In this document: piece after piece, positions 1 to 64,000 of the stretch
How positions within the stretch are numbered: the stretch's first letter is position 1
Layout of the letters: each line of letters begins with the position of its first letter
From: a bacterium
Lineage (GTDB): Bacteria; Patescibacteriota; Saccharimonadia; Saccharimonadales; Saccharimonadaceae
Reading direction: 5' to 3'
DNA: 64,000 bases
NCBI GenBank assembly: GCA_030429975.1
Contig: JAUIGB010000002.1
Span: 1-64,000 of the forward strand
The notes under the pieces: generated by a model
Told to the model about the DNA's origin: nothing
The model's database searches: none
What the model saw: only the letters and a program-made list of their open reading frames with translations
Translations under genes and position numbers: made by a program

Positions 1-336
1 GGCTTCGAGTCTATCGACAAAAGCAGCAGCAGCGTTGGCGGCGGCAAAGGCGGGGTGTCCAATCCGAGTTTCACGGACGGCATCGATGAACTGACCCGCC
101 AAACGATTTCCCTGAACTGGGCCTCCGATCCCAACGCCATGTCGGTATACCCTGAAGTGCTCGAACCCGGCGCCCAAAACGTCCAGTTGAACTACCGCAT
201 CGACTTTTTCGCATTTACCAACTGTTGGCTGTTGTTTACAGCCCTCTAGTCCGTCAGGGCCCAGATACGAACTAACACCCGAGACAATCACAACGAACAT
301 GATTACCCAGACAAAAAAGCCTAGCAAAAGCTTCAT
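1..336 (-). CDS. Partial membrane/secreted protein open to the window edge; N-terminus resembles a YdcF/DUF218-type protein
   Basis: Absent from the ORF track because it has no stop in the window. ATG at 336 overlaps the TGA of the upstream cysteine desulfurase (ATGA overlap), SD-like GGAGAGG; reads MKLLLGFFVWVIMFVVIVSGVSSYLGPDGLEGCKQQPTVGKCEKVDAVV... with one TM segment. Confidence 0.5.
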   Translation of the reverse strand, partial: MKLLLGFFVWVIMFVVIVSGVSSYLGPDGLEGCKQQPTVGKCEKVDAVVQLDVLGAGFEHFRVYRHGVGIGGPVQGNRLAGQFIDAVRETRIGHPAFAAANAAAAFVDRLEA

Positions 337-1475
337 CTAGTCCTCTCCGCTTCGGAACTAACAACCTCAGATATAGCTTTTATCGCATCATCGATATCTT
401 GCCTTGTAGTATGCTTGCCTATGGTCAAGCGCAAGCTCCCGTCCGCGACCGAATCTTCCAAGCCGATTGCCTTTAACACGTGCGAGCGCGTACCTTTGTT
501 GGCAGCACATGCGCTTCCGGTAGCTACCAAAACACCACGAGACTCCAGTCCAAAAACTAATCGCTCCCCATCAATACCCGGAAACGCTATATGTAAATGA
601 CTAGCTAGACGGTGTTTTGGATGACCAGAAATGACAGAATCTGGGAACTTCTCGGCTAGTGCTTTTTGTAATATGTCTCTTAGCTCCGCCAATCTACGCA
701 CTTCGCTATCGCGCCGTTCATAAGCAATCGTCATTGCTCGGGCCATACCTATGACGCCAGCTACATTTTCGGTACCACTTCGCAGACCAGCCTCTTGGCC
801 CCCACCTACTATCTGCGGCTTTAGTCTCACCGAACGCGCAGCATACAGACATCCTACTTGTTTTGGTCCATATACCTTTCCGGCGTTTAACGTCATCATG
901 TCGACACCCAGCCTCGCGACATGCAAATCAAGCTGACCGGCACCCTGCGACGCGTCCGTGTGCAAATAAATAGGCGTTTTGTTATTGTTCGCTAGTCTAT
1001 CGGCTCTCGTTTTTTCAATCACAGTAGCTATTTTACTAATAGGTTGTATGGTGCCTATTTCGCTATTCGCCAGGCCTACGCTTACGAGCCATGTGTCGGG
1101 ACGTATTGCTTTCTCTATATCGTCTAAATTCACTCTGCCTTTTGGATCTACCTCAACTAGCGTGCAATCGTGTAGTTTAGCAGCCGAGATAACAGCCGGA
1201 TGCTCAATGGTCGTAGTTACTATATGACCCTCATACGCACCAAATGCCAAGTTAATTGATTCGGTAGCTCCGGCCGTCATAGTCAGCTCGCCAGACTTAG
1301 CGCCAATTATCGAGGCTATAGTTGATTTTGCTTGTTCGTAATCACGGCGCACTTTTACGGCAGGGGCATAAGGGCTTGAGGGGTTATAGAAGATATCAGA
1401 AAAATACGGCTTCATGGCCGCTAGCACCTCTGGGTCCAGCGGTGTCGCCGCCGCATAGTCCATATACACGTTCAT
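333..1475 (-). CDS. Cysteine desulfurase (NifS/IscS family)
   Basis: 380 aa; MDYAAATPLDPEV, HTDASQGAGQ, ATGSACAANKG motifs. Confidence 0.93.
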   Translation of the reverse strand: MNVYMDYAAATPLDPEVLAAMKPYFSDIFYNPSSPYAPAVKVRRDYEQAKSTIASIIGAKSGELTMTAGATESINLAFGAYEGHIVTTTIEHPAVISAAKLHDCTLVEVDPKGRVNLDDIEKAIRPDTWLVSVGLANSEIGTIQPISKIATVIEKTRADRLANNNKTPIYLHTDASQGAGQLDLHVARLGVDMMTLNAGKVYGPKQVGCLYAARSVRLKPQIVGGGQEAGLRSGTENVAGVIGMARAMTIAYERRDSEVRRLAELRDILQKALAEKFPDSVISGHPKHRLASHLHIAFPGIDGERLVFGLESRGVLVATGSACAANKGTRSHVLKAIGLEDSVADGSLRLTIGKHTTRQDIDDAIKAISEVVSSEAERTR

Positions 1476-1499
1476 AAGCTTATTATAACAGAGGTAGTT

Positions 1500-2255
1500 C
1501 TATATACGAAACAACTTTTTCGCATTTTGTGTAGTCTCTCTAGCCAAATCATCTACGGGTATACCGCGCAATTCCGCGTGATATTGAGCTATCTCGGCAA
1601 TCCGAGCAGGCTCATTTGTTGACCCACGGTGCGGTACAGGCGCCAGAAAAGGCGCGTCGGTTTCTAGTAACATGCGATCTATTGGAATATTTTTATACAT
1701 TTCCATCTGCTCTGGTTTTCGCGTAAAGGTACTGATCCCGTTTATGCCCACATACAGACCACGCTCGAATGCTTTGTCTAGATTCTCTTGATTATCAGTA
1801 AAGCTATGCAAAACTCCACGAATCGTATGTCCACCGGAGGAGATTCGGTCGAATACCGGCCAAAAATCGTCAAACGCCTCGCGTACATGAAAAACGATCG
1901 GCAAGTCATTATCTAGTGCGATATATATCTGTTCTTCCATGGCACACAACTGAACGTCGCGTGGAGAATGTGTATAAAAATAATCTAGTCCAATTTCACC
2001 AACAGCCACCACACCCTTTTTTGCCAAGCCCGCTATCTGCCCCCAGCCGTCCTTGGTATCATGTGGATGCACCCCAACAGTCGCAAATACGCCCTTATAA
2101 AGGGAGGCGAAATCCACCGCGTCAACAGAGCTTTTTTCGCTTGTTCCCACCACCAACATCTTTGTCACGCCAGATTTTTTGGCACGTTCCAATACCTCAT
2201 CTACGGGTAGTGGGTAGTCACGCTCGTGAATATGGCAATGGGTATCGATAAGCAT
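1500..2255 (-). CDS. tatD: TatD family metal-dependent hydrolase
   Basis: LIDTHCHIHE, GEIGLDYFY, LLETDAPFLAP motifs. Confidence 0.93.
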   Translation of the reverse strand: MLIDTHCHIHERDYPLPVDEVLERAKKSGVTKMLVVGTSEKSSVDAVDFASLYKGVFATVGVHPHDTKDGWGQIAGLAKKGVVAVGEIGLDYFYTHSPRDVQLCAMEEQIYIALDNDLPIVFHVREAFDDFWPVFDRISSGGHTIRGVLHSFTDNQENLDKAFERGLYVGINGISTFTRKPEQMEMYKNIPIDRMLLETDAPFLAPVPHRGSTNEPARIAEIAQYHAELRGIPVDDLARETTQNAKKLFRI

Positions 2256-2297
2256 ATGCTTGCTCCTGATTGATTTGACCTGTAGGCTATTATCATT

Positions 2298-3167
2298 ATG
2301 ACAGAATTCTCACCACCTCAAACATTAGTCCAGCAGAATGAAGCAATGACTATGGACATGCGTATTAATTCGTGGTCACACCGTGATCACATAAAACCTA
2401 TCATGGCCCGTATGTTCGTGGCGGCGGCTCAGCGTGCAGTGGAAATAAGATCAGAAATTATAGCGGATATAAACGCGACGGGTATTAGTAAGTATTACTA
2501 CGAGCACGCGAAGCTAGAAGATGACCGAAGCGTTAGCCTGTCGGACCTGTTGAGCTTTGATCTGTACCGAACCGAGCTGCCCGTCGAACAATCAGGCATA
2601 GCCGATGACCAGCAACTTAGCCGTGAATACTCCGTCATTATGCGCGTGGGTGGCGATCGCTTAAGATTCGGTACCGATAACGACCTGGACCTATGGATGA
2701 GAAACATGGGTAGCGATGGAGCATGGGTCGGCGAGCGGGCCTTTTCGGGCGCGCTACAGCCTGATGTCGTGCCAGAAACAGTCAGAATAATTGAACGAGT
2801 AGAGACGGGTTTTGGAACAATCGATGGTCTGCGCGAGAAATATCGTGACCGCGGTTCTTATACCATATCAGAAGATAACTACTATCTAAAAACAAGATCT
2901 TGGATACCAAATCTGTCTCGCCTAGGCAGGCCAGACGTAGAACTGCCAAAGATTACTGACATATCTTTCAACTACAACACGTCTTATGATGATCAAAAAG
3001 GTCATATCGATACATATGGCTCAATGAGTGACGATAAGCTATCCGTCGCGCGTCGATTGGCACGGCTTACGGAGCTAGCGAGCCAATTTCTTGACCTCGG
3101 TTCAATACCCGCTGACGAGATGGAGCCCCTACGCGCAATTACTTCTGCTCGGCAGGCTGCTCTTTAG
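2298..3167 (+). CDS. Hypothetical protein, 289 aa
   Basis: Long ORF with TATTAT just upstream of ATG; overlaps the convergent metG end by about 29 bp. Confidence 0.7.
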   Translation: MTEFSPPQTLVQQNEAMTMDMRINSWSHRDHIKPIMARMFVAAAQRAVEIRSEIIADINATGISKYYYEHAKLEDDRSVSLSDLLSFDLYRTELPVEQSGIADDQQLSREYSVIMRVGGDRLRFGTDNDLDLWMRNMGSDGAWVGERAFSGALQPDVVPETVRIIERVETGFGTIDGLREKYRDRGSYTISEDNYYLKTRSWIPNLSRLGRPDVELPKITDISFNYNTSYDDQKGHIDTYGSMSDDKLSVARRLARLTELASQFLDLGSIPADEMEPLRAITSARQAAL

Positions 3168-4707
3168 CGACTTGTCCGCCCTGCGTCTTTGGTGCCCTAG
3201 GGTCCGCTGTATGCTTGTAGATTTTTGGAAACAGCATTCTGCCCTGGTCTTTTATTGCTCCGGATTCAAAAGTATCGTGAATGTATTTCGCAGTGTTCGG
3301 TAGAAAAGGTACCAGTAAGTCAGCAACTTGTAGTAACGTGCCTACGGCGGTAGCCAATATCTCGGCCAAGTGTTCCTCGGCGTCTTTATCATTGTCTTTG
3401 TTTTTAGCGACTTCCCACGGTTTTACGCTATCAATATACTGGTTTAGATTTCGCACATTCGCCCAGACGCAATCTAGTGCTTCGTTGAATTTCAATTCTT
3501 CCATGGCTAGGCGATACGGTTGCATATCGTGTTCGGCCTGAGGCGCGTCGCCAATAACACCAGACTGATACCTCGTAATCATACTAGACACACGCTGGAC
3601 CAAATTGCCTAAATCATTTCCTAGCTCTGTGTTATAGGCCGTCTCGAATTTCTCCCACGTAAAGTCACCATCGTCCTGAGTTGGTATGTGTCGAGAGAAG
3701 AAATAGCGAAAAGCATCCACGCCATATTCATCAATCACCTGATTCGGGTCAACTACGTTGCCGACGGATTTGCTCATTTTCGCGCCACCGACATTTACAT
3801 GACCATGGACGAGCAAGGTTTTTGGCAATGCCACGCCCATTCCTAGTAACATGGCTGGCCAGATGCCCGCATGAAAACGCAAGATATCTTTGCCTATTAC
3901 TTGAACTTCAGCAGGCCAGTAATCTTGCCATTCTGGATGATCAGGGAAGCCTAGTACCGTCAGATAATTTGGCAATGCGTCCACCCACACGTAAATTACT
4001 TGACTGGGGTCGCCCGGCACCGGCACGCCCCAACTCAAACTCTTCTTTGGCCGACTAATACTGACGTCTTTGACCCCGTCCTTGATCAATTCCAGGAACT
4101 CATTTTTACGATATTCCGGCACGATTCGCATCTTGTTCTTTTCTATAGCGTCACGAATCTGATCCGTAAAAGCACTCGCTTTTAGATAATAATTATCCTC
4201 GACAATTCTTTCGAAAGGTTTTTGGTGATCAGGACAAGTGCCATTTAACGACTCGACTTCTTTGTCCGTAAAAAACGCCTCGTGTCCAGTACAATACCAG
4301 CCTTCGTATTTCCCCTTGTATATATAGGGGAGTAGCTTTTGCCAAATCCACTGCACCGCGCCCTCGTGATGCGGGTCAGTCGTGCGAATAAAATCGGTAT
4401 TGCTGGCACCAACCTTTTTGATGAAGTTCTGAAAATTGATGTACATTTTGTCGGCATACGCTTTTGGATCAAGACCTTCCTCGGCGGCCTTGGCAGCTAT
4501 TTTGTTGCCATGTTCGTCAGTTCCAGCCTGAAACCGGACTCGTTTGCCATTTTGCGCCTGATACCTCGTCCAAATATCTGCCAATAAATAATCCACGGCA
4601 TGTCCAACGTGTGGCGTGCCGTTTACATAAGGAATAGCAGTCGTTATATATAAATTCTTTCCCATCAGGGTAATTATAACAGATTGGATCGAAGTATATT
4701 CAACCAA
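3139..4707 (-). CDS. metG: Methionyl-tRNA synthetase (real start probably MGKNLYITTAIPYVNG, 14 codons inside the ORF)
   Basis: PYVNGTPHVGHA and KMSKSVGN class I signatures. Confidence 0.95.
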   Translation of the reverse strand: MVEYTSIQSVIITLMGKNLYITTAIPYVNGTPHVGHAVDYLLADIWTRYQAQNGKRVRFQAGTDEHGNKIAAKAAEEGLDPKAYADKMYINFQNFIKKVGASNTDFIRTTDPHHEGAVQWIWQKLLPYIYKGKYEGWYCTGHEAFFTDKEVESLNGTCPDHQKPFERIVEDNYYLKASAFTDQIRDAIEKNKMRIVPEYRKNEFLELIKDGVKDVSISRPKKSLSWGVPVPGDPSQVIYVWVDALPNYLTVLGFPDHPEWQDYWPAEVQVIGKDILRFHAGIWPAMLLGMGVALPKTLLVHGHVNVGGAKMSKSVGNVVDPNQVIDEYGVDAFRYFFSRHIPTQDDGDFTWEKFETAYNTELGNDLGNLVQRVSSMITRYQSGVIGDAPQAEHDMQPYRLAMEELKFNEALDCVWANVRNLNQYIDSVKPWEVAKNKDNDKDAEEHLAEILATAVGTLLQVADLLVPFLPNTAKYIHDTFESGAIKDQGRMLFPKIYKHTADPRAPKTQGGQVAKEQPAEQK

Positions 4708-5456
4708 TCATCGATAGACAATTGTTCGGCGCGAGAGTCGGGGGAAATTTCAGCATTTTGCAACAAGGCTTCGGCGTCCTGTTTGGAGATGCCCAGGCCA
4801 CCCGCCAACGAACTACGGAGCTTTTTGCGCTTCTCGGAAAAGCCTGCGCGCACTACTCGAAAGAATGACTTCATATCCTCCTGCGCCACCAGGGGAGTCG
4901 GGCGAAATTTTAATGAAACAACCTGGCTATCAACTTTTGGTGGTGGCGTGAACAATTCCGCAGGCACGATGTCTCCTAGCGAAACATCCGCAAACACCTG
5001 GGCGGAAACGGCTAGGATGCTCATATCACCAGGTTTGGCGGCCAACCTCTCGGCGACTTCTTTTTGGACCAGCAAAACCGCTGATTGAGGAGGATTAGAA
5101 TTAGTTAACGCGTTAATAGTTAACATGTTAATTATTTTTCCCGTGATGTAGTAGGGGACATTGGCAACGACTTTGTAGCCCGCGGGCATTCGTGATAAAT
5201 CAAATGACAGTATGTCGCTATTGATAACCTCTAGATTTTTACCCGGAAATTGCGCCGGCAGTTTGCGCGCCAGATCGGGATCGAACTCTACCGCCACTAC
5301 CCTGCCCGCACGGCGCAATAGTTCCGATGTCAGCGTGCCCAGTCCAGGCCCAATCTCTAACACGGTATCGTCGGGACCCACCTCTGCCAAGTCGGCAATG
5401 TGCGCCAGTACATCACGATCATGCAACCAGTGCTGTCCTAGTGATTTATTTGGCAT
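4674..5456 (-). CDS. rsmA: 16S rRNA dimethyladenosine transferase
   Basis: KSLGQHWLHD, VLEIGPGLGTLT, NVPYYITGKI motifs. Confidence 0.95.
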   Translation of the reverse strand: MPNKSLGQHWLHDRDVLAHIADLAEVGPDDTVLEIGPGLGTLTSELLRRAGRVVAVEFDPDLARKLPAQFPGKNLEVINSDILSFDLSRMPAGYKVVANVPYYITGKIINMLTINALTNSNPPQSAVLLVQKEVAERLAAKPGDMSILAVSAQVFADVSLGDIVPAELFTPPPKVDSQVVSLKFRPTPLVAQEDMKSFFRVVRAGFSEKRKKLRSSLAGGLGISKQDAEALLQNAEISPDSRAEQLSIDDWLNILRSNLL

Positions 5457-6607
5457 TACCTATATATATCCTGTAGCCCTAGAGATGCTGAGCAAGCTGG
5501 CCATGGTTGCCAACCACGACGCTGATACAATGCCGCCGCGGCCGCGTCTTGAAGCGCCGGTGGAGCATCTGCTGGATCATAAATACCGCTGTTGTTTGCC
5601 CATGTTTCATAACTAAACTGATAGGCACCGCGATATAGTGGATTGTTTTTGTTGGCATAGTTACCGCCGGACTCACACTGTCGAAGGCGTGCCATAGCGG
5701 CAGCCAGTCCGCCTTTGGCGCCGATTACTTCGACCTGCTCTTTTGGCTGAGTTAACACGACCGTCTGTAGCGCCACCCTGCTAACTTCTTTGCCGTTTTT
5801 TATCGTTATTTCGTATGTTACGTTTTTTGTACCCTTCACGCCCGGTGTTTGTATGCGACTGTAGCCTATAGGCTGATCAACGTCATGAATATGACGGGTA
5901 GAAAACGGAATATCCTCCTGAACCGTACGAGTTTGAATGCCCTCGCGCCAGACGGATACGGTCATGCCCGCGGTGACTGGAGTATCTTTATCTGGCGACA
6001 CCCTGTCTTTTTCACCCAGCACGATATTTTTATCATCCAGCATCTGGCCTACCGTATCGGCATGACTGTAGGCAGTGGCTTTCGTGCCGTATAAATCTAG
6101 GTCAAACTTTGCCGCTCTATCTATAGTCAATATCTCGCCTGCCCCATCTGACACGATGTCTTTACTGGCAGTCAAATCCGTTTCGTCTTCTGGATTCAGG
6201 TCCAACTGCGCGTCTTTCATGATTGCCACTGCCGTTTGCGCTGCCGTCATAACTTTTACGCGCAGGGCCCCGTCGTCAATTATTACTGGTCTAGCGCGAT
6301 ATATGTTAACCGTATAATCTGAGGCGACGAGCGGTTGTTCTAGACCAGGCTCTACTATATCCTCATTTGCTAGTATTATGTCCGCATCGGCAATCGCGTC
6401 AGCCACGGTATTTGCACGAGTCAATATGACACGTACCTCGCCCCTGTCGTGGAAGGTAATTAATCGTTCACCGCTCTGGGGACCAGCACTTTGTGCATAA
6501 ACCTGAGTAAATATCGCAACGGGCACGGACAATACCAGCAATAGAGCGAGTAAAACTCGATTTAATCCCCTAAAATGCTTGTGTATATTGTCCCGCATAA
6601 TGAACAA
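5456..6607 (-). CDS. Secreted DUF348/G5-domain protein with C-terminal Rpf/transglycosylase-like domain
   Basis: N-terminal TM/signal; ubiquitin-like DUF348-type repeats; G5-like region; C-term CESGGNYANKNNPLYRGAYQFSYETW...GWQPWPAC. Confidence 0.8.
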   Translation of the reverse strand: MFIMRDNIHKHFRGLNRVLLALLLVLSVPVAIFTQVYAQSAGPQSGERLITFHDRGEVRVILTRANTVADAIADADIILANEDIVEPGLEQPLVASDYTVNIYRARPVIIDDGALRVKVMTAAQTAVAIMKDAQLDLNPEDETDLTASKDIVSDGAGEILTIDRAAKFDLDLYGTKATAYSHADTVGQMLDDKNIVLGEKDRVSPDKDTPVTAGMTVSVWREGIQTRTVQEDIPFSTRHIHDVDQPIGYSRIQTPGVKGTKNVTYEITIKNGKEVSRVALQTVVLTQPKEQVEVIGAKGGLAAAMARLRQCESGGNYANKNNPLYRGAYQFSYETWANNSGIYDPADAPPALQDAAAAALYQRRGWQPWPACSASLGLQDIYR

Positions 6608-6660
6608 AACCCTCCAAAAGGTCTTTCCTATTTTATCAAAATAAAGCTTCGGTAGCCAGT

Positions 6661-7134
6661 TTATTCGTCAAAGCAACGCGACAGCGCGACCCGCGCCTCA
6701 TTATTGAGATTCCGGGGCAGTGAGTTCCGCGAAAACCACCTTGCATCCCTTATTTCTATTTGATTAATTCTCAGTTCGCTAGCGGATTTCTTGTTTATTT
6801 TTGCGCTATATAGCAGTGCGATGTATGGAATTTTTACTTCCGGCCTTTTTAACTGACAGACATATTCGAGACTGGACTTTGGTAACTTAATACCAGTCTC
6901 CTCTAGCGTCTCCCTTAGGGCACCCGTCACAGCCGATTCACCTCGTTTTAACCCGCCGCCAGGTAATGTCCATTCACCACGAGACACCACCCCTCGTACC
7001 AGTAGTACATCGTTTGATTCATTCGTGATTAATACCCTGACTCTATGACGTCGGGTGGCAATAGAGTACGCCCAAAGTCCAGCTATAAAAGCGGGCGCTA
7101 CGATTGTTCCGGCCAATAGGTAAAGTTTTCTCAT
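6661..7134 (-). CDS. NUDIX hydrolase with N-terminal TM segment
   Basis: GGGLKRGESAVTGALRETLEETGI Nudix box. Confidence 0.9.
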   Translation of the reverse strand: MRKLYLLAGTIVAPAFIAGLWAYSIATRRHRVRVLITNESNDVLLVRGVVSRGEWTLPGGGLKRGESAVTGALRETLEETGIKLPKSSLEYVCQLKRPEVKIPYIALLYSAKINKKSASELRINQIEIRDARWFSRNSLPRNLNNEARVALSRCFDE

Positions 7135-9254
7135 GATATAAGCTCTAACCGAGCGTATTCAGCGTTCAATTTTTTTACACCACCATTATCAAACTTAATA
7201 GTCACGGCCATGCCATCTACTTCCGTGATTTCGCCCTCGCCAAATGCCGATGTCCTCACACGATTTCCTGGTATAAATGGCAATTCATCACTGACAAAAT
7301 CATCGATAGCGTCATCCAGTCCATACGCAGGCTGGTCGATTGCAGCGACTTGATTGCCCATGTCGTCGATAAAGCGTGATACTTCGTTATAGCCACGTTG
7401 ACCGAATTGCAAGCGACTACGAGCATATACTAAGTGAAGTTCTTCGCGGGCGCGGGTCATGCCAACATAACAAAGACGCCTTTCCTCCTCGAGCTCGGAC
7501 GGACCAGCATCATAAACTCGGCTGTGCGGAAATATACCTTCCTCTAGACCGACGATAAAAACTACCGGAAACTCCAATCCCTTGGCTGCATGCATCGTCA
7601 TCAACGTCACCTTGTCATCGCCCGCCGATTGATCAGCGCTTGATATCAGTGCGGCTTCTTCTAAAAATTCGGACAAATCCGCAAATATGCGTACGTCAGA
7701 GATTAGTGATCCGATATTTTCTTCGCGCTCCTCGGCTTGTGGAGTGCCGTCGCGTAGATAATCTCGATAATTAACAAGACTAATCAGTCGCTCAATAATG
7801 TCCGACGGCGGGGCGCCTTCGAGTTGCATGTTTTGTAGCTCTCGGAAATGAGATCCTAATGCAGATAATGATGATTTTGCCCGAGGCGTCAACCCGTCAC
7901 ATTCGTTGACGCCATAAAGGGCGTCGATTACGTTTTTGCCTGTTTCGGCCTGCCAAGTTAGAAATTTTTCGACGCTTTTTGGACCAACGCTCCTAGCGGG
8001 AATATTGACAATGCGACTAAAACTAAGTCTGTCGTTCGGCTGATATATAACACGTAAATAGGCAATAATATCCTTTATTTCCTTGCGATCATAAAATCGA
8101 ACCCCGCCCACTAGCTGATACGGAATCCTTTGCAATCGAAAGGCCCGCTCTAGTGCTGCCGATTGCGAATTCATGCGATATAGCACGGCAAAATCGTGAT
8201 ATTTACGCGCCTTCATCGCTACATGACTGGATATCCTTCCGGCCACTAAACTTGCCTCTTCGGATTCGTCATACGTAGCATGGACCTCTACGGGTGAACC
8301 CTCGCCCAAATCGGTCCATAATTTCTTGTCAGTGCGAACCTTGTTTTTGCTAATCACTGACTGAGCCGCGGACAGAATAGCGTTGGTTGATCTATAATTT
8401 TGTTCTAGTTTTATGACAGTTGCCGACGGATAATCACGTTCAAAATTGAGGATATTGGTAAAATCGGCGCCCCTCCAGCTATAAATCGACTGCCAATCAT
8501 CGCCCACTACGCAGATATTTTGCTCTTTGTTCACCAGATATTTTACGATTTTGTACTGAGCAGCGTTCGTGTCTTGGTACTCGTCAATAAAAATATGCTT
8601 GAACTGCTCTTGCCACTTTTTTCTGATATCGGGCTGTTCGTGCAACAGCCTAACGGTCTCGATTAAGAGATCATCGAAATCGAGCGCGCCAGCTTCTTTT
8701 CGCAATTTTTCGTATCGTTTGTATACTTTAGCGACATCACGAGCGTTGGGATAGTTAGCCGCGCCCTCTAAATCTTCGGGTGTTCGCATTTCGTTTTTTG
8801 CATTACTAATAATACTACTTATAGCGCGCGGTTTTATCTGCTTTGGATCAACCGACAGTTGTTTCATGGCCTGTTTTATCAGGCCCTGCCTATCGTCTTC
8901 GTCATAAATTACGTAGTTTGATTGAACACCAATAGCCTTGCCGTCCTGGCGCAAGATTCGGACGCATATGCCATGAAACGTGCCCATCCATGGCATATAG
9001 CTTCTAGGAATATCGTGGCCCCTATTGCCAGTTAGGCGCCATACTCGTTCGCGTAATTCGCGGGCTGCTTTATTCGTAAACGTTACGGCCAATATTTGAT
9101 TTGGCCAAATAGATTCACTTTGCATTAGATAAGCAATGCGATGCGCGACGGTTTTTGTCTTGCCACTACCAGCACCCGCCAATATCAACAAGGGTCCGGA
9201 AACTTGTTTAACGGCCGACTTTTGGGCCGGGTTTAGTCCCTCCAGAATATCCAT
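7131..9254 (-). CDS. UvrD/PcrA-type superfamily 1 DNA helicase
   Basis: LNPAQKSAV, GAGSGKTKT, DEYQDTN, VGDDWQSIYSWRGA, TMHAAKGLEFPVVF. Confidence 0.95.
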   Translation of the reverse strand: MDILEGLNPAQKSAVKQVSGPLLILAGAGSGKTKTVAHRIAYLMQSESIWPNQILAVTFTNKAARELRERVWRLTGNRGHDIPRSYMPWMGTFHGICVRILRQDGKAIGVQSNYVIYDEDDRQGLIKQAMKQLSVDPKQIKPRAISSIISNAKNEMRTPEDLEGAANYPNARDVAKVYKRYEKLRKEAGALDFDDLLIETVRLLHEQPDIRKKWQEQFKHIFIDEYQDTNAAQYKIVKYLVNKEQNICVVGDDWQSIYSWRGADFTNILNFERDYPSATVIKLEQNYRSTNAILSAAQSVISKNKVRTDKKLWTDLGEGSPVEVHATYDESEEASLVAGRISSHVAMKARKYHDFAVLYRMNSQSAALERAFRLQRIPYQLVGGVRFYDRKEIKDIIAYLRVIYQPNDRLSFSRIVNIPARSVGPKSVEKFLTWQAETGKNVIDALYGVNECDGLTPRAKSSLSALGSHFRELQNMQLEGAPPSDIIERLISLVNYRDYLRDGTPQAEEREENIGSLISDVRIFADLSEFLEEAALISSADQSAGDDKVTLMTMHAAKGLEFPVVFIVGLEEGIFPHSRVYDAGPSELEEERRLCYVGMTRAREELHLVYARSRLQFGQRGYNEVSRFIDDMGNQVAAIDQPAYGLDDAIDDFVSDELPFIPGNRVRTSAFGEGEITEVDGMAVTIKFDNGGVKKLNAEYARLELIS

Positions 9255-9274
9255 TGTTATCTATTATACAAGAT

Positions 9275-10375
9275 TTATAAGCCCGGACCTAGGACGAAAA
9301 ACGCCGCCACGCCCAAACCAGCGAATACCAAAATGACTACGATAATTGCAACTATTACTAGCCAGCCCGGGCGTTGTTTAGGAGGGTGCTTTATAGACTT
9401 GTGATGCGCGTCTACGTCATAAATACCAGGCTCTTTGGCGTCTTTTGCTTTATTCGCCATGTCGCTTTTTACCTTTTCGGTATCTCCTGATTCAACAGAT
9501 TGCACATCCATTGCCGAAGGCGCCTCCGGAGCTAACGACTCATTAGACTCAAGTTTTGCGAGTTCCGCTTCTTGAGTCGATGGAGCGGTAGGGTCAATTG
9601 GTTTTTGATTATCATCTTTGTTTTCGGTTACTGCTTGTTCGCCGTTAATTGCCCCGGAGTTAGGCATAGCGTCTGTTGCATCGTCTTTCGATTCGGTCAG
9701 ATCCGGAGATGGTTCGGGCATACTATTCGGCATCTGAGTTTGCGGAACTGCAGTTTTATCGCCAACACTAACGTCACTAAGAGGCGACGGAACCGCACCT
9801 GACGTAGCGCCGGGAGCAACCGCACCACCCAGTGGGCGCTTTTCGACTTTTGCATCCGGTATAAATGGCGAATAGCCGGCTGGGTCTATCGTATTATTAA
9901 CAGGTTCAGAAGCAGGGGCTGGCGGAGCCTCCTCTGGATCTGGAGCGGTATTTATGGAGGTATCGTCAATATTCGCCGATCTAGGAGGTACCGCAGGCTG
10001 AGATGGTCGCGTTTCTGGTCTCGGCGCCGGTATGTTTCTCATATCAGACGAAGGATGCATAACGTCCATAAAACGTCCACCGACGGGTTTTTGTGAACTA
10101 GATAGCCCTGACGGAGTCGCTTGTGAACGAGGGTTGCCGTCACCTAGGTTAACGCTCCTCACAGTATCCGTCTCCGGTATACTATTTCCGCCTATTTTCT
10201 TTGCGGCTTGCTCTATCTGCTGAGGAGTAGGCGCTGTCTTTGAATCATCCTTCAAGCTTAGTGTATTCACGGGCTTTTCCTGAGGCACGCCGGAAGTAGC
10301 GGCATCGGCAGCAACTCCGTTGCTCATGATTGAGTTGACGGCTTTGTCTAGCTCATCGAAATCTATGTCGCCCAC
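9275..10375 (-). CDS. Low-complexity Pro/Ala/Asp-rich protein with C-terminal TM anchor
   Basis: 366 aa; disordered composition; C-term LVIVAIIVVILVFAGLGVAAFFVLGPGL. Confidence 0.75.
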   Translation of the reverse strand: MGDIDFDELDKAVNSIMSNGVAADAATSGVPQEKPVNTLSLKDDSKTAPTPQQIEQAAKKIGGNSIPETDTVRSVNLGDGNPRSQATPSGLSSSQKPVGGRFMDVMHPSSDMRNIPAPRPETRPSQPAVPPRSANIDDTSINTAPDPEEAPPAPASEPVNNTIDPAGYSPFIPDAKVEKRPLGGAVAPGATSGAVPSPLSDVSVGDKTAVPQTQMPNSMPEPSPDLTESKDDATDAMPNSGAINGEQAVTENKDDNQKPIDPTAPSTQEAELAKLESNESLAPEAPSAMDVQSVESGDTEKVKSDMANKAKDAKEPGIYDVDAHHKSIKHPPKQRPGWLVIVAIIVVILVFAGLGVAAFFVLGPGL

Positions 10376-11169
10376 TATTTCTCCCCTGACTCGTGAGCAA
10401 TCTCGACAATAGCCGTGAATTCATGGTGTTTTAGGCTGGCGCCGCCGATTAGTAACCCGTCCACCCCGTCAACTGACAAAAATGACGCGGCATTGGAACT
10501 GTTGGTACTGCCACCATACAGGACTCTTACCTCTTTGCTAGCTTTTTGACCATATAGGTGTTCTATTTGGCTACGTATGGCTTTGACGGCTTTTTTTAAA
10601 TCGTCAGGAGTTGGTACTGCATGTTCTGCGAAATTACTGCCATTGCTCAATGCCCAAACTGGTTCGTAGGCTATAGTAACATTAGCCATCTCGTCACTCG
10701 TAACATTTGCCAGTCCTGCTAATAACTGATCGTGAAGCACGTCTAATGCTTCGCCCGCTGCTTTTTCGTGCGCGGTTTCACCAATACAAATTATTGGCTT
10801 GATATTATTACGAAGCGCAGCCTGTACCTTGCTACGAATCTCTTTCTGATGTTCATGAAAGACGTGTCGTCTCTCGCTATGACCGACAATCGCGTAATCT
10901 ACGAGGCCCCTCAGTTGTGAGGCCGAGACTTCGCCGGTATAGGCACCATGATCTCTCCAGTAAAAGTTTTGTGCGGCTAACTTGAATTTACGCCTGTCTA
11001 GCTGCAAACTAATGGGCTGTAACGCAAGCAACGTAGGAGCCACTACCACTTCAACATTGTGATGACCCTGTATTTTTTCATTCAACTGATGTATATATAA
11101 ACTCGCCTCATGTACGTTGAGGTTCATTTTCCAGTTACCGACAATTAATTTCTTACGCATCTCGCTCAT
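10375..11169 (-). CDS. tpiA: Triosephosphate isomerase
   Basis: VGNWKMN, VGHSERR, AYEPVWALS, LYGGSTN. Confidence 0.96.
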   Translation of the reverse strand: MSEMRKKLIVGNWKMNLNVHEASLYIHQLNEKIQGHHNVEVVVAPTLLALQPISLQLDRRKFKLAAQNFYWRDHGAYTGEVSASQLRGLVDYAIVGHSERRHVFHEHQKEIRSKVQAALRNNIKPIICIGETAHEKAAGEALDVLHDQLLAGLANVTSDEMANVTIAYEPVWALSNGSNFAEHAVPTPDDLKKAVKAIRSQIEHLYGQKASKEVRVLYGGSTNSSNAASFLSVDGVDGLLIGGASLKHHEFTAIVEIAHESGEK

Positions 11170-11191
11170 GCTTTCTAGTGATTAGTTTATC

Positions 11192-12430
11192 TTATTTGCC
11201 CCTGTCTAGCAAACATTCGACGCCCGGTAGTTTTTTACCAGACATCAAATCCAGGCTAGCACCGCCTCCGGTCGATACATGAGAGAAGCTTTTGCCCTCT
11301 TTGGCGTCCCATTTCAGCACGAAATCCGCCGTATCACCACCGCCTACAATTGACTGTATTTCGGGGCGAGTCGCCATAGCTAGGGCAACGCGCGCCGAAC
11401 CATGAGCGAACTCATCCAATTCGCTCATACCCAAAGGTCCGTTCCATATAACGGTCTTTGCATTCGATATTATCGACGTGTATTTTTCGATTGATTCGTC
11501 GCCAATGTCAAGCGCCATTTCGTCGGATTTTATTTTATCTAAATGTTGATTATGTCGCTTCGCATTTTCTTTTACTTCCGTAGTAACGGCTAGGTCAATT
11601 GGCAGGACCAAAAATTCGTCGACCTTGTCACCCACTTTTTTACGAGCGGCTTCATAAATACTATCCAGAGTCGATTTTTGACCTTCTTCAACCTTGCTGG
11701 CACCCATGTGCACGCCCTTGTAATCCAAGAAGGTGTTCGCCATGGCGCCCCCAACTAGTATCGTGTCAGCGATTTCAACGAATCTTTCGACGACTTTTAT
11801 CTTGTCGCTGACTTTCGCTCCGCCCAATATCGCTACTAGGGGCTTTTTGGGATCTTCCATCGCTCCATTGATTACTTCGTACTCTCTTTCGATGAGTAAT
11901 CCAGCGACGCTAGGCAAAAATTCCGTAATCGCGCGCGTACTAGAATGTGCGCGATGAACCACGCCAAATGCGTCCTGCACGAAATAATCTGCCTGGGCAG
12001 CATGTGCGATTTCCTCGGCGTATTCTTCGCTGTCCTCCTCTTCGCGTTTGTCAAAACGGACGTTCTGAAACATAACTATGCTACCCTGCGGGGCATTGCG
12101 AACAGCTTGATATGCAGCGTCTCCAGCCGTGTCGTCCACGAAGATAACCTTTCGCTTCAGCAATTCTTCTAGTCGCTTGGCCGCGGGCTCTAGACTGCAC
12201 GATAAATCATGACCCTCTGGTCTACCTAGATGGCTCATTAACACTAACGAACAGCCTTTGTCCAAAAGATATTCCAGGGTAGGTATGCTTGCCCGTATAC
12301 GCAGGTCATCGCTCACCTTGCCGTCGCGTAGTGGCACGTTATAATCAACCCTCAATAGGACTCGATGGTGCTTACCGTGACCGAGAGGCAAATCATGTAT
12401 TGTTTGTTTAAAGAATCCCACCTTTGTCAT
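11192..12430 (-). CDS. pgk: Phosphoglycerate kinase
   Basis: LLRVDYNVPL, SHLGRPEG, GGAKVSDK, GGGDTADF. Confidence 0.96.
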   Translation of the reverse strand: MTKVGFFKQTIHDLPLGHGKHHRVLLRVDYNVPLRDGKVSDDLRIRASIPTLEYLLDKGCSLVLMSHLGRPEGHDLSCSLEPAAKRLEELLKRKVIFVDDTAGDAAYQAVRNAPQGSIVMFQNVRFDKREEEDSEEYAEEIAHAAQADYFVQDAFGVVHRAHSSTRAITEFLPSVAGLLIEREYEVINGAMEDPKKPLVAILGGAKVSDKIKVVERFVEIADTILVGGAMANTFLDYKGVHMGASKVEEGQKSTLDSIYEAARKKVGDKVDEFLVLPIDLAVTTEVKENAKRHNQHLDKIKSDEMALDIGDESIEKYTSIISNAKTVIWNGPLGMSELDEFAHGSARVALAMATRPEIQSIVGGGDTADFVLKWDAKEGKSFSHVSTGGGASLDLMSGKKLPGVECLLDRGK

Positions 12431-12435
12431 ATGTT

Positions 12436-13857
12436 TTATTCTAGCATATGCACTTTTATAGTGTCAGTACCGCCAGTAAGCCCCGGCTTTCGTCCGCTGA
12501 CAATTACGACCGAGGTATTCTTATCTTGACCCAAAAAGCCATCTGATTTCAAATGATTCGCTAGGTCTACCCCTGCTTTTTCACCATCGGGTCTGACGAA
12601 TGATTTGTTCGCATAGCTCAAAGCCAATTGCTGCGCCGAACGTTTTTCGCTAGTCACGCTAATTATCGGTAAAACCGGTCGATTGGCCGCGATATTCACG
12701 GCAGTCGCGCCCGATCTAGTCTCGGCTATTATAGCTACTGCTTCTATTTTTTCCGCCAGCTCTACGGCAACCTGACTTATAGCGTCACGAGCAGATCTTT
12801 TACCAGGAACTATGTCTTTCATGGGCGCCACGGGTGCGTGCTCTTGCGTATACATAATTATCTTTTTCATAGCCGCAATCGACTCTATGGGATAATTGCC
12901 GTTCGCCGTTTCATCACTCAGCATAACCGCGTCGGAGCCTAGAATTACAGCCGTTGCTATATCGCTAGCCTCAGCACGAGTTGGCTCCGGAGAATCAACC
13001 ATGCTCGCCAATAGTTGCGTGGCAACTATAGATAGTTTGCCGTACTTACGACACAATGCAATTATCTTGCGTTGAACTATAGGTACAATTTCCGCGCCCA
13101 CTTCGACGGCCAAGTCGCCCCTAGCGACCATGACGCCATCGCTGGCTTTTACGATTTTTTCCAGTTCATCGTCTTTTATAGCGGCTTTGGTTTCTACTTT
13201 CGCGATAATTTGAGCAGTAGAATCGTGGCTAACCAATAACTGGCGAAGCGTAAGTATGTCGTCAGCAGATTGAACGAAGCTAAGGGCAACATAGTCGATG
13301 TCTTTCTTTGAACCCCATTCGATATCTTTTAAATCCTTGTCAGTCAATATATCGCCACCAAAATCTGTTTCGGGCAGATTAATGCCCTTGCGACTCATCA
13401 GTACGCCGTCGTTCTCAACCCTTACAATGACCGACTTGTCGTCGCGAACATCCGTGACCGTGGTCTTTACCTTGCCATCAAATATATATACCGGCTCGCC
13501 TATTTTTACCTTTTCGGATAAATCATACTGCACGGGAATTCGTAGACCGCCTTCGTGTTCTATGCCGTATTGCAGAGCCAATTCGTCACCTGTATGTACT
13601 TCTAGCTGTTGTTTTAGATTGCCCAGTCGTATTTTTGGGCCCTGAAGATCCTGTACGATCGCTACTGGCTTTAGCCTTTTCCAGCTAGCCTCGCGAACCC
13701 AGCCTATCTGCCTGTCTACGTCATCATACTTTGCGTGGCTAAAATTGAACCGAAAGCCATTCACGCCGGCATCCAGCATTTTACCTATCATCTCTGGACT
13801 ATCTACTGGCGGACCAACACTTGCTAATATTTTTGTTCTTTTGAAAATAATGCTCAC
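12436..13857 (-). CDS. pyk: Pyruvate kinase
   Basis: VARGDLAVEVGAE, KVETKAAI, SDETANGNYPIE. Confidence 0.96.
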   Translation of the reverse strand: MSIIFKRTKILASVGPPVDSPEMIGKMLDAGVNGFRFNFSHAKYDDVDRQIGWVREASWKRLKPVAIVQDLQGPKIRLGNLKQQLEVHTGDELALQYGIEHEGGLRIPVQYDLSEKVKIGEPVYIFDGKVKTTVTDVRDDKSVIVRVENDGVLMSRKGINLPETDFGGDILTDKDLKDIEWGSKKDIDYVALSFVQSADDILTLRQLLVSHDSTAQIIAKVETKAAIKDDELEKIVKASDGVMVARGDLAVEVGAEIVPIVQRKIIALCRKYGKLSIVATQLLASMVDSPEPTRAEASDIATAVILGSDAVMLSDETANGNYPIESIAAMKKIIMYTQEHAPVAPMKDIVPGKRSARDAISQVAVELAEKIEAVAIIAETRSGATAVNIAANRPVLPIISVTSEKRSAQQLALSYANKSFVRPDGEKAGVDLANHLKSDGFLGQDKNTSVVIVSGRKPGLTGGTDTIKVHMLE

Positions 13858-13912
13858 TATACCTAGTATACATATTTAACCCTTAAACCCGAACTGTTTA
13901 CTAATGAAAAGC

Positions 13913-13952
13913 GGTCCCGTTCGCATGGGATTTAATCCATACGAACGGGACC
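13913..13952. terminator. GC-rich hairpin downstream of the 13974 gene
   Basis: GGTCCCGTTCG-C-ATGG...CCAT-A-CGAACGGGACC: 11 bp + 4 bp stem with one mismatch. Confidence 0.75.
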
Positions 13953-13973
13953 TGTTGTTGGTTGCTCTCCTGA

Positions 13974-14732
13974 TCAGTCGGCGAACCGCACCACTACCGC
14001 CGTCTTTCCGTCGTCATAGCTGTGAAACTCGACGGCGAAATCGCGCTTTCTATCCACGCCAATACCGAAGGTGAACTGGTTTTCCTGCTCGCCAGCTCCG
14101 ACCACCTCGCGCACATGACGCAGGGTCTCTCCGGGCGTGCGCCGATATTGGTAGGCGTTTACCGTGTCGACATGGCCTTCGTGATGAAAGTTGTATTCGG
14201 CCGCGCGAGCACGTACCGTGACCTGCAAGAAAGCGTCACCCTTGATTGAAACCTCGTTACCGGAGCCTTCCTGATAGACCGCGTCGGCGACGTAGCCAGC
14301 CGTGAACCACGGTCGATCATTGTGCCTCCAGTCATTCAGGTTGGTATCGATAATGAACTCGACAGTGTCATAGTCGTGACACTCGCCGCGCCAGATTCGC
14401 ACATCCACTAGCGGAGCGTCAACCGACGGTTGTCTATTCGGGTCCGTTTCTTCCAGCAACAGTTCTTGCCAGCTGGGTTCGTCACGATCCGTATTCCAAC
14501 CGCTCGTGTCCAGACCAGGGCTACACACCGGTGCCAACGGCACTATAGTTCTCGCCGTTTCGCTAGGACGCGGAAACTCTGTACTGGTTGCTGGCCCCTG
14601 ATTGTCTGGCCGGCCAGTCACGGTTGTCGTCTCGGTCTCTGTTGTCACCGTTGGCGGTGAATTGGACGTCGAACATGCCGCCATACCGACAGCGAGAATA
14701 GGTGCTACTGCAACCGCAATGTACCTCCTCAT
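13974..14732 (-). CDS. Lipoprotein with actinobacterial AMIN-like domain (GC-rich codon usage)
   Basis: Lipobox VGMAAC; DYDTVEFIID...GDAFLQVTV...VREVVGAGEQENQFTFGIGVD pattern; SD GAAAGGAAATC before ATG. Confidence 0.7.
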   Translation of the reverse strand: MRRYIAVAVAPILAVGMAACSTSNSPPTVTTETETTTVTGRPDNQGPATSTEFPRPSETARTIVPLAPVCSPGLDTSGWNTDRDEPSWQELLLEETDPNRQPSVDAPLVDVRIWRGECHDYDTVEFIIDTNLNDWRHNDRPWFTAGYVADAVYQEGSGNEVSIKGDAFLQVTVRARAAEYNFHHEGHVDTVNAYQYRRTPGETLRHVREVVGAGEQENQFTFGIGVDRKRDFAVEFHSYDDGKTAVVVRFAD

Positions 14733-14854
14733 GATTTCCTTTCTGGTAGTCTTTGAGAATCGAGATATATTATATCATATTCAACAGTGTTAACAATACC
14801 ACCAACAGGGGTAGACAATACGTACTGATTCTGATATATTGGGTCAAGCTATAC

Positions 14855-14929
14855 GGTCCCTTCGTCTAGTGGTTAGGACACCAGGTTTTCATCCTGGCAA
14901 CACGGGTTCGACTCCCGTAGGGATCACCA
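14855..14929 (+). tRNA. tRNA-Glu (TTC), CCA encoded
   Basis: GGTCCCT...AGGGATC acceptor, anticodon loop TTTTCAT, T-arm CGGGTTCGACTCCCG, ACCA end. Confidence 0.95.
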
Positions 14930-14969
14930 TAGAAATAACCCCATCTATTATGGGGTTATTTCTATGGTG
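14925..14969 (+). terminator. 20-bp perfect hairpin beginning at the tRNA-Glu 3' end (includes the CCA)
   Basis: CACCATAGAAATAACCCCAT / CTATT / ATGGGGTTATTTCTATGGTG. Confidence 0.85.
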
Positions 14970-15105
14970 CACGCTATAGCGTGGTCGAACCCGAATGCGG
15001 TTCGCACTCTGTCAAATCTTTGATTTGCACAGAGTATAGCCTATGTTATAGCTAGAATAGTTATAACATAGAAGCGTTCTCCCGTAGGTGTTAGGTAGCC
15101 ACCTT
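14970..15105 (+). ncRNA. Candidate structured RNA: chain of hairpins after tRNA-Glu, ending with a partial copy of the tRNA 3' half
   Basis: CACGCTATAGCGTG; CGAACC-N7-GGTTCG; ACTCTGTCAAATC-TTT-GATTTGCACAGAGT; CTATGTTATA-N11-TATAACATAG; CTCCCGTAGG copy at 15079-15088. Confidence 0.4.
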
Positions 15106-15134
15106 GTATTTTTTATGTTTTGATTGCATAAGCA

Positions 15135-15163
15135 TTGACTTTTTTACGATTTTGTGATAGTAT
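15135..15163 (+). promoter_or_regulatory. Sigma-70-like promoter with about 270-nt leader to the 15439 gene
   Basis: TTGACT - 17 nt - TAGTAT. Confidence 0.55.
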
Positions 15164-15224
15164 AGTTAGTGAAAGTGAGGTGGTAGACCCCTGATGGCGG
15201 TCTTAGCTTTACTGTGGAAACTTA

Positions 15225-15298
15225 AAAATCAGGTTATGTCTAGTTTGTAAAAACTAGAGCAGGTACATCTAATGGTGTATCTGTTAGCGCAAAGTATA
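15225..15298. repeat. Left arm of long-range inverted repeat flanking the 15439 gene
   Basis: AAAATCAGGTTATGTC (15225-15240) and TTAGCGCAAAGTATA (15284-15298); both occur reverse-complemented, in mirrored order, at 16673-16721. Confidence 0.8.
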
Positions 15299-15438
15299 TG
15301 CATTTCTCCTGACCTAGTTAGGGCAGCATGCCTCGTCACGTTCGCGTGGCCAGACATGCTGCTCTACCGCCATGGGGAGCAGTGCCGTAGGGAGTTAGCT
15401 CGCTACGGCGAGCCCCATGAGATAGGAAAGGAGCCATC

Positions 15439-16599
15439 ATGGGAATCAATTTCGACAAGGTAAGGATTCTGACCGGAGTCGGTGCAGTATTCATGATGGG
15501 GGTATTCGGTACGGCGTGCGGACTGGGTGACAACCCGGAAACGCCACCCGAGACCACGCCCTCACCGTCTGATGCCGCCGAACCGACCGTGTCCGACGAA
15601 GCCGACGTGGAAAATCCGTCTGGCGAGGAACTGACAGTCCCGGTGATCACCACCGGCGAAGTTCCGCCCGTCATGACCGAGGAGTTCATCAAGGGTTGCG
15701 GTACCGTCTGGACGTGGAAGCAGTTCGTGAACTGTGATCCGCCCCAGTGGTACAAGGACCAGGTGGACCGTTGGTCCGGCGAAACCGGATTCAAGTGGGC
15801 CGACATCAAACGGTGGGCGAAGAACCATCCCGACCACAGCGCACTGGCAATCATCGTCACCGACGGCACGTCGGAGAACGACGCCAGAGAGCTGATCGCG
15901 GAACGGTACGAGTTCATCGGCGAAGGCGACAACAAGCTCGATCCGGCAAAGATCCGCGTGGTGCGTCATGATCAGATCATGAACACGTGGTTCGAGGATC
16001 AGCGGATGGAGCCTTTCCTCGACCAGAGGGACCAGGTGCGTTTGACACTGGTTCCGATCATCGAGGACGAGGATGGCAACTTCGTGAACTACCGGTACGA
16101 ATCCGGTATTCTGATGAGCTGTTGGAATCTGTGGTGGCTGACCAAGGTGGTAATCACTCCGCCGCCGGTCACGTCCATCCCGCCGACAACCATCACGACG
16201 ACGCCGCCCATGACGACGACTCCGCCGAGGACCACCACTCCTCCGCGGACGACTCCGCCGACGACCACCCCGCCAACCACGACACCGCCGGTCACGACGA
16301 CACCGCCCAAGAACTCATGTAACGTTCCTGGGCAGCCGTGCGCCGGAGGTGATGGTGGAACGATTCTGTATCCGGCACCGGATCAGAGCCGTCCAGATAA
16401 TCCAGATCCGTGGAAAGCCGAAGAACGGCCACCTCGGGAAACTCCAGTACCGACGTACACGCCAGAACCGGAACCAGAACCGGAACCAGTGCCTGGCGCT
16501 ACTCCGGCTCCTCCGCCAGCGACACCGGCACCGCCGGCCGTTGGTAGGGCACCCGAATCGGAGCCCGCGGATGACTACGTTGCCCCACCGGGCATGTAG
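15439..16599 (+). CDS. GC-rich Pro/Thr-rich lipoprotein, 386 aa
   Basis: SD AAAGGAGCCATC; lipobox FGTAC; TTTPPTTTPP and EPEPEPEP low-complexity tail. ORFs in other frames here are GC-rich shadows. Confidence 0.85.
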   Translation: MGINFDKVRILTGVGAVFMMGVFGTACGLGDNPETPPETTPSPSDAAEPTVSDEADVENPSGEELTVPVITTGEVPPVMTEEFIKGCGTVWTWKQFVNCDPPQWYKDQVDRWSGETGFKWADIKRWAKNHPDHSALAIIVTDGTSENDARELIAERYEFIGEGDNKLDPAKIRVVRHDQIMNTWFEDQRMEPFLDQRDQVRLTLVPIIEDEDGNFVNYRYESGILMSCWNLWWLTKVVITPPPVTSIPPTTITTTPPMTTTPPRTTTPPRTTPPTTTPPTTTPPVTTTPPKNSCNVPGQPCAGGDGGTILYPAPDQSRPDNPDPWKAEERPPRETPVPTYTPEPEPEPEPVPGATPAPPPATPAPPAVGRAPESEPADDYVAPPGM

Positions 16600-16624
16600 G
16601 ACTGGAGTTTGATACCCATCAGTG

Positions 16625-16662
16625 TGGACAGGGTGGCGCGCCCAGCGCGCCCCCTGTCCCAC
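16625..16662. terminator. Very GC-rich hairpin after the 15439 gene
   Basis: GGACAGGG-T-GGCGCGC / CCA / GCGCGCC-C-CCTGTCC; no U-tract. Confidence 0.7.
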
Positions 16663-16672
16663 CCTACCCGCT

Positions 16673-16721
16673 TATACTTTGCGCTAAATTCCAAATTACA
16701 AAACGGACATAACCTGATTTT
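16673..16721. repeat. Right arm of long-range inverted repeat
   Basis: TATACTTTGCGCTAA (16673-16687) and GACATAACCTGATTTT (16706-16721), reverse complements of the left-arm segments. Confidence 0.8.
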
Positions 16722-16825
16722 GGGCTACCACGTTAGCAATTTAACAATCAGATCACGACACGAAAAAGCTACCGTCAATATTAATTTGACAATTACCCCG
16801 AAAGGGATAATGAAAGGAGTAACCA

Positions 16826-18067
16826 ATGCAAAAACTTATTGGTTTACTGCGCTACGCTCCAAAGCGTACCGCAACAATCATCGCAGTACTAGTTGCTGCG
16901 GTTGTCGTGCCTGCTTCATTGCTGGCATGGGGCCCTGGTCGCCCAACTTTTACGGAGCAGAATCCTGCTTCGTATGTAACATTTAACTCCATAACAGATA
17001 ACTCTGTATACGGAGACGAACGTCTATTCGCGACTGTTAAAGACGCGGGTGACGCAAACATGGCTTGGCAAGACGAAGTCGTTGCCGAACCAGGTAAAGA
17101 ATATGTTGTACGTATGTACGTACACAATAACGCCGCTGAACACCTAAACTTGGTTGCACACAACGTGCGTGCTAGCGCGGCTATTTCGCCAAACACTGGA
17201 AAAGAAAACTTTATCAGCACTTTCATTAGCGCCGATAACGCCAACCCTGCGCAAGTCTGGGATGACGTAAAGTTTACTTCTAGCAAGGACTTTAACCTAG
17301 TTTACGTTCCAGGTTCTGCGACTTGGCACAACAACGGAGTAGGTTCTGAACCAGCTGGCGCACAGCTATCTGACAATATCGTCACCAGCGGTGGTGCACT
17401 ACTAGGATACGAATCGCTAAACGGCGAAATCCCTGGCTGTTACCAATACAGTGGCTGGGTATATTTCCGAGTTAAGCCACAGTTCGCTGAACAACCTAAC
17501 TACGAAATCGAAAAGAAAGTTAGCAAGCACGGCGAGAATAAATGGGTAGAAAATTACGAAGCGAAGCCAGGTGAAAAAGTTGATTATTTAATTAACTTTA
17601 AAAACACTGGTGATTCGCAACTAGACAACGTAGTCCTAAAAGACATGCTACCTAGCCACATCAAGTATGTAAAAGGTAGTTCTGTTCTAGGAAACTCACA
17701 CAACCCCGATGGCGTAGAAACCAACGACGGCGTGACGACTACCGGTCTAGATGTAGGTTCATACCTACCAGGTGCAAATGCATGGATGATCTTTTCTGCG
17801 AAGGTAGCTGGAAAAGACAAATTGCCTTGCGGCAAATCCACGCTAAATAACGTTGCTCGTGTCACAGCAAACGAATCATACAAAGAAGACGGCGCTAAAG
17901 TCACCGTCGAGCGCACATGTAAGCCAGGTGAAAAACCACCTGTCGAACTTCCTAAAACAGGTGTTGACGGCGGAATCGTCGCTATCGCCGGTCTAGGTAT
18001 AAGTGCAGCTGGTGCAGCTTACGCTGCTACTAGCAATCGTCTGCGCGATCTGATCAGTAAGCGCTAA
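16826..18067 (+). CDS. LPXTG-type cell-surface protein with DUF11-like domain
   Basis: Signal peptide; DYLINFKNTGDSQLDNVVLKDMLP; C-terminal LPKTG + TM + basic tail; SD AAAGGAG. Confidence 0.9.
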   Translation: MQKLIGLLRYAPKRTATIIAVLVAAVVVPASLLAWGPGRPTFTEQNPASYVTFNSITDNSVYGDERLFATVKDAGDANMAWQDEVVAEPGKEYVVRMYVHNNAAEHLNLVAHNVRASAAISPNTGKENFISTFISADNANPAQVWDDVKFTSSKDFNLVYVPGSATWHNNGVGSEPAGAQLSDNIVTSGGALLGYESLNGEIPGCYQYSGWVYFRVKPQFAEQPNYEIEKKVSKHGENKWVENYEAKPGEKVDYLINFKNTGDSQLDNVVLKDMLPSHIKYVKGSSVLGNSHNPDGVETNDGVTTTGLDVGSYLPGANAWMIFSAKVAGKDKLPCGKSTLNNVARVTANESYKEDGAKVTVERTCKPGEKPPVELPKTGVDGGIVAIAGLGISAAGAAYAATSNRLRDLISKR

Positions 18068-18102
18068 AGAGTCTGACCGCTCCTGAGCGTCAGCTCTAAA
18101 CC

Positions 18103-18132
18103 AAACAACCCCCGAAATTTCGGGGGTTGTTT
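18103..18132 (+). terminator. Rho-independent terminator of the LPXTG gene
   Basis: AAACAACCCCCGAAATTTCGGGGGTTGTTT perfect palindrome with T-rich end. Confidence 0.93.
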
Positions 18133-18146
18133 GATATTATATATTT

Positions 18147-18368
18147 ATGAGCAACAAGAAAAAGAGATTGGCTAACCGACGAAAACAATACAAAGGTAGT
18201 TCAGCGAGCGTTCAGCCAACTATCGTTAAAGTCAGCGCGGTAAAACGTCCCCCTTTGCAACAATGGTGGGTAGATAACAAGCGTATAGTAAAGCCCCTGC
18301 TAACGGTGGCAGTAATTGCGCTAATAGTGATTCTGTTGATTGTCGGTATTATTAGTATATTTATTTAG
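18147..18368 (+). CDS. Small basic single-TM protein, 73 aa
   Basis: Basic N-term, C-term hydrophobic segment; TATTAT ending 6 nt before ATG. Confidence 0.65.
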   Translation: MSNKKKRLANRRKQYKGSSASVQPTIVKVSAVKRPPLQQWWVDNKRIVKPLLTVAVIALIVILLIVGIISIFI

Positions 18369-18370
18369 AC

Positions 18371-20569
18371 TTAACTATCTTTGTAGGGCTCTTTTATTGG
18401 TATTCGGAATCCAAACGTAGATCCTTTTCCTTCTTTCGACGTGAATATCACTGAACCACCATGTGACGTAACTATCTTTTTCACCAGATATAACCCTACC
18501 CCCGTTCCATCAGGACGCTTCTTGCGTGCGTTCTGGGCCCGATAGAATTTTGTAAATAGAGCTTCCTGTTCCTCCTTTGGAATACCTATGCCATCATCGT
18601 TAACCTTGAACACAGCCTCTTTGTCCAAATAGTCTAACGTGACCGTTACCTTGCCTCCAGGGCGCGAATAATAAATAGCATTATCCAGGTAGTTCATTAC
18701 CACCTGTTGAATCTTTGCGGAGTCCAATAATATATGCCTCTTGCTAACGACACCGTCAAAAGATAATTTAACCTTACGCTCGGCAGCGATGGGGTGAACG
18801 CTCGCCACCATTTGTTCGATAACTCGGTTCAAGTCAGTCGGCGAAAGCTCTATAGTAAATTTGTTCGTTTGCAAGCGAGAAACAGACAAAAAGTCACCAA
18901 TCAAATGAACCATCCTTTCGCTGCTGGCAAAGGCCTGCTCTAACACTTGGCGTTGTTGGGTGTTTATTTTTCCGGTATCACCTTCTAGGACCATGCTAAG
19001 ATACCCTTTTATACTCGTTAATGGGGTTCGTAGCTGATGACTTGCCAAACTAACGAACTCGTCCTTTGCTTTGTCGAGCTTTTTTAGTTCTTGATTACTG
19101 CGACGAAGGCGTTTCGTGGCGCTGTCGACTCGTGATTGTAGCGTATCGTTAAAATGCTGAATCTCTTCAAATCTTTGAGAGTTGAGTATTGCAAGCGCCA
19201 GCTCATCGGTGGCAGTAGTGAGTAACTGTAAATCCTTTTCATTGTACTGCGTGCCATTTTGCTTATCGCCCAGGAACAGCGCACCTATGTGTTCGCGCTG
19301 GACAACAAATTGCAATAGCATAGACACGTCGGCTTTACGAATTCTTTGCTGAGCACCAGTCTCGCTGAGCACTTGACTGTCATGCGCGTCTATCACTCTT
19401 GGCAATCTGTCGAGCAACGTACCAACCACTTCCAGCTGAAGCTTCCGTTGATGCGGAGTTGGCGGCTGAGGCCCGCTGGTATAGTGTCGAATCTTGCCCT
19501 CGTCGTCGACTATATATGCACTTATGTATGACGGTGCCAGGCTTTCATGCAACACGTCCAGAGACCGACGGACTAGCTTTTCTAGCTGTAGCTCTTCGCT
19601 AGTGACCTCTGTAATATCCGCCAAACTTTCTTTGATATCATAATCATCCCTATAAAAGAGTTTGTACGTCAGCTGATCGAAAAACTTCTTGATAGGCGGA
19701 TAGGTAATCGTAAAGAACAACGCAAGTAAAACATATGTCAGCAGCGTGGCTCTCTGGTTATTGTGGCCGAAGAAAACATTGGTCACCGTGAACACGATGA
19801 TTGCGTAACTCGCGACCATAGTCGCGAGTAATAGTAGGTAAGCCGTAGACCTGGCTAACGCGGCACGAAGATCAAATAAGCCTTGGCCAATGATCGCGTA
19901 GAACATGGCCACGACAAACAGTAGCGTAAACGGCGGACCGGCCCAAACGTAGCCATAATCCCCCCAAAATGGAAGCAATATGTTGAACCAAAATCCAAAA
20001 CCTAGAGCCACCGCTAGCCCGGCAATCATCGTTCGTGTCTGAGCGGCTATCTTATGCTGTTTATCGCGGATAGCCTTGCGATATCCCAACATAAACAACG
20101 TCATGGTAATAGCAATTACCAACCCAAAGAAAGCTACATACACAAAATATAGTGGGGTATTCAGGGTTACCGAGTTATGATCACCGCCCAGATTGACAGA
20201 CTCTATCATGCCATTCGGCAACAATGTAATAACCGCGATGACACCGACAACCAGCGCCAATAATGCCTTCAGTTTTAGTGCGATTTTACGCCTGTAGGGT
20301 AGTAAATGCGCCAGTATTACTAATAACACGCCTATCATCGCGCCATCCAAGTAGTAAACTTTTACTACCGCCGTCGTAAATGCCAGATCACTGGTTTGGG
20401 TGATAAACAAGAGGAGTCCGGCCGGCCATATAACACATAGCGTCGCCAACGCTATAATCACCCATCTAACCAGCGCGTGCCTGCGCGAGCTAAGGAGCAA
20501 TAAAATCAAGCTAATTTGAGCAACTATCGTAACAATCAGAATGATTTGTTCGAACGCTGCGCTAATCAT
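18371..20569 (-). CDS. Sensor histidine kinase, N-terminal multi-TM (7TM type) + GAF + HisKA/HATPase
   Basis: LASHQLRTPLTSIKGYL H-box; GTGVGLYLVKKIV; FGFRIP. Confidence 0.93.
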   Translation of the reverse strand: MISAAFEQIILIVTIVAQISLILLLLSSRRHALVRWVIIALATLCVIWPAGLLLFITQTSDLAFTTAVVKVYYLDGAMIGVLLVILAHLLPYRRKIALKLKALLALVVGVIAVITLLPNGMIESVNLGGDHNSVTLNTPLYFVYVAFFGLVIAITMTLFMLGYRKAIRDKQHKIAAQTRTMIAGLAVALGFGFWFNILLPFWGDYGYVWAGPPFTLLFVVAMFYAIIGQGLFDLRAALARSTAYLLLLATMVASYAIIVFTVTNVFFGHNNQRATLLTYVLLALFFTITYPPIKKFFDQLTYKLFYRDDYDIKESLADITEVTSEELQLEKLVRRSLDVLHESLAPSYISAYIVDDEGKIRHYTSGPQPPTPHQRKLQLEVVGTLLDRLPRVIDAHDSQVLSETGAQQRIRKADVSMLLQFVVQREHIGALFLGDKQNGTQYNEKDLQLLTTATDELALAILNSQRFEEIQHFNDTLQSRVDSATKRLRRSNQELKKLDKAKDEFVSLASHQLRTPLTSIKGYLSMVLEGDTGKINTQQRQVLEQAFASSERMVHLIGDFLSVSRLQTNKFTIELSPTDLNRVIEQMVASVHPIAAERKVKLSFDGVVSKRHILLDSAKIQQVVMNYLDNAIYYSRPGGKVTVTLDYLDKEAVFKVNDDGIGIPKEEQEALFTKFYRAQNARKKRPDGTGVGLYLVKKIVTSHGGSVIFTSKEGKGSTFGFRIPIKEPYKDS

Positions 20570-20592
20570 TTTTCGCCCCCCCCTTTTTTTTA

Positions 20593-21582
20593 TTATCCTT
20601 CTATTATATACACGCCATATACGCCATCTTCAGGTAGTATCAGCTTTTGCGACTTTTTTTGAATCTTTGCCTTGGTCATCAAGTGCGAGACTTGTTTTAC
20701 GCTACGAGGAATCACGCCGGGCCATCCCATGCCACGCTTATGGACGTCTAGCTGTTTTCGGGTGTCTAACATATTCGTAAAGATAAAAACACCACCAGAC
20801 TTTAGTGATTTCCTGATTGCAATAAGCACTTCAACTGCCCTTTCGTCATCTAAATATTCAAAGAAGCCCATGGCATCCACTACGTCTGGTCGAGTATCAG
20901 CCATTAATCTCTCGAGAACGCCTTCACGAGTCAAGTCCAGTTTTGACGTAAAGATATCTTCGTCGTCTATGTCATATGTTTTTGATAACTGTCGAGCAAA
21001 GCGTAGCGCCTCACCATCCATATCACATAAATAATACCTTTTGTTCGCGGGAATAATCCTCGCGGCGTCAAACACGGGCTGGCCTGTACCTGCAGCTATC
21101 GATAGCCACGTAATATCCTTTTTTTCGCCAGTGTAATAGTGCGCGTACCATGCCATGGCATATGCTCTCGATCGTAGACCAATCGCATCGATAGAATGTC
21201 GAAAAAGATTTTTCGTGATTATGTCTATTTTTTTGCCGCTATATAGGCGTTTGTGATCTGGATTATGCACGGAGTACGTTGCAAATCCCCCGGGCATATA
21301 GGCCGTCCATGCCCTAAATGCGGGAGGGAAATAAACGATACGCCGAACATGATTTTTTGGATGGTCAAGGGTTAAGTGTGGACGTTTGCGTAAGTACCTA
21401 TCCAAGGTACGAGTAAACATAGAAACAGCACGTCTAGAAATATGATGTGGCCACGCATGAAACCTGTCCTTGGCCTCCACCCTATACGTGTCTATGCCCT
21501 GAATCTCGTCATTCTTTACTATTGATACCGAAAAAAACGGAGTTGTAATATCATTTATCGGTCTTTTTACCATGCCCCTCAT
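20593..21582 (-). CDS. Class I SAM-dependent methyltransferase
   Basis: WLSIAAGTGQPVFDAA, YYLCDMDGEALRFA, DVVDAMGFFEYLDD. Confidence 0.8.
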   Translation of the reverse strand: MRGMVKRPINDITTPFFSVSIVKNDEIQGIDTYRVEAKDRFHAWPHHISRRAVSMFTRTLDRYLRKRPHLTLDHPKNHVRRIVYFPPAFRAWTAYMPGGFATYSVHNPDHKRLYSGKKIDIITKNLFRHSIDAIGLRSRAYAMAWYAHYYTGEKKDITWLSIAAGTGQPVFDAARIIPANKRYYLCDMDGEALRFARQLSKTYDIDDEDIFTSKLDLTREGVLERLMADTRPDVVDAMGFFEYLDDERAVEVLIAIRKSLKSGGVFIFTNMLDTRKQLDVHKRGMGWPGVIPRSVKQVSHLMTKAKIQKKSQKLILPEDGVYGVYIIEG

Positions 21583-23737
21583 CCTCTGCTATCGGTATGC
21601 TGAATCCGAATGTTGAGCCCCTGCCTTCTCGTGAGCTAAATATGATTTTGCCCCCATGCTCTTCGACGACGCGCCTTGCCATATATATGCCCACACCGGT
21701 GCCGTCGGGACGTTGTTTACGGGCATTTTTTGCTCGAAAGAACTTATGGAACAGTTTGGACTGTTCATCTTCCGGAACGCCTATTCCAGTGTCCACAACG
21801 GTAAAGGCGACATTACGTTTAACCTTCTCCAAATTGATAATGACAGTGCTTTTTGGATGCGAATAATATATTGCGTTATCGATAAAGTTCATAACGACTT
21901 GTTGAATCTTTGATTTGTCAGCCATTAACGGCAACTCTTGTTTAGTTATGTTTATACGAAACTTTATATTTCGCGTTTTTGCGATTAGCTCTAGGTCAGA
22001 CACCTCTTGCTTTACAAGTTCCCTGAAATCCACCAGCTCTTTGTCTATCAAAAACTTTCCCGATTGAAGCCTTGATACATTCAAAAAGTCCGCAATCAAC
22101 CTAACCATTCGCTCGCTACTGTTAAATGCTTCTAGCATCAATTTCTGCTGACGCGGTGTTACTTTTCCGGCATCGCCGTCAAGTAACATGCTCAGATAAC
22201 CCTTTACACTGGTCAACGGCGTTCGTAGCTGATGACTTGCCATACTGATGAACTCGTCTTTGATTTCATCTAGATGTTTCAATTGATTGTTTGAGGCGCG
22301 GAGTTCTTTGGTGGCGACATCTATACGTTGTTGCAGCGTTGCGTTGAGTTCTTTAATTTCATGGAGCGTCAGTGCATTTTGAATGGCAATGACCAGCTCG
22401 CTACTTATGGCTGTCAGAACATTTAGGTCGTGTTTATTATATCTACCCCCCTGATGATCACCTAGTAATAAATAACCGAGTATTTGATCTTCGTGCCACA
22501 GTGGCATAACCAGACCTATGCGATGACTCAACAACATGCGCCGTAATGCGTTATCACTTTCGGGCAAGGTGTCAGTCAAAAATATTTTTTGCCTATTATT
22601 CTCGACATAGTCGTCCAAAGTACGAGCATCGTGAACGGGCATTTTTGTATGCCCATAAGTCCCGGCCGACATGTGGTGATTTATACGATTTTTATAGTAT
22701 ATGAAAAATAGAGCTTGCTCAGATTTGAAAGTGGAGGCAATCTGCTTTGAGGCTCTTTCCAAAAGGCCTCTCAAGTCGGTTGTCGACGAGAGTAGATTAC
22801 TGAGCGCACCAAAGAAAGCTTCGCTATCGTAACTGTCACGATAAAAAATACTATTGGTAACCCTATCAAAGAAACGCTTGATGTACTGGAATATAAACGC
22901 CAGACCCAAGGCTATCACGACGTTCACAGGGCTAAGGCTGATTGACGAAGTGGTCTCCCCCTTTAGCAATAGGACCGAGAAGAAATAGGCAAGAAAGTAG
23001 TATATCAGCGCAAGACTACCAAGCGACAGAACATATGCAGCACTCCTGACAGCCGCGAGTTTTATGTCAAACAACCGGTGCCTGATAATCGCGTACGTAC
23101 TAGTTGCGACGAATATTAGCGTTGCGACTGGCCCGACTTCCACCAGGCTGTAATTGCCCATAATGGGCAGTATGAGGTTGCAAAATATGCCAACTATAGC
23201 GGCCAGGACTAGCCCCATGAGAACAATCGCGATCTTGTTCCGTTCCATACCCGATGACCTCGCCCTAGCCAACAACAAGGCGACGATTGCGATGATCATA
23301 AAACTAAAAATATATGCGCCATAAATAATGAGGGGTATCACGTTAGTCGCAATCGTATCGTCCACGACTTCGGTCGCCAATACCCCCGGAATAACAGAAG
23401 TGACCGAAACCGCCAGACCGATACCATAGATTAACCCGTTCTTTATCCTTCTCGGGCTTATATTCGCCATGCCAAAGGAATATTGGAGGAAAAATAATGC
23501 TATCAGACCAGCTGCGCCATAACTAAACAGTGCCGATACATACTGCACTATTTGATCATCAGACAGTGCAAAAATAAGATTAGTTAATATCCAAGTCGTT
23601 GCAGCTAGGGATAAGGCAAAGAAAGACCTGTTGAGTAACTGTTTCGGGTTGCGCATGAAAACAATGGCGCCCAGCGAAATAATGGCCACCATCGAAACCC
23701 CTAATACCAAAATAGTGAAAATAGTCTCTGTATCCAC
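21551..23737 (-). CDS. Sensor histidine kinase, N-terminal multi-TM (7TM type) + GAF + HisKA/HATPase
   Basis: MASHQLRTPLTSVKGYL; GTGVGIYMARRVV; same architecture as the 18371 kinase. Confidence 0.93.
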   Translation of the reverse strand: MDTETIFTILVLGVSMVAIISLGAIVFMRNPKQLLNRSFFALSLAATTWILTNLIFALSDDQIVQYVSALFSYGAAGLIALFFLQYSFGMANISPRRIKNGLIYGIGLAVSVTSVIPGVLATEVVDDTIATNVIPLIIYGAYIFSFMIIAIVALLLARARSSGMERNKIAIVLMGLVLAAIVGIFCNLILPIMGNYSLVEVGPVATLIFVATSTYAIIRHRLFDIKLAAVRSAAYVLSLGSLALIYYFLAYFFSVLLLKGETTSSISLSPVNVVIALGLAFIFQYIKRFFDRVTNSIFYRDSYDSEAFFGALSNLLSSTTDLRGLLERASKQIASTFKSEQALFFIYYKNRINHHMSAGTYGHTKMPVHDARTLDDYVENNRQKIFLTDTLPESDNALRRMLLSHRIGLVMPLWHEDQILGYLLLGDHQGGRYNKHDLNVLTAISSELVIAIQNALTLHEIKELNATLQQRIDVATKELRASNNQLKHLDEIKDEFISMASHQLRTPLTSVKGYLSMLLDGDAGKVTPRQQKLMLEAFNSSERMVRLIADFLNVSRLQSGKFLIDKELVDFRELVKQEVSDLELIAKTRNIKFRINITKQELPLMADKSKIQQVVMNFIDNAIYYSHPKSTVIINLEKVKRNVAFTVVDTGIGVPEDEQSKLFHKFFRAKNARKQRPDGTGVGIYMARRVVEEHGGKIIFSSREGRGSTFGFSIPIAEDEGHGKKTDK

Positions 23738-23747
23738 CTATCGTGGA

Positions 23748-24602
23748 TTATAAAGCATTAGCTTTTAGCAGTCCATTGGTAACGTGCTTGTTTGAAAATT
23801 CAAACTCGTCCGCATGCGTCCTCAAGTAGCGCAATCCCTCTTCGGGTTTTACGACGCAAAAATATGATTTGCCTTGATCGTCCCTATTAATTTTGCCCTT
23901 GGCTATGACATCAAATTGGATACCCGTGTGCTCAAGTGCCATCACTAATAATTTCGTGCCGTTGAATATCCAACGGATATCGTCCCTTTGTTCCTTTACT
24001 TCCTCGGGGATCTCATTGCGCATCATGCCGTAGCCTACGGCAAACAGCTCCAGCATCCCACCGACCAGACGATCTGGCTCGACGGCTCGGTCAACTGGTG
24101 TGGCAAAACGGGTTAAATCCCAGAGCTTCCCGTCTTTCGCAATCTCATTCAAATATTCCATAGTTCGTCCGTCGTCATGCCGTTGCGCTTGGGCCTTCAT
24201 CCAATCTCCAGCTCCGTTGAACATAGACCAGCTGAGTGATTCTTCGACGGAACCTATACGACTCAAGCGAAGGCTTGCAATTGCTTCGGGCGTATCCCAT
24301 TCGGACAACAGAAGGTTATACGTCTCGTCCATCACGTCGTATTGATCAACTTCTAGACGTTCACGCGCCCAATCTGGACTATCCAGCCATTGAAGGGCGA
24401 ACGGCAGTTCGTCAACAGTATTAGTTCTCCAATTCTGCGAGTCTACGAATTTCACGCGGAATGGCAAAACCCTTTCAAACACCTCCCGATTATACGGACC
24501 TTTAGATACATCAACATCTCCTACTCCTGATCGAGCCGGGACTTCAAAGTTTTGTTCGCTTTCGGGATTCATTGATACCGTCATCTCATTGCTAATTATC
24601 AT
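23748..24602 (-). CDS. LuxI/autoinducer-synthase-like GNAT-fold protein (candidate)
   Basis: ERLEVDQYDVMDETYNLLL...ASLRLSRIG...SWSMF...LWDLTRFATPVDR matches the LuxI-family spacing (D45, D48, R70, F84, E/D101, R104). Confidence 0.55.
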   Translation of the reverse strand: MIISNEMTVSMNPESEQNFEVPARSGVGDVDVSKGPYNREVFERVLPFRVKFVDSQNWRTNTVDELPFALQWLDSPDWARERLEVDQYDVMDETYNLLLSEWDTPEAIASLRLSRIGSVEESLSWSMFNGAGDWMKAQAQRHDDGRTMEYLNEIAKDGKLWDLTRFATPVDRAVEPDRLVGGMLELFAVGYGMMRNEIPEEVKEQRDDIRWIFNGTKLLVMALEHTGIQFDVIAKGKINRDDQGKSYFCVVKPEEGLRYLRTHADEFEFSNKHVTNGLLKANAL

Positions 24603-24757
24603 TTACTCTTCTTTATTATACAATAATACCTATTAATATTCAAGTATACGCTCGTTGCTTTATCTGATTAATCTTACACTAGTTCGGCCCAATCAGGATA
24701 GAGTTGGGCAAAATATAAAGCACCGGGCGACCCTGCCTAGCGACCCGTGAGGACTTT

Positions 24758-24798
24758 ATGCCCGATGGATTACGCCATACGCGCAACCCATCGGGCAT
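24758..24798. terminator. Hairpin downstream of the 24821 gene
   Basis: ATGCCCGATGG...CCATCGGGCAT. Confidence 0.7.
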
Positions 24799-24820
24799 AT
24801 CGGCAAGTCAGATTCGGGGC

Positions 24821-25009
24821 CTAGTGACCGACACGAAAGACGAACCGGTCGTATACGCGACCCGGCGCCTTGCGAATTCGGCCAAGAACGGATCCGACAC
24901 GGCTTTCAACCTTTTCGGACACACTCATCGTCGCCACCTGCAGAGACAGAAGATTCTGAAACCTCTGCGTGGCAAAGTCGACCATTCGTTCTTGTATCGA
25001 TTGCTTCAT
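24821..25009 (-). CDS. Small protein, 62 aa (start trimmed from ORF track)
   Basis: SD GGAAGGTAA before ATGAAGCAATCG; followed by a hairpin terminator. Confidence 0.55.
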   Translation of the reverse strand: MKQSIQERMVDFATQRFQNLLSLQVATMSVSEKVESRVGSVLGRIRKAPGRVYDRFVFRVGH

Positions 25010-25243
25010 GACTAACTTACCTTCCAGGTACGTGCACGTTATCAAACTACATGCATCTTAATCGGACTATCGTCACAATTCGTTCTTGCGTCGATAATAT
25101 ATATTATAACACTATTCGGAAATTTTTCAATGACACTTATTGATATATGGTGATAAATATGTTATTATAAAGTCATAGTCAACAAGACAAGTGGAAGGTA
25201 ACTCGGCCATAGGTCGAGTGTATTTTATCAAAGGAGACATATC

Positions 25244-26719
25244 TTGGCGCGACATAACGAAAAGATGATGGACAAAAAATCTAGATTCAAGCCTAGTCAA
25301 ACAGAGTTTTTGAAACCCCTCAAATCACAAGAAAAAAGAGGTTTATTGAAAAAAAGTGGTATCACCTTGGCGAGTGCCGCAGCCGCTGGTTTCATTCTAT
25401 CCGGTTCCGAATACAACGCGCCCAAGGATTTAAACGATATCGTTAATATTGGACTCACCCCGACTCCAGAGGTTAGCACGTCTGGAACAAAGAGTATGAT
25501 TGAGGCCAATGATGGTCTGCGCGACTACAGTCCAATCGTGCTTGGTCTTGGTTTGGCCGGCATGGGTATATACGAATATCGCCGCCGTCGCCAAGATAAC
25601 CGCCTGCATCACATGCATAACTTTACCCATCAAGGTAGCCACTGGGTGCGTATCGCGCTAGCCGGCGGAATCATGGGGACAATTGCTTCAGCATCAGGCC
25701 TTGGCGATACGGCGGCAGATAATGCATCTGAGCCTATCCAACAAGCAGCGGCTCTATACGGTGCCGAGCAGGCAACCACTCCTGTGTTCACAAGTTACGA
25801 AGGTGCCCTAGGAAACCATATGCCCGTCGATTACGCCAACACGGCAAGCGCTGTCAGTGAAGCAGGCGGTACGCCGATGCCCCTCATCTTTGAATTAGGA
25901 AAGGTCGAAGATCCGACTAGCGTCAACAATCCGACTTCAGGACCAATTGTAGGCGTGCCCAACGACTCATTGAAACAAGCCTTCAACACCGATATGCCCG
26001 CCATAGACAACTGTGATGACATGTCCGTTATCGTGGGTGAACAGTTAGGAGTGAACGCTGGTGATACTGTCAAAATCAATGGACGCCCAGCGACCGTCGC
26101 CGATACTATCGACGTAAAGCCAGGTCTAGGACGCGTTATGGCACTCGGTTCGGTCGAGCAATTTGATAAATGCGTATATCCTGATTCATTGATGCTAATC
26201 GCAAATGGTCTTGTTTTGCCACAACAAAAAACCTTGGACGCAGTCAATAGCCAGCTAGACACCGCATACGTAGCGCGCTCATTCGAGGAGCTTATCGAAG
26301 AAAATCAAGAATTTTGGGACGGAAGCGTAAAGCCCTCGCAAATGAATTTGATTTTCCAGCAACTGGGTCTTGGCGCTGCCGGTATAGCGATTTTGCAGGG
26401 TATGCAGATAGCGAATCGTCGCAAAAAACTAGCCGTACGTTTAAGTCGGGACGTACCAAAATCGACGCTAACGACCGCCGAATTTCTGGCATCCGAACGT
26501 GATGTTATACGATCAATTCCAATAGGTCTTGGCGTTTACACATTGTTTACGTATATGATTAACTCCACCCAGCATGGAATGAGCCAGAGTATTGATATTC
26601 CATCAATCGCCAGTGGCTACTCCGTTACCGCTATCGCAGCTGGCGCAACATCGGCGGCCGCCACCTATATGATGACAAGACGTATTAATGTCCATGAAGA
26701 ACTAGGGAGCAGCGCGTAA
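25244..26719 (+). CDS. MacB/FtsX-like ABC transporter membrane subunit
   Basis: TTG start with AAAGGAGACATATC SD; periplasmic GDTVKINGRPATVADTIDVKPG; TM segments; followed by an ATPase. Confidence 0.65.
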   Translation: MARHNEKMMDKKSRFKPSQTEFLKPLKSQEKRGLLKKSGITLASAAAAGFILSGSEYNAPKDLNDIVNIGLTPTPEVSTSGTKSMIEANDGLRDYSPIVLGLGLAGMGIYEYRRRRQDNRLHHMHNFTHQGSHWVRIALAGGIMGTIASASGLGDTAADNASEPIQQAAALYGAEQATTPVFTSYEGALGNHMPVDYANTASAVSEAGGTPMPLIFELGKVEDPTSVNNPTSGPIVGVPNDSLKQAFNTDMPAIDNCDDMSVIVGEQLGVNAGDTVKINGRPATVADTIDVKPGLGRVMALGSVEQFDKCVYPDSLMLIANGLVLPQQKTLDAVNSQLDTAYVARSFEELIEENQEFWDGSVKPSQMNLIFQQLGLGAAGIAILQGMQIANRRKKLAVRLSRDVPKSTLTTAEFLASERDVIRSIPIGLGVYTLFTYMINSTQHGMSQSIDIPSIASGYSVTAIAAGATSAAATYMMTRRINVHEELGSSA

Positions 26720-27447
26720 TGAGAAAAAGATTGGAATACCCATCTAGCGAGTATGATTTGGATATACGCGTCAAGGATCTATCTATAATGAGCAGAATAG
26801 GCGAAAAAATTCTCGATAATGTATCCGTATTCATACCACAAGGAACCCATGCTGTTATTAAGGGCCCTTCTGGAGCAGGCAAGACTTTTCTCGCGACCGC
26901 CATGTGTGATGTGCGCAATAACCAGCTGAATTATACCGGTGATGTCAGCTACGAGATGAGAAGTAAAAAAGACCCAGAAAACAGATTTACTTTACCACCT
27001 CAATATCCATTGAAATATCGTAACGTTAGTTTCATATCACAAAAGCCATTCTTCGATAGTGACAATACAGTCGAACAGGAAGTTATGCTGGATGCAGGAT
27101 TAAAAGGCATAAAGGACATCGACAGGGATCGACTTGGATCTGTCTATGAGATATTAGGTATCAGCCACCTCATACACCGAAGAATGCTCGATTTATCTGG
27201 CGGGCAGCAGCAGCGTGTGCCGATTGCCGCGGGGCTTGTTATTAATCCAAACGTGGTTGTTACCGATGAGGTAACGGCAAACTTAGATGTAGAATCAAAA
27301 GTCAAAACCCACGAAGCGCTGAGCGAGCTGTCCAGAGAGTTCGGCATCACAGTACTGTCTATAACCCATGACGATCTCACGGCCCCACGCGAGATTCGTA
27401 TGCTAGATCGCCGGATTGTTGGCGATACGCATCCTAGCGATAATTAG
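26719..27447 (+). CDS. ABC transporter ATP-binding protein
   Basis: GPSGAGKTF Walker A; LSGGQQQRVPIA; VVTDEVTANLD. Confidence 0.93.
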   Translation: MRKRLEYPSSEYDLDIRVKDLSIMSRIGEKILDNVSVFIPQGTHAVIKGPSGAGKTFLATAMCDVRNNQLNYTGDVSYEMRSKKDPENRFTLPPQYPLKYRNVSFISQKPFFDSDNTVEQEVMLDAGLKGIKDIDRDRLGSVYEILGISHLIHRRMLDLSGGQQQRVPIAAGLVINPNVVVTDEVTANLDVESKVKTHEALSELSREFGITVLSITHDDLTAPREIRMLDRRIVGDTHPSDN

Positions 27448-27498
27448 TAGCGTCTCTTTCTATGGATTCATTGGTATGAAAAATGCTACACTATTTGT

Positions 27499-27867
27499 AT
27501 GACAAAAATTGCTATTATCGAAGACGATTCCGTTATCAATCAAATGTATCGAATGAAGTTCGAAGCCGATGGCTTTGAAGTTCAAGTGGCAGACAACGGC
27601 AAATCCGGCATAACCATGGTCGAGTCATTCAAACCTGACATGATTTTGATGGACCTACAGATGCCTGAAATGGGTGGCGAAGAGGCCCTAGAACACATCC
27701 GATCACAGTCATGGGGCAAGACCATACCGGTAATTATCCTGACGAATCTAGGGATCGAAGAATCTCCGAAAAAACTCAAAGACCTAGGTATACAAAATTA
27801 CATAGTCAAGGCAGAATTAACACCTAGCGAGGTGGTCGAGCGCGTCAAAGAAGCGTTAGGCCTGTAG
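27499..27867 (+). CDS. Single-domain response regulator (CheY-like)
   Basis: KIAIIEDDSVI, MILMDLQMPEMGGEE, VIILTN, no output domain. Confidence 0.93.
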   Translation: MTKIAIIEDDSVINQMYRMKFEADGFEVQVADNGKSGITMVESFKPDMILMDLQMPEMGGEEALEHIRSQSWGKTIPVIILTNLGIEESPKKLKDLGIQNYIVKAELTPSEVVERVKEALGL

Positions 27868-27868
27868 T

Positions 27869-28681
27869 TTAATTCTTTTTTATAGTCATCTGCGCTGCAC
27901 GAATGACGTTGTCAAATAGCGCGGCTACGGTCAGCGGTCCGACTCCGCCTTTTTCGGGAGTAATGGAAACATCATCTCTGGCGCGTAACTCAGATGATAC
28001 GTCGCCGACTATTTTTCCGTGCTCTGCAGCCGTACCAGCATCAACTATTACCGCGCCTGTCTTTACGTCATCCGGCCCAATCAACCTAGGTACACCCGTG
28101 GCGGTGACTATTACGTCGAATTGATATAGTTGCGAATTCATCTCTTCGCTATCTTCGTCAAAGACGGTCACGTCATATCCGCTTGCCCGCCATAGTCGCG
28201 ACAACGGCGAACCCACTAGCCTACCGTTTCCAACGATAGCGATCTTTTTGGTCGAAAGTTCTACGCCATATCCTGCTAGCAACCAAATTATCGCTAGCGG
28301 TGTTGCCGGATCCAAGATCGCACCCTCACCCAAACCGTCTACGTCTTTTTCGGGGGCAACAGAGTCCACCGCTTGTTGCGTGCCCGCCTTATCCGCGAGA
28401 GGCAACTGAATGATAATTCCATGCGTAGAACCGTCTTTATTGAGTCTGTCTACTACACCAGCTATATCTGATTGGTCTATCTTGTAAACTTCAACGTCAA
28501 TCAAAATATCCTCGCCATATGCGCGCTTCAGTCGAACATAGGAATCAATCACCGAGCTATCAATAGTCTGGACAATTGCAAGCTTGGGATATACATGATG
28601 CGCCTGACGCAGAGCTCGCACCTGCTTCGCTTGGCGCTCTTTTATAAATCCGACTAGCTCTTTACCGTTTAGTTCTTTCAT
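27869..28681 (-). CDS. folD: Methylenetetrahydrofolate dehydrogenase/cyclohydrolase
   Basis: GIIIQLPLADK, PEKDVDGLG, IVGNGRLVGSPLSRL. Confidence 0.93.
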   Translation of the reverse strand: MKELNGKELVGFIKERQAKQVRALRQAHHVYPKLAIVQTIDSSVIDSYVRLKRAYGEDILIDVEVYKIDQSDIAGVVDRLNKDGSTHGIIIQLPLADKAGTQQAVDSVAPEKDVDGLGEGAILDPATPLAIIWLLAGYGVELSTKKIAIVGNGRLVGSPLSRLWRASGYDVTVFDEDSEEMNSQLYQFDVIVTATGVPRLIGPDDVKTGAVIVDAGTAAEHGKIVGDVSSELRARDDVSITPEKGGVGPLTVAALFDNVIRAAQMTIKKN

Positions 28682-28746
28682 CTCTGTTAGATTAGCATAA
28701 CCCCTCGTGTGCTACAATGAACTAGATATTAGCATAAGGACTAAAG

Positions 28747-29175
28747 ATGGATTATTACAATTACGACTCGGCATATACTAACGAGGCAGACCCAGCAGTG
28801 GTAGCCGGTGTTATGGCCTTTTTGATTATATTTTGGATAGCAGCCTACGTAATCGGTGCGTTTCTACTAGGTAGATTATTCAAAAAAGCAGGTATACCTC
28901 AATGGACGGCTTGGGTGCCTATATACAACACATGGAAATTGTTAGAAATGGGCGGCCAGCAAGGTTTCTGGGCCGTATTGGCACTAATCCCGTTCGTTCA
29001 ATTCGTGTCATTAATTTTCATCATAATAGCGATGTACCATATCGGTAAGAAACTAGGCAAAGAAGGTTGGTTCGTACTACTGGCGATATTTCTACCCGTA
29101 GTTTGGCTGATTTGGCTAGCTTTCGACGACTCCAAGTGGCCAAAGGCACAAAAAACAGTCGCTAGAAAAGCCTAA
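28747..29175 (+). CDS. DUF5684-like membrane protein
   Basis: FKKAGIPQWTAWVPIYNTWKLLEMGG. Confidence 0.75.
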   Translation: MDYYNYDSAYTNEADPAVVAGVMAFLIIFWIAAYVIGAFLLGRLFKKAGIPQWTAWVPIYNTWKLLEMGGQQGFWAVLALIPFVQFVSLIFIIIAMYHIGKKLGKEGWFVLLAIFLPVVWLIWLAFDDSKWPKAQKTVARKA

Positions 29176-29232
29176 AGACTCTCTAGATTCTTTTGCTTTT
29201 AGTGTGATTTTGCTATTATAAGCAGTAGAATT

Positions 29233-29721
29233 ATGGTGGTTCAAAGGGCAGATATTGGTTTTACAGTGGCCGAGTTGGTTGTTACTCTCGTTATATTGTC
29301 GCTGTTTGTTGGGCTTTTTTATCAAATGTTCGTAACGGGTCAATCTCAGCAGCAATTTATCAGCCAACGAGCCGTGGCTAACGATGTAGCCCAATCAAAC
29401 CTAGGCAAAGTGACTTCAAAGAATCAGATTCCAGGATCAATAACTTGTAATTCTACCAATGACACGCTCAACTACCCGTCCGCTCCCGGCACTGTCATCG
29501 CGACTAGCGCTTCGGGCGCTAGCCTGAAATGGAACGGGGACGGCTCACCAAGTAGCGGATTAGCCAAAGAAAATATAAGTAACACAGTGTTACCATCGAG
29601 TTCTAACCAAGAATTACGCGTATTTTATCCCCGAGGCTGCGCGTCAAACATGCCTGCTAGAATTGTTTCAACCGTAACGTATGGATCGGAGAGCGTCTCT
29701 CATGCTACGTTCGTCAAGTAA
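29233..29721 (+). CDS. Pseudopilin (GspI/PilV-like)
   Basis: Class III signal IGFTVAELVVTLVILSLFVG. Confidence 0.8.
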   Translation: MVVQRADIGFTVAELVVTLVILSLFVGLFYQMFVTGQSQQQFISQRAVANDVAQSNLGKVTSKNQIPGSITCNSTNDTLNYPSAPGTVIATSASGASLKWNGDGSPSSGLAKENISNTVLPSSSNQELRVFYPRGCASNMPARIVSTVTYGSESVSHATFVK

Positions 29722-30475
29722 ATTACTGTCTAGGGGCTTCACCTTAGTAGAGTTGGTCGTATCAATCACGATTGCATCCCTACTATTTATCATCTTGTTT
29801 ATCCCGCTAGACAGCTTTTATGAATCAAATCGTCAATCTCTAAACAATATAGTGCAAACAGGTGAAGTTCGAAGTACTCTGCGCGCTCTAGAGAGTGAAA
29901 TCGCTTTGGCGATCAGTTTTCACAATACCAACACTGGCATCGTCACGGACCCGTCTGGGTCCAATGGCAACCCCAGTAGCCCGACCCAGTGGACATGGAC
30001 TGGATACGGTGGCGAAAGAGTCCTCATAACTAGCAACTACGCCACTACGGAATTCGCCTCTACTGACAATGATGGGTCGCGAACATTGGTGTACGGTCCT
30101 GACTGTGAAACAGGGATTGTGAATGCTACAGTTTATTTTGTCAAAGGCGGCTCGCTGTATCGCCGCACGCTAGCAAACACAGGGGCGTCCACATGTAGTG
30201 GATACTCTATGGCGCAGCGAACGACTTGTGAAGTTGGCGTTACAGCCAGTCCATGCAATTCGGCACCTAGAGACGCGAAATTACTGGATAACGTATCGGA
30301 TTTTTCCGTGAATTACTATGAACATCCCAATAGTACATCGACATATCCAAGCCAGTACTCAAACACGAGCGCACCCTCTAGTTCGCAAACTGTCGTGATT
30401 TCAATTACCGCGGGGGCTGGCACTGCTCAAGAGACAGGAACAATTAGAATAACTAGACTAAACGGGAGTACATGA
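29702..30475 (+). CDS. Pseudopilin (GspJ/PilW-like); start trimmed to MLRSSSKLL
   Basis: SRGFTLVELVVSITIASLLFII. Confidence 0.8.
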   Translation: MLRSSSKLLSRGFTLVELVVSITIASLLFIILFIPLDSFYESNRQSLNNIVQTGEVRSTLRALESEIALAISFHNTNTGIVTDPSGSNGNPSSPTQWTWTGYGGERVLITSNYATTEFASTDNDGSRTLVYGPDCETGIVNATVYFVKGGSLYRRTLANTGASTCSGYSMAQRTTCEVGVTASPCNSAPRDAKLLDNVSDFSVNYYEHPNSTSTYPSQYSNTSAPSSSQTVVISITAGAGTAQETGTIRITRLNGST

Positions 30476-33447
30476 TGAGGAAAATGATGCAAAAAGGATT
30501 TATACTACCAGCGACCATCCTGCTAGGATTGGGCGTCACTATTATGTCTACTACCTTTTTGGAGTTCACTTCTAACACGTCAGTTGTTCTAAATAGCCGG
30601 AATTTCGACGCGCTTGCAAATGACGCCGCGCGCGCAGGCATCGTCTACGCGAACAGTTGTATCGAAGCGAGCGCGGACCCTCTTAGCTGGACTACATTAA
30701 CACCTGCTACGAACTGTTCCGGGGGTGGGGCAGCCGGTTCTGGACCATATATAGTCGAAAACTCGGACTATAGGACTACGTTTACCGTTCCTACCGCAAC
30801 ACTGTCTAATAACCTGTTGACTGTCGTGTCAACTGGGACCGTTCAGAAATTGGATGGAAACGGAAACCCCGTAGAAACCATAACGTCTACTGTCAAAAAT
30901 ACATTACCCGGCTCTACGCCCCCGTGGCCGGTCGCAACAGGGTTACCCCTCCATGAGATAAAAAATAACGAAACAGATTGTGCTATCGGAAACGGAGAAA
31001 TGTACTGCTGGGGTGATAATGGAAGCAATCAGGCTGGCGTATCCAGCCCAGGGGACCTAGGTTGGCCCAGGAGGGTCCAAAATGCCATTGCCGGAAAGAC
31101 AGTAACATACATAAGTGTTGCAAATAGGAATGCATGCGCGGTTGCGGACGGACTGCCATACTGCTGGGGTAGTGACGGAAACCAACAACTAGGTCAAAGC
31201 GCATGGTCTAGTATTGACTACCCCACGAACGATATACCTAGAACATCATCCGGACCATTAGATGGATATTACGTTCCAGAGGTACAGATATCAGACAGCA
31301 ATAACCCGGCGATCATATGGCCCTTTGGAATAGCAGCTCCTCATTCAATGGCGCTACGCGAAGACGGTACTGTTCATGTTTGGGGTGACGGAGGATTTCG
31401 TCAAAATGGTGATGGAGGTTGCTTCCTAGGATGGTGTGCCTACCCTAGCTATTCAACGCCGACGACATTTAATGGTTTCAAAGACACTACCTCACCATTC
31501 TCTGGTAAAAAGGCCGAGAGAATCGGCACTAGCTCGCACGACTCATGCTTCGCGGCTATAGGTCGCATGTACTGTGCTGGAGTAGAGGTGCCCCTTCCCA
31601 TTCAATGCAATACTGCTTGGTTCATGTCCGTTAATAATCCATTGGTAATAATCTTTAACTTATGTACACCGACCTTTGACGATGCCTACGACATGTCCGC
31701 TAAAACTCAATGGTTAACTGGGCACACTTTGAACAATAAGTTTATAGACATGGATACGTTCGAAGTAACCACGAATGTTGGTTGTATGATGGCGCAAAAT
31801 GACTTCTACTGTGTAGGTAACGGGCCTGCCGTTGGGGCACTATGGTCAGGGTCCTGGTCCCCACCATGGATAGAACTAGCCAATTCCGATGTTACTTCAC
31901 ACGACAACGGCGACAACCCAGATTCGGCCAGTTTTGATGGTATCTACTGCATTATCGACTTCGGAGTAGCAAAATGCCAGGGCTCATCTTGGCAAGGTGG
32001 CGGCGGTATATGGTCATGGAACCCTATTACGTCCACTGGATTTACCGGAAAGACTCCTACAAAAATTGCTGCCGGACAACAGCATGGATGCCTAATAGCC
32101 AACGGACAGCTGTACTGCTGGGGTAACGGACACGAAGGTGTATTAGCAAATGGCAACATATCATTATTTGGAAATTCACGCACTAGCGCGCAGCTTAGTG
32201 GTCAGGGCGGATCTTATCCGATAGGAACAGACGAAGGCACATATGCCGCCGACGGTCCAATTAGTGTTGGTGACGGCCACTCCTGCGGTACCGCAAACGG
32301 TAATTTATTCTGCTGGGGCAGGAATACGTATGGTCAATTAGGTATCGGGACGACATCAGAACAGTACAGTCCACTAGCGCCACCTACGACAGTCGGTATC
32401 TATGTTCGCGATGTCAGCGTAGGCGCTAACCATACTTGCGCGATAGCCGATGGTCAATTGTACTGCTGGGGAAGAAACAATAACGGTCAATTGGGCCTTG
32501 GTAACACAACCGACTACTCTACCCCTCAATTAGTTTCAGCGTTCGCGGGCATGCGCGTACACAACGTCAGCGCAGGAGAAAATCACACCTGCGCCGTAGT
32601 CGACGGCCAAGCATATTGTTGGGGTCTGAACTCCAACCTGCAACTGGGCGATGGCACGCTGACAACAAGAACGTCGCCGACGCTTGTGGATGGAAACAGC
32701 AGTATACTCGTTGGGAAAAACGTACGTTACATTACAGCTGGATATACTCACACATGCGCTACCGCAAATGGTGACCTGTATTGCTGGGGCAATAACGCCA
32801 ACGGACGAACCGGACTAAACACTACTAGCGGTAACTCGCATCCGACATTAGTAACCGGAGGAACTGCTGGATCTCCAATGGTAACCGCTCCGAGCCCGGA
32901 TCTACGACCATTAGTGACATCCATATCAGCAGGTAGCAACTTCACATGCGCAGTTATAAACTCCAAGGTGAGCTGTTTCGGTGCTAATTCCAACGGACAG
33001 CTAGGTGACGGTACTACCACCCAAAGGTTGGTGCCTACAGCTAGCGCCAACAGTTATTTCGCCACGAAAGTCACGGCCGGTGGCACGCATGCATGCGCTT
33101 TACTACACGGTAACAATTCAAAGATAAACGGAAACCTGTGGTGCTGGGGCAACGCAAGCAACGGGCGGGTAGGAAATGGCTCGTCATCTGGAAATGTCAC
33201 TTCTCCGACAGTACTAAACGGTGGTGATATGCCGGAAACAAACTATGGCCAGGCAGAGATAAAGAGCGCAACTGCAGTGTCAGCGGGAGCCTCATCTACT
33301 TGTGGCGTAGTAAAAGGCACTATCATGTGTTGGGGTAACGGAGCAAACGGTCGCCTAGGTGATGGCACCACGACTAGTAGGAATGCCCCGAATATCACCG
33401 ACGATTACCACTTTTTCTCATCTTACGAAAGCGGGCCTATTTACTAG
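30472..33447 (+). CDS. PilX/GspK-like minor pilin fused to RCC1-repeat domain, 991 aa
   Basis: KGFILPATILLGLGVTIMSTTFLEF N-term; many HTCAVADGQLYCWGxNxxGQLG repeats. Confidence 0.8.
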   Translation: MMRKMMQKGFILPATILLGLGVTIMSTTFLEFTSNTSVVLNSRNFDALANDAARAGIVYANSCIEASADPLSWTTLTPATNCSGGGAAGSGPYIVENSDYRTTFTVPTATLSNNLLTVVSTGTVQKLDGNGNPVETITSTVKNTLPGSTPPWPVATGLPLHEIKNNETDCAIGNGEMYCWGDNGSNQAGVSSPGDLGWPRRVQNAIAGKTVTYISVANRNACAVADGLPYCWGSDGNQQLGQSAWSSIDYPTNDIPRTSSGPLDGYYVPEVQISDSNNPAIIWPFGIAAPHSMALREDGTVHVWGDGGFRQNGDGGCFLGWCAYPSYSTPTTFNGFKDTTSPFSGKKAERIGTSSHDSCFAAIGRMYCAGVEVPLPIQCNTAWFMSVNNPLVIIFNLCTPTFDDAYDMSAKTQWLTGHTLNNKFIDMDTFEVTTNVGCMMAQNDFYCVGNGPAVGALWSGSWSPPWIELANSDVTSHDNGDNPDSASFDGIYCIIDFGVAKCQGSSWQGGGGIWSWNPITSTGFTGKTPTKIAAGQQHGCLIANGQLYCWGNGHEGVLANGNISLFGNSRTSAQLSGQGGSYPIGTDEGTYAADGPISVGDGHSCGTANGNLFCWGRNTYGQLGIGTTSEQYSPLAPPTTVGIYVRDVSVGANHTCAIADGQLYCWGRNNNGQLGLGNTTDYSTPQLVSAFAGMRVHNVSAGENHTCAVVDGQAYCWGLNSNLQLGDGTLTTRTSPTLVDGNSSILVGKNVRYITAGYTHTCATANGDLYCWGNNANGRTGLNTTSGNSHPTLVTGGTAGSPMVTAPSPDLRPLVTSISAGSNFTCAVINSKVSCFGANSNGQLGDGTTTQRLVPTASANSYFATKVTAGGTHACALLHGNNSKINGNLWCWGNASNGRVGNGSSSGNVTSPTVLNGGDMPETNYGQAEIKSATAVSAGASSTCGVVKGTIMCWGNGANGRLGDGTTTSRNAPNITDDYHFFSSYESGPIY

Positions 33448-33491
33448 ATTACCCATAAAAGAAAATAGACCCTGGAAAGGGTCTATTTTCT

Positions 33492-33568
33492 TGGAGGGCC
33501 AGGAGGGACTTGAACCCTCGACACCCTGCTTAAGAGGCAGGTGCTCTAACCAGCTGAGCTACTGGCCC
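33492..33568 (-). tRNA. tRNA-Lys (CTT), CCA encoded
   Basis: GGGCCAG...CTGGCCC acceptor; anticodon loop CTCTTAA. Confidence 0.92.
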
Positions 33569-33580
33569 GTTTAATAAATA

Positions 33581-33657
33581 TGGTACACCCGGAAGGATTC
33601 GAACCTACGACCCTCTGTTCCGAAGACAGATGCTCTAATCCACTGAGCTACGGGTGC
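33581..33657 (-). tRNA. tRNA-Arg (TCG), CCA encoded
   Basis: Anticodon stem-loop TCTGT-CTTCGGA-ACAGA; T-arm GTTCGAATC; ACCA end. Confidence 0.92.
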
Positions 33658-33723
33658 GCAATGCGCTTGGCCAACGCATATTGTACCATTTATCTGCATT
33701 TTACGCTATAATAACCGTAAATA

Positions 33724-34749
33724 ATGAACATCCAAACAAACATATCGCTGGCAGGACTGACAACAATGAAAATTGGCGGTAATGCCAACTACGTTTGTGA
33801 CGTCACTTCGGACGAAGATTTACAGCAGGTTTATCAAAACAGTAAAAAACTGAATCAACCCGTATATGTAATCGGTGGTGGTAGTAATATGATCGTGCGT
33901 GACACCGGTTTTCCGGGCATTATTGTACGCATGCGCATCATGGGAGTGGATATACTATCCGATACCCCAGAATCTGTCACGGTGTCCGCTGGCGCCGGTG
34001 AAACATGGGATGTGTTCGTCAAACAAATGGTAGAACGCAACCTCTCCGGTATAGAAGCCATGTCTGGAATACCCGGCACCGTGGGCGCCGCTCCCGTCCA
34101 GAATATAGGTGCATATGGTCAGGAACTATCAAATACTTTCGTGTCACTAGAGGCATACGACACTCAAACGGACAGTTTTACTACCTTAAAAAAAGAAGAG
34201 TGTGGATTCGCTTATAGGCATAGTATCTTTCGTGGAAATGAGTCGGGGCGATATGTCATCACTAGAGTCACCCTGCAACTATTGAAGAAACGACCTGAGC
34301 CCCCCTTTTATGATGCGCTACAAAAATACCTAGAACAGCATCAGATAGGTGCCATGGCTGTAACTGTACAGATCATTAGAGGCGCGGTACTAGAGATACG
34401 CAACAACAAACTACCGGATCCGAACCGTTTGCCAAACGCAGGATCTTTTTTCAAAAACCCGATCGTCGAAAAGGTATTCGCGGACCAATTATTAACCACG
34501 TATCCGAATATGCCTACCTATACCGTGGACCAGACGCATGTCAAAATACCGGCAGGCTGGCTGATTCAAACGGCCAATTTCAAAGGTCGTGTCTTGCATG
34601 GCATCAAGAGTCATGACGGAAACGCCGTTGTATTGGTAAACCAAAACGCCCGCGGGTACGCCGATTTGGCAGCCGCAAGGACCGAAATCACCACGACCGT
34701 AGCAAAAAAATTTGGCATCAATCTGGAACAGGAGCCACTAGAACTGTAA
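33724..34749 (+). CDS. murB: UDP-N-acetylenolpyruvoylglucosamine reductase
   Basis: VIGGGSNMIV, GIPGTVGAAPVQNIGAYGQE, AGSFFKNP. Confidence 0.95.
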   Translation: MNIQTNISLAGLTTMKIGGNANYVCDVTSDEDLQQVYQNSKKLNQPVYVIGGGSNMIVRDTGFPGIIVRMRIMGVDILSDTPESVTVSAGAGETWDVFVKQMVERNLSGIEAMSGIPGTVGAAPVQNIGAYGQELSNTFVSLEAYDTQTDSFTTLKKEECGFAYRHSIFRGNESGRYVITRVTLQLLKKRPEPPFYDALQKYLEQHQIGAMAVTVQIIRGAVLEIRNNKLPDPNRLPNAGSFFKNPIVEKVFADQLLTTYPNMPTYTVDQTHVKIPAGWLIQTANFKGRVLHGIKSHDGNAVVLVNQNARGYADLAAARTEITTTVAKKFGINLEQEPLEL

Positions 34750-34830
34750 AACCCTATTGCACTTGTGCTCGCATATTGCTATTATTTATATTGTAAACGT
34801 AAGAAATTTTAATAAGGGGCATCAATTAAA

Positions 34831-35289
34831 ATGAGTCTTCAAAAATCAAAACAACGGGGCTTCACTATTGTCGAACTCTTGATTGTGGTCGTCGTCATTG
34901 GCGTTTTGGCTGCAATCGTTATCGTTGCGTACAATGGTATCACCCAATCAGCCAACGCTACCGCGGCACGCGCGAATGCCTCTGCGGTTCAAAAGGTCGC
35001 CGAAGCATACAATGCAGACACGGGTTCTGGATATCCTGCGACGACAGCGGCTCTCACCAGCTGGAACGGTGTAGCCAGGATTCCTAGCGGGTTAACTGTC
35101 GTTACCACCCAGCTTACATCGGCTCATGCAGATGGTAGTACTATCCAATACAGGCCAGACGCAGGTGGTGCTACTGGCGGTGGTTGTGTAGGATACTGGG
35201 ATGCGAGCCTAGCCACGCCCGCTGCGGTATATCTATATGTAGGCAGTGCGACAACAGGCGTAAACGCCGCGACACCTACATGTAACTAG
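34831..35289 (+). CDS. Type IV pilin, probable major pilin
   Basis: QRGFTIVELLIVVVVIGVLAAIVIVAYNGI; followed by a terminator-like hairpin. Confidence 0.88.
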   Translation: MSLQKSKQRGFTIVELLIVVVVIGVLAAIVIVAYNGITQSANATAARANASAVQKVAEAYNADTGSGYPATTAALTSWNGVARIPSGLTVVTTQLTSAHADGSTIQYRPDAGGATGGGCVGYWDASLATPAAVYLYVGSATTGVNAATPTCN

Positions 35290-35344
35290 TCGATACAAAA
35301 AAATAATACCAGCCCACTAACTTCGGACTGGTTATTATTTTTGT

Positions 35345-36637
35345 CTACTTATTGTCGCTGGGCAGGGGGAATTCCTTTGCAAACTTAGTTACTTCTGATC
35401 GTAATTCCTGTAGCCTATCACTATCGTCTCTGGCATCAATCGCCTGAATCATCCACTCTGCTATTTGTTTCATGTGCTCTTCTTGCATACCTCTGGTCGT
35501 GATGGCTGGAGTACCAAGCCTAATCCCACTCGGCTTGAACGGTGGTAGCGTGTCATCCGGTATTGTATTCTTGTTTAGAGTTAATCCGATAGCATCCAGA
35601 GCTTCCTCGGCTACTTTGCCGTCAATTCCGAAGGATTTATGAACGTCGGCCAGTATCAAATGATTACTTGTTCCACCGGCAATTAGATGGAAACCGCGCT
35701 TTTTCAACTCTTCCGCTAGCACGGAGGCATTTTTTACCACTTGCTGCGCATAATCACGAAAGTCCGGTCTTAGTGCCTCGCCAAAAGCGACGGCTTTTGC
35801 CGCGATCGTGTGCATATGCGGACCACCTTGCATTCCAGGAAAAACCGCCCTATCTATAAGCGTAGGGATGTTTTCTATGGTTTTTTCTGGCGCCCTTAGC
35901 GGACTAGACACCGTGCCGCGCGACAATATCAAGCCACCCCTGGGACCACGCAATGTTTTGTGTGTAGTCGTAGTAATGACATGAAAACCGTAATCAAAAG
36001 GGTTCTTTGCTATACCAGCAACAATCAAACCAGCTATATGCGCCATGTCGGCCATCAACAGTGCGCCAACCTCATTCCCAATCTCGGCAAACTTGGCATA
36101 ATCCAACTCGCGCGGATAGGCACTGAATCCTGCCAGAATGATTTTTGGCTTGTGCTCCAATGCTAATGCACGCAATTCTTCGTAATCAATCTCGCCTGTT
36201 TCCGTATTTTTCATCTTGTACCGCACAAAATTATACAACTGCGCGCTTCGCGTTACAGGTGCGCCGTGTGTCAAATGCCCGCCATGACTCAGGTCCATTG
36301 CCAATACCGTATCTCCCGGCTCTAGCCATGCGCTATAAACTGCCTCGTTGGCTGGCGCACCACTGTGTGGCTGGACGTTCGCATGGTCTGCCCCGAACAG
36401 CTTTTTGGCTCTGTCTATAGCCAACTGCTCTATTTGATCAGTGTATTCCTGTCCGCCATAATACCGACGCCCTGGGTACCCCTCGGAATATTTGTTGGTA
36501 AATATACTTCCCAAAGCCTCCAAGACGTCTGCCGATACGTAATTCTCGCTAGGTATCAGCTCTAGTCCGTCACGTTGACGATTTTCTTCTTTTTTTATCA
36601 AGTCCGCTACATCAGTGTCATTCATTTTTTCCTCCAT
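35345..36637 (-). CDS. glyA: Serine hydroxymethyltransferase
   Basis: LIPSENY, TNKYSEGYPGRRYYGG, TTTTHKTLRGPRGG. Confidence 0.96.
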   Translation of the reverse strand: MEEKMNDTDVADLIKKEENRQRDGLELIPSENYVSADVLEALGSIFTNKYSEGYPGRRYYGGQEYTDQIEQLAIDRAKKLFGADHANVQPHSGAPANEAVYSAWLEPGDTVLAMDLSHGGHLTHGAPVTRSAQLYNFVRYKMKNTETGEIDYEELRALALEHKPKIILAGFSAYPRELDYAKFAEIGNEVGALLMADMAHIAGLIVAGIAKNPFDYGFHVITTTTHKTLRGPRGGLILSRGTVSSPLRAPEKTIENIPTLIDRAVFPGMQGGPHMHTIAAKAVAFGEALRPDFRDYAQQVVKNASVLAEELKKRGFHLIAGGTSNHLILADVHKSFGIDGKVAEEALDAIGLTLNKNTIPDDTLPPFKPSGIRLGTPAITTRGMQEEHMKQIAEWMIQAIDARDDSDRLQELRSEVTKFAKEFPLPSDNK

Positions 36638-36742
36638 TCAAATAGCAATAATCAATTTTTCGCACTGATTTAGCTTGCTACGACATTAGTAATATTATAC
36701 CACCCATATGCTCATATAAATAAGTGATACGAATATTTATTA

Positions 36743-36771
36743 TTGACTTTATATCATAACTGATATAAAAT
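36743..36771 (+). promoter_or_regulatory. Leaderless-type promoter with palindromic operator for the HTH-murA gene
   Basis: TTGACT - 17 nt - TAAAAT; palindrome TTTATATCA-TAAC-TGATATAAA at 36748-36769; ATG at 36780; no SD. Confidence 0.65.
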
Positions 36772-36779
36772 GTATCAGT

Positions 36780-38309
36780 ATGTCATCTGTTGATTACAAG
36801 AAGAAGATAGGCAAGCTGATCCAAGAAAGCCGATCGCATAAAGGTTTTACGCAAGCGCAATTAGCAGAGGCGCTAGGTACAAGCCAGAGCGCTATTAACC
36901 GTATAGAAAAAGGCGGTCAAAACGTTAGCCTAGAGATGATAGCTCGCATTAGCGACGTTCTATCTCATGATATTATGACCCTCAATCTTCCGGGTAAGTT
37001 AAACTTCCGCGTCAACGGACCTTCGAAGCTTTCTGGTAGTATTACCATAAATACCAGTAAGAATTCCGCCGTTGCCCTACTCTGCGCTAGTTTACTAAAT
37101 ACTGGCAAGACAACCCTGCGGCACGTAGCCCGCATAGAAGAAGTTTTTCGCATCATTGAGGTCCTACAGAGCATAGGGGTAAAAGTTCGTTGGATCAATG
37201 ATGGCTCCGATTTAGAAATAGATCCGCCTAAAAAACTATTACTAGATCAAATGGACATCAACGCGGCAAAGCGCACTCGGACCGTTATCATGTTTTTGGG
37301 CCCGCTCCTCAACCAATACAACAAATTTAGCCTACCCTTCGCGGGTGGTTGCAATTTAGGAACTAGGACCGTGGAGCCTCACTTGGCAGGACTTCGACCT
37401 TTTGGAATGGACGTAGTCGCGACTACTGATTCATACCAAGCAACCGTCAAGAAGAAAGCAGTTTCAAAAACAATTATTCTGACCGAACGCGGCGATACTG
37501 TTACCGAAAACGTCTTGATGGCGGCTGCCCTGCAGACAGACACGATAACCATTCGCAACGCCAGTGCTAATTACGCGATTCAGGACCTGTGTGTCTTCCT
37601 GAAAAAATTAGGCGTAAAAGTTGACGGCATAGGCACGACAACCCTGACGATTACGGGAGTATCGCAAATCAACAAGGACGTGGAGTATTATCCTAGCGAG
37701 GATCCAATAGAAGCGATGAGTTTTATAACGGCAGGAGTTGTCACTAATAGCAAGATAACCCTGAAACGGGCGCCTATAGAATTCCTAGAGATAGAGCTGG
37801 CAACTTTGGCAGAAATGGGACTGGAATACGAGGTGTCCGATGAATATGAAGCTAAGAACGGATATACCCGCCTAGCGGACGTCACGATCCTTCCGTCAAA
37901 ACTCAAAGCATCCAAAGATAAACTACATGCACTGCCATTTCCCGGTATCAACATGGACAATCTACCGTTCATGGGACTGATAGCCACTGTAGCCAAGGGT
38001 CGCACGCTACTACATGACTGGTCGTACGAAAATCGTGCTATATACTTCACAGAACTCTCGAAGCTAAACGCTAGTATAGAATTACTAGACCCTCACCGCG
38101 TGTATCTAGTAGGACCCACTAAATGGAAAGCTGCCGATATCGTATCGCCGCCCGCACTTCGTCCATCAGTAGTGATTCTACTAGCCATGCTAGCGGCGCC
38201 TGGAACGTCTACCTTGCGTGACGTATATTCTATAAATCGTGGATACGAAGATTTTGCAAACCGACTAAATAGCCTAGGTGCGCATATCGAAACGGTGCGT
38301 GAAGTATAG
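36780..38309 (+). CDS. murA: XRE-type HTH domain fused to MurA (UDP-GlcNAc 1-carboxyvinyltransferase)
   Basis: HTH GFTQAQLAEALGTSQSAINRIEKG; then NSKNSAVALLCASLL, GGCNLGTRTVEPHLAGL, INRGYEDFANRLNSLGAHIE. Confidence 0.88.
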   Translation: MSSVDYKKKIGKLIQESRSHKGFTQAQLAEALGTSQSAINRIEKGGQNVSLEMIARISDVLSHDIMTLNLPGKLNFRVNGPSKLSGSITINTSKNSAVALLCASLLNTGKTTLRHVARIEEVFRIIEVLQSIGVKVRWINDGSDLEIDPPKKLLLDQMDINAAKRTRTVIMFLGPLLNQYNKFSLPFAGGCNLGTRTVEPHLAGLRPFGMDVVATTDSYQATVKKKAVSKTIILTERGDTVTENVLMAAALQTDTITIRNASANYAIQDLCVFLKKLGVKVDGIGTTTLTITGVSQINKDVEYYPSEDPIEAMSFITAGVVTNSKITLKRAPIEFLEIELATLAEMGLEYEVSDEYEAKNGYTRLADVTILPSKLKASKDKLHALPFPGINMDNLPFMGLIATVAKGRTLLHDWSYENRAIYFTELSKLNASIELLDPHRVYLVGPTKWKAADIVSPPALRPSVVILLAMLAAPGTSTLRDVYSINRGYEDFANRLNSLGAHIETVREV

Positions 38310-38346
38310 ATTTACCCCAGTAAATATGATATAGTTATTGCGATAC

Positions 38347-38424
38347 GGCGAATATAGCTCAGTTGGTTAGAGCGTCGGGTTGTGGTTCCGAAGGTCGTGG
38401 GTTCGAAACCCATTATTCGCCCCA
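38347..38424 (+). tRNA. tRNA-His (GTG) with G-1, CCA encoded
   Basis: Anticodon stem-loop TCGGG-TTGTGGT-TCCGA; G-1/C73. Confidence 0.93.
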
Positions 38425-38463
38425 AAGTAATAGGTCGGCATTGTGTCGACCTATTACTTTTGC

Positions 38464-38489
38464 AAATTAGTTAACATGTTAACTAATTT
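38464..38489. repeat. Perfect 26-bp palindrome
   Basis: AAATTAGTTAACATGTTAACTAATTT. Confidence 0.9.
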
Positions 38490-38490
38490 A

Positions 38491-38862
38491 CTACCTAAAC
38501 TTATCGAAATTCCTAGCCTTAGGCTCGGTAAATTGATGTCTTCGTTCTACAGACTTATCTATTTGGTTATTATCTTTGATAGAGCTAGATTGCCTGTTGC
38601 TATTGCTTGGCGTATCTACGAATGTATCCGTACTAGGATCATAGGTTTTTCCTTTTTTATCATCAGCCGTCTTGGACATTCGCCTACCTCTCTGCCTACC
38701 CAAGAGCGATCTATCATATGATCCGACTACTCTGACCTCTCGATCGCGTAGCTCATAACGACTAGCCATCGACATGCTAGCACCGCCAGAACCCAGCCCA
38801 TTACTATGAGCCACGTCTCGACTGGAAAAATCTGGATCAATAAACTGGTTTAAATCTGCCAT
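38491..38862 (-). CDS. Hypothetical hydrophilic protein, 123 aa
   Basis: ORF between tRNAs; Ser/Arg/Asp-rich. Confidence 0.5.
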   Translation of the reverse strand: MADLNQFIDPDFSSRDVAHSNGLGSGGASMSMASRYELRDREVRVVGSYDRSLLGRQRGRRMSKTADDKKGKTYDPSTDTFVDTPSNSNRQSSSIKDNNQIDKSVERRHQFTEPKARNFDKFR

Positions 38863-38919
38863 AATAATTTATCCTAATGCTTATATTATTACATATTTCT
38901 GCTATACTAACTAGAGTTC

Positions 38920-38994
38920 GCGGGCGTCGTATAATGGCTAATATACCTGCCTTCCAAGCAAGTGATGCGAGTTCGATTCTCGCCGCCCGCACCA
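38920..38994 (+). tRNA. tRNA-Gly (TCC), CCA encoded
   Basis: GCGGGCG...CGCCCGC acceptor; anticodon loop CTTCCAA. Confidence 0.93.
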
Positions 38995-39033
38995 AGAAAA
39001 TAGACTCTACCTGTTAGGGTCTATTTTCTTGGT
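38991..39033 (+). terminator. 15-bp perfect hairpin beginning in the tRNA-Gly ACCA end
   Basis: ACCAAGAAAATAGAC...GTCTATTTTCTTGGT. Confidence 0.85.
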
Positions 39034-39205
39034 CTGATGCCGCGGGGTTGAACTTGCATCGCGTGCGAAAGCACGCCAGATGCGAGTGCGCTCATGAGGA
39101 GCGCGCGCAGAAACTACCTCTTAGTTTCGAGCACGATCCGAAATGGATTCTTCTCGCCGCCCGCACCAAGATGAATAGAGGTAGACGGTCGGGACCGTCT
39201 CTTTT
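39034..39205 (+). ncRNA. Candidate structured RNA after tRNA-Gly: hairpin chain, 21-bp direct copy of tRNA-Gly 3' end, then terminator
   Basis: GCATC-GCGTGC-GAAA-GCACGC-CA-GATGC; GCGCTC-ATGAG-GAGCGC; GAAACTA-CCTCT-TAGTTTC; TTCTCGCCGCCCGCACCAAGA at 39151-39171; AGACGGTC-GG-GACCGTCT-CTTTT. Confidence 0.45.
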
Positions 39206-39220
39206 GCTATCATGTAATGT

Positions 39221-39622
39221 ATGTCAGGAAACTACCCAAACACATTTTATAGAGTCGCAGTGAAAGCGCTTATAAAAAATAATGAGGGACAGATACTACT
39301 TGTTAAAGAAAACTCCGACAAATGGGACCTACCTGGTGGCGGGCTTGATCACGACGAAGAACCCGAGGACGGTATAAAAAGGGAGCTCTTGGAGGAGATT
39401 GGTGTATCAAGCGGTATTACTGTGGGCAAAATCGTAAAACAGAAATCATTTTGGATAGACGATAAGAAGGCGTGGTTAATGTGGATTGTATACGAAGTAA
39501 AACTCGCCAATCAAACTCACTTTAGTCCAGGAGAAGGCGTGACGGATATTAAATTTATCAATCCTCAATCGTTTCATGCGAGCAACGACGAGAGAGAACG
39601 TTACCTAACCGTTTTCATGTAA
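39221..39622 (+). CDS. NUDIX hydrolase
   Basis: GGGLDHDEEPEDGIKRELLEEIGV. Confidence 0.9.
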   Translation: MSGNYPNTFYRVAVKALIKNNEGQILLVKENSDKWDLPGGGLDHDEEPEDGIKRELLEEIGVSSGITVGKIVKQKSFWIDDKKAWLMWIVYEVKLANQTHFSPGEGVTDIKFINPQSFHASNDERERYLTVFM

Positions 39623-39657
39623 CCGTATCTTTGGTTGTGCATGCTATAATAACGCTT

Positions 39658-40029
39658 ATGCAATCAAAAATCATGAAGACGCTAGTTAGTGCAGAACACC
39701 TTTTTCTAGCGGTTTTGGTTGGAATATTTTTCGTTGCAGTCGGCGGCTTTGACTGGTACTGGCTCCTGGTATTGTTTTTGGTTTTTGACATATCAATGAT
39801 TGGATATTTGATAAATAATCAATTAGGCGCACTTACCTATAACATCGGACATAGCCTCATCGGACCCGGCTTAGTTGCCAGTTATTACGTGATGACCAGC
39901 AACGAAACGGCTCTATTTATCGCGCTACTTTGGCTGTTCCATATATTGGTAGATCGAGCTCTCGGTTTTGGACTCAAGCATACAAAAGGTTTTCACCATA
40001 CTCACCTTGGTAAAATTGGCAAAAAGTAA
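39658..40029 (+). CDS. DUF4260-like membrane protein (start trimmed)
   Basis: MQSKIMKTLVSAEHLFLAVL...; TATAAT ending 7 nt before ATG. Confidence 0.75.
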   Translation: MQSKIMKTLVSAEHLFLAVLVGIFFVAVGGFDWYWLLVLFLVFDISMIGYLINNQLGALTYNIGHSLIGPGLVASYYVMTSNETALFIALLWLFHILVDRALGFGLKHTKGFHHTHLGKIGKK

Positions 40030-40047
40030 GTATAATAGCTCCCATAC

Positions 40048-40124
40048 GCCCTGGTAGCTCAGCTGGATAGAGCAGAGGACTTCTAAGCCTAAGGTCGCAG
40101 GTTCGAATCCTGCCCGGGGTACCA
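40048..40124 (+). tRNA. tRNA-Arg (TCT), CCA encoded; anticodon stem imperfect
   Basis: Loop CTTCTAA; T-arm GCAGGTTCGAATCCTGC; ACCA end; A31/G39 and G27/A43 mismatches. Confidence 0.85.
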
Positions 40125-40306
40125 TGAAAAGAATCGAGCTTTTTGCTCGGTTTTTTTCATGCCCCGAGTAGATTCGATTCTGCGAATTTTTGCGTAATGA
40201 ATAGTCGAAGTGTTGTTGACAATAGACAGTAGTTAAATATAATAAGCATTAGAATAATCAAAGAAATCAACAAATACAAAAGGTAATACATCCCGGAAAT
40301 CAAATA

Positions 40307-42025
40307 ATGCTCGCTCTAAAAGTAGTCGTATTTTCTGCATTTGTCGCTGTTTTTTTGTCAGTCGCAACGGCTAACGCACAGGGAGATTCTCAAGAAGCTA
40401 CTGATGTTTCCGTCGGCAATGACACCACTTGTGCCATCAAAAATGCGCGCGCTTACTGCTGGGGTTCAAATGGGGACGGGCGATTAGGCATAGGAAGATG
40501 GGATATTTTTTCTAGCAAAAAGCCATATCCAGTAGCCACAAACACATCTAAAAAGTCAGCGGATGGCGGAAACTGCATAGAAAGAAGCTGGATAGGAACA
40601 TGTTCTAAATATGATAGAAATCCTTCCCCTTCTATTCCCGCCAGTGACATGGGCGAGATTGACGTTACCAAAATATCCGTGGGTTCAACGCACGTGTGCG
40701 CGGTGGCTGACGCGCAAGTATATTGCTGGGGTGATAACAGATACGGTCAGTTGGGTAACAAATCATACCGTGATTCATTAGTCCCCGTAGCCGTGCATGT
40801 GGATAGTGGTAGCCTACTATCACAGAAAGAAATGATAGACGTCACCGCGGGATTTGGCTTTACGTGCGCCCTCGCCAGCGACTACACGGTATCCTGTTGG
40901 GGCCGTAATGATCACGGTCAATTAGGTAACGGTACTTTGAAAAAATCTAACGTACCCGTATCCGTTTCATATGACAATAAGTCCGATAAGTTATGTACGA
41001 GCAAGAGCTTTTTCGGTAGGTGTACTGCAACTGTCAATTTAAAACCTAGCGCACTTGTTGGTAAAAAAGTGGTTAGCCTAGCAAGAATACACGGTGATAC
41101 TGCTACGATGTGCGTACTCACCGAAGAAGGACGCGCGGTCTGCTGGGGGGCTAATCATGCCGGTCAAGTAGGAAATGGAGCTGGAGTTCCTTATGGGTCT
41201 GATTCAGGTCGCGGTGAGGATCGTCATACGAAATCCCATAAATGCGAAGAAACTAGTAAGGCGGCGTTTAAGCAGGCAGGCGTTAACTTGTATAGTTATA
41301 GTAATAATGACTCTCTTCGACCTGCAAACGTAAGGGGTGATTACACATTCAAGGACCTTACGATAACATCTAAACAACACGGGGATAGCGTATACGTTGA
41401 CGTTCAGAAGGCGTTGGTGGACAGAGATAGTCCTGGTACCGTATGGATAGATGGAGCATTCTATACGTACGTTATGGCTACAGGTAAAGATGGTAAGACG
41501 TATCATTGGGGTGGTAATCATGTCGTCGATATACATTGGAAATGTGTCAGTAACGGCAAAGCTTACTACGGTGACTGGACAAAAACGGAACTAAGAGTAG
41601 CTTACTCTATAACCGGCGTTAATAGACCTACGGCAACAACTATAACCTCGACGCTATCGTCTGGAAACATAAAAGGATTGAGCTGTAAGGTAAACGGCGG
41701 TAATAACGCACACTGCGATGCTAGGGGTACTAGCAATCTTACTGACGGCAGAACTGGAAGCAACTACCAAAGAACATGCAAAACGGAAACTGGCGTATTT
41801 GGCATAAAGTATACAAAATGCGACCCAGCGCCAACCGGCTACCAAAAGGTGTATACCGGGGGTTGGCTGGGCGGACGCGCCATTTCAGCGATCGACACAA
41901 GCATGAATGGCACGACGTGTGTTGTCGCAAACGATAGAATCGGATGCTGGGGCGTCAATAATAGAGGGCAGTTGGGTGTCGACGATACTAACGACCGGGG
42001 CGTTCCGACCGCAGTGAGGTTATAA
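40307..42025 (+). CDS. Secreted RCC1-repeat protein, 572 aa
   Basis: Signal peptide ...VATANAQG; TTCAIKNARAYCWGSNGDGRLG and HVCAVADAQVYCWGDNRYGQLG repeats. Confidence 0.85.
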   Translation: MLALKVVVFSAFVAVFLSVATANAQGDSQEATDVSVGNDTTCAIKNARAYCWGSNGDGRLGIGRWDIFSSKKPYPVATNTSKKSADGGNCIERSWIGTCSKYDRNPSPSIPASDMGEIDVTKISVGSTHVCAVADAQVYCWGDNRYGQLGNKSYRDSLVPVAVHVDSGSLLSQKEMIDVTAGFGFTCALASDYTVSCWGRNDHGQLGNGTLKKSNVPVSVSYDNKSDKLCTSKSFFGRCTATVNLKPSALVGKKVVSLARIHGDTATMCVLTEEGRAVCWGANHAGQVGNGAGVPYGSDSGRGEDRHTKSHKCEETSKAAFKQAGVNLYSYSNNDSLRPANVRGDYTFKDLTITSKQHGDSVYVDVQKALVDRDSPGTVWIDGAFYTYVMATGKDGKTYHWGGNHVVDIHWKCVSNGKAYYGDWTKTELRVAYSITGVNRPTATTITSTLSSGNIKGLSCKVNGGNNAHCDARGTSNLTDGRTGSNYQRTCKTETGVFGIKYTKCDPAPTGYQKVYTGGWLGGRAISAIDTSMNGTTCVVANDRIGCWGVNNRGQLGVDDTNDRGVPTAVRL

Positions 42026-42029
42026 CATT

Positions 42030-42890
42030 ATGGGCAAGGCAAGCAGTTCTACCAAACAGGTATCCGAAAAATCACGGCATAGTTTTTCAAAAAAGTGGGC
42101 ATTGGTCACAGTAGGGTTCTTGATAATAGTATCCGTCGTCGTTTATGCCCTAACCTATTGGCACTTCGTTCATCAGAATGAAGTACAGGTCAACGATCAG
42201 ACCGGCGCTAATTCCTTGAATACAGGATCGGCACAAGGAGTTATTGATGGAGTAGTAACACTAGAATTGGGCGGCACAGCACTCGATATTACTAGCTATA
42301 GCGGAATGAACGGTCAAGACTCTAGCGGACAAATCGTGTATCACGTGGCGCCTCACAATGTAGAGGGTCGTACTTTTAAGAACATTCCTGCCAGCAGCGT
42401 AGGCGCAGGTTTTGTAGCAAGCGATGCGGAATCGGGCGTTAACTACACTCAATTGACTCAATACTTGACCGACAATAAGTTCAACCAGGTATCAGGATAC
42501 GATACGGCCTTCACTACAGAAGATGACGCCGTTGAATTTATAGAATATTCTGTATATACCAGTAATCAAGTTGTTTGCTCGGTCGAGCACGTTGATGCCA
42601 CTAATACTTCGATCAAAGACTTCTATACGAGTATAGCCTGCGCTGATATAAAAGATTATGTTACCGTAGCGAAAAACTTTGATGCAGTTTATAGATCATA
42701 TGAATCTAGCGACAATGAGGTCGGAAAAATAGCATTTGGTTCGGTATCTATAGATGAATCTGGCGACAAAGATGTGATATCCGTTTACCAATACGATTCA
42801 AAAATGAACAATCCAGATAAAACAGGTGCGAACATATACTCGCAGGTTGATTACCGACAGGACTCGGAAAATAGCTGGACCCTACTATAG
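42030..42890 (+). CDS. Hypothetical single-TM extracytoplasmic protein, probably cotranscribed with the RCC1 gene
   Basis: KKWALVTVGFLIIVSVVVYALTYW TM; 4-nt gap after the RCC1 ORF. Confidence 0.7.
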   Translation: MGKASSSTKQVSEKSRHSFSKKWALVTVGFLIIVSVVVYALTYWHFVHQNEVQVNDQTGANSLNTGSAQGVIDGVVTLELGGTALDITSYSGMNGQDSSGQIVYHVAPHNVEGRTFKNIPASSVGAGFVASDAESGVNYTQLTQYLTDNKFNQVSGYDTAFTTEDDAVEFIEYSVYTSNQVVCSVEHVDATNTSIKDFYTSIACADIKDYVTVAKNFDAVYRSYESSDNEVGKIAFGSVSIDESGDKDVISVYQYDSKMNNPDKTGANIYSQVDYRQDSENSWTLL

Positions 42891-42902
42891 ATTACTCTTG
42901 TT

Positions 42903-43349
42903 CTATGTCTCGCCAGGCTGATAATCCTCTATGCGATGCAAAAATCTAACACCATCCGGGTTCATGAATAGATTACCCAGCTTGCGCTCAGCCCTATTGC
43001 GCTGTTCAATGGTAATCTCGTCCTCTAATACATCCCACTCGACACCATAATCTACGGCCGCGCGTACGGCATGCTCGAAAGTTTCTTGCTCGACGCGTGC
43101 GCTTGTTTCACGCACTATATCTGTCAGGCCTAGGTTATCTAGCAGAGCCTCGGTGCCGCCATAATAAAGCACGATCCATGCATCATCGCTACCACTAGGA
43201 CCTCCCGCCCCGTACACGAACGCCTCCTGAACGGCGTCAATAAGCATCTCGGCCGTCTTGGGCTGGCCTTCGTACATCTCATTAATCCAACGGGCATACT
43301 GATCGTTCTGTTGAACGATGCCTGCCTGTTCTATATTGGGCCTCTCCAT
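42903..43349 (-). CDS. Hypothetical protein, 148 aa
   Basis: ORF adjacent to the membrane Clp-like gene. Confidence 0.65.
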   Translation of the reverse strand: MERPNIEQAGIVQQNDQYARWINEMYEGQPKTAEMLIDAVQEAFVYGAGGPSGSDDAWIVLYYGGTEALLDNLGLTDIVRETSARVEQETFEHAVRAAVDYGVEWDVLEDEITIEQRNRAERKLGNLFMNPDGVRFLHRIEDYQPGET

Positions 43350-43351
43350 AA

Positions 43352-45829
43352 CTAATCTGATGCTTCTTCGCCATCATTTAACGCTGTTTTGACCTGGTCC
43401 AATGTTATCTCTATTACGGTACCGGGGTTTACTTTGCCACCTAGCATTTGTTTTGCGATAGTATTTTCGACGGCTCGCTGAACAACCCTGCGCATAGGGC
43501 GCGCGCCTAGGCGCGGATCATAACCTTTGTCCACCAAAAATGACTTCGCGTCATCGGCAACATTAACACTGATTTTTTGAGACTGCATTGTTTTGTTAAC
43601 CCCAGCCAATATCAGATCTACTACCTGCAGTAGCTCCTCTTTGTTCAACGGGCGAAAGACCACTATTTCATCAAATCGATTCAGAAACTCTGGCTTGAAC
43701 TGGTTACTACTAATTAGTTCATCTATGAACTGCTTTTCAAAATCTTTTAATTTATAGCCTCGCTGTATATATTCGCGGATTCTATCGGCACCGGCATTGC
43801 TAGTACATATAACTATGGCGTCACGAAAACTAATCTCGCGATTATTAACATCTCGCATCACGCCTTCGTCTAATAACTGCAAAAGCGTTGTTAGCACTTG
43901 CGGGTGCGCCTTTTCAATCTCATCCAAAAGCAATACGCTAAACGGCTGCTTCATCGCCTGAGCCGTTAGACTGTTTGGATCCTTCGCGCCGTCCGCGATC
44001 AGCCGAGAAACATCTTCTGGCATAACATACTGATTCATATCCAGACGAATCATTCTATCCTCGCCACCAAAATAGACTTCACCAAGCGCCTTGGATAATT
44101 CCGTCTTGCCTACGCCCGTCGGTCCTAGAAAAAGAAAAGTTCCAATAGGTCGATTCTCGTTTCGCACACCCGAACGCGCACGTCGCAGGGCGTCACTCAC
44201 GACTTGTACGGCGCGAGTCTGATTTATCATTCTTTCATGAATCTTATCTTCCATATTCATCAACGTGTCTCGCTCTTCCTCACCGCTAGCCACGCCAACT
44301 TTGACGCCAATAGTTTTCTCAATCGCCTGTTGGACGGAGTTACCAGTGACCAATCCTCCATTGTCGTGACTTGCCGAGCTCTCCAGAAGTTTGAAGGCTC
44401 GACCGGGCATCTCTAGCTCGTGTATATATCTCTCGCTTAGTCTGTAAGCCTCCGCCAGGGCATGATACATATAAGTTACCTTGTGCTGATACTCCGTGAA
44501 TAACAGCATGTCTTGCATGATCGTCATTGTCTGTTCCCTGTCAGCCGGAGCTACATTAACTCTATTAAGTGCGTTCACTAATGATGAATTTTGCTGGCTA
44601 ATCTGCAGATAACGCTGCTCATCCATAGTTAGGATAATGCGAAGTCCGCCACCTTCTATAATGGGTAGTAATATGTTCGACAGGTCCACAGAGCCCACGC
44701 CTTCTTCAAAGAAAACCTGAGCATTGTCTAGGCAGATTATAATATTCCGTGCACTATATGCCTCGGATAAAACCCGATTCATCAAACCTTCCAGCTCCCC
44801 CCTTCCAGGCGCAGAAGATATCAAGGCCGATGAATCCAGCATATATACCTGACGAAACTTCAGATTCGATGGTACCTTCTGCTCGGCATCCATCAACCTC
44901 TCGGCAAATGCGCGAACAATTGTCGTTTTACCGATGCCCGTGGGACCAACTAGCGCCACATTTTGACGACCACCGCTCCCAAATGTATCGATCAGCATGT
45001 CCAATTCTTCGCTATGCGCTTCAAGCTCTACATGTGCATTTCCCCCGGTATTTTCGGATAGGTTCTGACCGAATTTTTTCAGTGTCGGTATATAACCGAA
45101 TGCAAAGTCCCGAGCGATACCACCGGTTCGTCGCGGACGTTTTATTTTTTCAATTAAGTGCCTCGTGTGTTCGTACCACTTTATTCCCAGTATAAGGTCT
45201 TGGTTTTCTAGCTTCATATGAGCCAATAGCGAATCACGATCCTCTGCACAATCGACAATAGCCACCAACAGAACAGCTCCGGATATAAACTCACTACCGG
45301 ATTTTTCTCGGACGGCTAATGCACTTTGCCATATCTTTTCCAAATCAGCGGGTTTGTCGGTTGTTATATTATCCAAGAAACCTGACGTGATGCCGAACCT
45401 GTTCGCGAAAAAGACACCACCTCTGGACGCCGATACTGCCCGCACTAAATCCTTTGGCGTAGGATTTTTTCCTATTTTGCCTAAAATATTACCCGCCAAC
45501 ACCTCATCAACAGAAACTCCATTTGATTTAGGCTGTTTTAGCTCACCCCTGTGCCATTCTAGGATCATAATTGGCGCCGCGCACAATGACGCCACCAACC
45601 ATCCGGCGTATATATCAGCCATCACAACCATAGCTAGCCCACCAAATAGCAGCCCAATAGTAAGTACCGTTAGTAGCAGTATTATGGGCTTCGAGATGGC
45701 CACACCAAGTCGAGCCTTCGCCGCCCTTACGCTCAGTGGATTAAATTTAGCTACATTGTCCATGATAAATTCCACCCAATCAGCATCAACCAAACCCCGA
45801 TTAACGGCAGAGCCGGTAGAGCCAGCCAT
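43352..45829 (-). CDS. Membrane-anchored Clp/Hsp100 AAA+ ATPase (two AAA modules)
   Basis: N-term TM pair; GPTGIGKTT and GPTGVGKTELSKALGE Walker A; PEFLNRFDEIVVF; RPMRRVVQ. Confidence 0.88.
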   Translation of the reverse strand: MAGSTGSAVNRGLVDADWVEFIMDNVAKFNPLSVRAAKARLGVAISKPIILLLTVLTIGLLFGGLAMVVMADIYAGWLVASLCAAPIMILEWHRGELKQPKSNGVSVDEVLAGNILGKIGKNPTPKDLVRAVSASRGGVFFANRFGITSGFLDNITTDKPADLEKIWQSALAVREKSGSEFISGAVLLVAIVDCAEDRDSLLAHMKLENQDLILGIKWYEHTRHLIEKIKRPRRTGGIARDFAFGYIPTLKKFGQNLSENTGGNAHVELEAHSEELDMLIDTFGSGGRQNVALVGPTGIGKTTIVRAFAERLMDAEQKVPSNLKFRQVYMLDSSALISSAPGRGELEGLMNRVLSEAYSARNIIICLDNAQVFFEEGVGSVDLSNILLPIIEGGGLRIILTMDEQRYLQISQQNSSLVNALNRVNVAPADREQTMTIMQDMLLFTEYQHKVTYMYHALAEAYRLSERYIHELEMPGRAFKLLESSASHDNGGLVTGNSVQQAIEKTIGVKVGVASGEEERDTLMNMEDKIHERMINQTRAVQVVSDALRRARSGVRNENRPIGTFLFLGPTGVGKTELSKALGEVYFGGEDRMIRLDMNQYVMPEDVSRLIADGAKDPNSLTAQAMKQPFSVLLLDEIEKAHPQVLTTLLQLLDEGVMRDVNNREISFRDAIVICTSNAGADRIREYIQRGYKLKDFEKQFIDELISSNQFKPEFLNRFDEIVVFRPLNKEELLQVVDLILAGVNKTMQSQKISVNVADDAKSFLVDKGYDPRLGARPMRRVVQRAVENTIAKQMLGGKVNPGTVIEITLDQVKTALNDGEEASD

Positions 45830-46143
45830 AGGATTATATTCAAAAGTGTGTACATAACGGAAATAATCAGAACAACGAAGCCTACTATCATAATCATCAG
45901 CCGAATGACGGCACCTATAACCCTTGAAAATAGCTTGTCGGCAAAGGCACGCAGTTGCACCTCCAATGCGCCATCTACTTTACCGGCCGATATCTGACGA
46001 TAAGGCGAAAATAATGTTTTTAGTAGCAAACTAAACGAAAAATAATCGATGAGACTCTCTAAACGAACAGAGGCGAATTTGACTCGCTCTCGTAATCCGT
46101 CACCGTACCACCATTGGAATAGACTGACCACCAGCATAACCAT
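45751..46143 (-). CDS. Membrane protein, 130 aa
   Basis: Two or more TM segments; overlaps the start of the Clp-like gene. Confidence 0.65.
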   Translation of the reverse strand: MVMLVVSLFQWWYGDGLRERVKFASVRLESLIDYFSFSLLLKTLFSPYRQISAGKVDGALEVQLRAFADKLFSRVIGAVIRLMIMIVGFVVLIISVMYTLLNIILWLALPALPLIGVWLMLIGWNLSWTM

Positions 46144-46181
46144 ATTGTACCACCGAAACGTAAGGTATAATAGAGGTTACC

Positions 46182-47465
46182 ATGGCAAAAATTCATAGCG
46201 TTCTAGTAGGCAAAGCCGTAAGGCACGTCGCAAGACTTCGTGGCGGTAGCGGATCCGCTCTGCCTGGTTTAGTCGTAGAAAAGATCGACAAAAAATTCGT
46301 CGAGAATTCGCTAAAAAAACTACCCCGTGGCGTCGTAATAATTAGTGGAACTAATGGCAAAACCACGACTACCAAAATAGTCGTAGAACTGCTCGAGAGC
46401 CAGGGCTTGAAGGTCTTTACCAACAAGACCGGTAGCAATTTCTCTAGGGGCATAGCAGCGGCCCTACTAGCGGACATGAATGCCCGTGGAAACTTAAAAG
46501 CCGATATCGCAGTACTGGAAATGGATGAAGCCCACGGAGTTCGATTCGCTGAACAAATTCAACCCAGATATAGCTTGTTATTGAACGTAATGAGAGATCA
46601 GTTAGATAGGTTTGGAGAAATCGATCATACTGCTAGACTACTCCAGCGCATAGCGGAATCGACGACCTATGGCGTGATAGTTAACAGAGACGATCCTCGC
46701 TTATCAAACGAGAATTTCTTAAAAGATATAGACGCGGATATCTACAGCTACGGAGTTTCGTCCGAGCTCATCAATCAATTCCCCTCCGACGACGATATGA
46801 GGACTTTGTCGATGGAAAAAAGAGAGAAATTATTCGAACGAGACGACACATGCCTAAAAACAATCAGTGGTAAAACCGCAACAATTTCCTATGGAGGTAA
46901 GACCGAAAAGGTGAGCTTGAAACTAGGCGGTATCTATAATGTATTAAACGCCGTTGGAGCGATAGCATTGTGTAGGCAGATACTTGGCAAGAACATGGAT
47001 GAAAAAAAGATGCTGAAAACCTTGTCAAAAATCACACCAGCATTTGGTCGAGGCGAAGACATCATGGTCAATGGAAAAACCTGTCAGATAATTTTAGTCA
47101 AGAATCCTAGCGGGTTTCGCTTAGGGCTGAAGTCATTCAAACCTGACGGAGTATCAACGATGATTGCAATCAATGACAACTATGCGGACGGCCGCGACAT
47201 GAGCTGGTTGTGGGACGTAGACTTCGACAGCCTAAAGGAGAATGGCGTCTGCGAGATCAGTGGATCTAGGGCATACGATATGGCGCTACGGTTGCAATAC
47301 GACGAGGTAAACTTTACTCACGTTGATACAAATTTATCTAGGTCATTAAAAAGCTTCTTGAGCGCCGAGCCAGACAAGCCAAAGAGGATATATTGCACCT
47401 ACACTGCCATGCTGGAAGTTCGCAAACAATTAGGCAAAATAGCCGAAGTAAAGGAGTTAGGATGA
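46182..47465 (+). CDS. murT: Lipid II isoglutaminyl synthase, MurT subunit
   Basis: GTNGKTTTTKIV; EMDEAHG; MurT C-terminal region; followed by gatD. Confidence 0.9.
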   Translation: MAKIHSVLVGKAVRHVARLRGGSGSALPGLVVEKIDKKFVENSLKKLPRGVVIISGTNGKTTTTKIVVELLESQGLKVFTNKTGSNFSRGIAAALLADMNARGNLKADIAVLEMDEAHGVRFAEQIQPRYSLLLNVMRDQLDRFGEIDHTARLLQRIAESTTYGVIVNRDDPRLSNENFLKDIDADIYSYGVSSELINQFPSDDDMRTLSMEKREKLFERDDTCLKTISGKTATISYGGKTEKVSLKLGGIYNVLNAVGAIALCRQILGKNMDEKKMLKTLSKITPAFGRGEDIMVNGKTCQIILVKNPSGFRLGLKSFKPDGVSTMIAINDNYADGRDMSWLWDVDFDSLKENGVCEISGSRAYDMALRLQYDEVNFTHVDTNLSRSLKSFLSAEPDKPKRIYCTYTAMLEVRKQLGKIAEVKELG

Positions 47466-48184
47466 GCAAAAAAACACTCACGATTCTCCATCTATATCCT
47501 AAAGATATGAATATTTATGGCGACTACGGCAACGTTCTAGTGCTAAAACGCAGAGCTGAATGGCACGGTTATGAAGTTAAGGTCATCGACTATAACCCAG
47601 GCGATGATTTTCCTGAAAAATTCGATATATTAGTTGGCGGTGGCGGTCAGGATAGCGGTCAAGATAGAGTACAATCTGATCTGCAAAAAATAGGACCAAA
47701 GCTGAAAACAATGGCCAACAAGGGCGCGCCCATGCTAGTAGTGTGCGGGCTTTACCAGCTATTCGGTAAGTTCTTTCAAACTCAAACCGGACATGTCATA
47801 AAGGGAGTTGGAATTTTAGATATTGAGACTTTCGCGGAATCAGAAAGGTTGATCGGAAATATAGTCACGAAAAGTCATGAGTTCGGTGAAATTATTGGTT
47901 ATGAGAATCATAGCGGAAAAACCTACATAGGTAACATAACCAACCTCGGAAAGGTCATTAAAGGAGCGGGTAATAACGGCAAGATCGACAAGACAGAGGG
48001 TGCCAGATATAAAAATGTGATAGGAACCTATATGCATGGATCGCTTTTGCCTAAAAACCCAAAAATTGCCGATTGGATGATATCCAAAGCGGCGACGAAC
48101 AAATATGGAACGTTCGATAAAGCGAAGATAGATGACGGTATCGCAAAATTAGCTCGAGAACACGCGTCAAAGCGCCCACGCTAA
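47462..48184 (+). CDS. gatD: Lipid II isoglutaminyl synthase, GatD subunit (start trimmed)
   Basis: LHLYPKDMNIYGDYGNVLVLKRR; VVCGLYQLFG; YMHGSLLPKNP. Confidence 0.9.
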   Translation: MSKKTLTILHLYPKDMNIYGDYGNVLVLKRRAEWHGYEVKVIDYNPGDDFPEKFDILVGGGGQDSGQDRVQSDLQKIGPKLKTMANKGAPMLVVCGLYQLFGKFFQTQTGHVIKGVGILDIETFAESERLIGNIVTKSHEFGEIIGYENHSGKTYIGNITNLGKVIKGAGNNGKIDKTEGARYKNVIGTYMHGSLLPKNPKIADWMISKAATNKYGTFDKAKIDDGIAKLAREHASKRPR

Positions 48185-48576
48185 ACTGCGTAATGGCCTA
48201 CGATCAGATTTTTATACGACGGAACTTCTATTTTTCCGTTTACAATATCCTTGACCTCCACCCATACCGCGCGCTTCATCTCTGAATCTTGTGGTACCAG
48301 TGGGGTGTCAACGTCAATTGCGCCATGATAGCCTAGAACGATTTTACCGTTTCTATGCTGACCGAAATCAGCGTGCTTTAAGGGTATTTCTTTGAGTCCC
48401 AACTCTTCGAACAGCTCTCGTGCCATGGCGGTATCTGGTGATTCACCTTCGTCTATATGGCCACCCGGTAGCCCGTAACCTTCCTTGCCATAATCAACCA
48501 CTAGTACTTTTTTATGATCGAGGCTAAAGAGCACGCACTTGCATGTCACTCTGTGGGTATCGCGTCTACGATCCAT
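48181..48576 (-). CDS. NUDIX hydrolase
   Basis: GGHIDEGESPDTAMARELFEELGL. Confidence 0.9.
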   Translation of the reverse strand: MDRRRDTHRVTCKCVLFSLDHKKVLVVDYGKEGYGLPGGHIDEGESPDTAMARELFEELGLKEIPLKHADFGQHRNGKIVLGYHGAIDVDTPLVPQDSEMKRAVWVEVKDIVNGKIEVPSYKNLIVGHYAV

Positions 48577-49072
48577 TTTTTTGCAACTTTTCCAAATCCG
48601 TAATTACCTGATCACCATGTCCAAGAGGCGTGACCCGTCCATACACCTTTCTGACCATGCCCTTCGGATCAATGATAAACGTCTTCCGCAGTATTCCTTC
48701 GCGACCAAACATTTTAGCACCCCAAGCACCGAAACTTTCGATGACTTTTCCATCAACATCGGTCAATAGCGTAAAATTTAGTGAGTGTTTGGACTTGAAT
48801 TTTTCATGACTGGACGCATCATCTTTACTAATACCGACTACCTCGGCACCCATATCGGCCAAATGGTCTCGAGCATCACGCAGACTACAAGCCTCAACGG
48901 TACAGCCCGGAGTATCATCTTTCGGATAAAAGTACAGGACTATCCACCTTCCCTCAAAATCTTTCAAAGAAACGTCTTTACCTTCTGTATCAGGTAAGCT
49001 GAAACTAGGCGCAGAATATGGTAACTCTTTCTTCATGCCTTTATTATATCTGTTATTTACCGGATCGGTCAA
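48566..49072 (-). CDS. bcp: Thiol peroxidase/peroxiredoxin, Bcp type
   Basis: LYFYPKDDTPGCTVEACSLRD. Confidence 0.93.
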   Translation of the reverse strand: MTDPVNNRYNKGMKKELPYSAPSFSLPDTEGKDVSLKDFEGRWIVLYFYPKDDTPGCTVEACSLRDARDHLADMGAEVVGISKDDASSHEKFKSKHSLNFTLLTDVDGKVIESFGAWGAKMFGREGILRKTFIIDPKGMVRKVYGRVTPLGHGDQVITDLEKLQKNGS

Positions 49073-49499
49073 ACACGACTCGACTGTACCAGAAATAGTT
49101 CCAAAGCAAGCTGGCTATGGTCGCAAGAACCTTCGCCACAAACAAGGCAACACCATTACCAATATCGTAAAACATCCAAATCAGCGTGGGTACTGTCGTA
49201 ATTATCGCGCCCTGAATCACCCATAGTCCAAATAATGTAATGGCTACGAATACTAAAAACTGTCGTAGTTTTCGCAAACTAGTATCGCCAAACACAACGC
49301 GTTTGTTCAATATATAACTAACAGACAACGCCACTGACGTGGATCCTACGTTGGCAGCGACCGGTGTCCACCCAAACAATGCGATAAATAGGTATAACAG
49401 CGTGAAATCAACTCCGGTGTTAATTACGCCAACCAAACCAAATTTAACCTGCGGAGACTTAGGGCTAGCCTTTTTTGATTTGGTTTTTCTTTTGGCCAT
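49053..49499 (-). CDS. GtrA family membrane protein
   Basis: FGLVGVINTGVDFTLLYLFI; four TM segments. Confidence 0.85.
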   Translation of the reverse strand: MAKRKTKSKKASPKSPQVKFGLVGVINTGVDFTLLYLFIALFGWTPVAANVGSTSVALSVSYILNKRVVFGDTSLRKLRQFLVFVAITLFGLWVIQGAIITTVPTLIWMFYDIGNGVALFVAKVLATIASLLWNYFWYSRVVFDRSGK

Positions 49500-49571
49500 T
49501 TCTTTTTTACTTTATCACAGCCCTTATGGTTTTCAAGTAGTAAAAAATAGGATATAATTGCCAAAGTAAAT

Positions 49572-49647
49572 CGGGGTGTGGCGCAGTTGATAGCGCGCGC
49601 GGTTTGGGACCGTGAGGTCGAAGGTTTGAGTCCTTTCACCCCGACCA
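49572..49647 (+). tRNA. tRNA-Pro (TGG), CCA encoded
   Basis: CGGGGTG...CACCCCG acceptor; anticodon loop TTTGGGA. Confidence 0.92.
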
Positions 49648-49723
49648 AATAAAATTGACCGCCTTTAGGTGGTCTATTTTATTTGTCATACTTTGCGATG
49701 CCCTTTCACGCCTAAAAAGCAAA

Positions 49724-49754
49724 TCGCCCGCTCCCACGAATGGGATACGGGCGA
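49724..49754. terminator. GC-rich hairpin downstream of the 49780 gene
   Basis: TCGCCCG-C-TCCCA-CGAA-TGGGA-TA-CGGGCGA. Confidence 0.7.
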
Positions 49755-49779
49755 ATGCAGTTTCGGACAGGACCGACAA

Positions 49780-50166
49780 TCAGTCATCCCGCACGACGTC
49801 GATGTCGACGATCCGAAACACCTTGGTCTCGGAGTCTCGTCCACGATTGCTCGTGTGCAGGGTCAGAGTCTTTCCGGTCTCGAGTATGGGCTCGATGATC
49901 TGGTAGACCGATGCCCGCCCACTTACGAGTCCGTACACGGGATCCATGACTTTTCCGTCGATGATGTCGCACTGATGGAAGCCGGTCGTGCGACCGCGCT
50001 TATTCCGCACAGGCACCAGCGCGAACTCCTGCTCGTACTCCATGACGTCATCCTCGCGGATGACCTTCAGGCGCACCTGAGCGGCGGTGTTGTAGCTGCC
50101 AGAGCCGATTATCGCGTAGTGCCTCGAAACTGCTTGATTGGGACGTGCGTTGGTAAATGTTTCCAC
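49780..50166 (-). CDS. GC-rich orphan protein, 128 aa (GTG start)
   Basis: SD GAGAGGAA; GC-rich codons unlike neighbours; strong hairpin downstream. Confidence 0.65.
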   Translation of the reverse strand: METFTNARPNQAVSRHYAIIGSGSYNTAAQVRLKVIREDDVMEYEQEFALVPVRNKRGRTTGFHQCDIIDGKVMDPVYGLVSGRASVYQIIEPILETGKTLTLHTSNRGRDSETKVFRIVDIDVVRDD

Positions 50167-50253
50167 GCCGATTCCTCTCGCTTGTGGTATCTACTATGAT
50201 TTCAATACCCCATCTTTTCATAATACCATAAAATTACTAATTAGTCAACAATG

Positions 50254-51465
50254 CTACTGCTTTTGCTGGGTTGAGAACGGATTGAGAGTAAGAAATGACA
50301 GCAGTCCCTCTAGCTCTCTCTTGATGTCGCTAAAAGGCGTAAAATCGGATGGTACATTGACGTTTACTGGCTGATCATAAGAGAAATCGATTTTAATGTT
50401 TAGTTGACCGGATTCGTCGGAAATATTCATATGTTTGAGTTGGTGGAACCACTGGTCAATCCATAGTTCTATTTTTAGTTTTTCTGTATCTGTTTTGTCA
50501 TTTAATTGTAGGTTGATTTCACCGCCGCTAATCGTATTGCCTGAGCAGGATTTCAAATCTTTGAACAATTGCGTATTCTGCACACTGGACGAAAACTTTT
50601 TAGCTGCATCACCATCAATCTCTACGGCATATCCACTGTTGCCATTTTGAACACCTAGACTATCCGTTACTTTCACGACTCGGCTGTCATAATATGCCAA
50701 ACCAACATCTGTAATAGATGCCGGATCGTCACCTATTTTTTGAAGAGTTTCAAAGACGCACTCGTATTCCCTGGCCTCTATCTCATTGTATTTCCTTATC
50801 TCGGACTCGCCATACAGTACCCAGGTATCATCTATGCTGTCGACAGCCGGCTGATACAGAGATGCTAGCTTTTCTAGCTGTTGACGAATCTGACTTTCTG
50901 ATAACCCAGCGAACCTAAGGGCGATTGAGCTTTGCGCCGAAAGCGCACTAACCAGCTCTTCTAAGCCAGTAAGTTTGAAGTATACGTCACCATCGGTGTC
51001 TCCATTATATTCAAATTCAATAGTGTTATCTTGATTCGCGGCCGCCAAACCAACAGACGCCCCTCCAGTCCCCGAAAATCCCTTGTCATAGCTAAAACTA
51101 GAGGTAAAATCAACGTTAATTTGACCTCCATATGAAACAGTTCCTTCCGCGGTCACGGATTCCGAGGTGATTAGTTTACTCATGGCGTCCGTAACAGCAT
51201 TGTCTGGGTTTTGATACCAGAACGCATAAACAGCGACCGACGATAATAACAGAACCGCAGTCAGGGATCCGGCAATTATAGCGATTAGTTTTTTGTGACT
51301 CTTTTTCTGCTGTGGTTTCATGGAGTGAAGCATTTGGGAAACTGATTTTTGTTTCGCCTGCTCTACTCTTTTTCGCATCGTCACGCTAAGTACGTCACCC
51401 TCGTGATTGGGTTTTGTGCCGCTGCTTTTCTTGTCCGAAATATTACCCTCTGGCTCGTCCTTCAT
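50254..51465 (-). CDS. Single-TM extracytoplasmic protein, 403 aa
   Basis: KKLIAIIAGSLTAVLLLSSVAVYAFW TM; long exported region. Confidence 0.75.
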   Translation of the reverse strand: MKDEPEGNISDKKSSGTKPNHEGDVLSVTMRKRVEQAKQKSVSQMLHSMKPQQKKSHKKLIAIIAGSLTAVLLLSSVAVYAFWYQNPDNAVTDAMSKLITSESVTAEGTVSYGGQINVDFTSSFSYDKGFSGTGGASVGLAAANQDNTIEFEYNGDTDGDVYFKLTGLEELVSALSAQSSIALRFAGLSESQIRQQLEKLASLYQPAVDSIDDTWVLYGESEIRKYNEIEAREYECVFETLQKIGDDPASITDVGLAYYDSRVVKVTDSLGVQNGNSGYAVEIDGDAAKKFSSSVQNTQLFKDLKSCSGNTISGGEINLQLNDKTDTEKLKIELWIDQWFHQLKHMNISDESGQLNIKIDFSYDQPVNVNVPSDFTPFSDIKRELEGLLSFLTLNPFSTQQKQ

Positions 51466-51520
51466 TTCATCTTTACTTTAGCATATAAAGCATAAGTGAG
51501 ATAGCCGTGACTGGGCTGTG

Positions 51521-53011
51521 TTATTTCGCGAATTCTATTGCGCGAGTTTCCCGTATAACGTTCACCTTGATCGTTCCAGGGTATTGCATAGTAGATTCAA
51601 TTTTGTTTGCGATGTCACGCGATAGTTTAATGGCGCTAAGGTCGTCTACGTTTTGAGGTTTTACGATTACGCGAACTTCACGCCCGGCACTAATCGCGTA
51701 TGCTTTGTCGATACCCTTAAAGCTAGTTGCGATATTCTCTAGATCCTTCATTCGTTCAACGAAGTTCTCGGCACTGATATTTCGAGCACCTGGACGCGCG
51801 GCGGATAAAGCGTCAACTACACGAACCACTAGGGCCTCTGGCGTAGTCGCCTCTACATCATCATGATGGGCCTCGATGGCATGGCAGATTTCTTCTTTCA
51901 TGCCGTATTTGCGCGCTAGTTCCGCTCCAATATGGTGATGCTTGCCTTCAACCTTATGGGTTACTGCTTTTCCTACGTCATGGAGCAATGTAGCGATTTT
52001 GACAGTACGAACATCGGCACCAATTTCTTCTGCTATCATGCCCGACAGGTGAGCCATCTCCGTACAGTGAAGCAGGACGTTTTGTCCGTACGATGTTCGG
52101 TACTTGAGTTCACCCAGAAGCTGTAGCATTTCTCGCGGTATGCCAGTAACGCCAACCTCGCGCGCGGCATCCTCTCCGGCTTGTTTGACTTCTTTTTGAA
52201 TCTGCTTTTCGGCCTTTGCGACGACCTCTTCTATACGGCCCGGATGGATACGACCATCTTTCATTAGCATTTCTAACGTCAGGCGTGCAACCTGGCGACG
52301 GATTGGGTCAAAGCTAGACAAGACTATCATTCCAGGCGTGTCATCGACTAGAATATCAACACCCGTTGCTCGTTGGATGGATTGGATATTTCTACCCTCC
52401 TTTCCAATGATGCGGCCTTTCATCTCGTCATCTGTTAACTTGATCGCTGTCACGGTGCGCTCGGCGGTCACCTCGGAACTCATTCGCTCCATGGCGGTCA
52501 GTATCACGACCTGCGCGCGCTCTTCCGCGTCGTCAATAGCGTCCTTTTGTAGTTTCGCGATCAGACCTTTTAGATCATTTTTTATATCGCGTTCAGTCAT
52601 CTGCATTAGCTTGTCGGCCGCGTCAGACTTGCTTAGTTTCGCAATCTTTTCCAGTTTTTCTTGCTGTCTCTTTCGGATGTCGCGGATTTCGTCCTTCAGG
52701 CTATCTACCTCGTCTTCTGCCTTACGAAGTTTATCTGCGCGCTTTTCCAAATCATCGAGTTTTCTGTCTATTGTTGCTTCGCGGTCGACCAGTCGTGACT
52801 CTGACTTCTTTAACTCTTTGCGACGCTCGTTCTCTAGCTGCAATGCCTCGTCTTTAGCCTTGAGGACTATCTGACTGGCCTTTTCGTTAGCCTTTGCCAG
52901 CGCTTCGTCCGCCTTATTCTTGCTGTTCTCTACCTTGTTCTTGTTGTATGCAGCCGTTCCACTGGCACCCAAAACAACGCCAATAACAGCGGCAATTATA
53001 CCTTCTACCAT
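51521..53011 (-). CDS. rny: Ribonuclease Y
   Basis: N-term TM + coiled coil; GRIIGKEGRNIQSIQRATGVDILVDDTPG KH; LLHDVGKA HD. Confidence 0.95.
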   Translation of the reverse strand: MVEGIIAAVIGVVLGASGTAAYNKNKVENSKNKADEALAKANEKASQIVLKAKDEALQLENERRKELKKSESRLVDREATIDRKLDDLEKRADKLRKAEDEVDSLKDEIRDIRKRQQEKLEKIAKLSKSDAADKLMQMTERDIKNDLKGLIAKLQKDAIDDAEERAQVVILTAMERMSSEVTAERTVTAIKLTDDEMKGRIIGKEGRNIQSIQRATGVDILVDDTPGMIVLSSFDPIRRQVARLTLEMLMKDGRIHPGRIEEVVAKAEKQIQKEVKQAGEDAAREVGVTGIPREMLQLLGELKYRTSYGQNVLLHCTEMAHLSGMIAEEIGADVRTVKIATLLHDVGKAVTHKVEGKHHHIGAELARKYGMKEEICHAIEAHHDDVEATTPEALVVRVVDALSAARPGARNISAENFVERMKDLENIATSFKGIDKAYAISAGREVRVIVKPQNVDDLSAIKLSRDIANKIESTMQYPGTIKVNVIRETRAIEFAK

Positions 53012-53165
53012 GTCTCTCTTTTCCTTCCTGCGTCCGCTCCCGCGGGTGATCCTGATTCAATGAGTCTGGTATTGCGGGTGGACGGCAATAAAATTCAGTA
53101 AATATCCAGAGCTTGCATGTAACAAACTATACGTATTGTATCTCTTTTTTAGTCAACCTGGCAAG

Positions 53166-53552
53166 CTATTTTCGTGGTTTTGTAATGTTTGCTTCAGAAG
53201 CGTATTCTGGTAGAACCATCTGGTGATTCTCGCCATTAGTGATAAGCTTTACGGCAACGTCCCGCCAATTTTCTCCGGTTGTGCCAACTATGGGTACACG
53301 CAGTGAATCCGCAAGTGTATTTGCGACCGTCAAGCCAATACGGAGTCCAGTGAAACTTCCTGGGCCCTTGAATACCCCGATAGCTGAAATATCTTGCCAT
53401 GTTTTGCCCAGAGAATCCAGTTGCTTCCGAAGGTGACTGTGCACATCTTTTGCCAGCATCCTGTCAGCTTGCCATTCTGATGGGGTTGCTTTATCTCCAT
53501 CCAATAATTCCACCTTGCATACGGGAGTTGACGTGTCTAAAAGTATTATCAT
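53166..53552 (-). CDS. tsaB: TsaB-like t6A protein (short, N-terminal domain only)
   Basis: ILLDTSTPVCKV; GPGSFTGLRIGLTVANTLA. Confidence 0.85.
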   Translation of the reverse strand: MIILLDTSTPVCKVELLDGDKATPSEWQADRMLAKDVHSHLRKQLDSLGKTWQDISAIGVFKGPGSFTGLRIGLTVANTLADSLRVPIVGTTGENWRDVAVKLITNGENHQMVLPEYASEANITKPRK

Positions 53553-54040
53553 TTGATAGCCTCGATAATTTTGCTACTAGATCCTCCACCGGATTTTAAC
53601 TCAATGCTTCTAGACGTCTCACTAATAGTCATGATACTTATCGATAGTCTATCGTCCGGCAATAAACTCTTGATCGTGTCAGACCACTCGACGACCACTA
53701 TCGATGTATCGTCGTTCAATGCCTCGTGTAAGTCGCCCGCCATTATTCCCGGATCTTTTATACGATAGAAGTCGTAGTGAAAAAGCCTCAAATTGTCACG
53801 AGCATCGTATACTTTGCTAATCGTAAAGCTTGGGCTCTGTATAGTTTCATCAATATCGAGACCTCTTGCCAGTCCCCGTACAAATGTTGTTTTGCCAGCT
53901 CCAACATCCCCTATTAATTCGATTACTTCTCCACCCGAAAGCGACTTGCCAATAGACTCGCCAAGCGTTTGCATTTCAGTTTCGTTGGTAACCTCTGTCA
54001 TCGTGACCATTATACCCCAGTTTTTATTACCAAAAAGCAC
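53549..54040 (-). CDS. tsaE: tRNA t6A ATPase TsaE
   Basis: GDVGAGKTTFVRGLARGL; SPSFTI; HYDFYRI. Confidence 0.92.
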   Translation of the reverse strand: MLFGNKNWGIMVTMTEVTNETEMQTLGESIGKSLSGGEVIELIGDVGAGKTTFVRGLARGLDIDETIQSPSFTISKVYDARDNLRLFHYDFYRIKDPGIMAGDLHEALNDDTSIVVVEWSDTIKSLLPDDRLSISIMTISETSRSIELKSGGGSSSKIIEAIK

Positions 54041-54080
54041 TAGCCTTTTGTCGTAATCTCCTTTAGAATAGATTCATAGT

Positions 54081-55871
54081 ATGCATATATCGGATGGGAC
54101 ACTGGAAAAGCTCCTAGAACAGAGTAAGCGCTTTTCCAAACAGGATATAGCGACCCTCAAGCAAGAGAGCGCGAAGATAAAAAAGCCTCTAAAGCAGGTT
54201 GCTTTTGATAGCAAGCTGATAGACGAGGCCACATTGACGAAATTATTCGCGGAATACGCGGGCATACCCTACGTCACGATAAATCCTTCAGAAGTTCCCG
54301 GAGAGGTTTTGGAACGCATACCAGAAAGAATTGCCAGACAATACCGAGCCGTGCTATTCAGGATAGACAAGGACGGAGTCCAGCATTTGGCCATGGAGGA
54401 CCCTGACGATGTCCAGGCTATAGACTTTATTCAAAAACAAGTTGGCGAAAATGTGCGGACCTATATAGCTTCGCATGACAATATTGAAAAAGTCCTAGAC
54501 AACTACCGAAGCGACGTAAACAAAGAGATATCCGAGGTTATCCAAGTACAGGACGAGGAAGAGAAAGCCAACGAAGAAGTCAAGAAAATATCGGATGAAG
54601 ACGTTGGCGAAGACTCACCTATCGCACAGACTATCAACCTCTTACTCGAATACGCCATTCGATCCGGAGCCAGTGACATACATATAGAGCCCCGCGAAGA
54701 GTACGTGCAGGTACGCTATCGTATTGATGGAGTGTTAAAGGAAGTCAACAGATTACCGCGCAACGTGCACGCGGCGCTAATCAGTCGCGTTAAAATCCTA
54801 TCCAATTTAAAGATCGATGAGCGTCGCGTACCCCAGGACGGCCGTTTCAAAGTACAGGTATCTGGTAATCAGTACTCTCTCCGTGTCAGCACACTTCCTG
54901 TCGCAGATGGCGAAAAGGTCGTTATCCGTATCCTGGACGAATCAAATCAGGCGGTAGCCCTATCCGATCTTGGCTTTTGGGGTCATTCAATGGAAACCAT
55001 CTCCGATGCCATATCCGAGCCACACGGAATTGTCCTAATTACAGGTCCCACCGGTAGCGGTAAATCGACCACCCTCTTTAGCGCGCTGACGGAATTAAAC
55101 AAACCAAATGTCAACATCAGTACTATAGAAGATCCCGTCGAGTACAAGATACCAGGCGTAAATCAAACCCAGACAAACGAAGGTGCAGGCATGACTTTTG
55201 CAACCGGACTCCGTGCATTGTTGCGTCAAGATCCAAATATAATCATGGTCGGAGAGATCCGCGACAAAGAAACGGCCAGCCTAGCTATACAGGCCGCCCT
55301 AACCGGACACTTGGTCTTTAGTACTCTTCACACAAACAACTCTGCCACCAGCCTACCCCGTCTACTTGATATGGACGTAGAGCCATTTCTGATTGCAAGC
55401 GTCATACGCGCAGTAGTGGGACAGCGACTTGTTCGACGCCTGAACCCGGAAACAAAAGTTGCGTATAATCCGAACGAGCAGGAAAAACAAGCCTTGCTTC
55501 AATTGTTCAACCTACATGACACGCAAACTTTTCGCTATATACACGAGCTTGAAAAACAAGCTGCAGCCGCTGGCGTAGGTGGTGATGCGCCGCTGAGTAC
55601 CGACGAGAACGGCATCAACACTCTATACAAGCCAGGAGAGTATGAGGACGAGAACGGCAAACACGATGGATATAAGGGTCGAGTAGGAATCTATGAGGTC
55701 TTGGGAAACACTATTCCTATGCAAAAACTGATTACGTCCAACGCAACAAGTGACGAGCTGCAGAAGCAGGCGATTTCCGAGGGTATGTTAACAATGCAAC
55801 TTGATGGACTCATAAAAGCCTTGCGCGGAGTTACAACTGTGGAAGAAGTATTACGAGTCACTAGGGAATAG
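54081..55871 (+). CDS. pilB: Type IV pilus assembly ATPase
   Basis: GPTGSGKSTTLFSAL; GEIRDKETASLAIQAALTGHLVFSTLHTN. Confidence 0.95.
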   Translation: MHISDGTLEKLLEQSKRFSKQDIATLKQESAKIKKPLKQVAFDSKLIDEATLTKLFAEYAGIPYVTINPSEVPGEVLERIPERIARQYRAVLFRIDKDGVQHLAMEDPDDVQAIDFIQKQVGENVRTYIASHDNIEKVLDNYRSDVNKEISEVIQVQDEEEKANEEVKKISDEDVGEDSPIAQTINLLLEYAIRSGASDIHIEPREEYVQVRYRIDGVLKEVNRLPRNVHAALISRVKILSNLKIDERRVPQDGRFKVQVSGNQYSLRVSTLPVADGEKVVIRILDESNQAVALSDLGFWGHSMETISDAISEPHGIVLITGPTGSGKSTTLFSALTELNKPNVNISTIEDPVEYKIPGVNQTQTNEGAGMTFATGLRALLRQDPNIIMVGEIRDKETASLAIQAALTGHLVFSTLHTNNSATSLPRLLDMDVEPFLIASVIRAVVGQRLVRRLNPETKVAYNPNEQEKQALLQLFNLHDTQTFRYIHELEKQAAAAGVGGDAPLSTDENGINTLYKPGEYEDENGKHDGYKGRVGIYEVLGNTIPMQKLITSNATSDELQKQAISEGMLTMQLDGLIKALRGVTTVEEVLRVTRE

Positions 55872-55873
55872 TT

Positions 55874-57097
55874 ATGCCGAATTTTGACTACACCGCTATC
55901 TCTGACACTACCAAAAAGACTACGAAAGGTACTATTGGCGCGGGTAGCGAGGCTGAGGTAATAGAGCTTCTGAAAAAACAGAAGCTTCGACCCGTTAGCG
56001 TATCGGCACAGAAAAGCGCGCTTGGTGCGTCATCACTTTTTAAATCAAAAAAAGTAAAATCAGACGATTTAGTAGTCTTTACACGACAGCTTGCGGCAAT
56101 GATTGGTGCCGGTGTTCCCCTGCTACGGTCCCTCAACTCCCTCCAGCAACACGCCGAAAGCGCAGCACTAAAAGACCAGTTAGTCAAAGTCATAGAGGAT
56201 GTACAAAGTGGAACGTCATTTGGAGACGCCCTCGCTAAGCACCCCAGTACCTTCAACGACGTATATGTGAACATGGTACGAGCCGGCGAAACGGCAGGTA
56301 TTTTAGATGAAATTTTGAACCGTCTGGCAGTGCAACAAGAGAAAAGTTCCGCCATGAAAAAACGCATCAAAAGTGCCATGACCTACCCCGTCGTCCTGTT
56401 GGTCATAACTGTAATCGCATTCTTTGGATTAATGCTATTCGTTATTCCCCAGATTGGAGACATACTAAAAGATCTAGGTGGCGAAGACACCGAGCTACCT
56501 ATAATTACTCAGATCATGCTCGCAATTAGTTCCGGTATGATATCTTGGTGGTTTATTGTTTTACCCGCTTTCGCGGGACTCGTGTTTGCCGTCTTGCGCT
56601 ATATCAAAACCCCATCAGGGCGTTTTGCTTTTCACAAACTCATCCTGAAGGTACCAGCCGTAAATCCAATTATCAGAAAGGTGGTGGTGGCTAGGTTTGC
56701 ACGAACTTTCTCGGCACTCACCGGAGCTGGCGTATCAATAATTGAGTCCATGACCGTTACCGCGCACGCACTAGGAAACGTTGTGTATGAGCAAGCGATG
56801 CTAGATGCAATCGACCGTGTCAAAAATGGAGAACAATTATCATCCATACTAGATGAAAATGAATTATACCCAGCTATCGTATCCCAGATGCTGGCGGTCG
56901 GAGAAGAAACAGGTCAAACAGAGACTGTCTTAGTCAAGGTAGCCGACTTTTACGAGGACGAGGTAGATGCCTCTATAAACAGTGTCAGCTCTATCATAGA
57001 ACCCGTCATGATTGTATTAATGGGTGGAATGGTTGGCCTAATCGCCGCCAGTGTGATGGGTCCAATCGCCAGCCTTGCTTCAAGCATTCAAAAGTAG
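55874..57097 (+). CDS. pilC: Type IV pilus inner-membrane platform protein
   Basis: FTRQLAAMIGAGVPLLRSL; GspF/PilC repeats and TMs. Confidence 0.95.
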   Translation: MPNFDYTAISDTTKKTTKGTIGAGSEAEVIELLKKQKLRPVSVSAQKSALGASSLFKSKKVKSDDLVVFTRQLAAMIGAGVPLLRSLNSLQQHAESAALKDQLVKVIEDVQSGTSFGDALAKHPSTFNDVYVNMVRAGETAGILDEILNRLAVQQEKSSAMKKRIKSAMTYPVVLLVITVIAFFGLMLFVIPQIGDILKDLGGEDTELPIITQIMLAISSGMISWWFIVLPAFAGLVFAVLRYIKTPSGRFAFHKLILKVPAVNPIIRKVVVARFARTFSALTGAGVSIIESMTVTAHALGNVVYEQAMLDAIDRVKNGEQLSSILDENELYPAIVSQMLAVGEETGQTETVLVKVADFYEDEVDASINSVSSIIEPVMIVLMGGMVGLIAASVMGPIASLASSIQK

Positions 57098-57155
57098 AGG
57101 TTAATACCTAGTAGCATAAGCTTTTTCATGTTACAATAACACCGAGCAACATCTT

Positions 57156-58217
57156 GTGGGCATCATGAAAAATTTACTATACAAAGACAAGCCATTAGTG
57201 GGACTCGATATCGGTAGTACGGATATGAAAATCATGTCCATTGATCAGGACAAGCAGTACGTTACTGGATATGGAGTAATTGATTTGGATCCCTTGCAAA
57301 TTCGTAAGGCTTTTGACGAAGACAACGAATACTTGCTAAAAAACCTAAAAGTTCTGTTAGAAAGAAAACTGGTTGGTCATTTAGTAAGTAATAGAGTCGT
57401 TCTAGGCATACCGACTTCGCGTACTTATTCTCGTACTTTTACCGTTCCCGTTGATTCCGAGAGCTCTCTAAAAGATGCTGTCGCTATCGAGGTCGGGCAA
57501 TACATCCCGCTTCCTCTGTCTTTGCTGTACGTCGATTACGAGATTATCGAGCGCAACAAGGAAATGTTAACCGTAGTTATGAGTGCTGTCCCTAAAAAGT
57601 TAGTAGACAATACCCTCGAGGCATGTGAAGCACTGGGGTTATCCGTAGCCATGATAGAGCCGGCGATAAACGCAGTTGCCAGGGTGTTAAAGGATGCCGA
57701 GCAAGGCTTCTTGCCTACTGTAATCGTAGACGTGGGAGCCGCTAACACCGATATTGCGGTATTAGATGGATCGGTGCGAATCACAGGCGGAATTGCCGCT
57801 GGTGGCAATACATTCACTCTTGATATAGCGAAGAAACTCGGGGTGACGCTAGAGAATGCGCATCAGCTAAAGGTTCTCAACGGACTAGCATCAGGACCCA
57901 AGCAAGCAAAGATTTCGGCAGCGCTTAGACCATCGCTGCGAAACATAATTACAGAGACACGAAAGGTCATTAGGTACTATAACGAACGACTCGCGAATGA
58001 CCGCAGGCTCGAACAAGTCCTAGTGGTAGGTAGCGGGAGTAACGTCCCGGGTATTGGGGACTTCTTCACGAACGAGCTAGTGATGCCGGCCAGAACAGCA
58101 AATCCATGGCAAGAATTGAACTTTGGCGAACTTCCACAGCCGGCCAAACAATTTAGGTCCCGGTACATAAGTGTCGCTGGACTAGCCAGTGTTCCCAAAG
58201 GAGCTATGTGGCAATGA
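57156..58217 (+). CDS. pilM: Type IV pilus assembly protein PilM
   Basis: VGLDIGSTDMKIM; VDVGAANTDIAV. Confidence 0.93.
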   Translation: MGIMKNLLYKDKPLVGLDIGSTDMKIMSIDQDKQYVTGYGVIDLDPLQIRKAFDEDNEYLLKNLKVLLERKLVGHLVSNRVVLGIPTSRTYSRTFTVPVDSESSLKDAVAIEVGQYIPLPLSLLYVDYEIIERNKEMLTVVMSAVPKKLVDNTLEACEALGLSVAMIEPAINAVARVLKDAEQGFLPTVIVDVGAANTDIAVLDGSVRITGGIAAGGNTFTLDIAKKLGVTLENAHQLKVLNGLASGPKQAKISAALRPSLRNIITETRKVIRYYNERLANDRRLEQVLVVGSGSNVPGIGDFFTNELVMPARTANPWQELNFGELPQPAKQFRSRYISVAGLASVPKGAMWQ

Positions 58218-58831
58218 TTAACCTATTACCAGAAGACGTAAAAAGGGATATAGGCGCGGCTAGGATGAACGTTATTCTGCTACGGTATAACCTATTTACT
58301 TTGATGGCAGTTGGGATACTGGTAGGTATGTGCGTTATGTTCTATATATTTTTGAATCTTTCTCAATCATCTGCCGTTGCGTCCAGTGATGAGAACCGGG
58401 CAAAAGTAGCACAGTTGAATGAAGTCGTGACACAGGCAAATGCCTACAAGCAAGATCTTGCCACTGCAAAGCAGGTTTTTGATCAAAGTATTAACTTTTC
58501 TGAAGTCGTATTTGCAATAGCAAAACTTATACCAAAAGGCGTGGTAATTAGCGATATTAGTCTAGAAACTAGTCAATTTGATAGCCCCATAACATTTTCC
58601 GCGTACGCCGCAGATTATGACGAAGCCACTCAATTAAAAGAAAGTTTTCAAGAATCAAGCCTGTTTACCGACGTATACCTACAAAATCTGTCAGATTCTA
58701 GAAATGCAAGCAGTGGAGGTAGTGGTGACAGCGGAGCTGATAGTGGCGGTAGCGAAGGTGGCAGTTCATCCAAATACCCAATAAGTTTCTCAATAAACGC
58801 GGTCATTAAAAAGGCGGTTGGTTTATGGTAG
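58208..58831 (+). CDS. pilN: PilN-like protein
   Basis: MINLLPEDVKRDI start + TM; position after pilM. Confidence 0.88.
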   Translation: MAMINLLPEDVKRDIGAARMNVILLRYNLFTLMAVGILVGMCVMFYIFLNLSQSSAVASSDENRAKVAQLNEVVTQANAYKQDLATAKQVFDQSINFSEVVFAIAKLIPKGVVISDISLETSQFDSPITFSAYAADYDEATQLKESFQESSLFTDVYLQNLSDSRNASSGGSGDSGADSGGSEGGSSSKYPISFSINAVIKKAVGLW

Positions 58832-59520
58832 ATAAAAAAGCGGGCGGACTTAACGCCACCAAACTTAGGATGATTCTTTTCGTGTCCATGGCCTTGATAC
58901 TAATAGCCGGTGGAGTGGCATTCTGGTTTATGCGCGTTATGTTAGTGGATTTTGCAAATGAAGTCAGAAACACGACTTTAGAATCCGCCACTACAAGCAA
59001 CGACATAGTGAAACTAGAAGGTCTCAAAAAAGTACTTGATAACGAAAAAGATGATGTCGAGAGAGCCGGGGATATTCTTGCCGATACAGAATCCTACATT
59101 TACCAAGAGAGAATCATCGACGATTTGAACAAGTATTCTAAGCTTGCGGGAGTAAAGATTGTCTCTATCACCTTTAATTCCACTGGATCTGACGCAGGCG
59201 GTAGCTCGACGGCCCCGGTAGCAGAAACCCCGCCAACCGAGGGCGAACCCGCAGGAGGTGAAATGACCGGTGGTGAGGCAGGATTCGAAGGAGAATCAAT
59301 CGACGCACCGGTCGCTGCTACACCACTCAGTACGGTTAGCATCACAGTTAATTTAACTACCCCGGCCAAATACGAGAATGTCATGCAATTTTTGAGATAC
59401 ATAGAGTACAATACGCCCAAAATGCAGGTAAGGGGCGTTTCTTTGACGAATTCATCATCAGGCACCGATAAACTACAGTTATTAGTTCCATCATTCGACA
59501 TAGAGGTATATACAAAATGA
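58825..59520 (+). CDS. pilO: PilO-like protein
   Basis: N-term TM, coiled coil, position after pilN. Confidence 0.8.
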   Translation: MVDKKAGGLNATKLRMILFVSMALILIAGGVAFWFMRVMLVDFANEVRNTTLESATTSNDIVKLEGLKKVLDNEKDDVERAGDILADTESYIYQERIIDDLNKYSKLAGVKIVSITFNSTGSDAGGSSTAPVAETPPTEGEPAGGEMTGGEAGFEGESIDAPVAATPLSTVSITVNLTTPAKYENVMQFLRYIEYNTPKMQVRGVSLTNSSSGTDKLQLLVPSFDIEVYTK

Positions 59521-59792
59521 AAGGCTCAATAAATACTAGTGTCATCACGAATTTTATATCAAAACACCACCCTTTCATATTCACCGTATCTATTCTACTA
59601 ATAATTGCTGGGTCTGTGTTCTCGCTCTATCAAATAGTCAACGACGTACTGAGCAAACCTATACTGCCCAGTAGCAGCGTGACCTCATTTGATTCCGAAA
59701 CAATAGAAAAAATACAGAAATTACACGACAGCGATATAGACACGGCAACGCTTATTATTCCATCGGGTAGATATAATCCATTTATTGAATAA
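59517..59792 (+). CDS. Small single-TM protein at the end of the pil operon
   Basis: 91 aa, one TM, 4-nt overlap with pilO. Confidence 0.7.
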   Translation: MKGSINTSVITNFISKHHPFIFTVSILLIIAGSVFSLYQIVNDVLSKPILPSSSVTSFDSETIEKIQKLHDSDIDTATLIIPSGRYNPFIE

Positions 59793-59815
59793 GTTAAAGG
59801 GTTTATACTGTAGAT

Positions 59816-60400
59816 ATGCTTATTAGCGGAGCACAACTTCTTGGCACGCCAGTTATGAGTTTACAGACAGGCAAAGAGATAGCCGTCACAGACGTAGCCA
59901 TTATTAACCCCCACAACCTCACAGTGATTGCATACAGGCTGCGCGGTAAACACCTGGACTTTGATCCAGCCTATGTTCGAATTGCCGATGTTCGAGAAAT
60001 AGGAAATATAGGTATGATCGTAGACAGTAGTGACGAATTAATCGGTGAGGAAGATATCGTAACCGACAAGCCAATCTATGAAATGTCATATGAACTTCAA
60101 GGTAAGCTCGTGATTGACGATCGCAAAAAAAAGATGGGCAAAGTTGATGATTATATACTTGATATAGACAGCTTTACAATTCAAAAAGTTGCAGTGCATA
60201 GACCCTTGCTTCACAGTTTCAAGGACGCAGTGCTCTTGGTGCATCGAGGCCAGATAGTCGAAGTAACCGACGATTGCGTCGTGATACAGTCGGGCTCGAC
60301 CAAACATAAGTCCAAAGCCAAAGACAAAAAGAGCTATGTTAATCCTTTTCGCCAGTCCACGCCCCAGCCAGAAACTATCAAGATGGACGACAAGCACTAG
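59816..60400 (+). CDS. PRC-barrel domain protein
   Basis: LLGTPVMSLQTGKEIAVTDVAIINPHNLTVIAYRL. Confidence 0.75.
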   Translation: MLISGAQLLGTPVMSLQTGKEIAVTDVAIINPHNLTVIAYRLRGKHLDFDPAYVRIADVREIGNIGMIVDSSDELIGEEDIVTDKPIYEMSYELQGKLVIDDRKKKMGKVDDYILDIDSFTIQKVAVHRPLLHSFKDAVLLVHRGQIVEVTDDCVVIQSGSTKHKSKAKDKKSYVNPFRQSTPQPETIKMDDKH

Positions 60401-61044
60401 TCTGAACTAATTGCACTTTTTATATCATCATACGAAAAACCTTGACGGGCTAGGTATTGAATCAGTTTTTGTTCGTCATACTTGTTGGCTTTTTTAGCGA
60501 TAATTTTTTTTAGCTCACCAATATCATCACGCTCCGATTCGGCCAATGCGTTATCGATGAATTTCGCGTTGACCCCCTTGATCATTAATTCGTTACGTAG
60601 TTTTCGCATACTGGATCCCTTGCGCTGATTGCGATTTTCCACCCAGAACTTTGCGAATTTTTCGTCGTTAATGTAATCCTTTTCTAACAGCCGTTCATAA
60701 ACTCTTTTGGTAATAGTCTCGCTAACACCTTCCCTGTCTATTATCTCGCCCGTCCTTTTGTTGCGCACTTTTTTCGTTAGTGTCTTTTTATACAAATAGT
60801 CGCGCACTTCCTTAGAAGAGTGCGGGCGCATCAGGCAATATTCAAGAGTTCTAGCATAGAGTTTGCCAAATTGACTCTCATCTTCGAGTTTTCTCAACTC
60901 ATCGTTGTCATACTCGTTGCCAATTTTGATTCCCAAATCTACAACCTGCGTAATATCTAGGCTGAATCTATATTTGCCGTCAACCATGACATTGACACGG
61001 TTGGCGTCTCTTTGCTGGACCGTTATTGCTGTTATTCTCATCAA
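60397..61044 (-). CDS. recX: Regulatory protein RecX
   Basis: RPHSSKEVRDYL; RQGFSYDDIKSAI; close to recA. Confidence 0.88.
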   Translation of the reverse strand: MMRITAITVQQRDANRVNVMVDGKYRFSLDITQVVDLGIKIGNEYDNDELRKLEDESQFGKLYARTLEYCLMRPHSSKEVRDYLYKKTLTKKVRNKRTGEIIDREGVSETITKRVYERLLEKDYINDEKFAKFWVENRNQRKGSSMRKLRNELMIKGVNAKFIDNALAESERDDIGELKKIIAKKANKYDEQKLIQYLARQGFSYDDIKSAISSD

Positions 61045-61625
61045 AGTATGTTATCGTGCGCCAAAGCGTCCGTCAGTTGCGGTAATTCCGTTCCGTAACT
61101 TGACGTGAGGTGTCCGCCATTTTTCACTGTAATCATCTTGCCCCCTAAGGCTCTGCTTGCATCTACCGCGTCATCATAGGAGCAGTACCCATCATTGTCA
61201 CCGTGGACAAAATAAAAGCTATCTGCTTTTTTCTTAATAATCGACAAATCAAACCCCTCTTCGGGAAAAAGCTGAGCAAACTGATCTGTTTCAAAATCCG
61301 AAAGCTTACTCGTAAGGTTTTGGTTCAAAAAAGCACCTACGAGTACAGCAGCTTTGACCTTTGGAAATTCACTTCTGGCGAGCAAATTAAGAACTGTTGT
61401 GGCCCCGGAAGAATGACCGACAATGACATTGTCATTGAAGCCCCATCCTTTTGTTGTCAGGAAGTCCCAGTATTCAGTCCTGTTGGGGGTATGGTTATTG
61501 GGAAGTACCGGTGTCCATACCTCATAGCCACTTTGCTCGAACTGTTGCTTCAGCCACGGCCACCAATGATGCGTAGGGTCACCGTCAGTACCATGCAAAA
61601 ATACCGCCCTTTTTGTCATTTCCAA
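61041..61625 (-). CDS. RBBP9/YdeN-like serine hydrolase
   Basis: LHGTDGDPTHHWWPWL; VGHSSGATT; NGGHLTS. Confidence 0.85.
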   Translation of the reverse strand: MEMTKRAVFLHGTDGDPTHHWWPWLKQQFEQSGYEVWTPVLPNNHTPNRTEYWDFLTTKGWGFNDNVIVGHSSGATTVLNLLARSEFPKVKAAVLVGAFLNQNLTSKLSDFETDQFAQLFPEEGFDLSIIKKKADSFYFVHGDNDGYCSYDDAVDASRALGGKMITVKNGGHLTSSYGTELPQLTDALAHDNIL

Positions 61626-61945
61626 ACCCTTTCTATATTTTTTTCTTCCTTTTTCATGAATGCATCAAATAAATCAATGCCGGTTAGCGAAGCTAGTCCT
61701 GTAAGCACGATGAAGACGTCCGCTATTTCCTCCGCTAGCTCCGTCTGTTGCATCGTCTCAGTAAACTTCAAGCCCGAAAGCTTACGGATAGCTTTTGCAA
61801 CCTCACCGACTTCTTCGGTGAGTAGCAACATTTTCTTCTCTGGGTTTTTCAAGTCGAATCCCCGTTCGACATTCATGCTCCAGACGTAATCCTGTATCTC
61901 CCTGAGTGTGCTCCTATCGTTGATAGCAGGTCGTGTTGATGGCAT
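61616..61945 (-). CDS. MazG-like nucleotide pyrophosphohydrolase
   Basis: LLTEEVGEVAKAIRK; ELAEEIADVFIVL. Confidence 0.88.
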   Translation of the reverse strand: MPSTRPAINDRSTLREIQDYVWSMNVERGFDLKNPEKKMLLLTEEVGEVAKAIRKLSGLKFTETMQQTELAEEIADVFIVLTGLASLTGIDLFDAFMKKEEKNIERVWK

Positions 61946-62980
61946 TTATACCTCTTCTTCGGCTACTTTTGTGCGGACCTTTTTGTCAATTTCCGTAAGT
62001 GTCTTTGAATTTTCTTTCAAATATTCCTTTGTGGCTTCGCGTCCTTGGCCAATTTTCTCGTCGTTATAATCAAACCATGCACCAGATTTACCAACAATAC
62101 CATGTTGAACGGCGAGGTCGAGTACGTCACCAGTTTTTGAAATACCCTCGTTGTACATTATGTCGAACTCGGCAACGCGGAATGGTGGCGCTATCTTGTT
62201 CTTGACGACTTTGACCTTGGTGCGATTACCTATAATTTCCTCTCCGCTCTTGATCTGGCCTATTCGACGAATATCAATGCGGACAGACGCGTAAAACTTC
62301 AGTGCATTACCGCCAGTTGTTGTTTCTGGATTACCAAACATAACGCCAATCTTCATACGTATTTGGTTGATGAAGATAACGGTAGTTTTAGACTTATTGA
62401 TTATACCCGTCAGTTTACGGAGTGCCTGGCTCATTAGTCGAGCCTGAAGTCCCATGTGACTATCACCCATCTCGCCGTCAATCTCAGCCTGCGGGACAAG
62501 CGCGGCGACCGAGTCGACCACAACGAGGTCGACCGCGTTACTACGGACCAATGTCTCTGCAATCTCGAGCGCCTGTTCACCGTTGTCTGGCTGGCTAACT
62601 AGTAGGTTGTCCGTATCAACACCCAACTTTCTCGCATAGGCTGGATCGAGCGCGTGCTCTGCATCGATAAATGCAGCAGTTCCGCCCTTGCGCTGTACCT
62701 CGGCAATAGCATGTAGAGTCAGCGTGGTTTTACCAGAGCTTTCTGGACCATAAATCTCTATTATTCTACCTTTTGGATAGCCCCCTCCCAGCGCAATATC
62801 CAAACTTAATGCACCAGATTGAATTAGCTCAACGTCCGCTTTGTGAGCTTCGCCGAGTTTCATAATAGATCCATCACCAAACTGGCTGGTAATTTGCTCC
62901 ATTGCTAGCCCTAGAGCCTTTAGTTTTCCGTCTTTTGCCGATGTATCAGACACGGCCGATTTGTCCACTTTTTTAGCCAC
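61946..62980 (-). CDS. recA: Recombinase RecA
   Basis: [49 protein letters not shown]. Confidence 0.98.
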
Positions 62981-63048
62981 GGTGGTGGTCCCTCCTATTA
63001 GTAATTGTTTCTATTATACAGCACGCTATGTTTGATATAATAGAGCTA

Positions 63049-63552
63049 ATGCAATCAAAAAATACTTCTCGCCAACACGGCTTTACGGTTATTGAACTGA
63101 TGATTGTTGGGGTTGTTCTAGTAGTATCAGGATTTTTGGTGTTCATACAGATGAATGACCTAGAGATTCGCAACCATGACGTGCAGAGAAAAACAGCAAT
63201 AAACGCCATGCACTATGCATTAGAAGAAGTGTATTACAAACAACATAAATCGTACCCTGAGCACTTGTCTACATCCGTCCTGCCATCGGTAGATCCAGAT
63301 CTATTTACCGATCCAGATGGTTTTACGTTGGGTGAAGAAATTTTAACTGAAGCCGAGTTGAACACTATCGTCGAACAAGGTAACGCATCAGAGACCACAG
63401 AAAAGCGACTTAGTTCACTGGGTGCTGGGAAAAGCCCAAACTACTACTACGAACCTACCGATTGTAATGAAAAGGGTAATTGCAAAAGTTACACACTCTA
63501 TGCAGACCTTGCAAAGGAAGGACGCTATAAAAAGGAGAGTCTTCACGACTAG
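63049..63552 (+). CDS. Type IV pilin-like protein (start trimmed from 63028)
   Basis: QHGFTVIELMIVGVVLVVSGFLV; TATAAT ending 7 nt before the ATG at 63049. Confidence 0.82.
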   Translation: MQSKNTSRQHGFTVIELMIVGVVLVVSGFLVFIQMNDLEIRNHDVQRKTAINAMHYALEEVYYKQHKSYPEHLSTSVLPSVDPDLFTDPDGFTLGEEILTEAELNTIVEQGNASETTEKRLSSLGAGKSPNYYYEPTDCNEKGNCKSYTLYADLAKEGRYKKESLHD

Positions 63553-64000
63553 TCTCCGGCTATAGGTCGACCGTTCTTGAACGCTTCTATTGCGTTATGC
63601 AGTCGTGCGGCTTCCTTTTTTGGGTTTTCCACGTATCGAAATCTGTAGGTAGTCTCTTCGCCCTCTGTAGTTAAGCGAATAGATCCGTAATTAAGCAAAG
63701 TCTGTATGATGCCCGATTTCGTGTAGCTCGCATCCTCGATATTCGCCAGACTGATAGTCTGCTCATGGTGCGCAAAAAGTGAGTGTTGCGTTTCCTGAAT
63801 CACGCTTTCATTGGTCAATACGAATCTATTCTTGTTATACACATACGACACTACGTACGCACCTATTGAAATTAACGTGGCCAGAGAGAATGCCGGCACC
63901 AAGAATGATATAAATGGCGGCCTTCCCGTAGGCACTAATGAAGGATAGCTAGCCAACCCTGCAACTATCAAAAGAACCAAAAACGCTGCGAACCCTATTG
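63549..64000 (-). CDS. PH-domain (bPH2-like) membrane protein, probably open at the window edge
   Basis: TM segments, then VYNKNRFVLTNESVIQETQHSLFAHHEQTISLANIEDASYTKSGIIQTLLNYGSIRL. Confidence 0.7.
   Translation of the reverse strand, partial: IGFAAFLVLLIVAGLASYPSLVPTGRPPFISFLVPAFSLATLISIGAYVVSYVYNKNRFVLTNESVIQETQHSLFAHHEQTISLANIEDASYTKSGIIQTLLNYGSIRLTTEGEETTYRFRYVENPKKEAARLHNAIEAFKNGRPIAGD

Follow-up and report, generated by a model that had tools for sequence, protein, structure and literature searches.

The LuxI-like gene and its neighbours

The window, meaning the whole 64,000-nucleotide stretch of DNA that was analysed, is one contig of a 1.02-Mb genome that is 99% complete. Within it lies an intact reading frame of 284 codons on the minus strand, starting with an ATG at position 24602, in a region where the plus strand is rich in stop codons. 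This is exactly the frame of the 284-aa protein, here termed P0001, for which a preliminary description had proposed a LuxI-type residue pattern without giving the strand. The genes and features around it are as follows.

18371..20569, minus strand: second histidine kinase, with a 7TM-like N-terminus, paired with the methyltransferase (Pfam, the 7TM match being below cut-off; sensor similarity)
20593..21582, minus strand: methyltransferase-domain protein, the enzyme of a second cassette, overlapping the end of a kinase gene (Pfam; same arrangement in G039, locus L077, and G058, locus L079)
21551..23737, minus strand: histidine kinase with HisKA_7TM, GAF, HisKA and HATPase_c domains, the proposed receptor (Pfam; spacing; sensor-half similarity)
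23748..24602, minus strand: P0001, 284 aa, synthase with the acyltransferase fold of the LuxI superfamily (translation, family alignment, AlphaFold2 model, Foldseek, hhalign)
24615..24643, minus strand: match to a sigma-70-like promoter, TTGAAT-17-TATAAT, 13 bp before the synthase gene begins (identified by consensus alone)
25244..26719, plus strand: putative membrane partner of the ABC ATPase, 491 aa (hydrophobic stretches identified by eye; a 505-aa protein in the same place in L106)
26719..27447, plus strand: ABC transporter ATPase, between regulator and synthase (Pfam ABC_tran, 1.2e-19; same place in G048, locus L106)
27499..27867, plus strand: CheY-type response regulator, the conserved anchor of the locus (Pfam; present in 47 of the 61 genomes of the taxonomic family, E<=1e-30)
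27869..28681, minus strand: folD, the conserved neighbour of the regulator (gene name by sequence reading; census match)

The spacing is operon-like, with the first kinase starting 10 bp past the synthase stop codon and the second kinase 23 bp after the methyltransferase gene. No LuxR-type regulator is found next to the synthase, whose neighbours are the 7TM histidine kinase and the CheY-type regulator. The latter shares 67-77% identity with regulators from records that mostly carry the name Candidatus Saccharibacteria or Saccharimonadia, and the genome is taken to be Saccharibacteria on that basis. P0001 alone matches no Pfam or NCBIfam model at E<=10. The preliminary description had called the protein otherwise unannotated and had not noticed the kinase and regulator context.

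The ABC ATPase and its putative membrane partner are inserted between regulator and synthase in two genomes (positions 25244-27447 of the window, and L106:1599-3898), and by inference the pair is a possible exporter, with the 491-aa putative membrane protein giving no Pfam match. Between the synthase and the ABC genes, in sequence that no gene was assigned to, lies a 19-nt inverted repeat (window 24757-24799) that is 89% complementary and has a 5-nt loop.

A divergent family with an AHL synthase-like signature

P0001 and 11 relatives, 20-33% identical to it, make up a family of 12 proteins from Saccharibacteria. Of the relatives, six come from the same taxonomic family, others from elsewhere in the class, and one more (L113) from a later census. 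The relatives were obtained solely through whole-genome searches; a pattern scan of genome contigs with P0001 returned no relative. A seventh cross-genome match (L007) proved spurious, as its 616-aa frame encodes an unrelated membrane protein. The family is rare and, as sampled, confined to the class, since a sampled phylum-wide search gave no member outside the window's own genome.

The residues of P0001 that correspond to the LuxI signature are the following.

24429..24458, minus strand: N-terminal signature R49...F52...W58 (LuxI R25/F29/W35, TraI numbering), with R49 and W58 invariant in the family alignment and paired to TraI by profile alignment
24336..24347, minus strand: D86-Q-Y-D89 motif (LuxI D46..D49), both Asp residues invariant in family and reference alignments
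24267..24269, minus strand: R112 (LuxI R70), invariant in family and reference alignments
24108..24119, minus strand: D162-L-T-R165 (LuxI E101-x-x-R104, with Asp for Glu), Asp in 12/12 family members and Glu in 12/12 references

In an alignment of 11 members, 20-32% identical to P0001, ten columns are invariant (R49, W58, D86, D89, T94, R112, M127, D162, T164, and W211) and two more are nearly so (Y88 and R165). Six of the ten (R49, W58, D86, D89, R112, and D162) are LuxI signature positions, and the twelfth member keeps all seven, R165 included. An aromatic residue is also found near the LuxI F position, shifted by one residue. The pattern exceeds what chance would give. With 10 of 254 columns invariant, the hypergeometric probability that these cover six out of seven specified positions is ~4e-9, a figure that is somewhat flattering, as conserved columns are preferentially paired by profile alignment. 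For comparison, 12 annotated AHL synthases taken from plasmid records share an invariant R25, W35, E44, D46, D49, R70, E101, R104, L127, and G159 (TraI numbering). At the catalytic Glu position, all 12 family members have Asp, whereas all 12 reference AHL synthases have Glu, and on present alignments the Asp is class-specific.

These results confirm the observation first made. The peptides quoted at the time are all present, namely VDQYD (D86..D89), ASLRLSRIG (R112), SWSMF, and LWDLTRF (D162, R165), the reading of an Asp in the E101 position was correct, and the signature residues follow the LuxI order, with six positions invariant and R165 nearly so, all paired to LuxI by hhalign. Coverage of the signature was incomplete, however, in that the D-x-x-D, Arg, and Asp/Arg parts had been recognised but the N-terminal R49..F52..W58 segment had been overlooked, as had an insertion of ~20 residues between W58 and D86 of P0001 that is largely missing from its relatives.

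Profile and structural comparisons

Comparison with PF00765, the profile search by which the LuxI assignment was to be checked, is negative: no match at E<=10 is obtained for P0001 or anywhere in its genome, and seven family members likewise gave none. The FeeM model PF21926 likewise does not match P0001, with one of seven relatives matching at 0.0029, and a phmmer search of P0001 against PDB sequences gave nothing meaningful.

Homology is evident when the family is compared as a profile. Alignment by hhalign of the family with the 12 annotated AHL synthases gives E=2.8e-7, while unrelated control families from the same loci give 0.03-0.8, and the profiles pair R49 with R25, W58 with W35, D86 with D46, D89 with D49, R112 with R70, D162 with E101, and R165 with R104. 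Against PDB sequences, the family profile matches TofI (E=4.9e-5) and RpaI (4.8e-3), as well as BjaI and EsaI, and AHL synthases are the sole related enzymes found in this search.

An AlphaFold2 model of P0001, built with the first seven family sequences as input, has a mean pLDDT of 76 and a pTM of 0.79. The 12 best Foldseek matches to it in the PDB are all AHL synthases (BjaI, TofI, LasI, RpaI, EsaI, and MesI; E values of 3e-6 to 8e-4, probability 1.00), headed by the CoA-dependent BjaI (E=3.1e-6), and are followed by FeeM and then, from rank 14, by generic GNATs. The structural comparison suggested in the preliminary description thus comes out in its favour. The assignment would have been refuted had neither profiles nor structure resembled autoinducer synthases or GNAT acyltransferases; both kinds of similarity are present. 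The overall superposition is loose (TM 0.4-0.6, rmsd 5-8 Å), in part because of the insertion and of low-confidence loops.

Together, these comparisons support P0001 as a relative of AHL synthases at the superfamily level. Because the PF00765 check is negative for the single protein, it is better regarded as a divergent outgroup than as a textbook LuxI, and is not a member of the curated PF00765 family. The case also shows that standard profile libraries miss one branch of the AHL synthase superfamily.

One kinase-regulator address, many enzymes

A 7TM-GAF histidine kinase directly follows the synthase gene in 12/12 family members, including those from other families of the class, and a CheY-type regulator and folD normally adjoin the synthase-kinase pair. 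A census anchored on the regulator (47/61 genomes of the taxonomic family, E<=1e-30), for which 40 further loci were fetched, found this gene order to be widely conserved around a variable enzyme. The common architecture is folD(+), regulator(-), enzyme(+), and 7TM kinase(+). The regulator could be oriented in 39 of the fetched loci, and 35 of these have a kinase on the expected side. The slot is occupied by the LuxI-like family, by PF00765-positive LuxI-like proteins paired with or fused to a ThiF/E1-like protein, by AMP-ligase-like proteins with ThiF, by pyruvoyl or PLP amino-acid decarboxylases, by methyltransferases, by FeeM-like proteins, and by some unassigned proteins; for the slot enzymes of L076, L080, L087, and L090, not even hhalign gave an assignment.

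Several of these arrangements deserve description. The LuxI-like protein and the ThiF/E1-like adenylating enzyme are fused in L020, L025, L026, and L027, giving a protein of ~550 aa, and separate in L018, L019, L021, L022, and L028; most of these pairs are found at the same regulator-kinase address. AMP-ligase-like and ThiF genes share the slot in L082, L083, L085, and L086. The slot also includes an aromatic amino acid lyase in L085 and L086, and three of the four loci have a nitroreductase-like gene ahead of the kinase. In the case of L078, L087, L093, and L095, the slot holds a pyruvoyl arginine decarboxylase or a PLP decarboxylase of the ornithine/arginine type, suggesting polyamine-derived products, and partner proteins of 409-415 aa in L078, L093, and L095 belong to no family.

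Loci without an enzyme were also found. In a named set of 16 loci that partly overlaps the census, five lack an enzyme, and all five of their kinases are short (427-449 aa vs ~720 aa). A short kinase in place of the long 7TM-GAF form accompanies the absence of an enzyme in L128, L129, L130, L133, and L134, as well as in L102 from the earlier census, which also contains a single locus (L098) where a long kinase has no enzyme beside it. L023 and L024, from the same class, show a LuxI-like enzyme in other surroundings: next after the PF00765-like protein comes a membrane methyltransferase-like gene, and the fetched stretch contains no kinase.

Co-variation of enzyme and sensor

Across the full-length kinases, mean identity is 19% for the sensor half and 59% for the kinase half. 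Sensor identity is higher between loci of the same enzyme class than between other pairs (0.285 vs 0.184; p=2e-4 by label permutation once kinase and folD identity are regressed out), whereas identity of the kinase half hardly tracks enzyme class (0.610 vs 0.591, p=0.09); the corresponding values for folD are 0.568 and 0.561. The p value stays at 2e-4 when the other LuxI-linked kinases are added (42 loci), when a tight cluster of ligase loci is removed, or when the set is dereplicated by folD. The limits of this test are that enzyme classes were assigned by the authors, that samples are modest, and that phylogeny was controlled by regression and not by a tree model.

Individual loci illustrate the same trend. 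For instance, the ten sensors nearest to that of the P0001-linked kinase, among 41, are exactly the ten other LuxI-linked ones compared, three of which come from other families of the class. The locus of G024 (L076), from the same genus, has a kinase half 74% identical to that of the P0001-linked kinase, yet the two sensors share just 25% identity and the enzymes differ. The sensor of the second window kinase is closest to those of methyltransferase-linked kinases, as predicted if the window carries two cassettes. In the named set, all five non-duplicate loci with an assignable enzyme that lay outside the co-variation test have their nearest sensor in the matching class, L126 being matched via its ThiF gene. 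Genetic linkage and co-diversification of the synthase and its putative receptor kinase are both borne out.

Proposed mechanism and alternatives

In LuxI enzymes, the Arg, Trp, and Asp positions of the signature bind S-adenosylmethionine (SAM), and the acidic residue supports acyl transfer. With these residues conserved, P0001 is probably a divergent enzyme of the AHL synthase fold whose product, an N-acyl-homoserine lactone or a closely related molecule, would be read by the adjacent kinase. P0001 would join an acyl group from an acyl thioester, CoA being more probable than acyl carrier protein (ACP), to SAM and release the lactone or a close relative, a reaction and a signal identity that are inferred; the product is unproven, there being no biochemical evidence. 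Export is likewise an inference, after which detection would fall to the 7TM N-terminus of the kinase whose gene starts 10 bp beyond the synthase stop. The kinase would then signal to the CheY-type regulator beside folD, although phosphotransfer between the two, and a function in sensing population density, are also only inferred.

The gene content of the genome bears on the substrates. A metK homologue is present, and SAM can therefore be made. No acyl carrier protein was found above cut-off, a level that 11/14 control genomes did reach, and the PP-binding match elsewhere in the genome is a 15-bit one below the cut-off; a CoA-linked or scavenged acyl donor is for this reason more likely. Searches with E. 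coli queries found no homologue of FabF or of MTA/SAH nucleosidase, but these were run without a positive control. Counted against the proposal are this absence of FabF and of MTA/SAH nucleosidase, the lack of a family model for P0001, the Asp in place of Glu, the loose superposition, and the enzyme-less L098 kinase.

The structural ranking points to one competing activity, that of a FeeM-type N-acyl amino acid synthase, which has the same fold but would transfer the acyl group to a free amino acid without using SAM, and whose product may still signal to the kinase. FeeM is the next structural match after the AHL synthases, the single weak match (0.0029) of a family member is to FeeM, and other enzymes in the same slot score to it. 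AHL synthases outrank it in Foldseek, however, and alone represent the related enzymes in the profile-to-PDB search. Moreover, the N-terminal Arg and Trp that form part of the SAM pocket of AHL synthases are invariant in the family, and a FeeM-type activity is considered unlikely, if still worth keeping in mind.

The general GNAT fold, and the generic GNATs that appear from rank 14, would also be compatible with an enzyme whose acylation target is a protein (the neighbouring kinase or regulator, for example) or a component of the cell surface, without any diffusible signal. Such a role is improbable, as the best matches are consistently AHL synthases, as it is the membrane sensor and not the kinase domain that co-varies with the enzyme, and as relatives carry decarboxylases, AMP-ligase-like proteins, ThiF, and aromatic lyases in the same slot, an assortment suited to small-molecule synthesis. 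It is harder still to credit that P0001 is a decayed or inactive relative of AHL synthases retained as a binding or regulatory protein. The change from Glu to Asp, the insertion near the active site, and invisibility to Pfam could be taken that way, but homologues that have diverged widely keep the signature residues without exception, every one of these homologues has an intact frame, and the Asp is a fixed feature of the class, not a sporadic change.

Relation to known signalling systems

With LuxI-type AHL synthases (PF00765; BjaI, TofI, LasI, RpaI, EsaI, and TraI), P0001 shares the fold, the order of the signature (R, aromatic, W, D..D, R, acidic, R), and homology at the profile level. It differs from them in not being recognised by PF00765, in having Asp for the catalytic Glu, and in the insertion between W58 and D86; its partner is a membrane kinase, whereas that of LuxI is LuxR. 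The FeeM N-acyl amino acid synthases (PF21926) belong to the same fold group and give weak matches in the wider slot, but rank under the AHL synthases for the P0001 family.

Pairs of a synthase and a membrane receptor kinase also occur outside the LuxI family: neither LuxM nor AinS is homologous to LuxI, and CqsA is one of the PLP enzymes. A membrane histidine kinase receptor is found with the synthase in LuxM/LuxN, AinS/AinR, CqsA/CqsS, and LqsA/LqsS (CqsS, PMC3285556; LuxN, PMC5394107). Unlike these systems, the Saccharibacteria locus brings many enzyme types to one conserved kinase-regulator module.

The basic idea of a LuxI homologue beside a kinase in CPR bacteria is already known from a 2020 study in mSystems (PMC7567580), according to which HMM searches of CPR genomes found 36 LuxI homologues, 18 of them adjoining a sensory kinase, and these were proposed to be complete quorum-sensing systems. 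The P0001 locus embodies the same idea. In the main text of that study, no mention was found of the Asp-type clade, the folD-regulator address, the swapping of enzyme types, or sensor co-variation. In a literature search whose scope left out most subscription journals and preprints, no account was found of the Asp-type clade or of a slot with joint change of enzyme and sensor, nor anything on the pairing of LuxI-like and ThiF proteins at this address.

A broader reading, for and against which the case seems evenly balanced, is that this is a general locus for chemical language in Saccharibacteria, where at one address (folD, regulator, slot, kinase) each lineage inserts its own small-molecule synthase along with the 7TM sensor half that fits it, without any change in the output through kinase and regulator. 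The same even judgement extends jointly to all the enzyme types that this reading would cover: LuxI-like, LuxI-like with ThiF, AMP-ligase-like with ThiF (with or without an aromatic ammonia lyase), decarboxylase, and methyltransferase. If true, episymbionts would exchange dialect-like signals, several of them of chemical types unknown as quorum-sensing signals. As reduced bacteria, Saccharibacteria are believed to live for the most part on hosts, and the locus offers a concrete candidate system of chemical signalling for the open question of how attachment, growth, or exit from the host is timed. Both halves can be named for each genome, namely the enzyme that would make the signal and the membrane domain expected to read it. 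Because co-variation provides a rule that predicts enzyme-receptor pairs without knowledge of the chemistry, products and receptors could be assayed gene pair by gene pair in ordinary laboratory hosts.

Elsewhere in the window, two predicted secreted or surface proteins (30472-33447 and 40307-42025) are rich in 'CWGxNxxGQLG'-like repeats that resemble those of the RCC1 type, the first of them coming after pilin-like genes.
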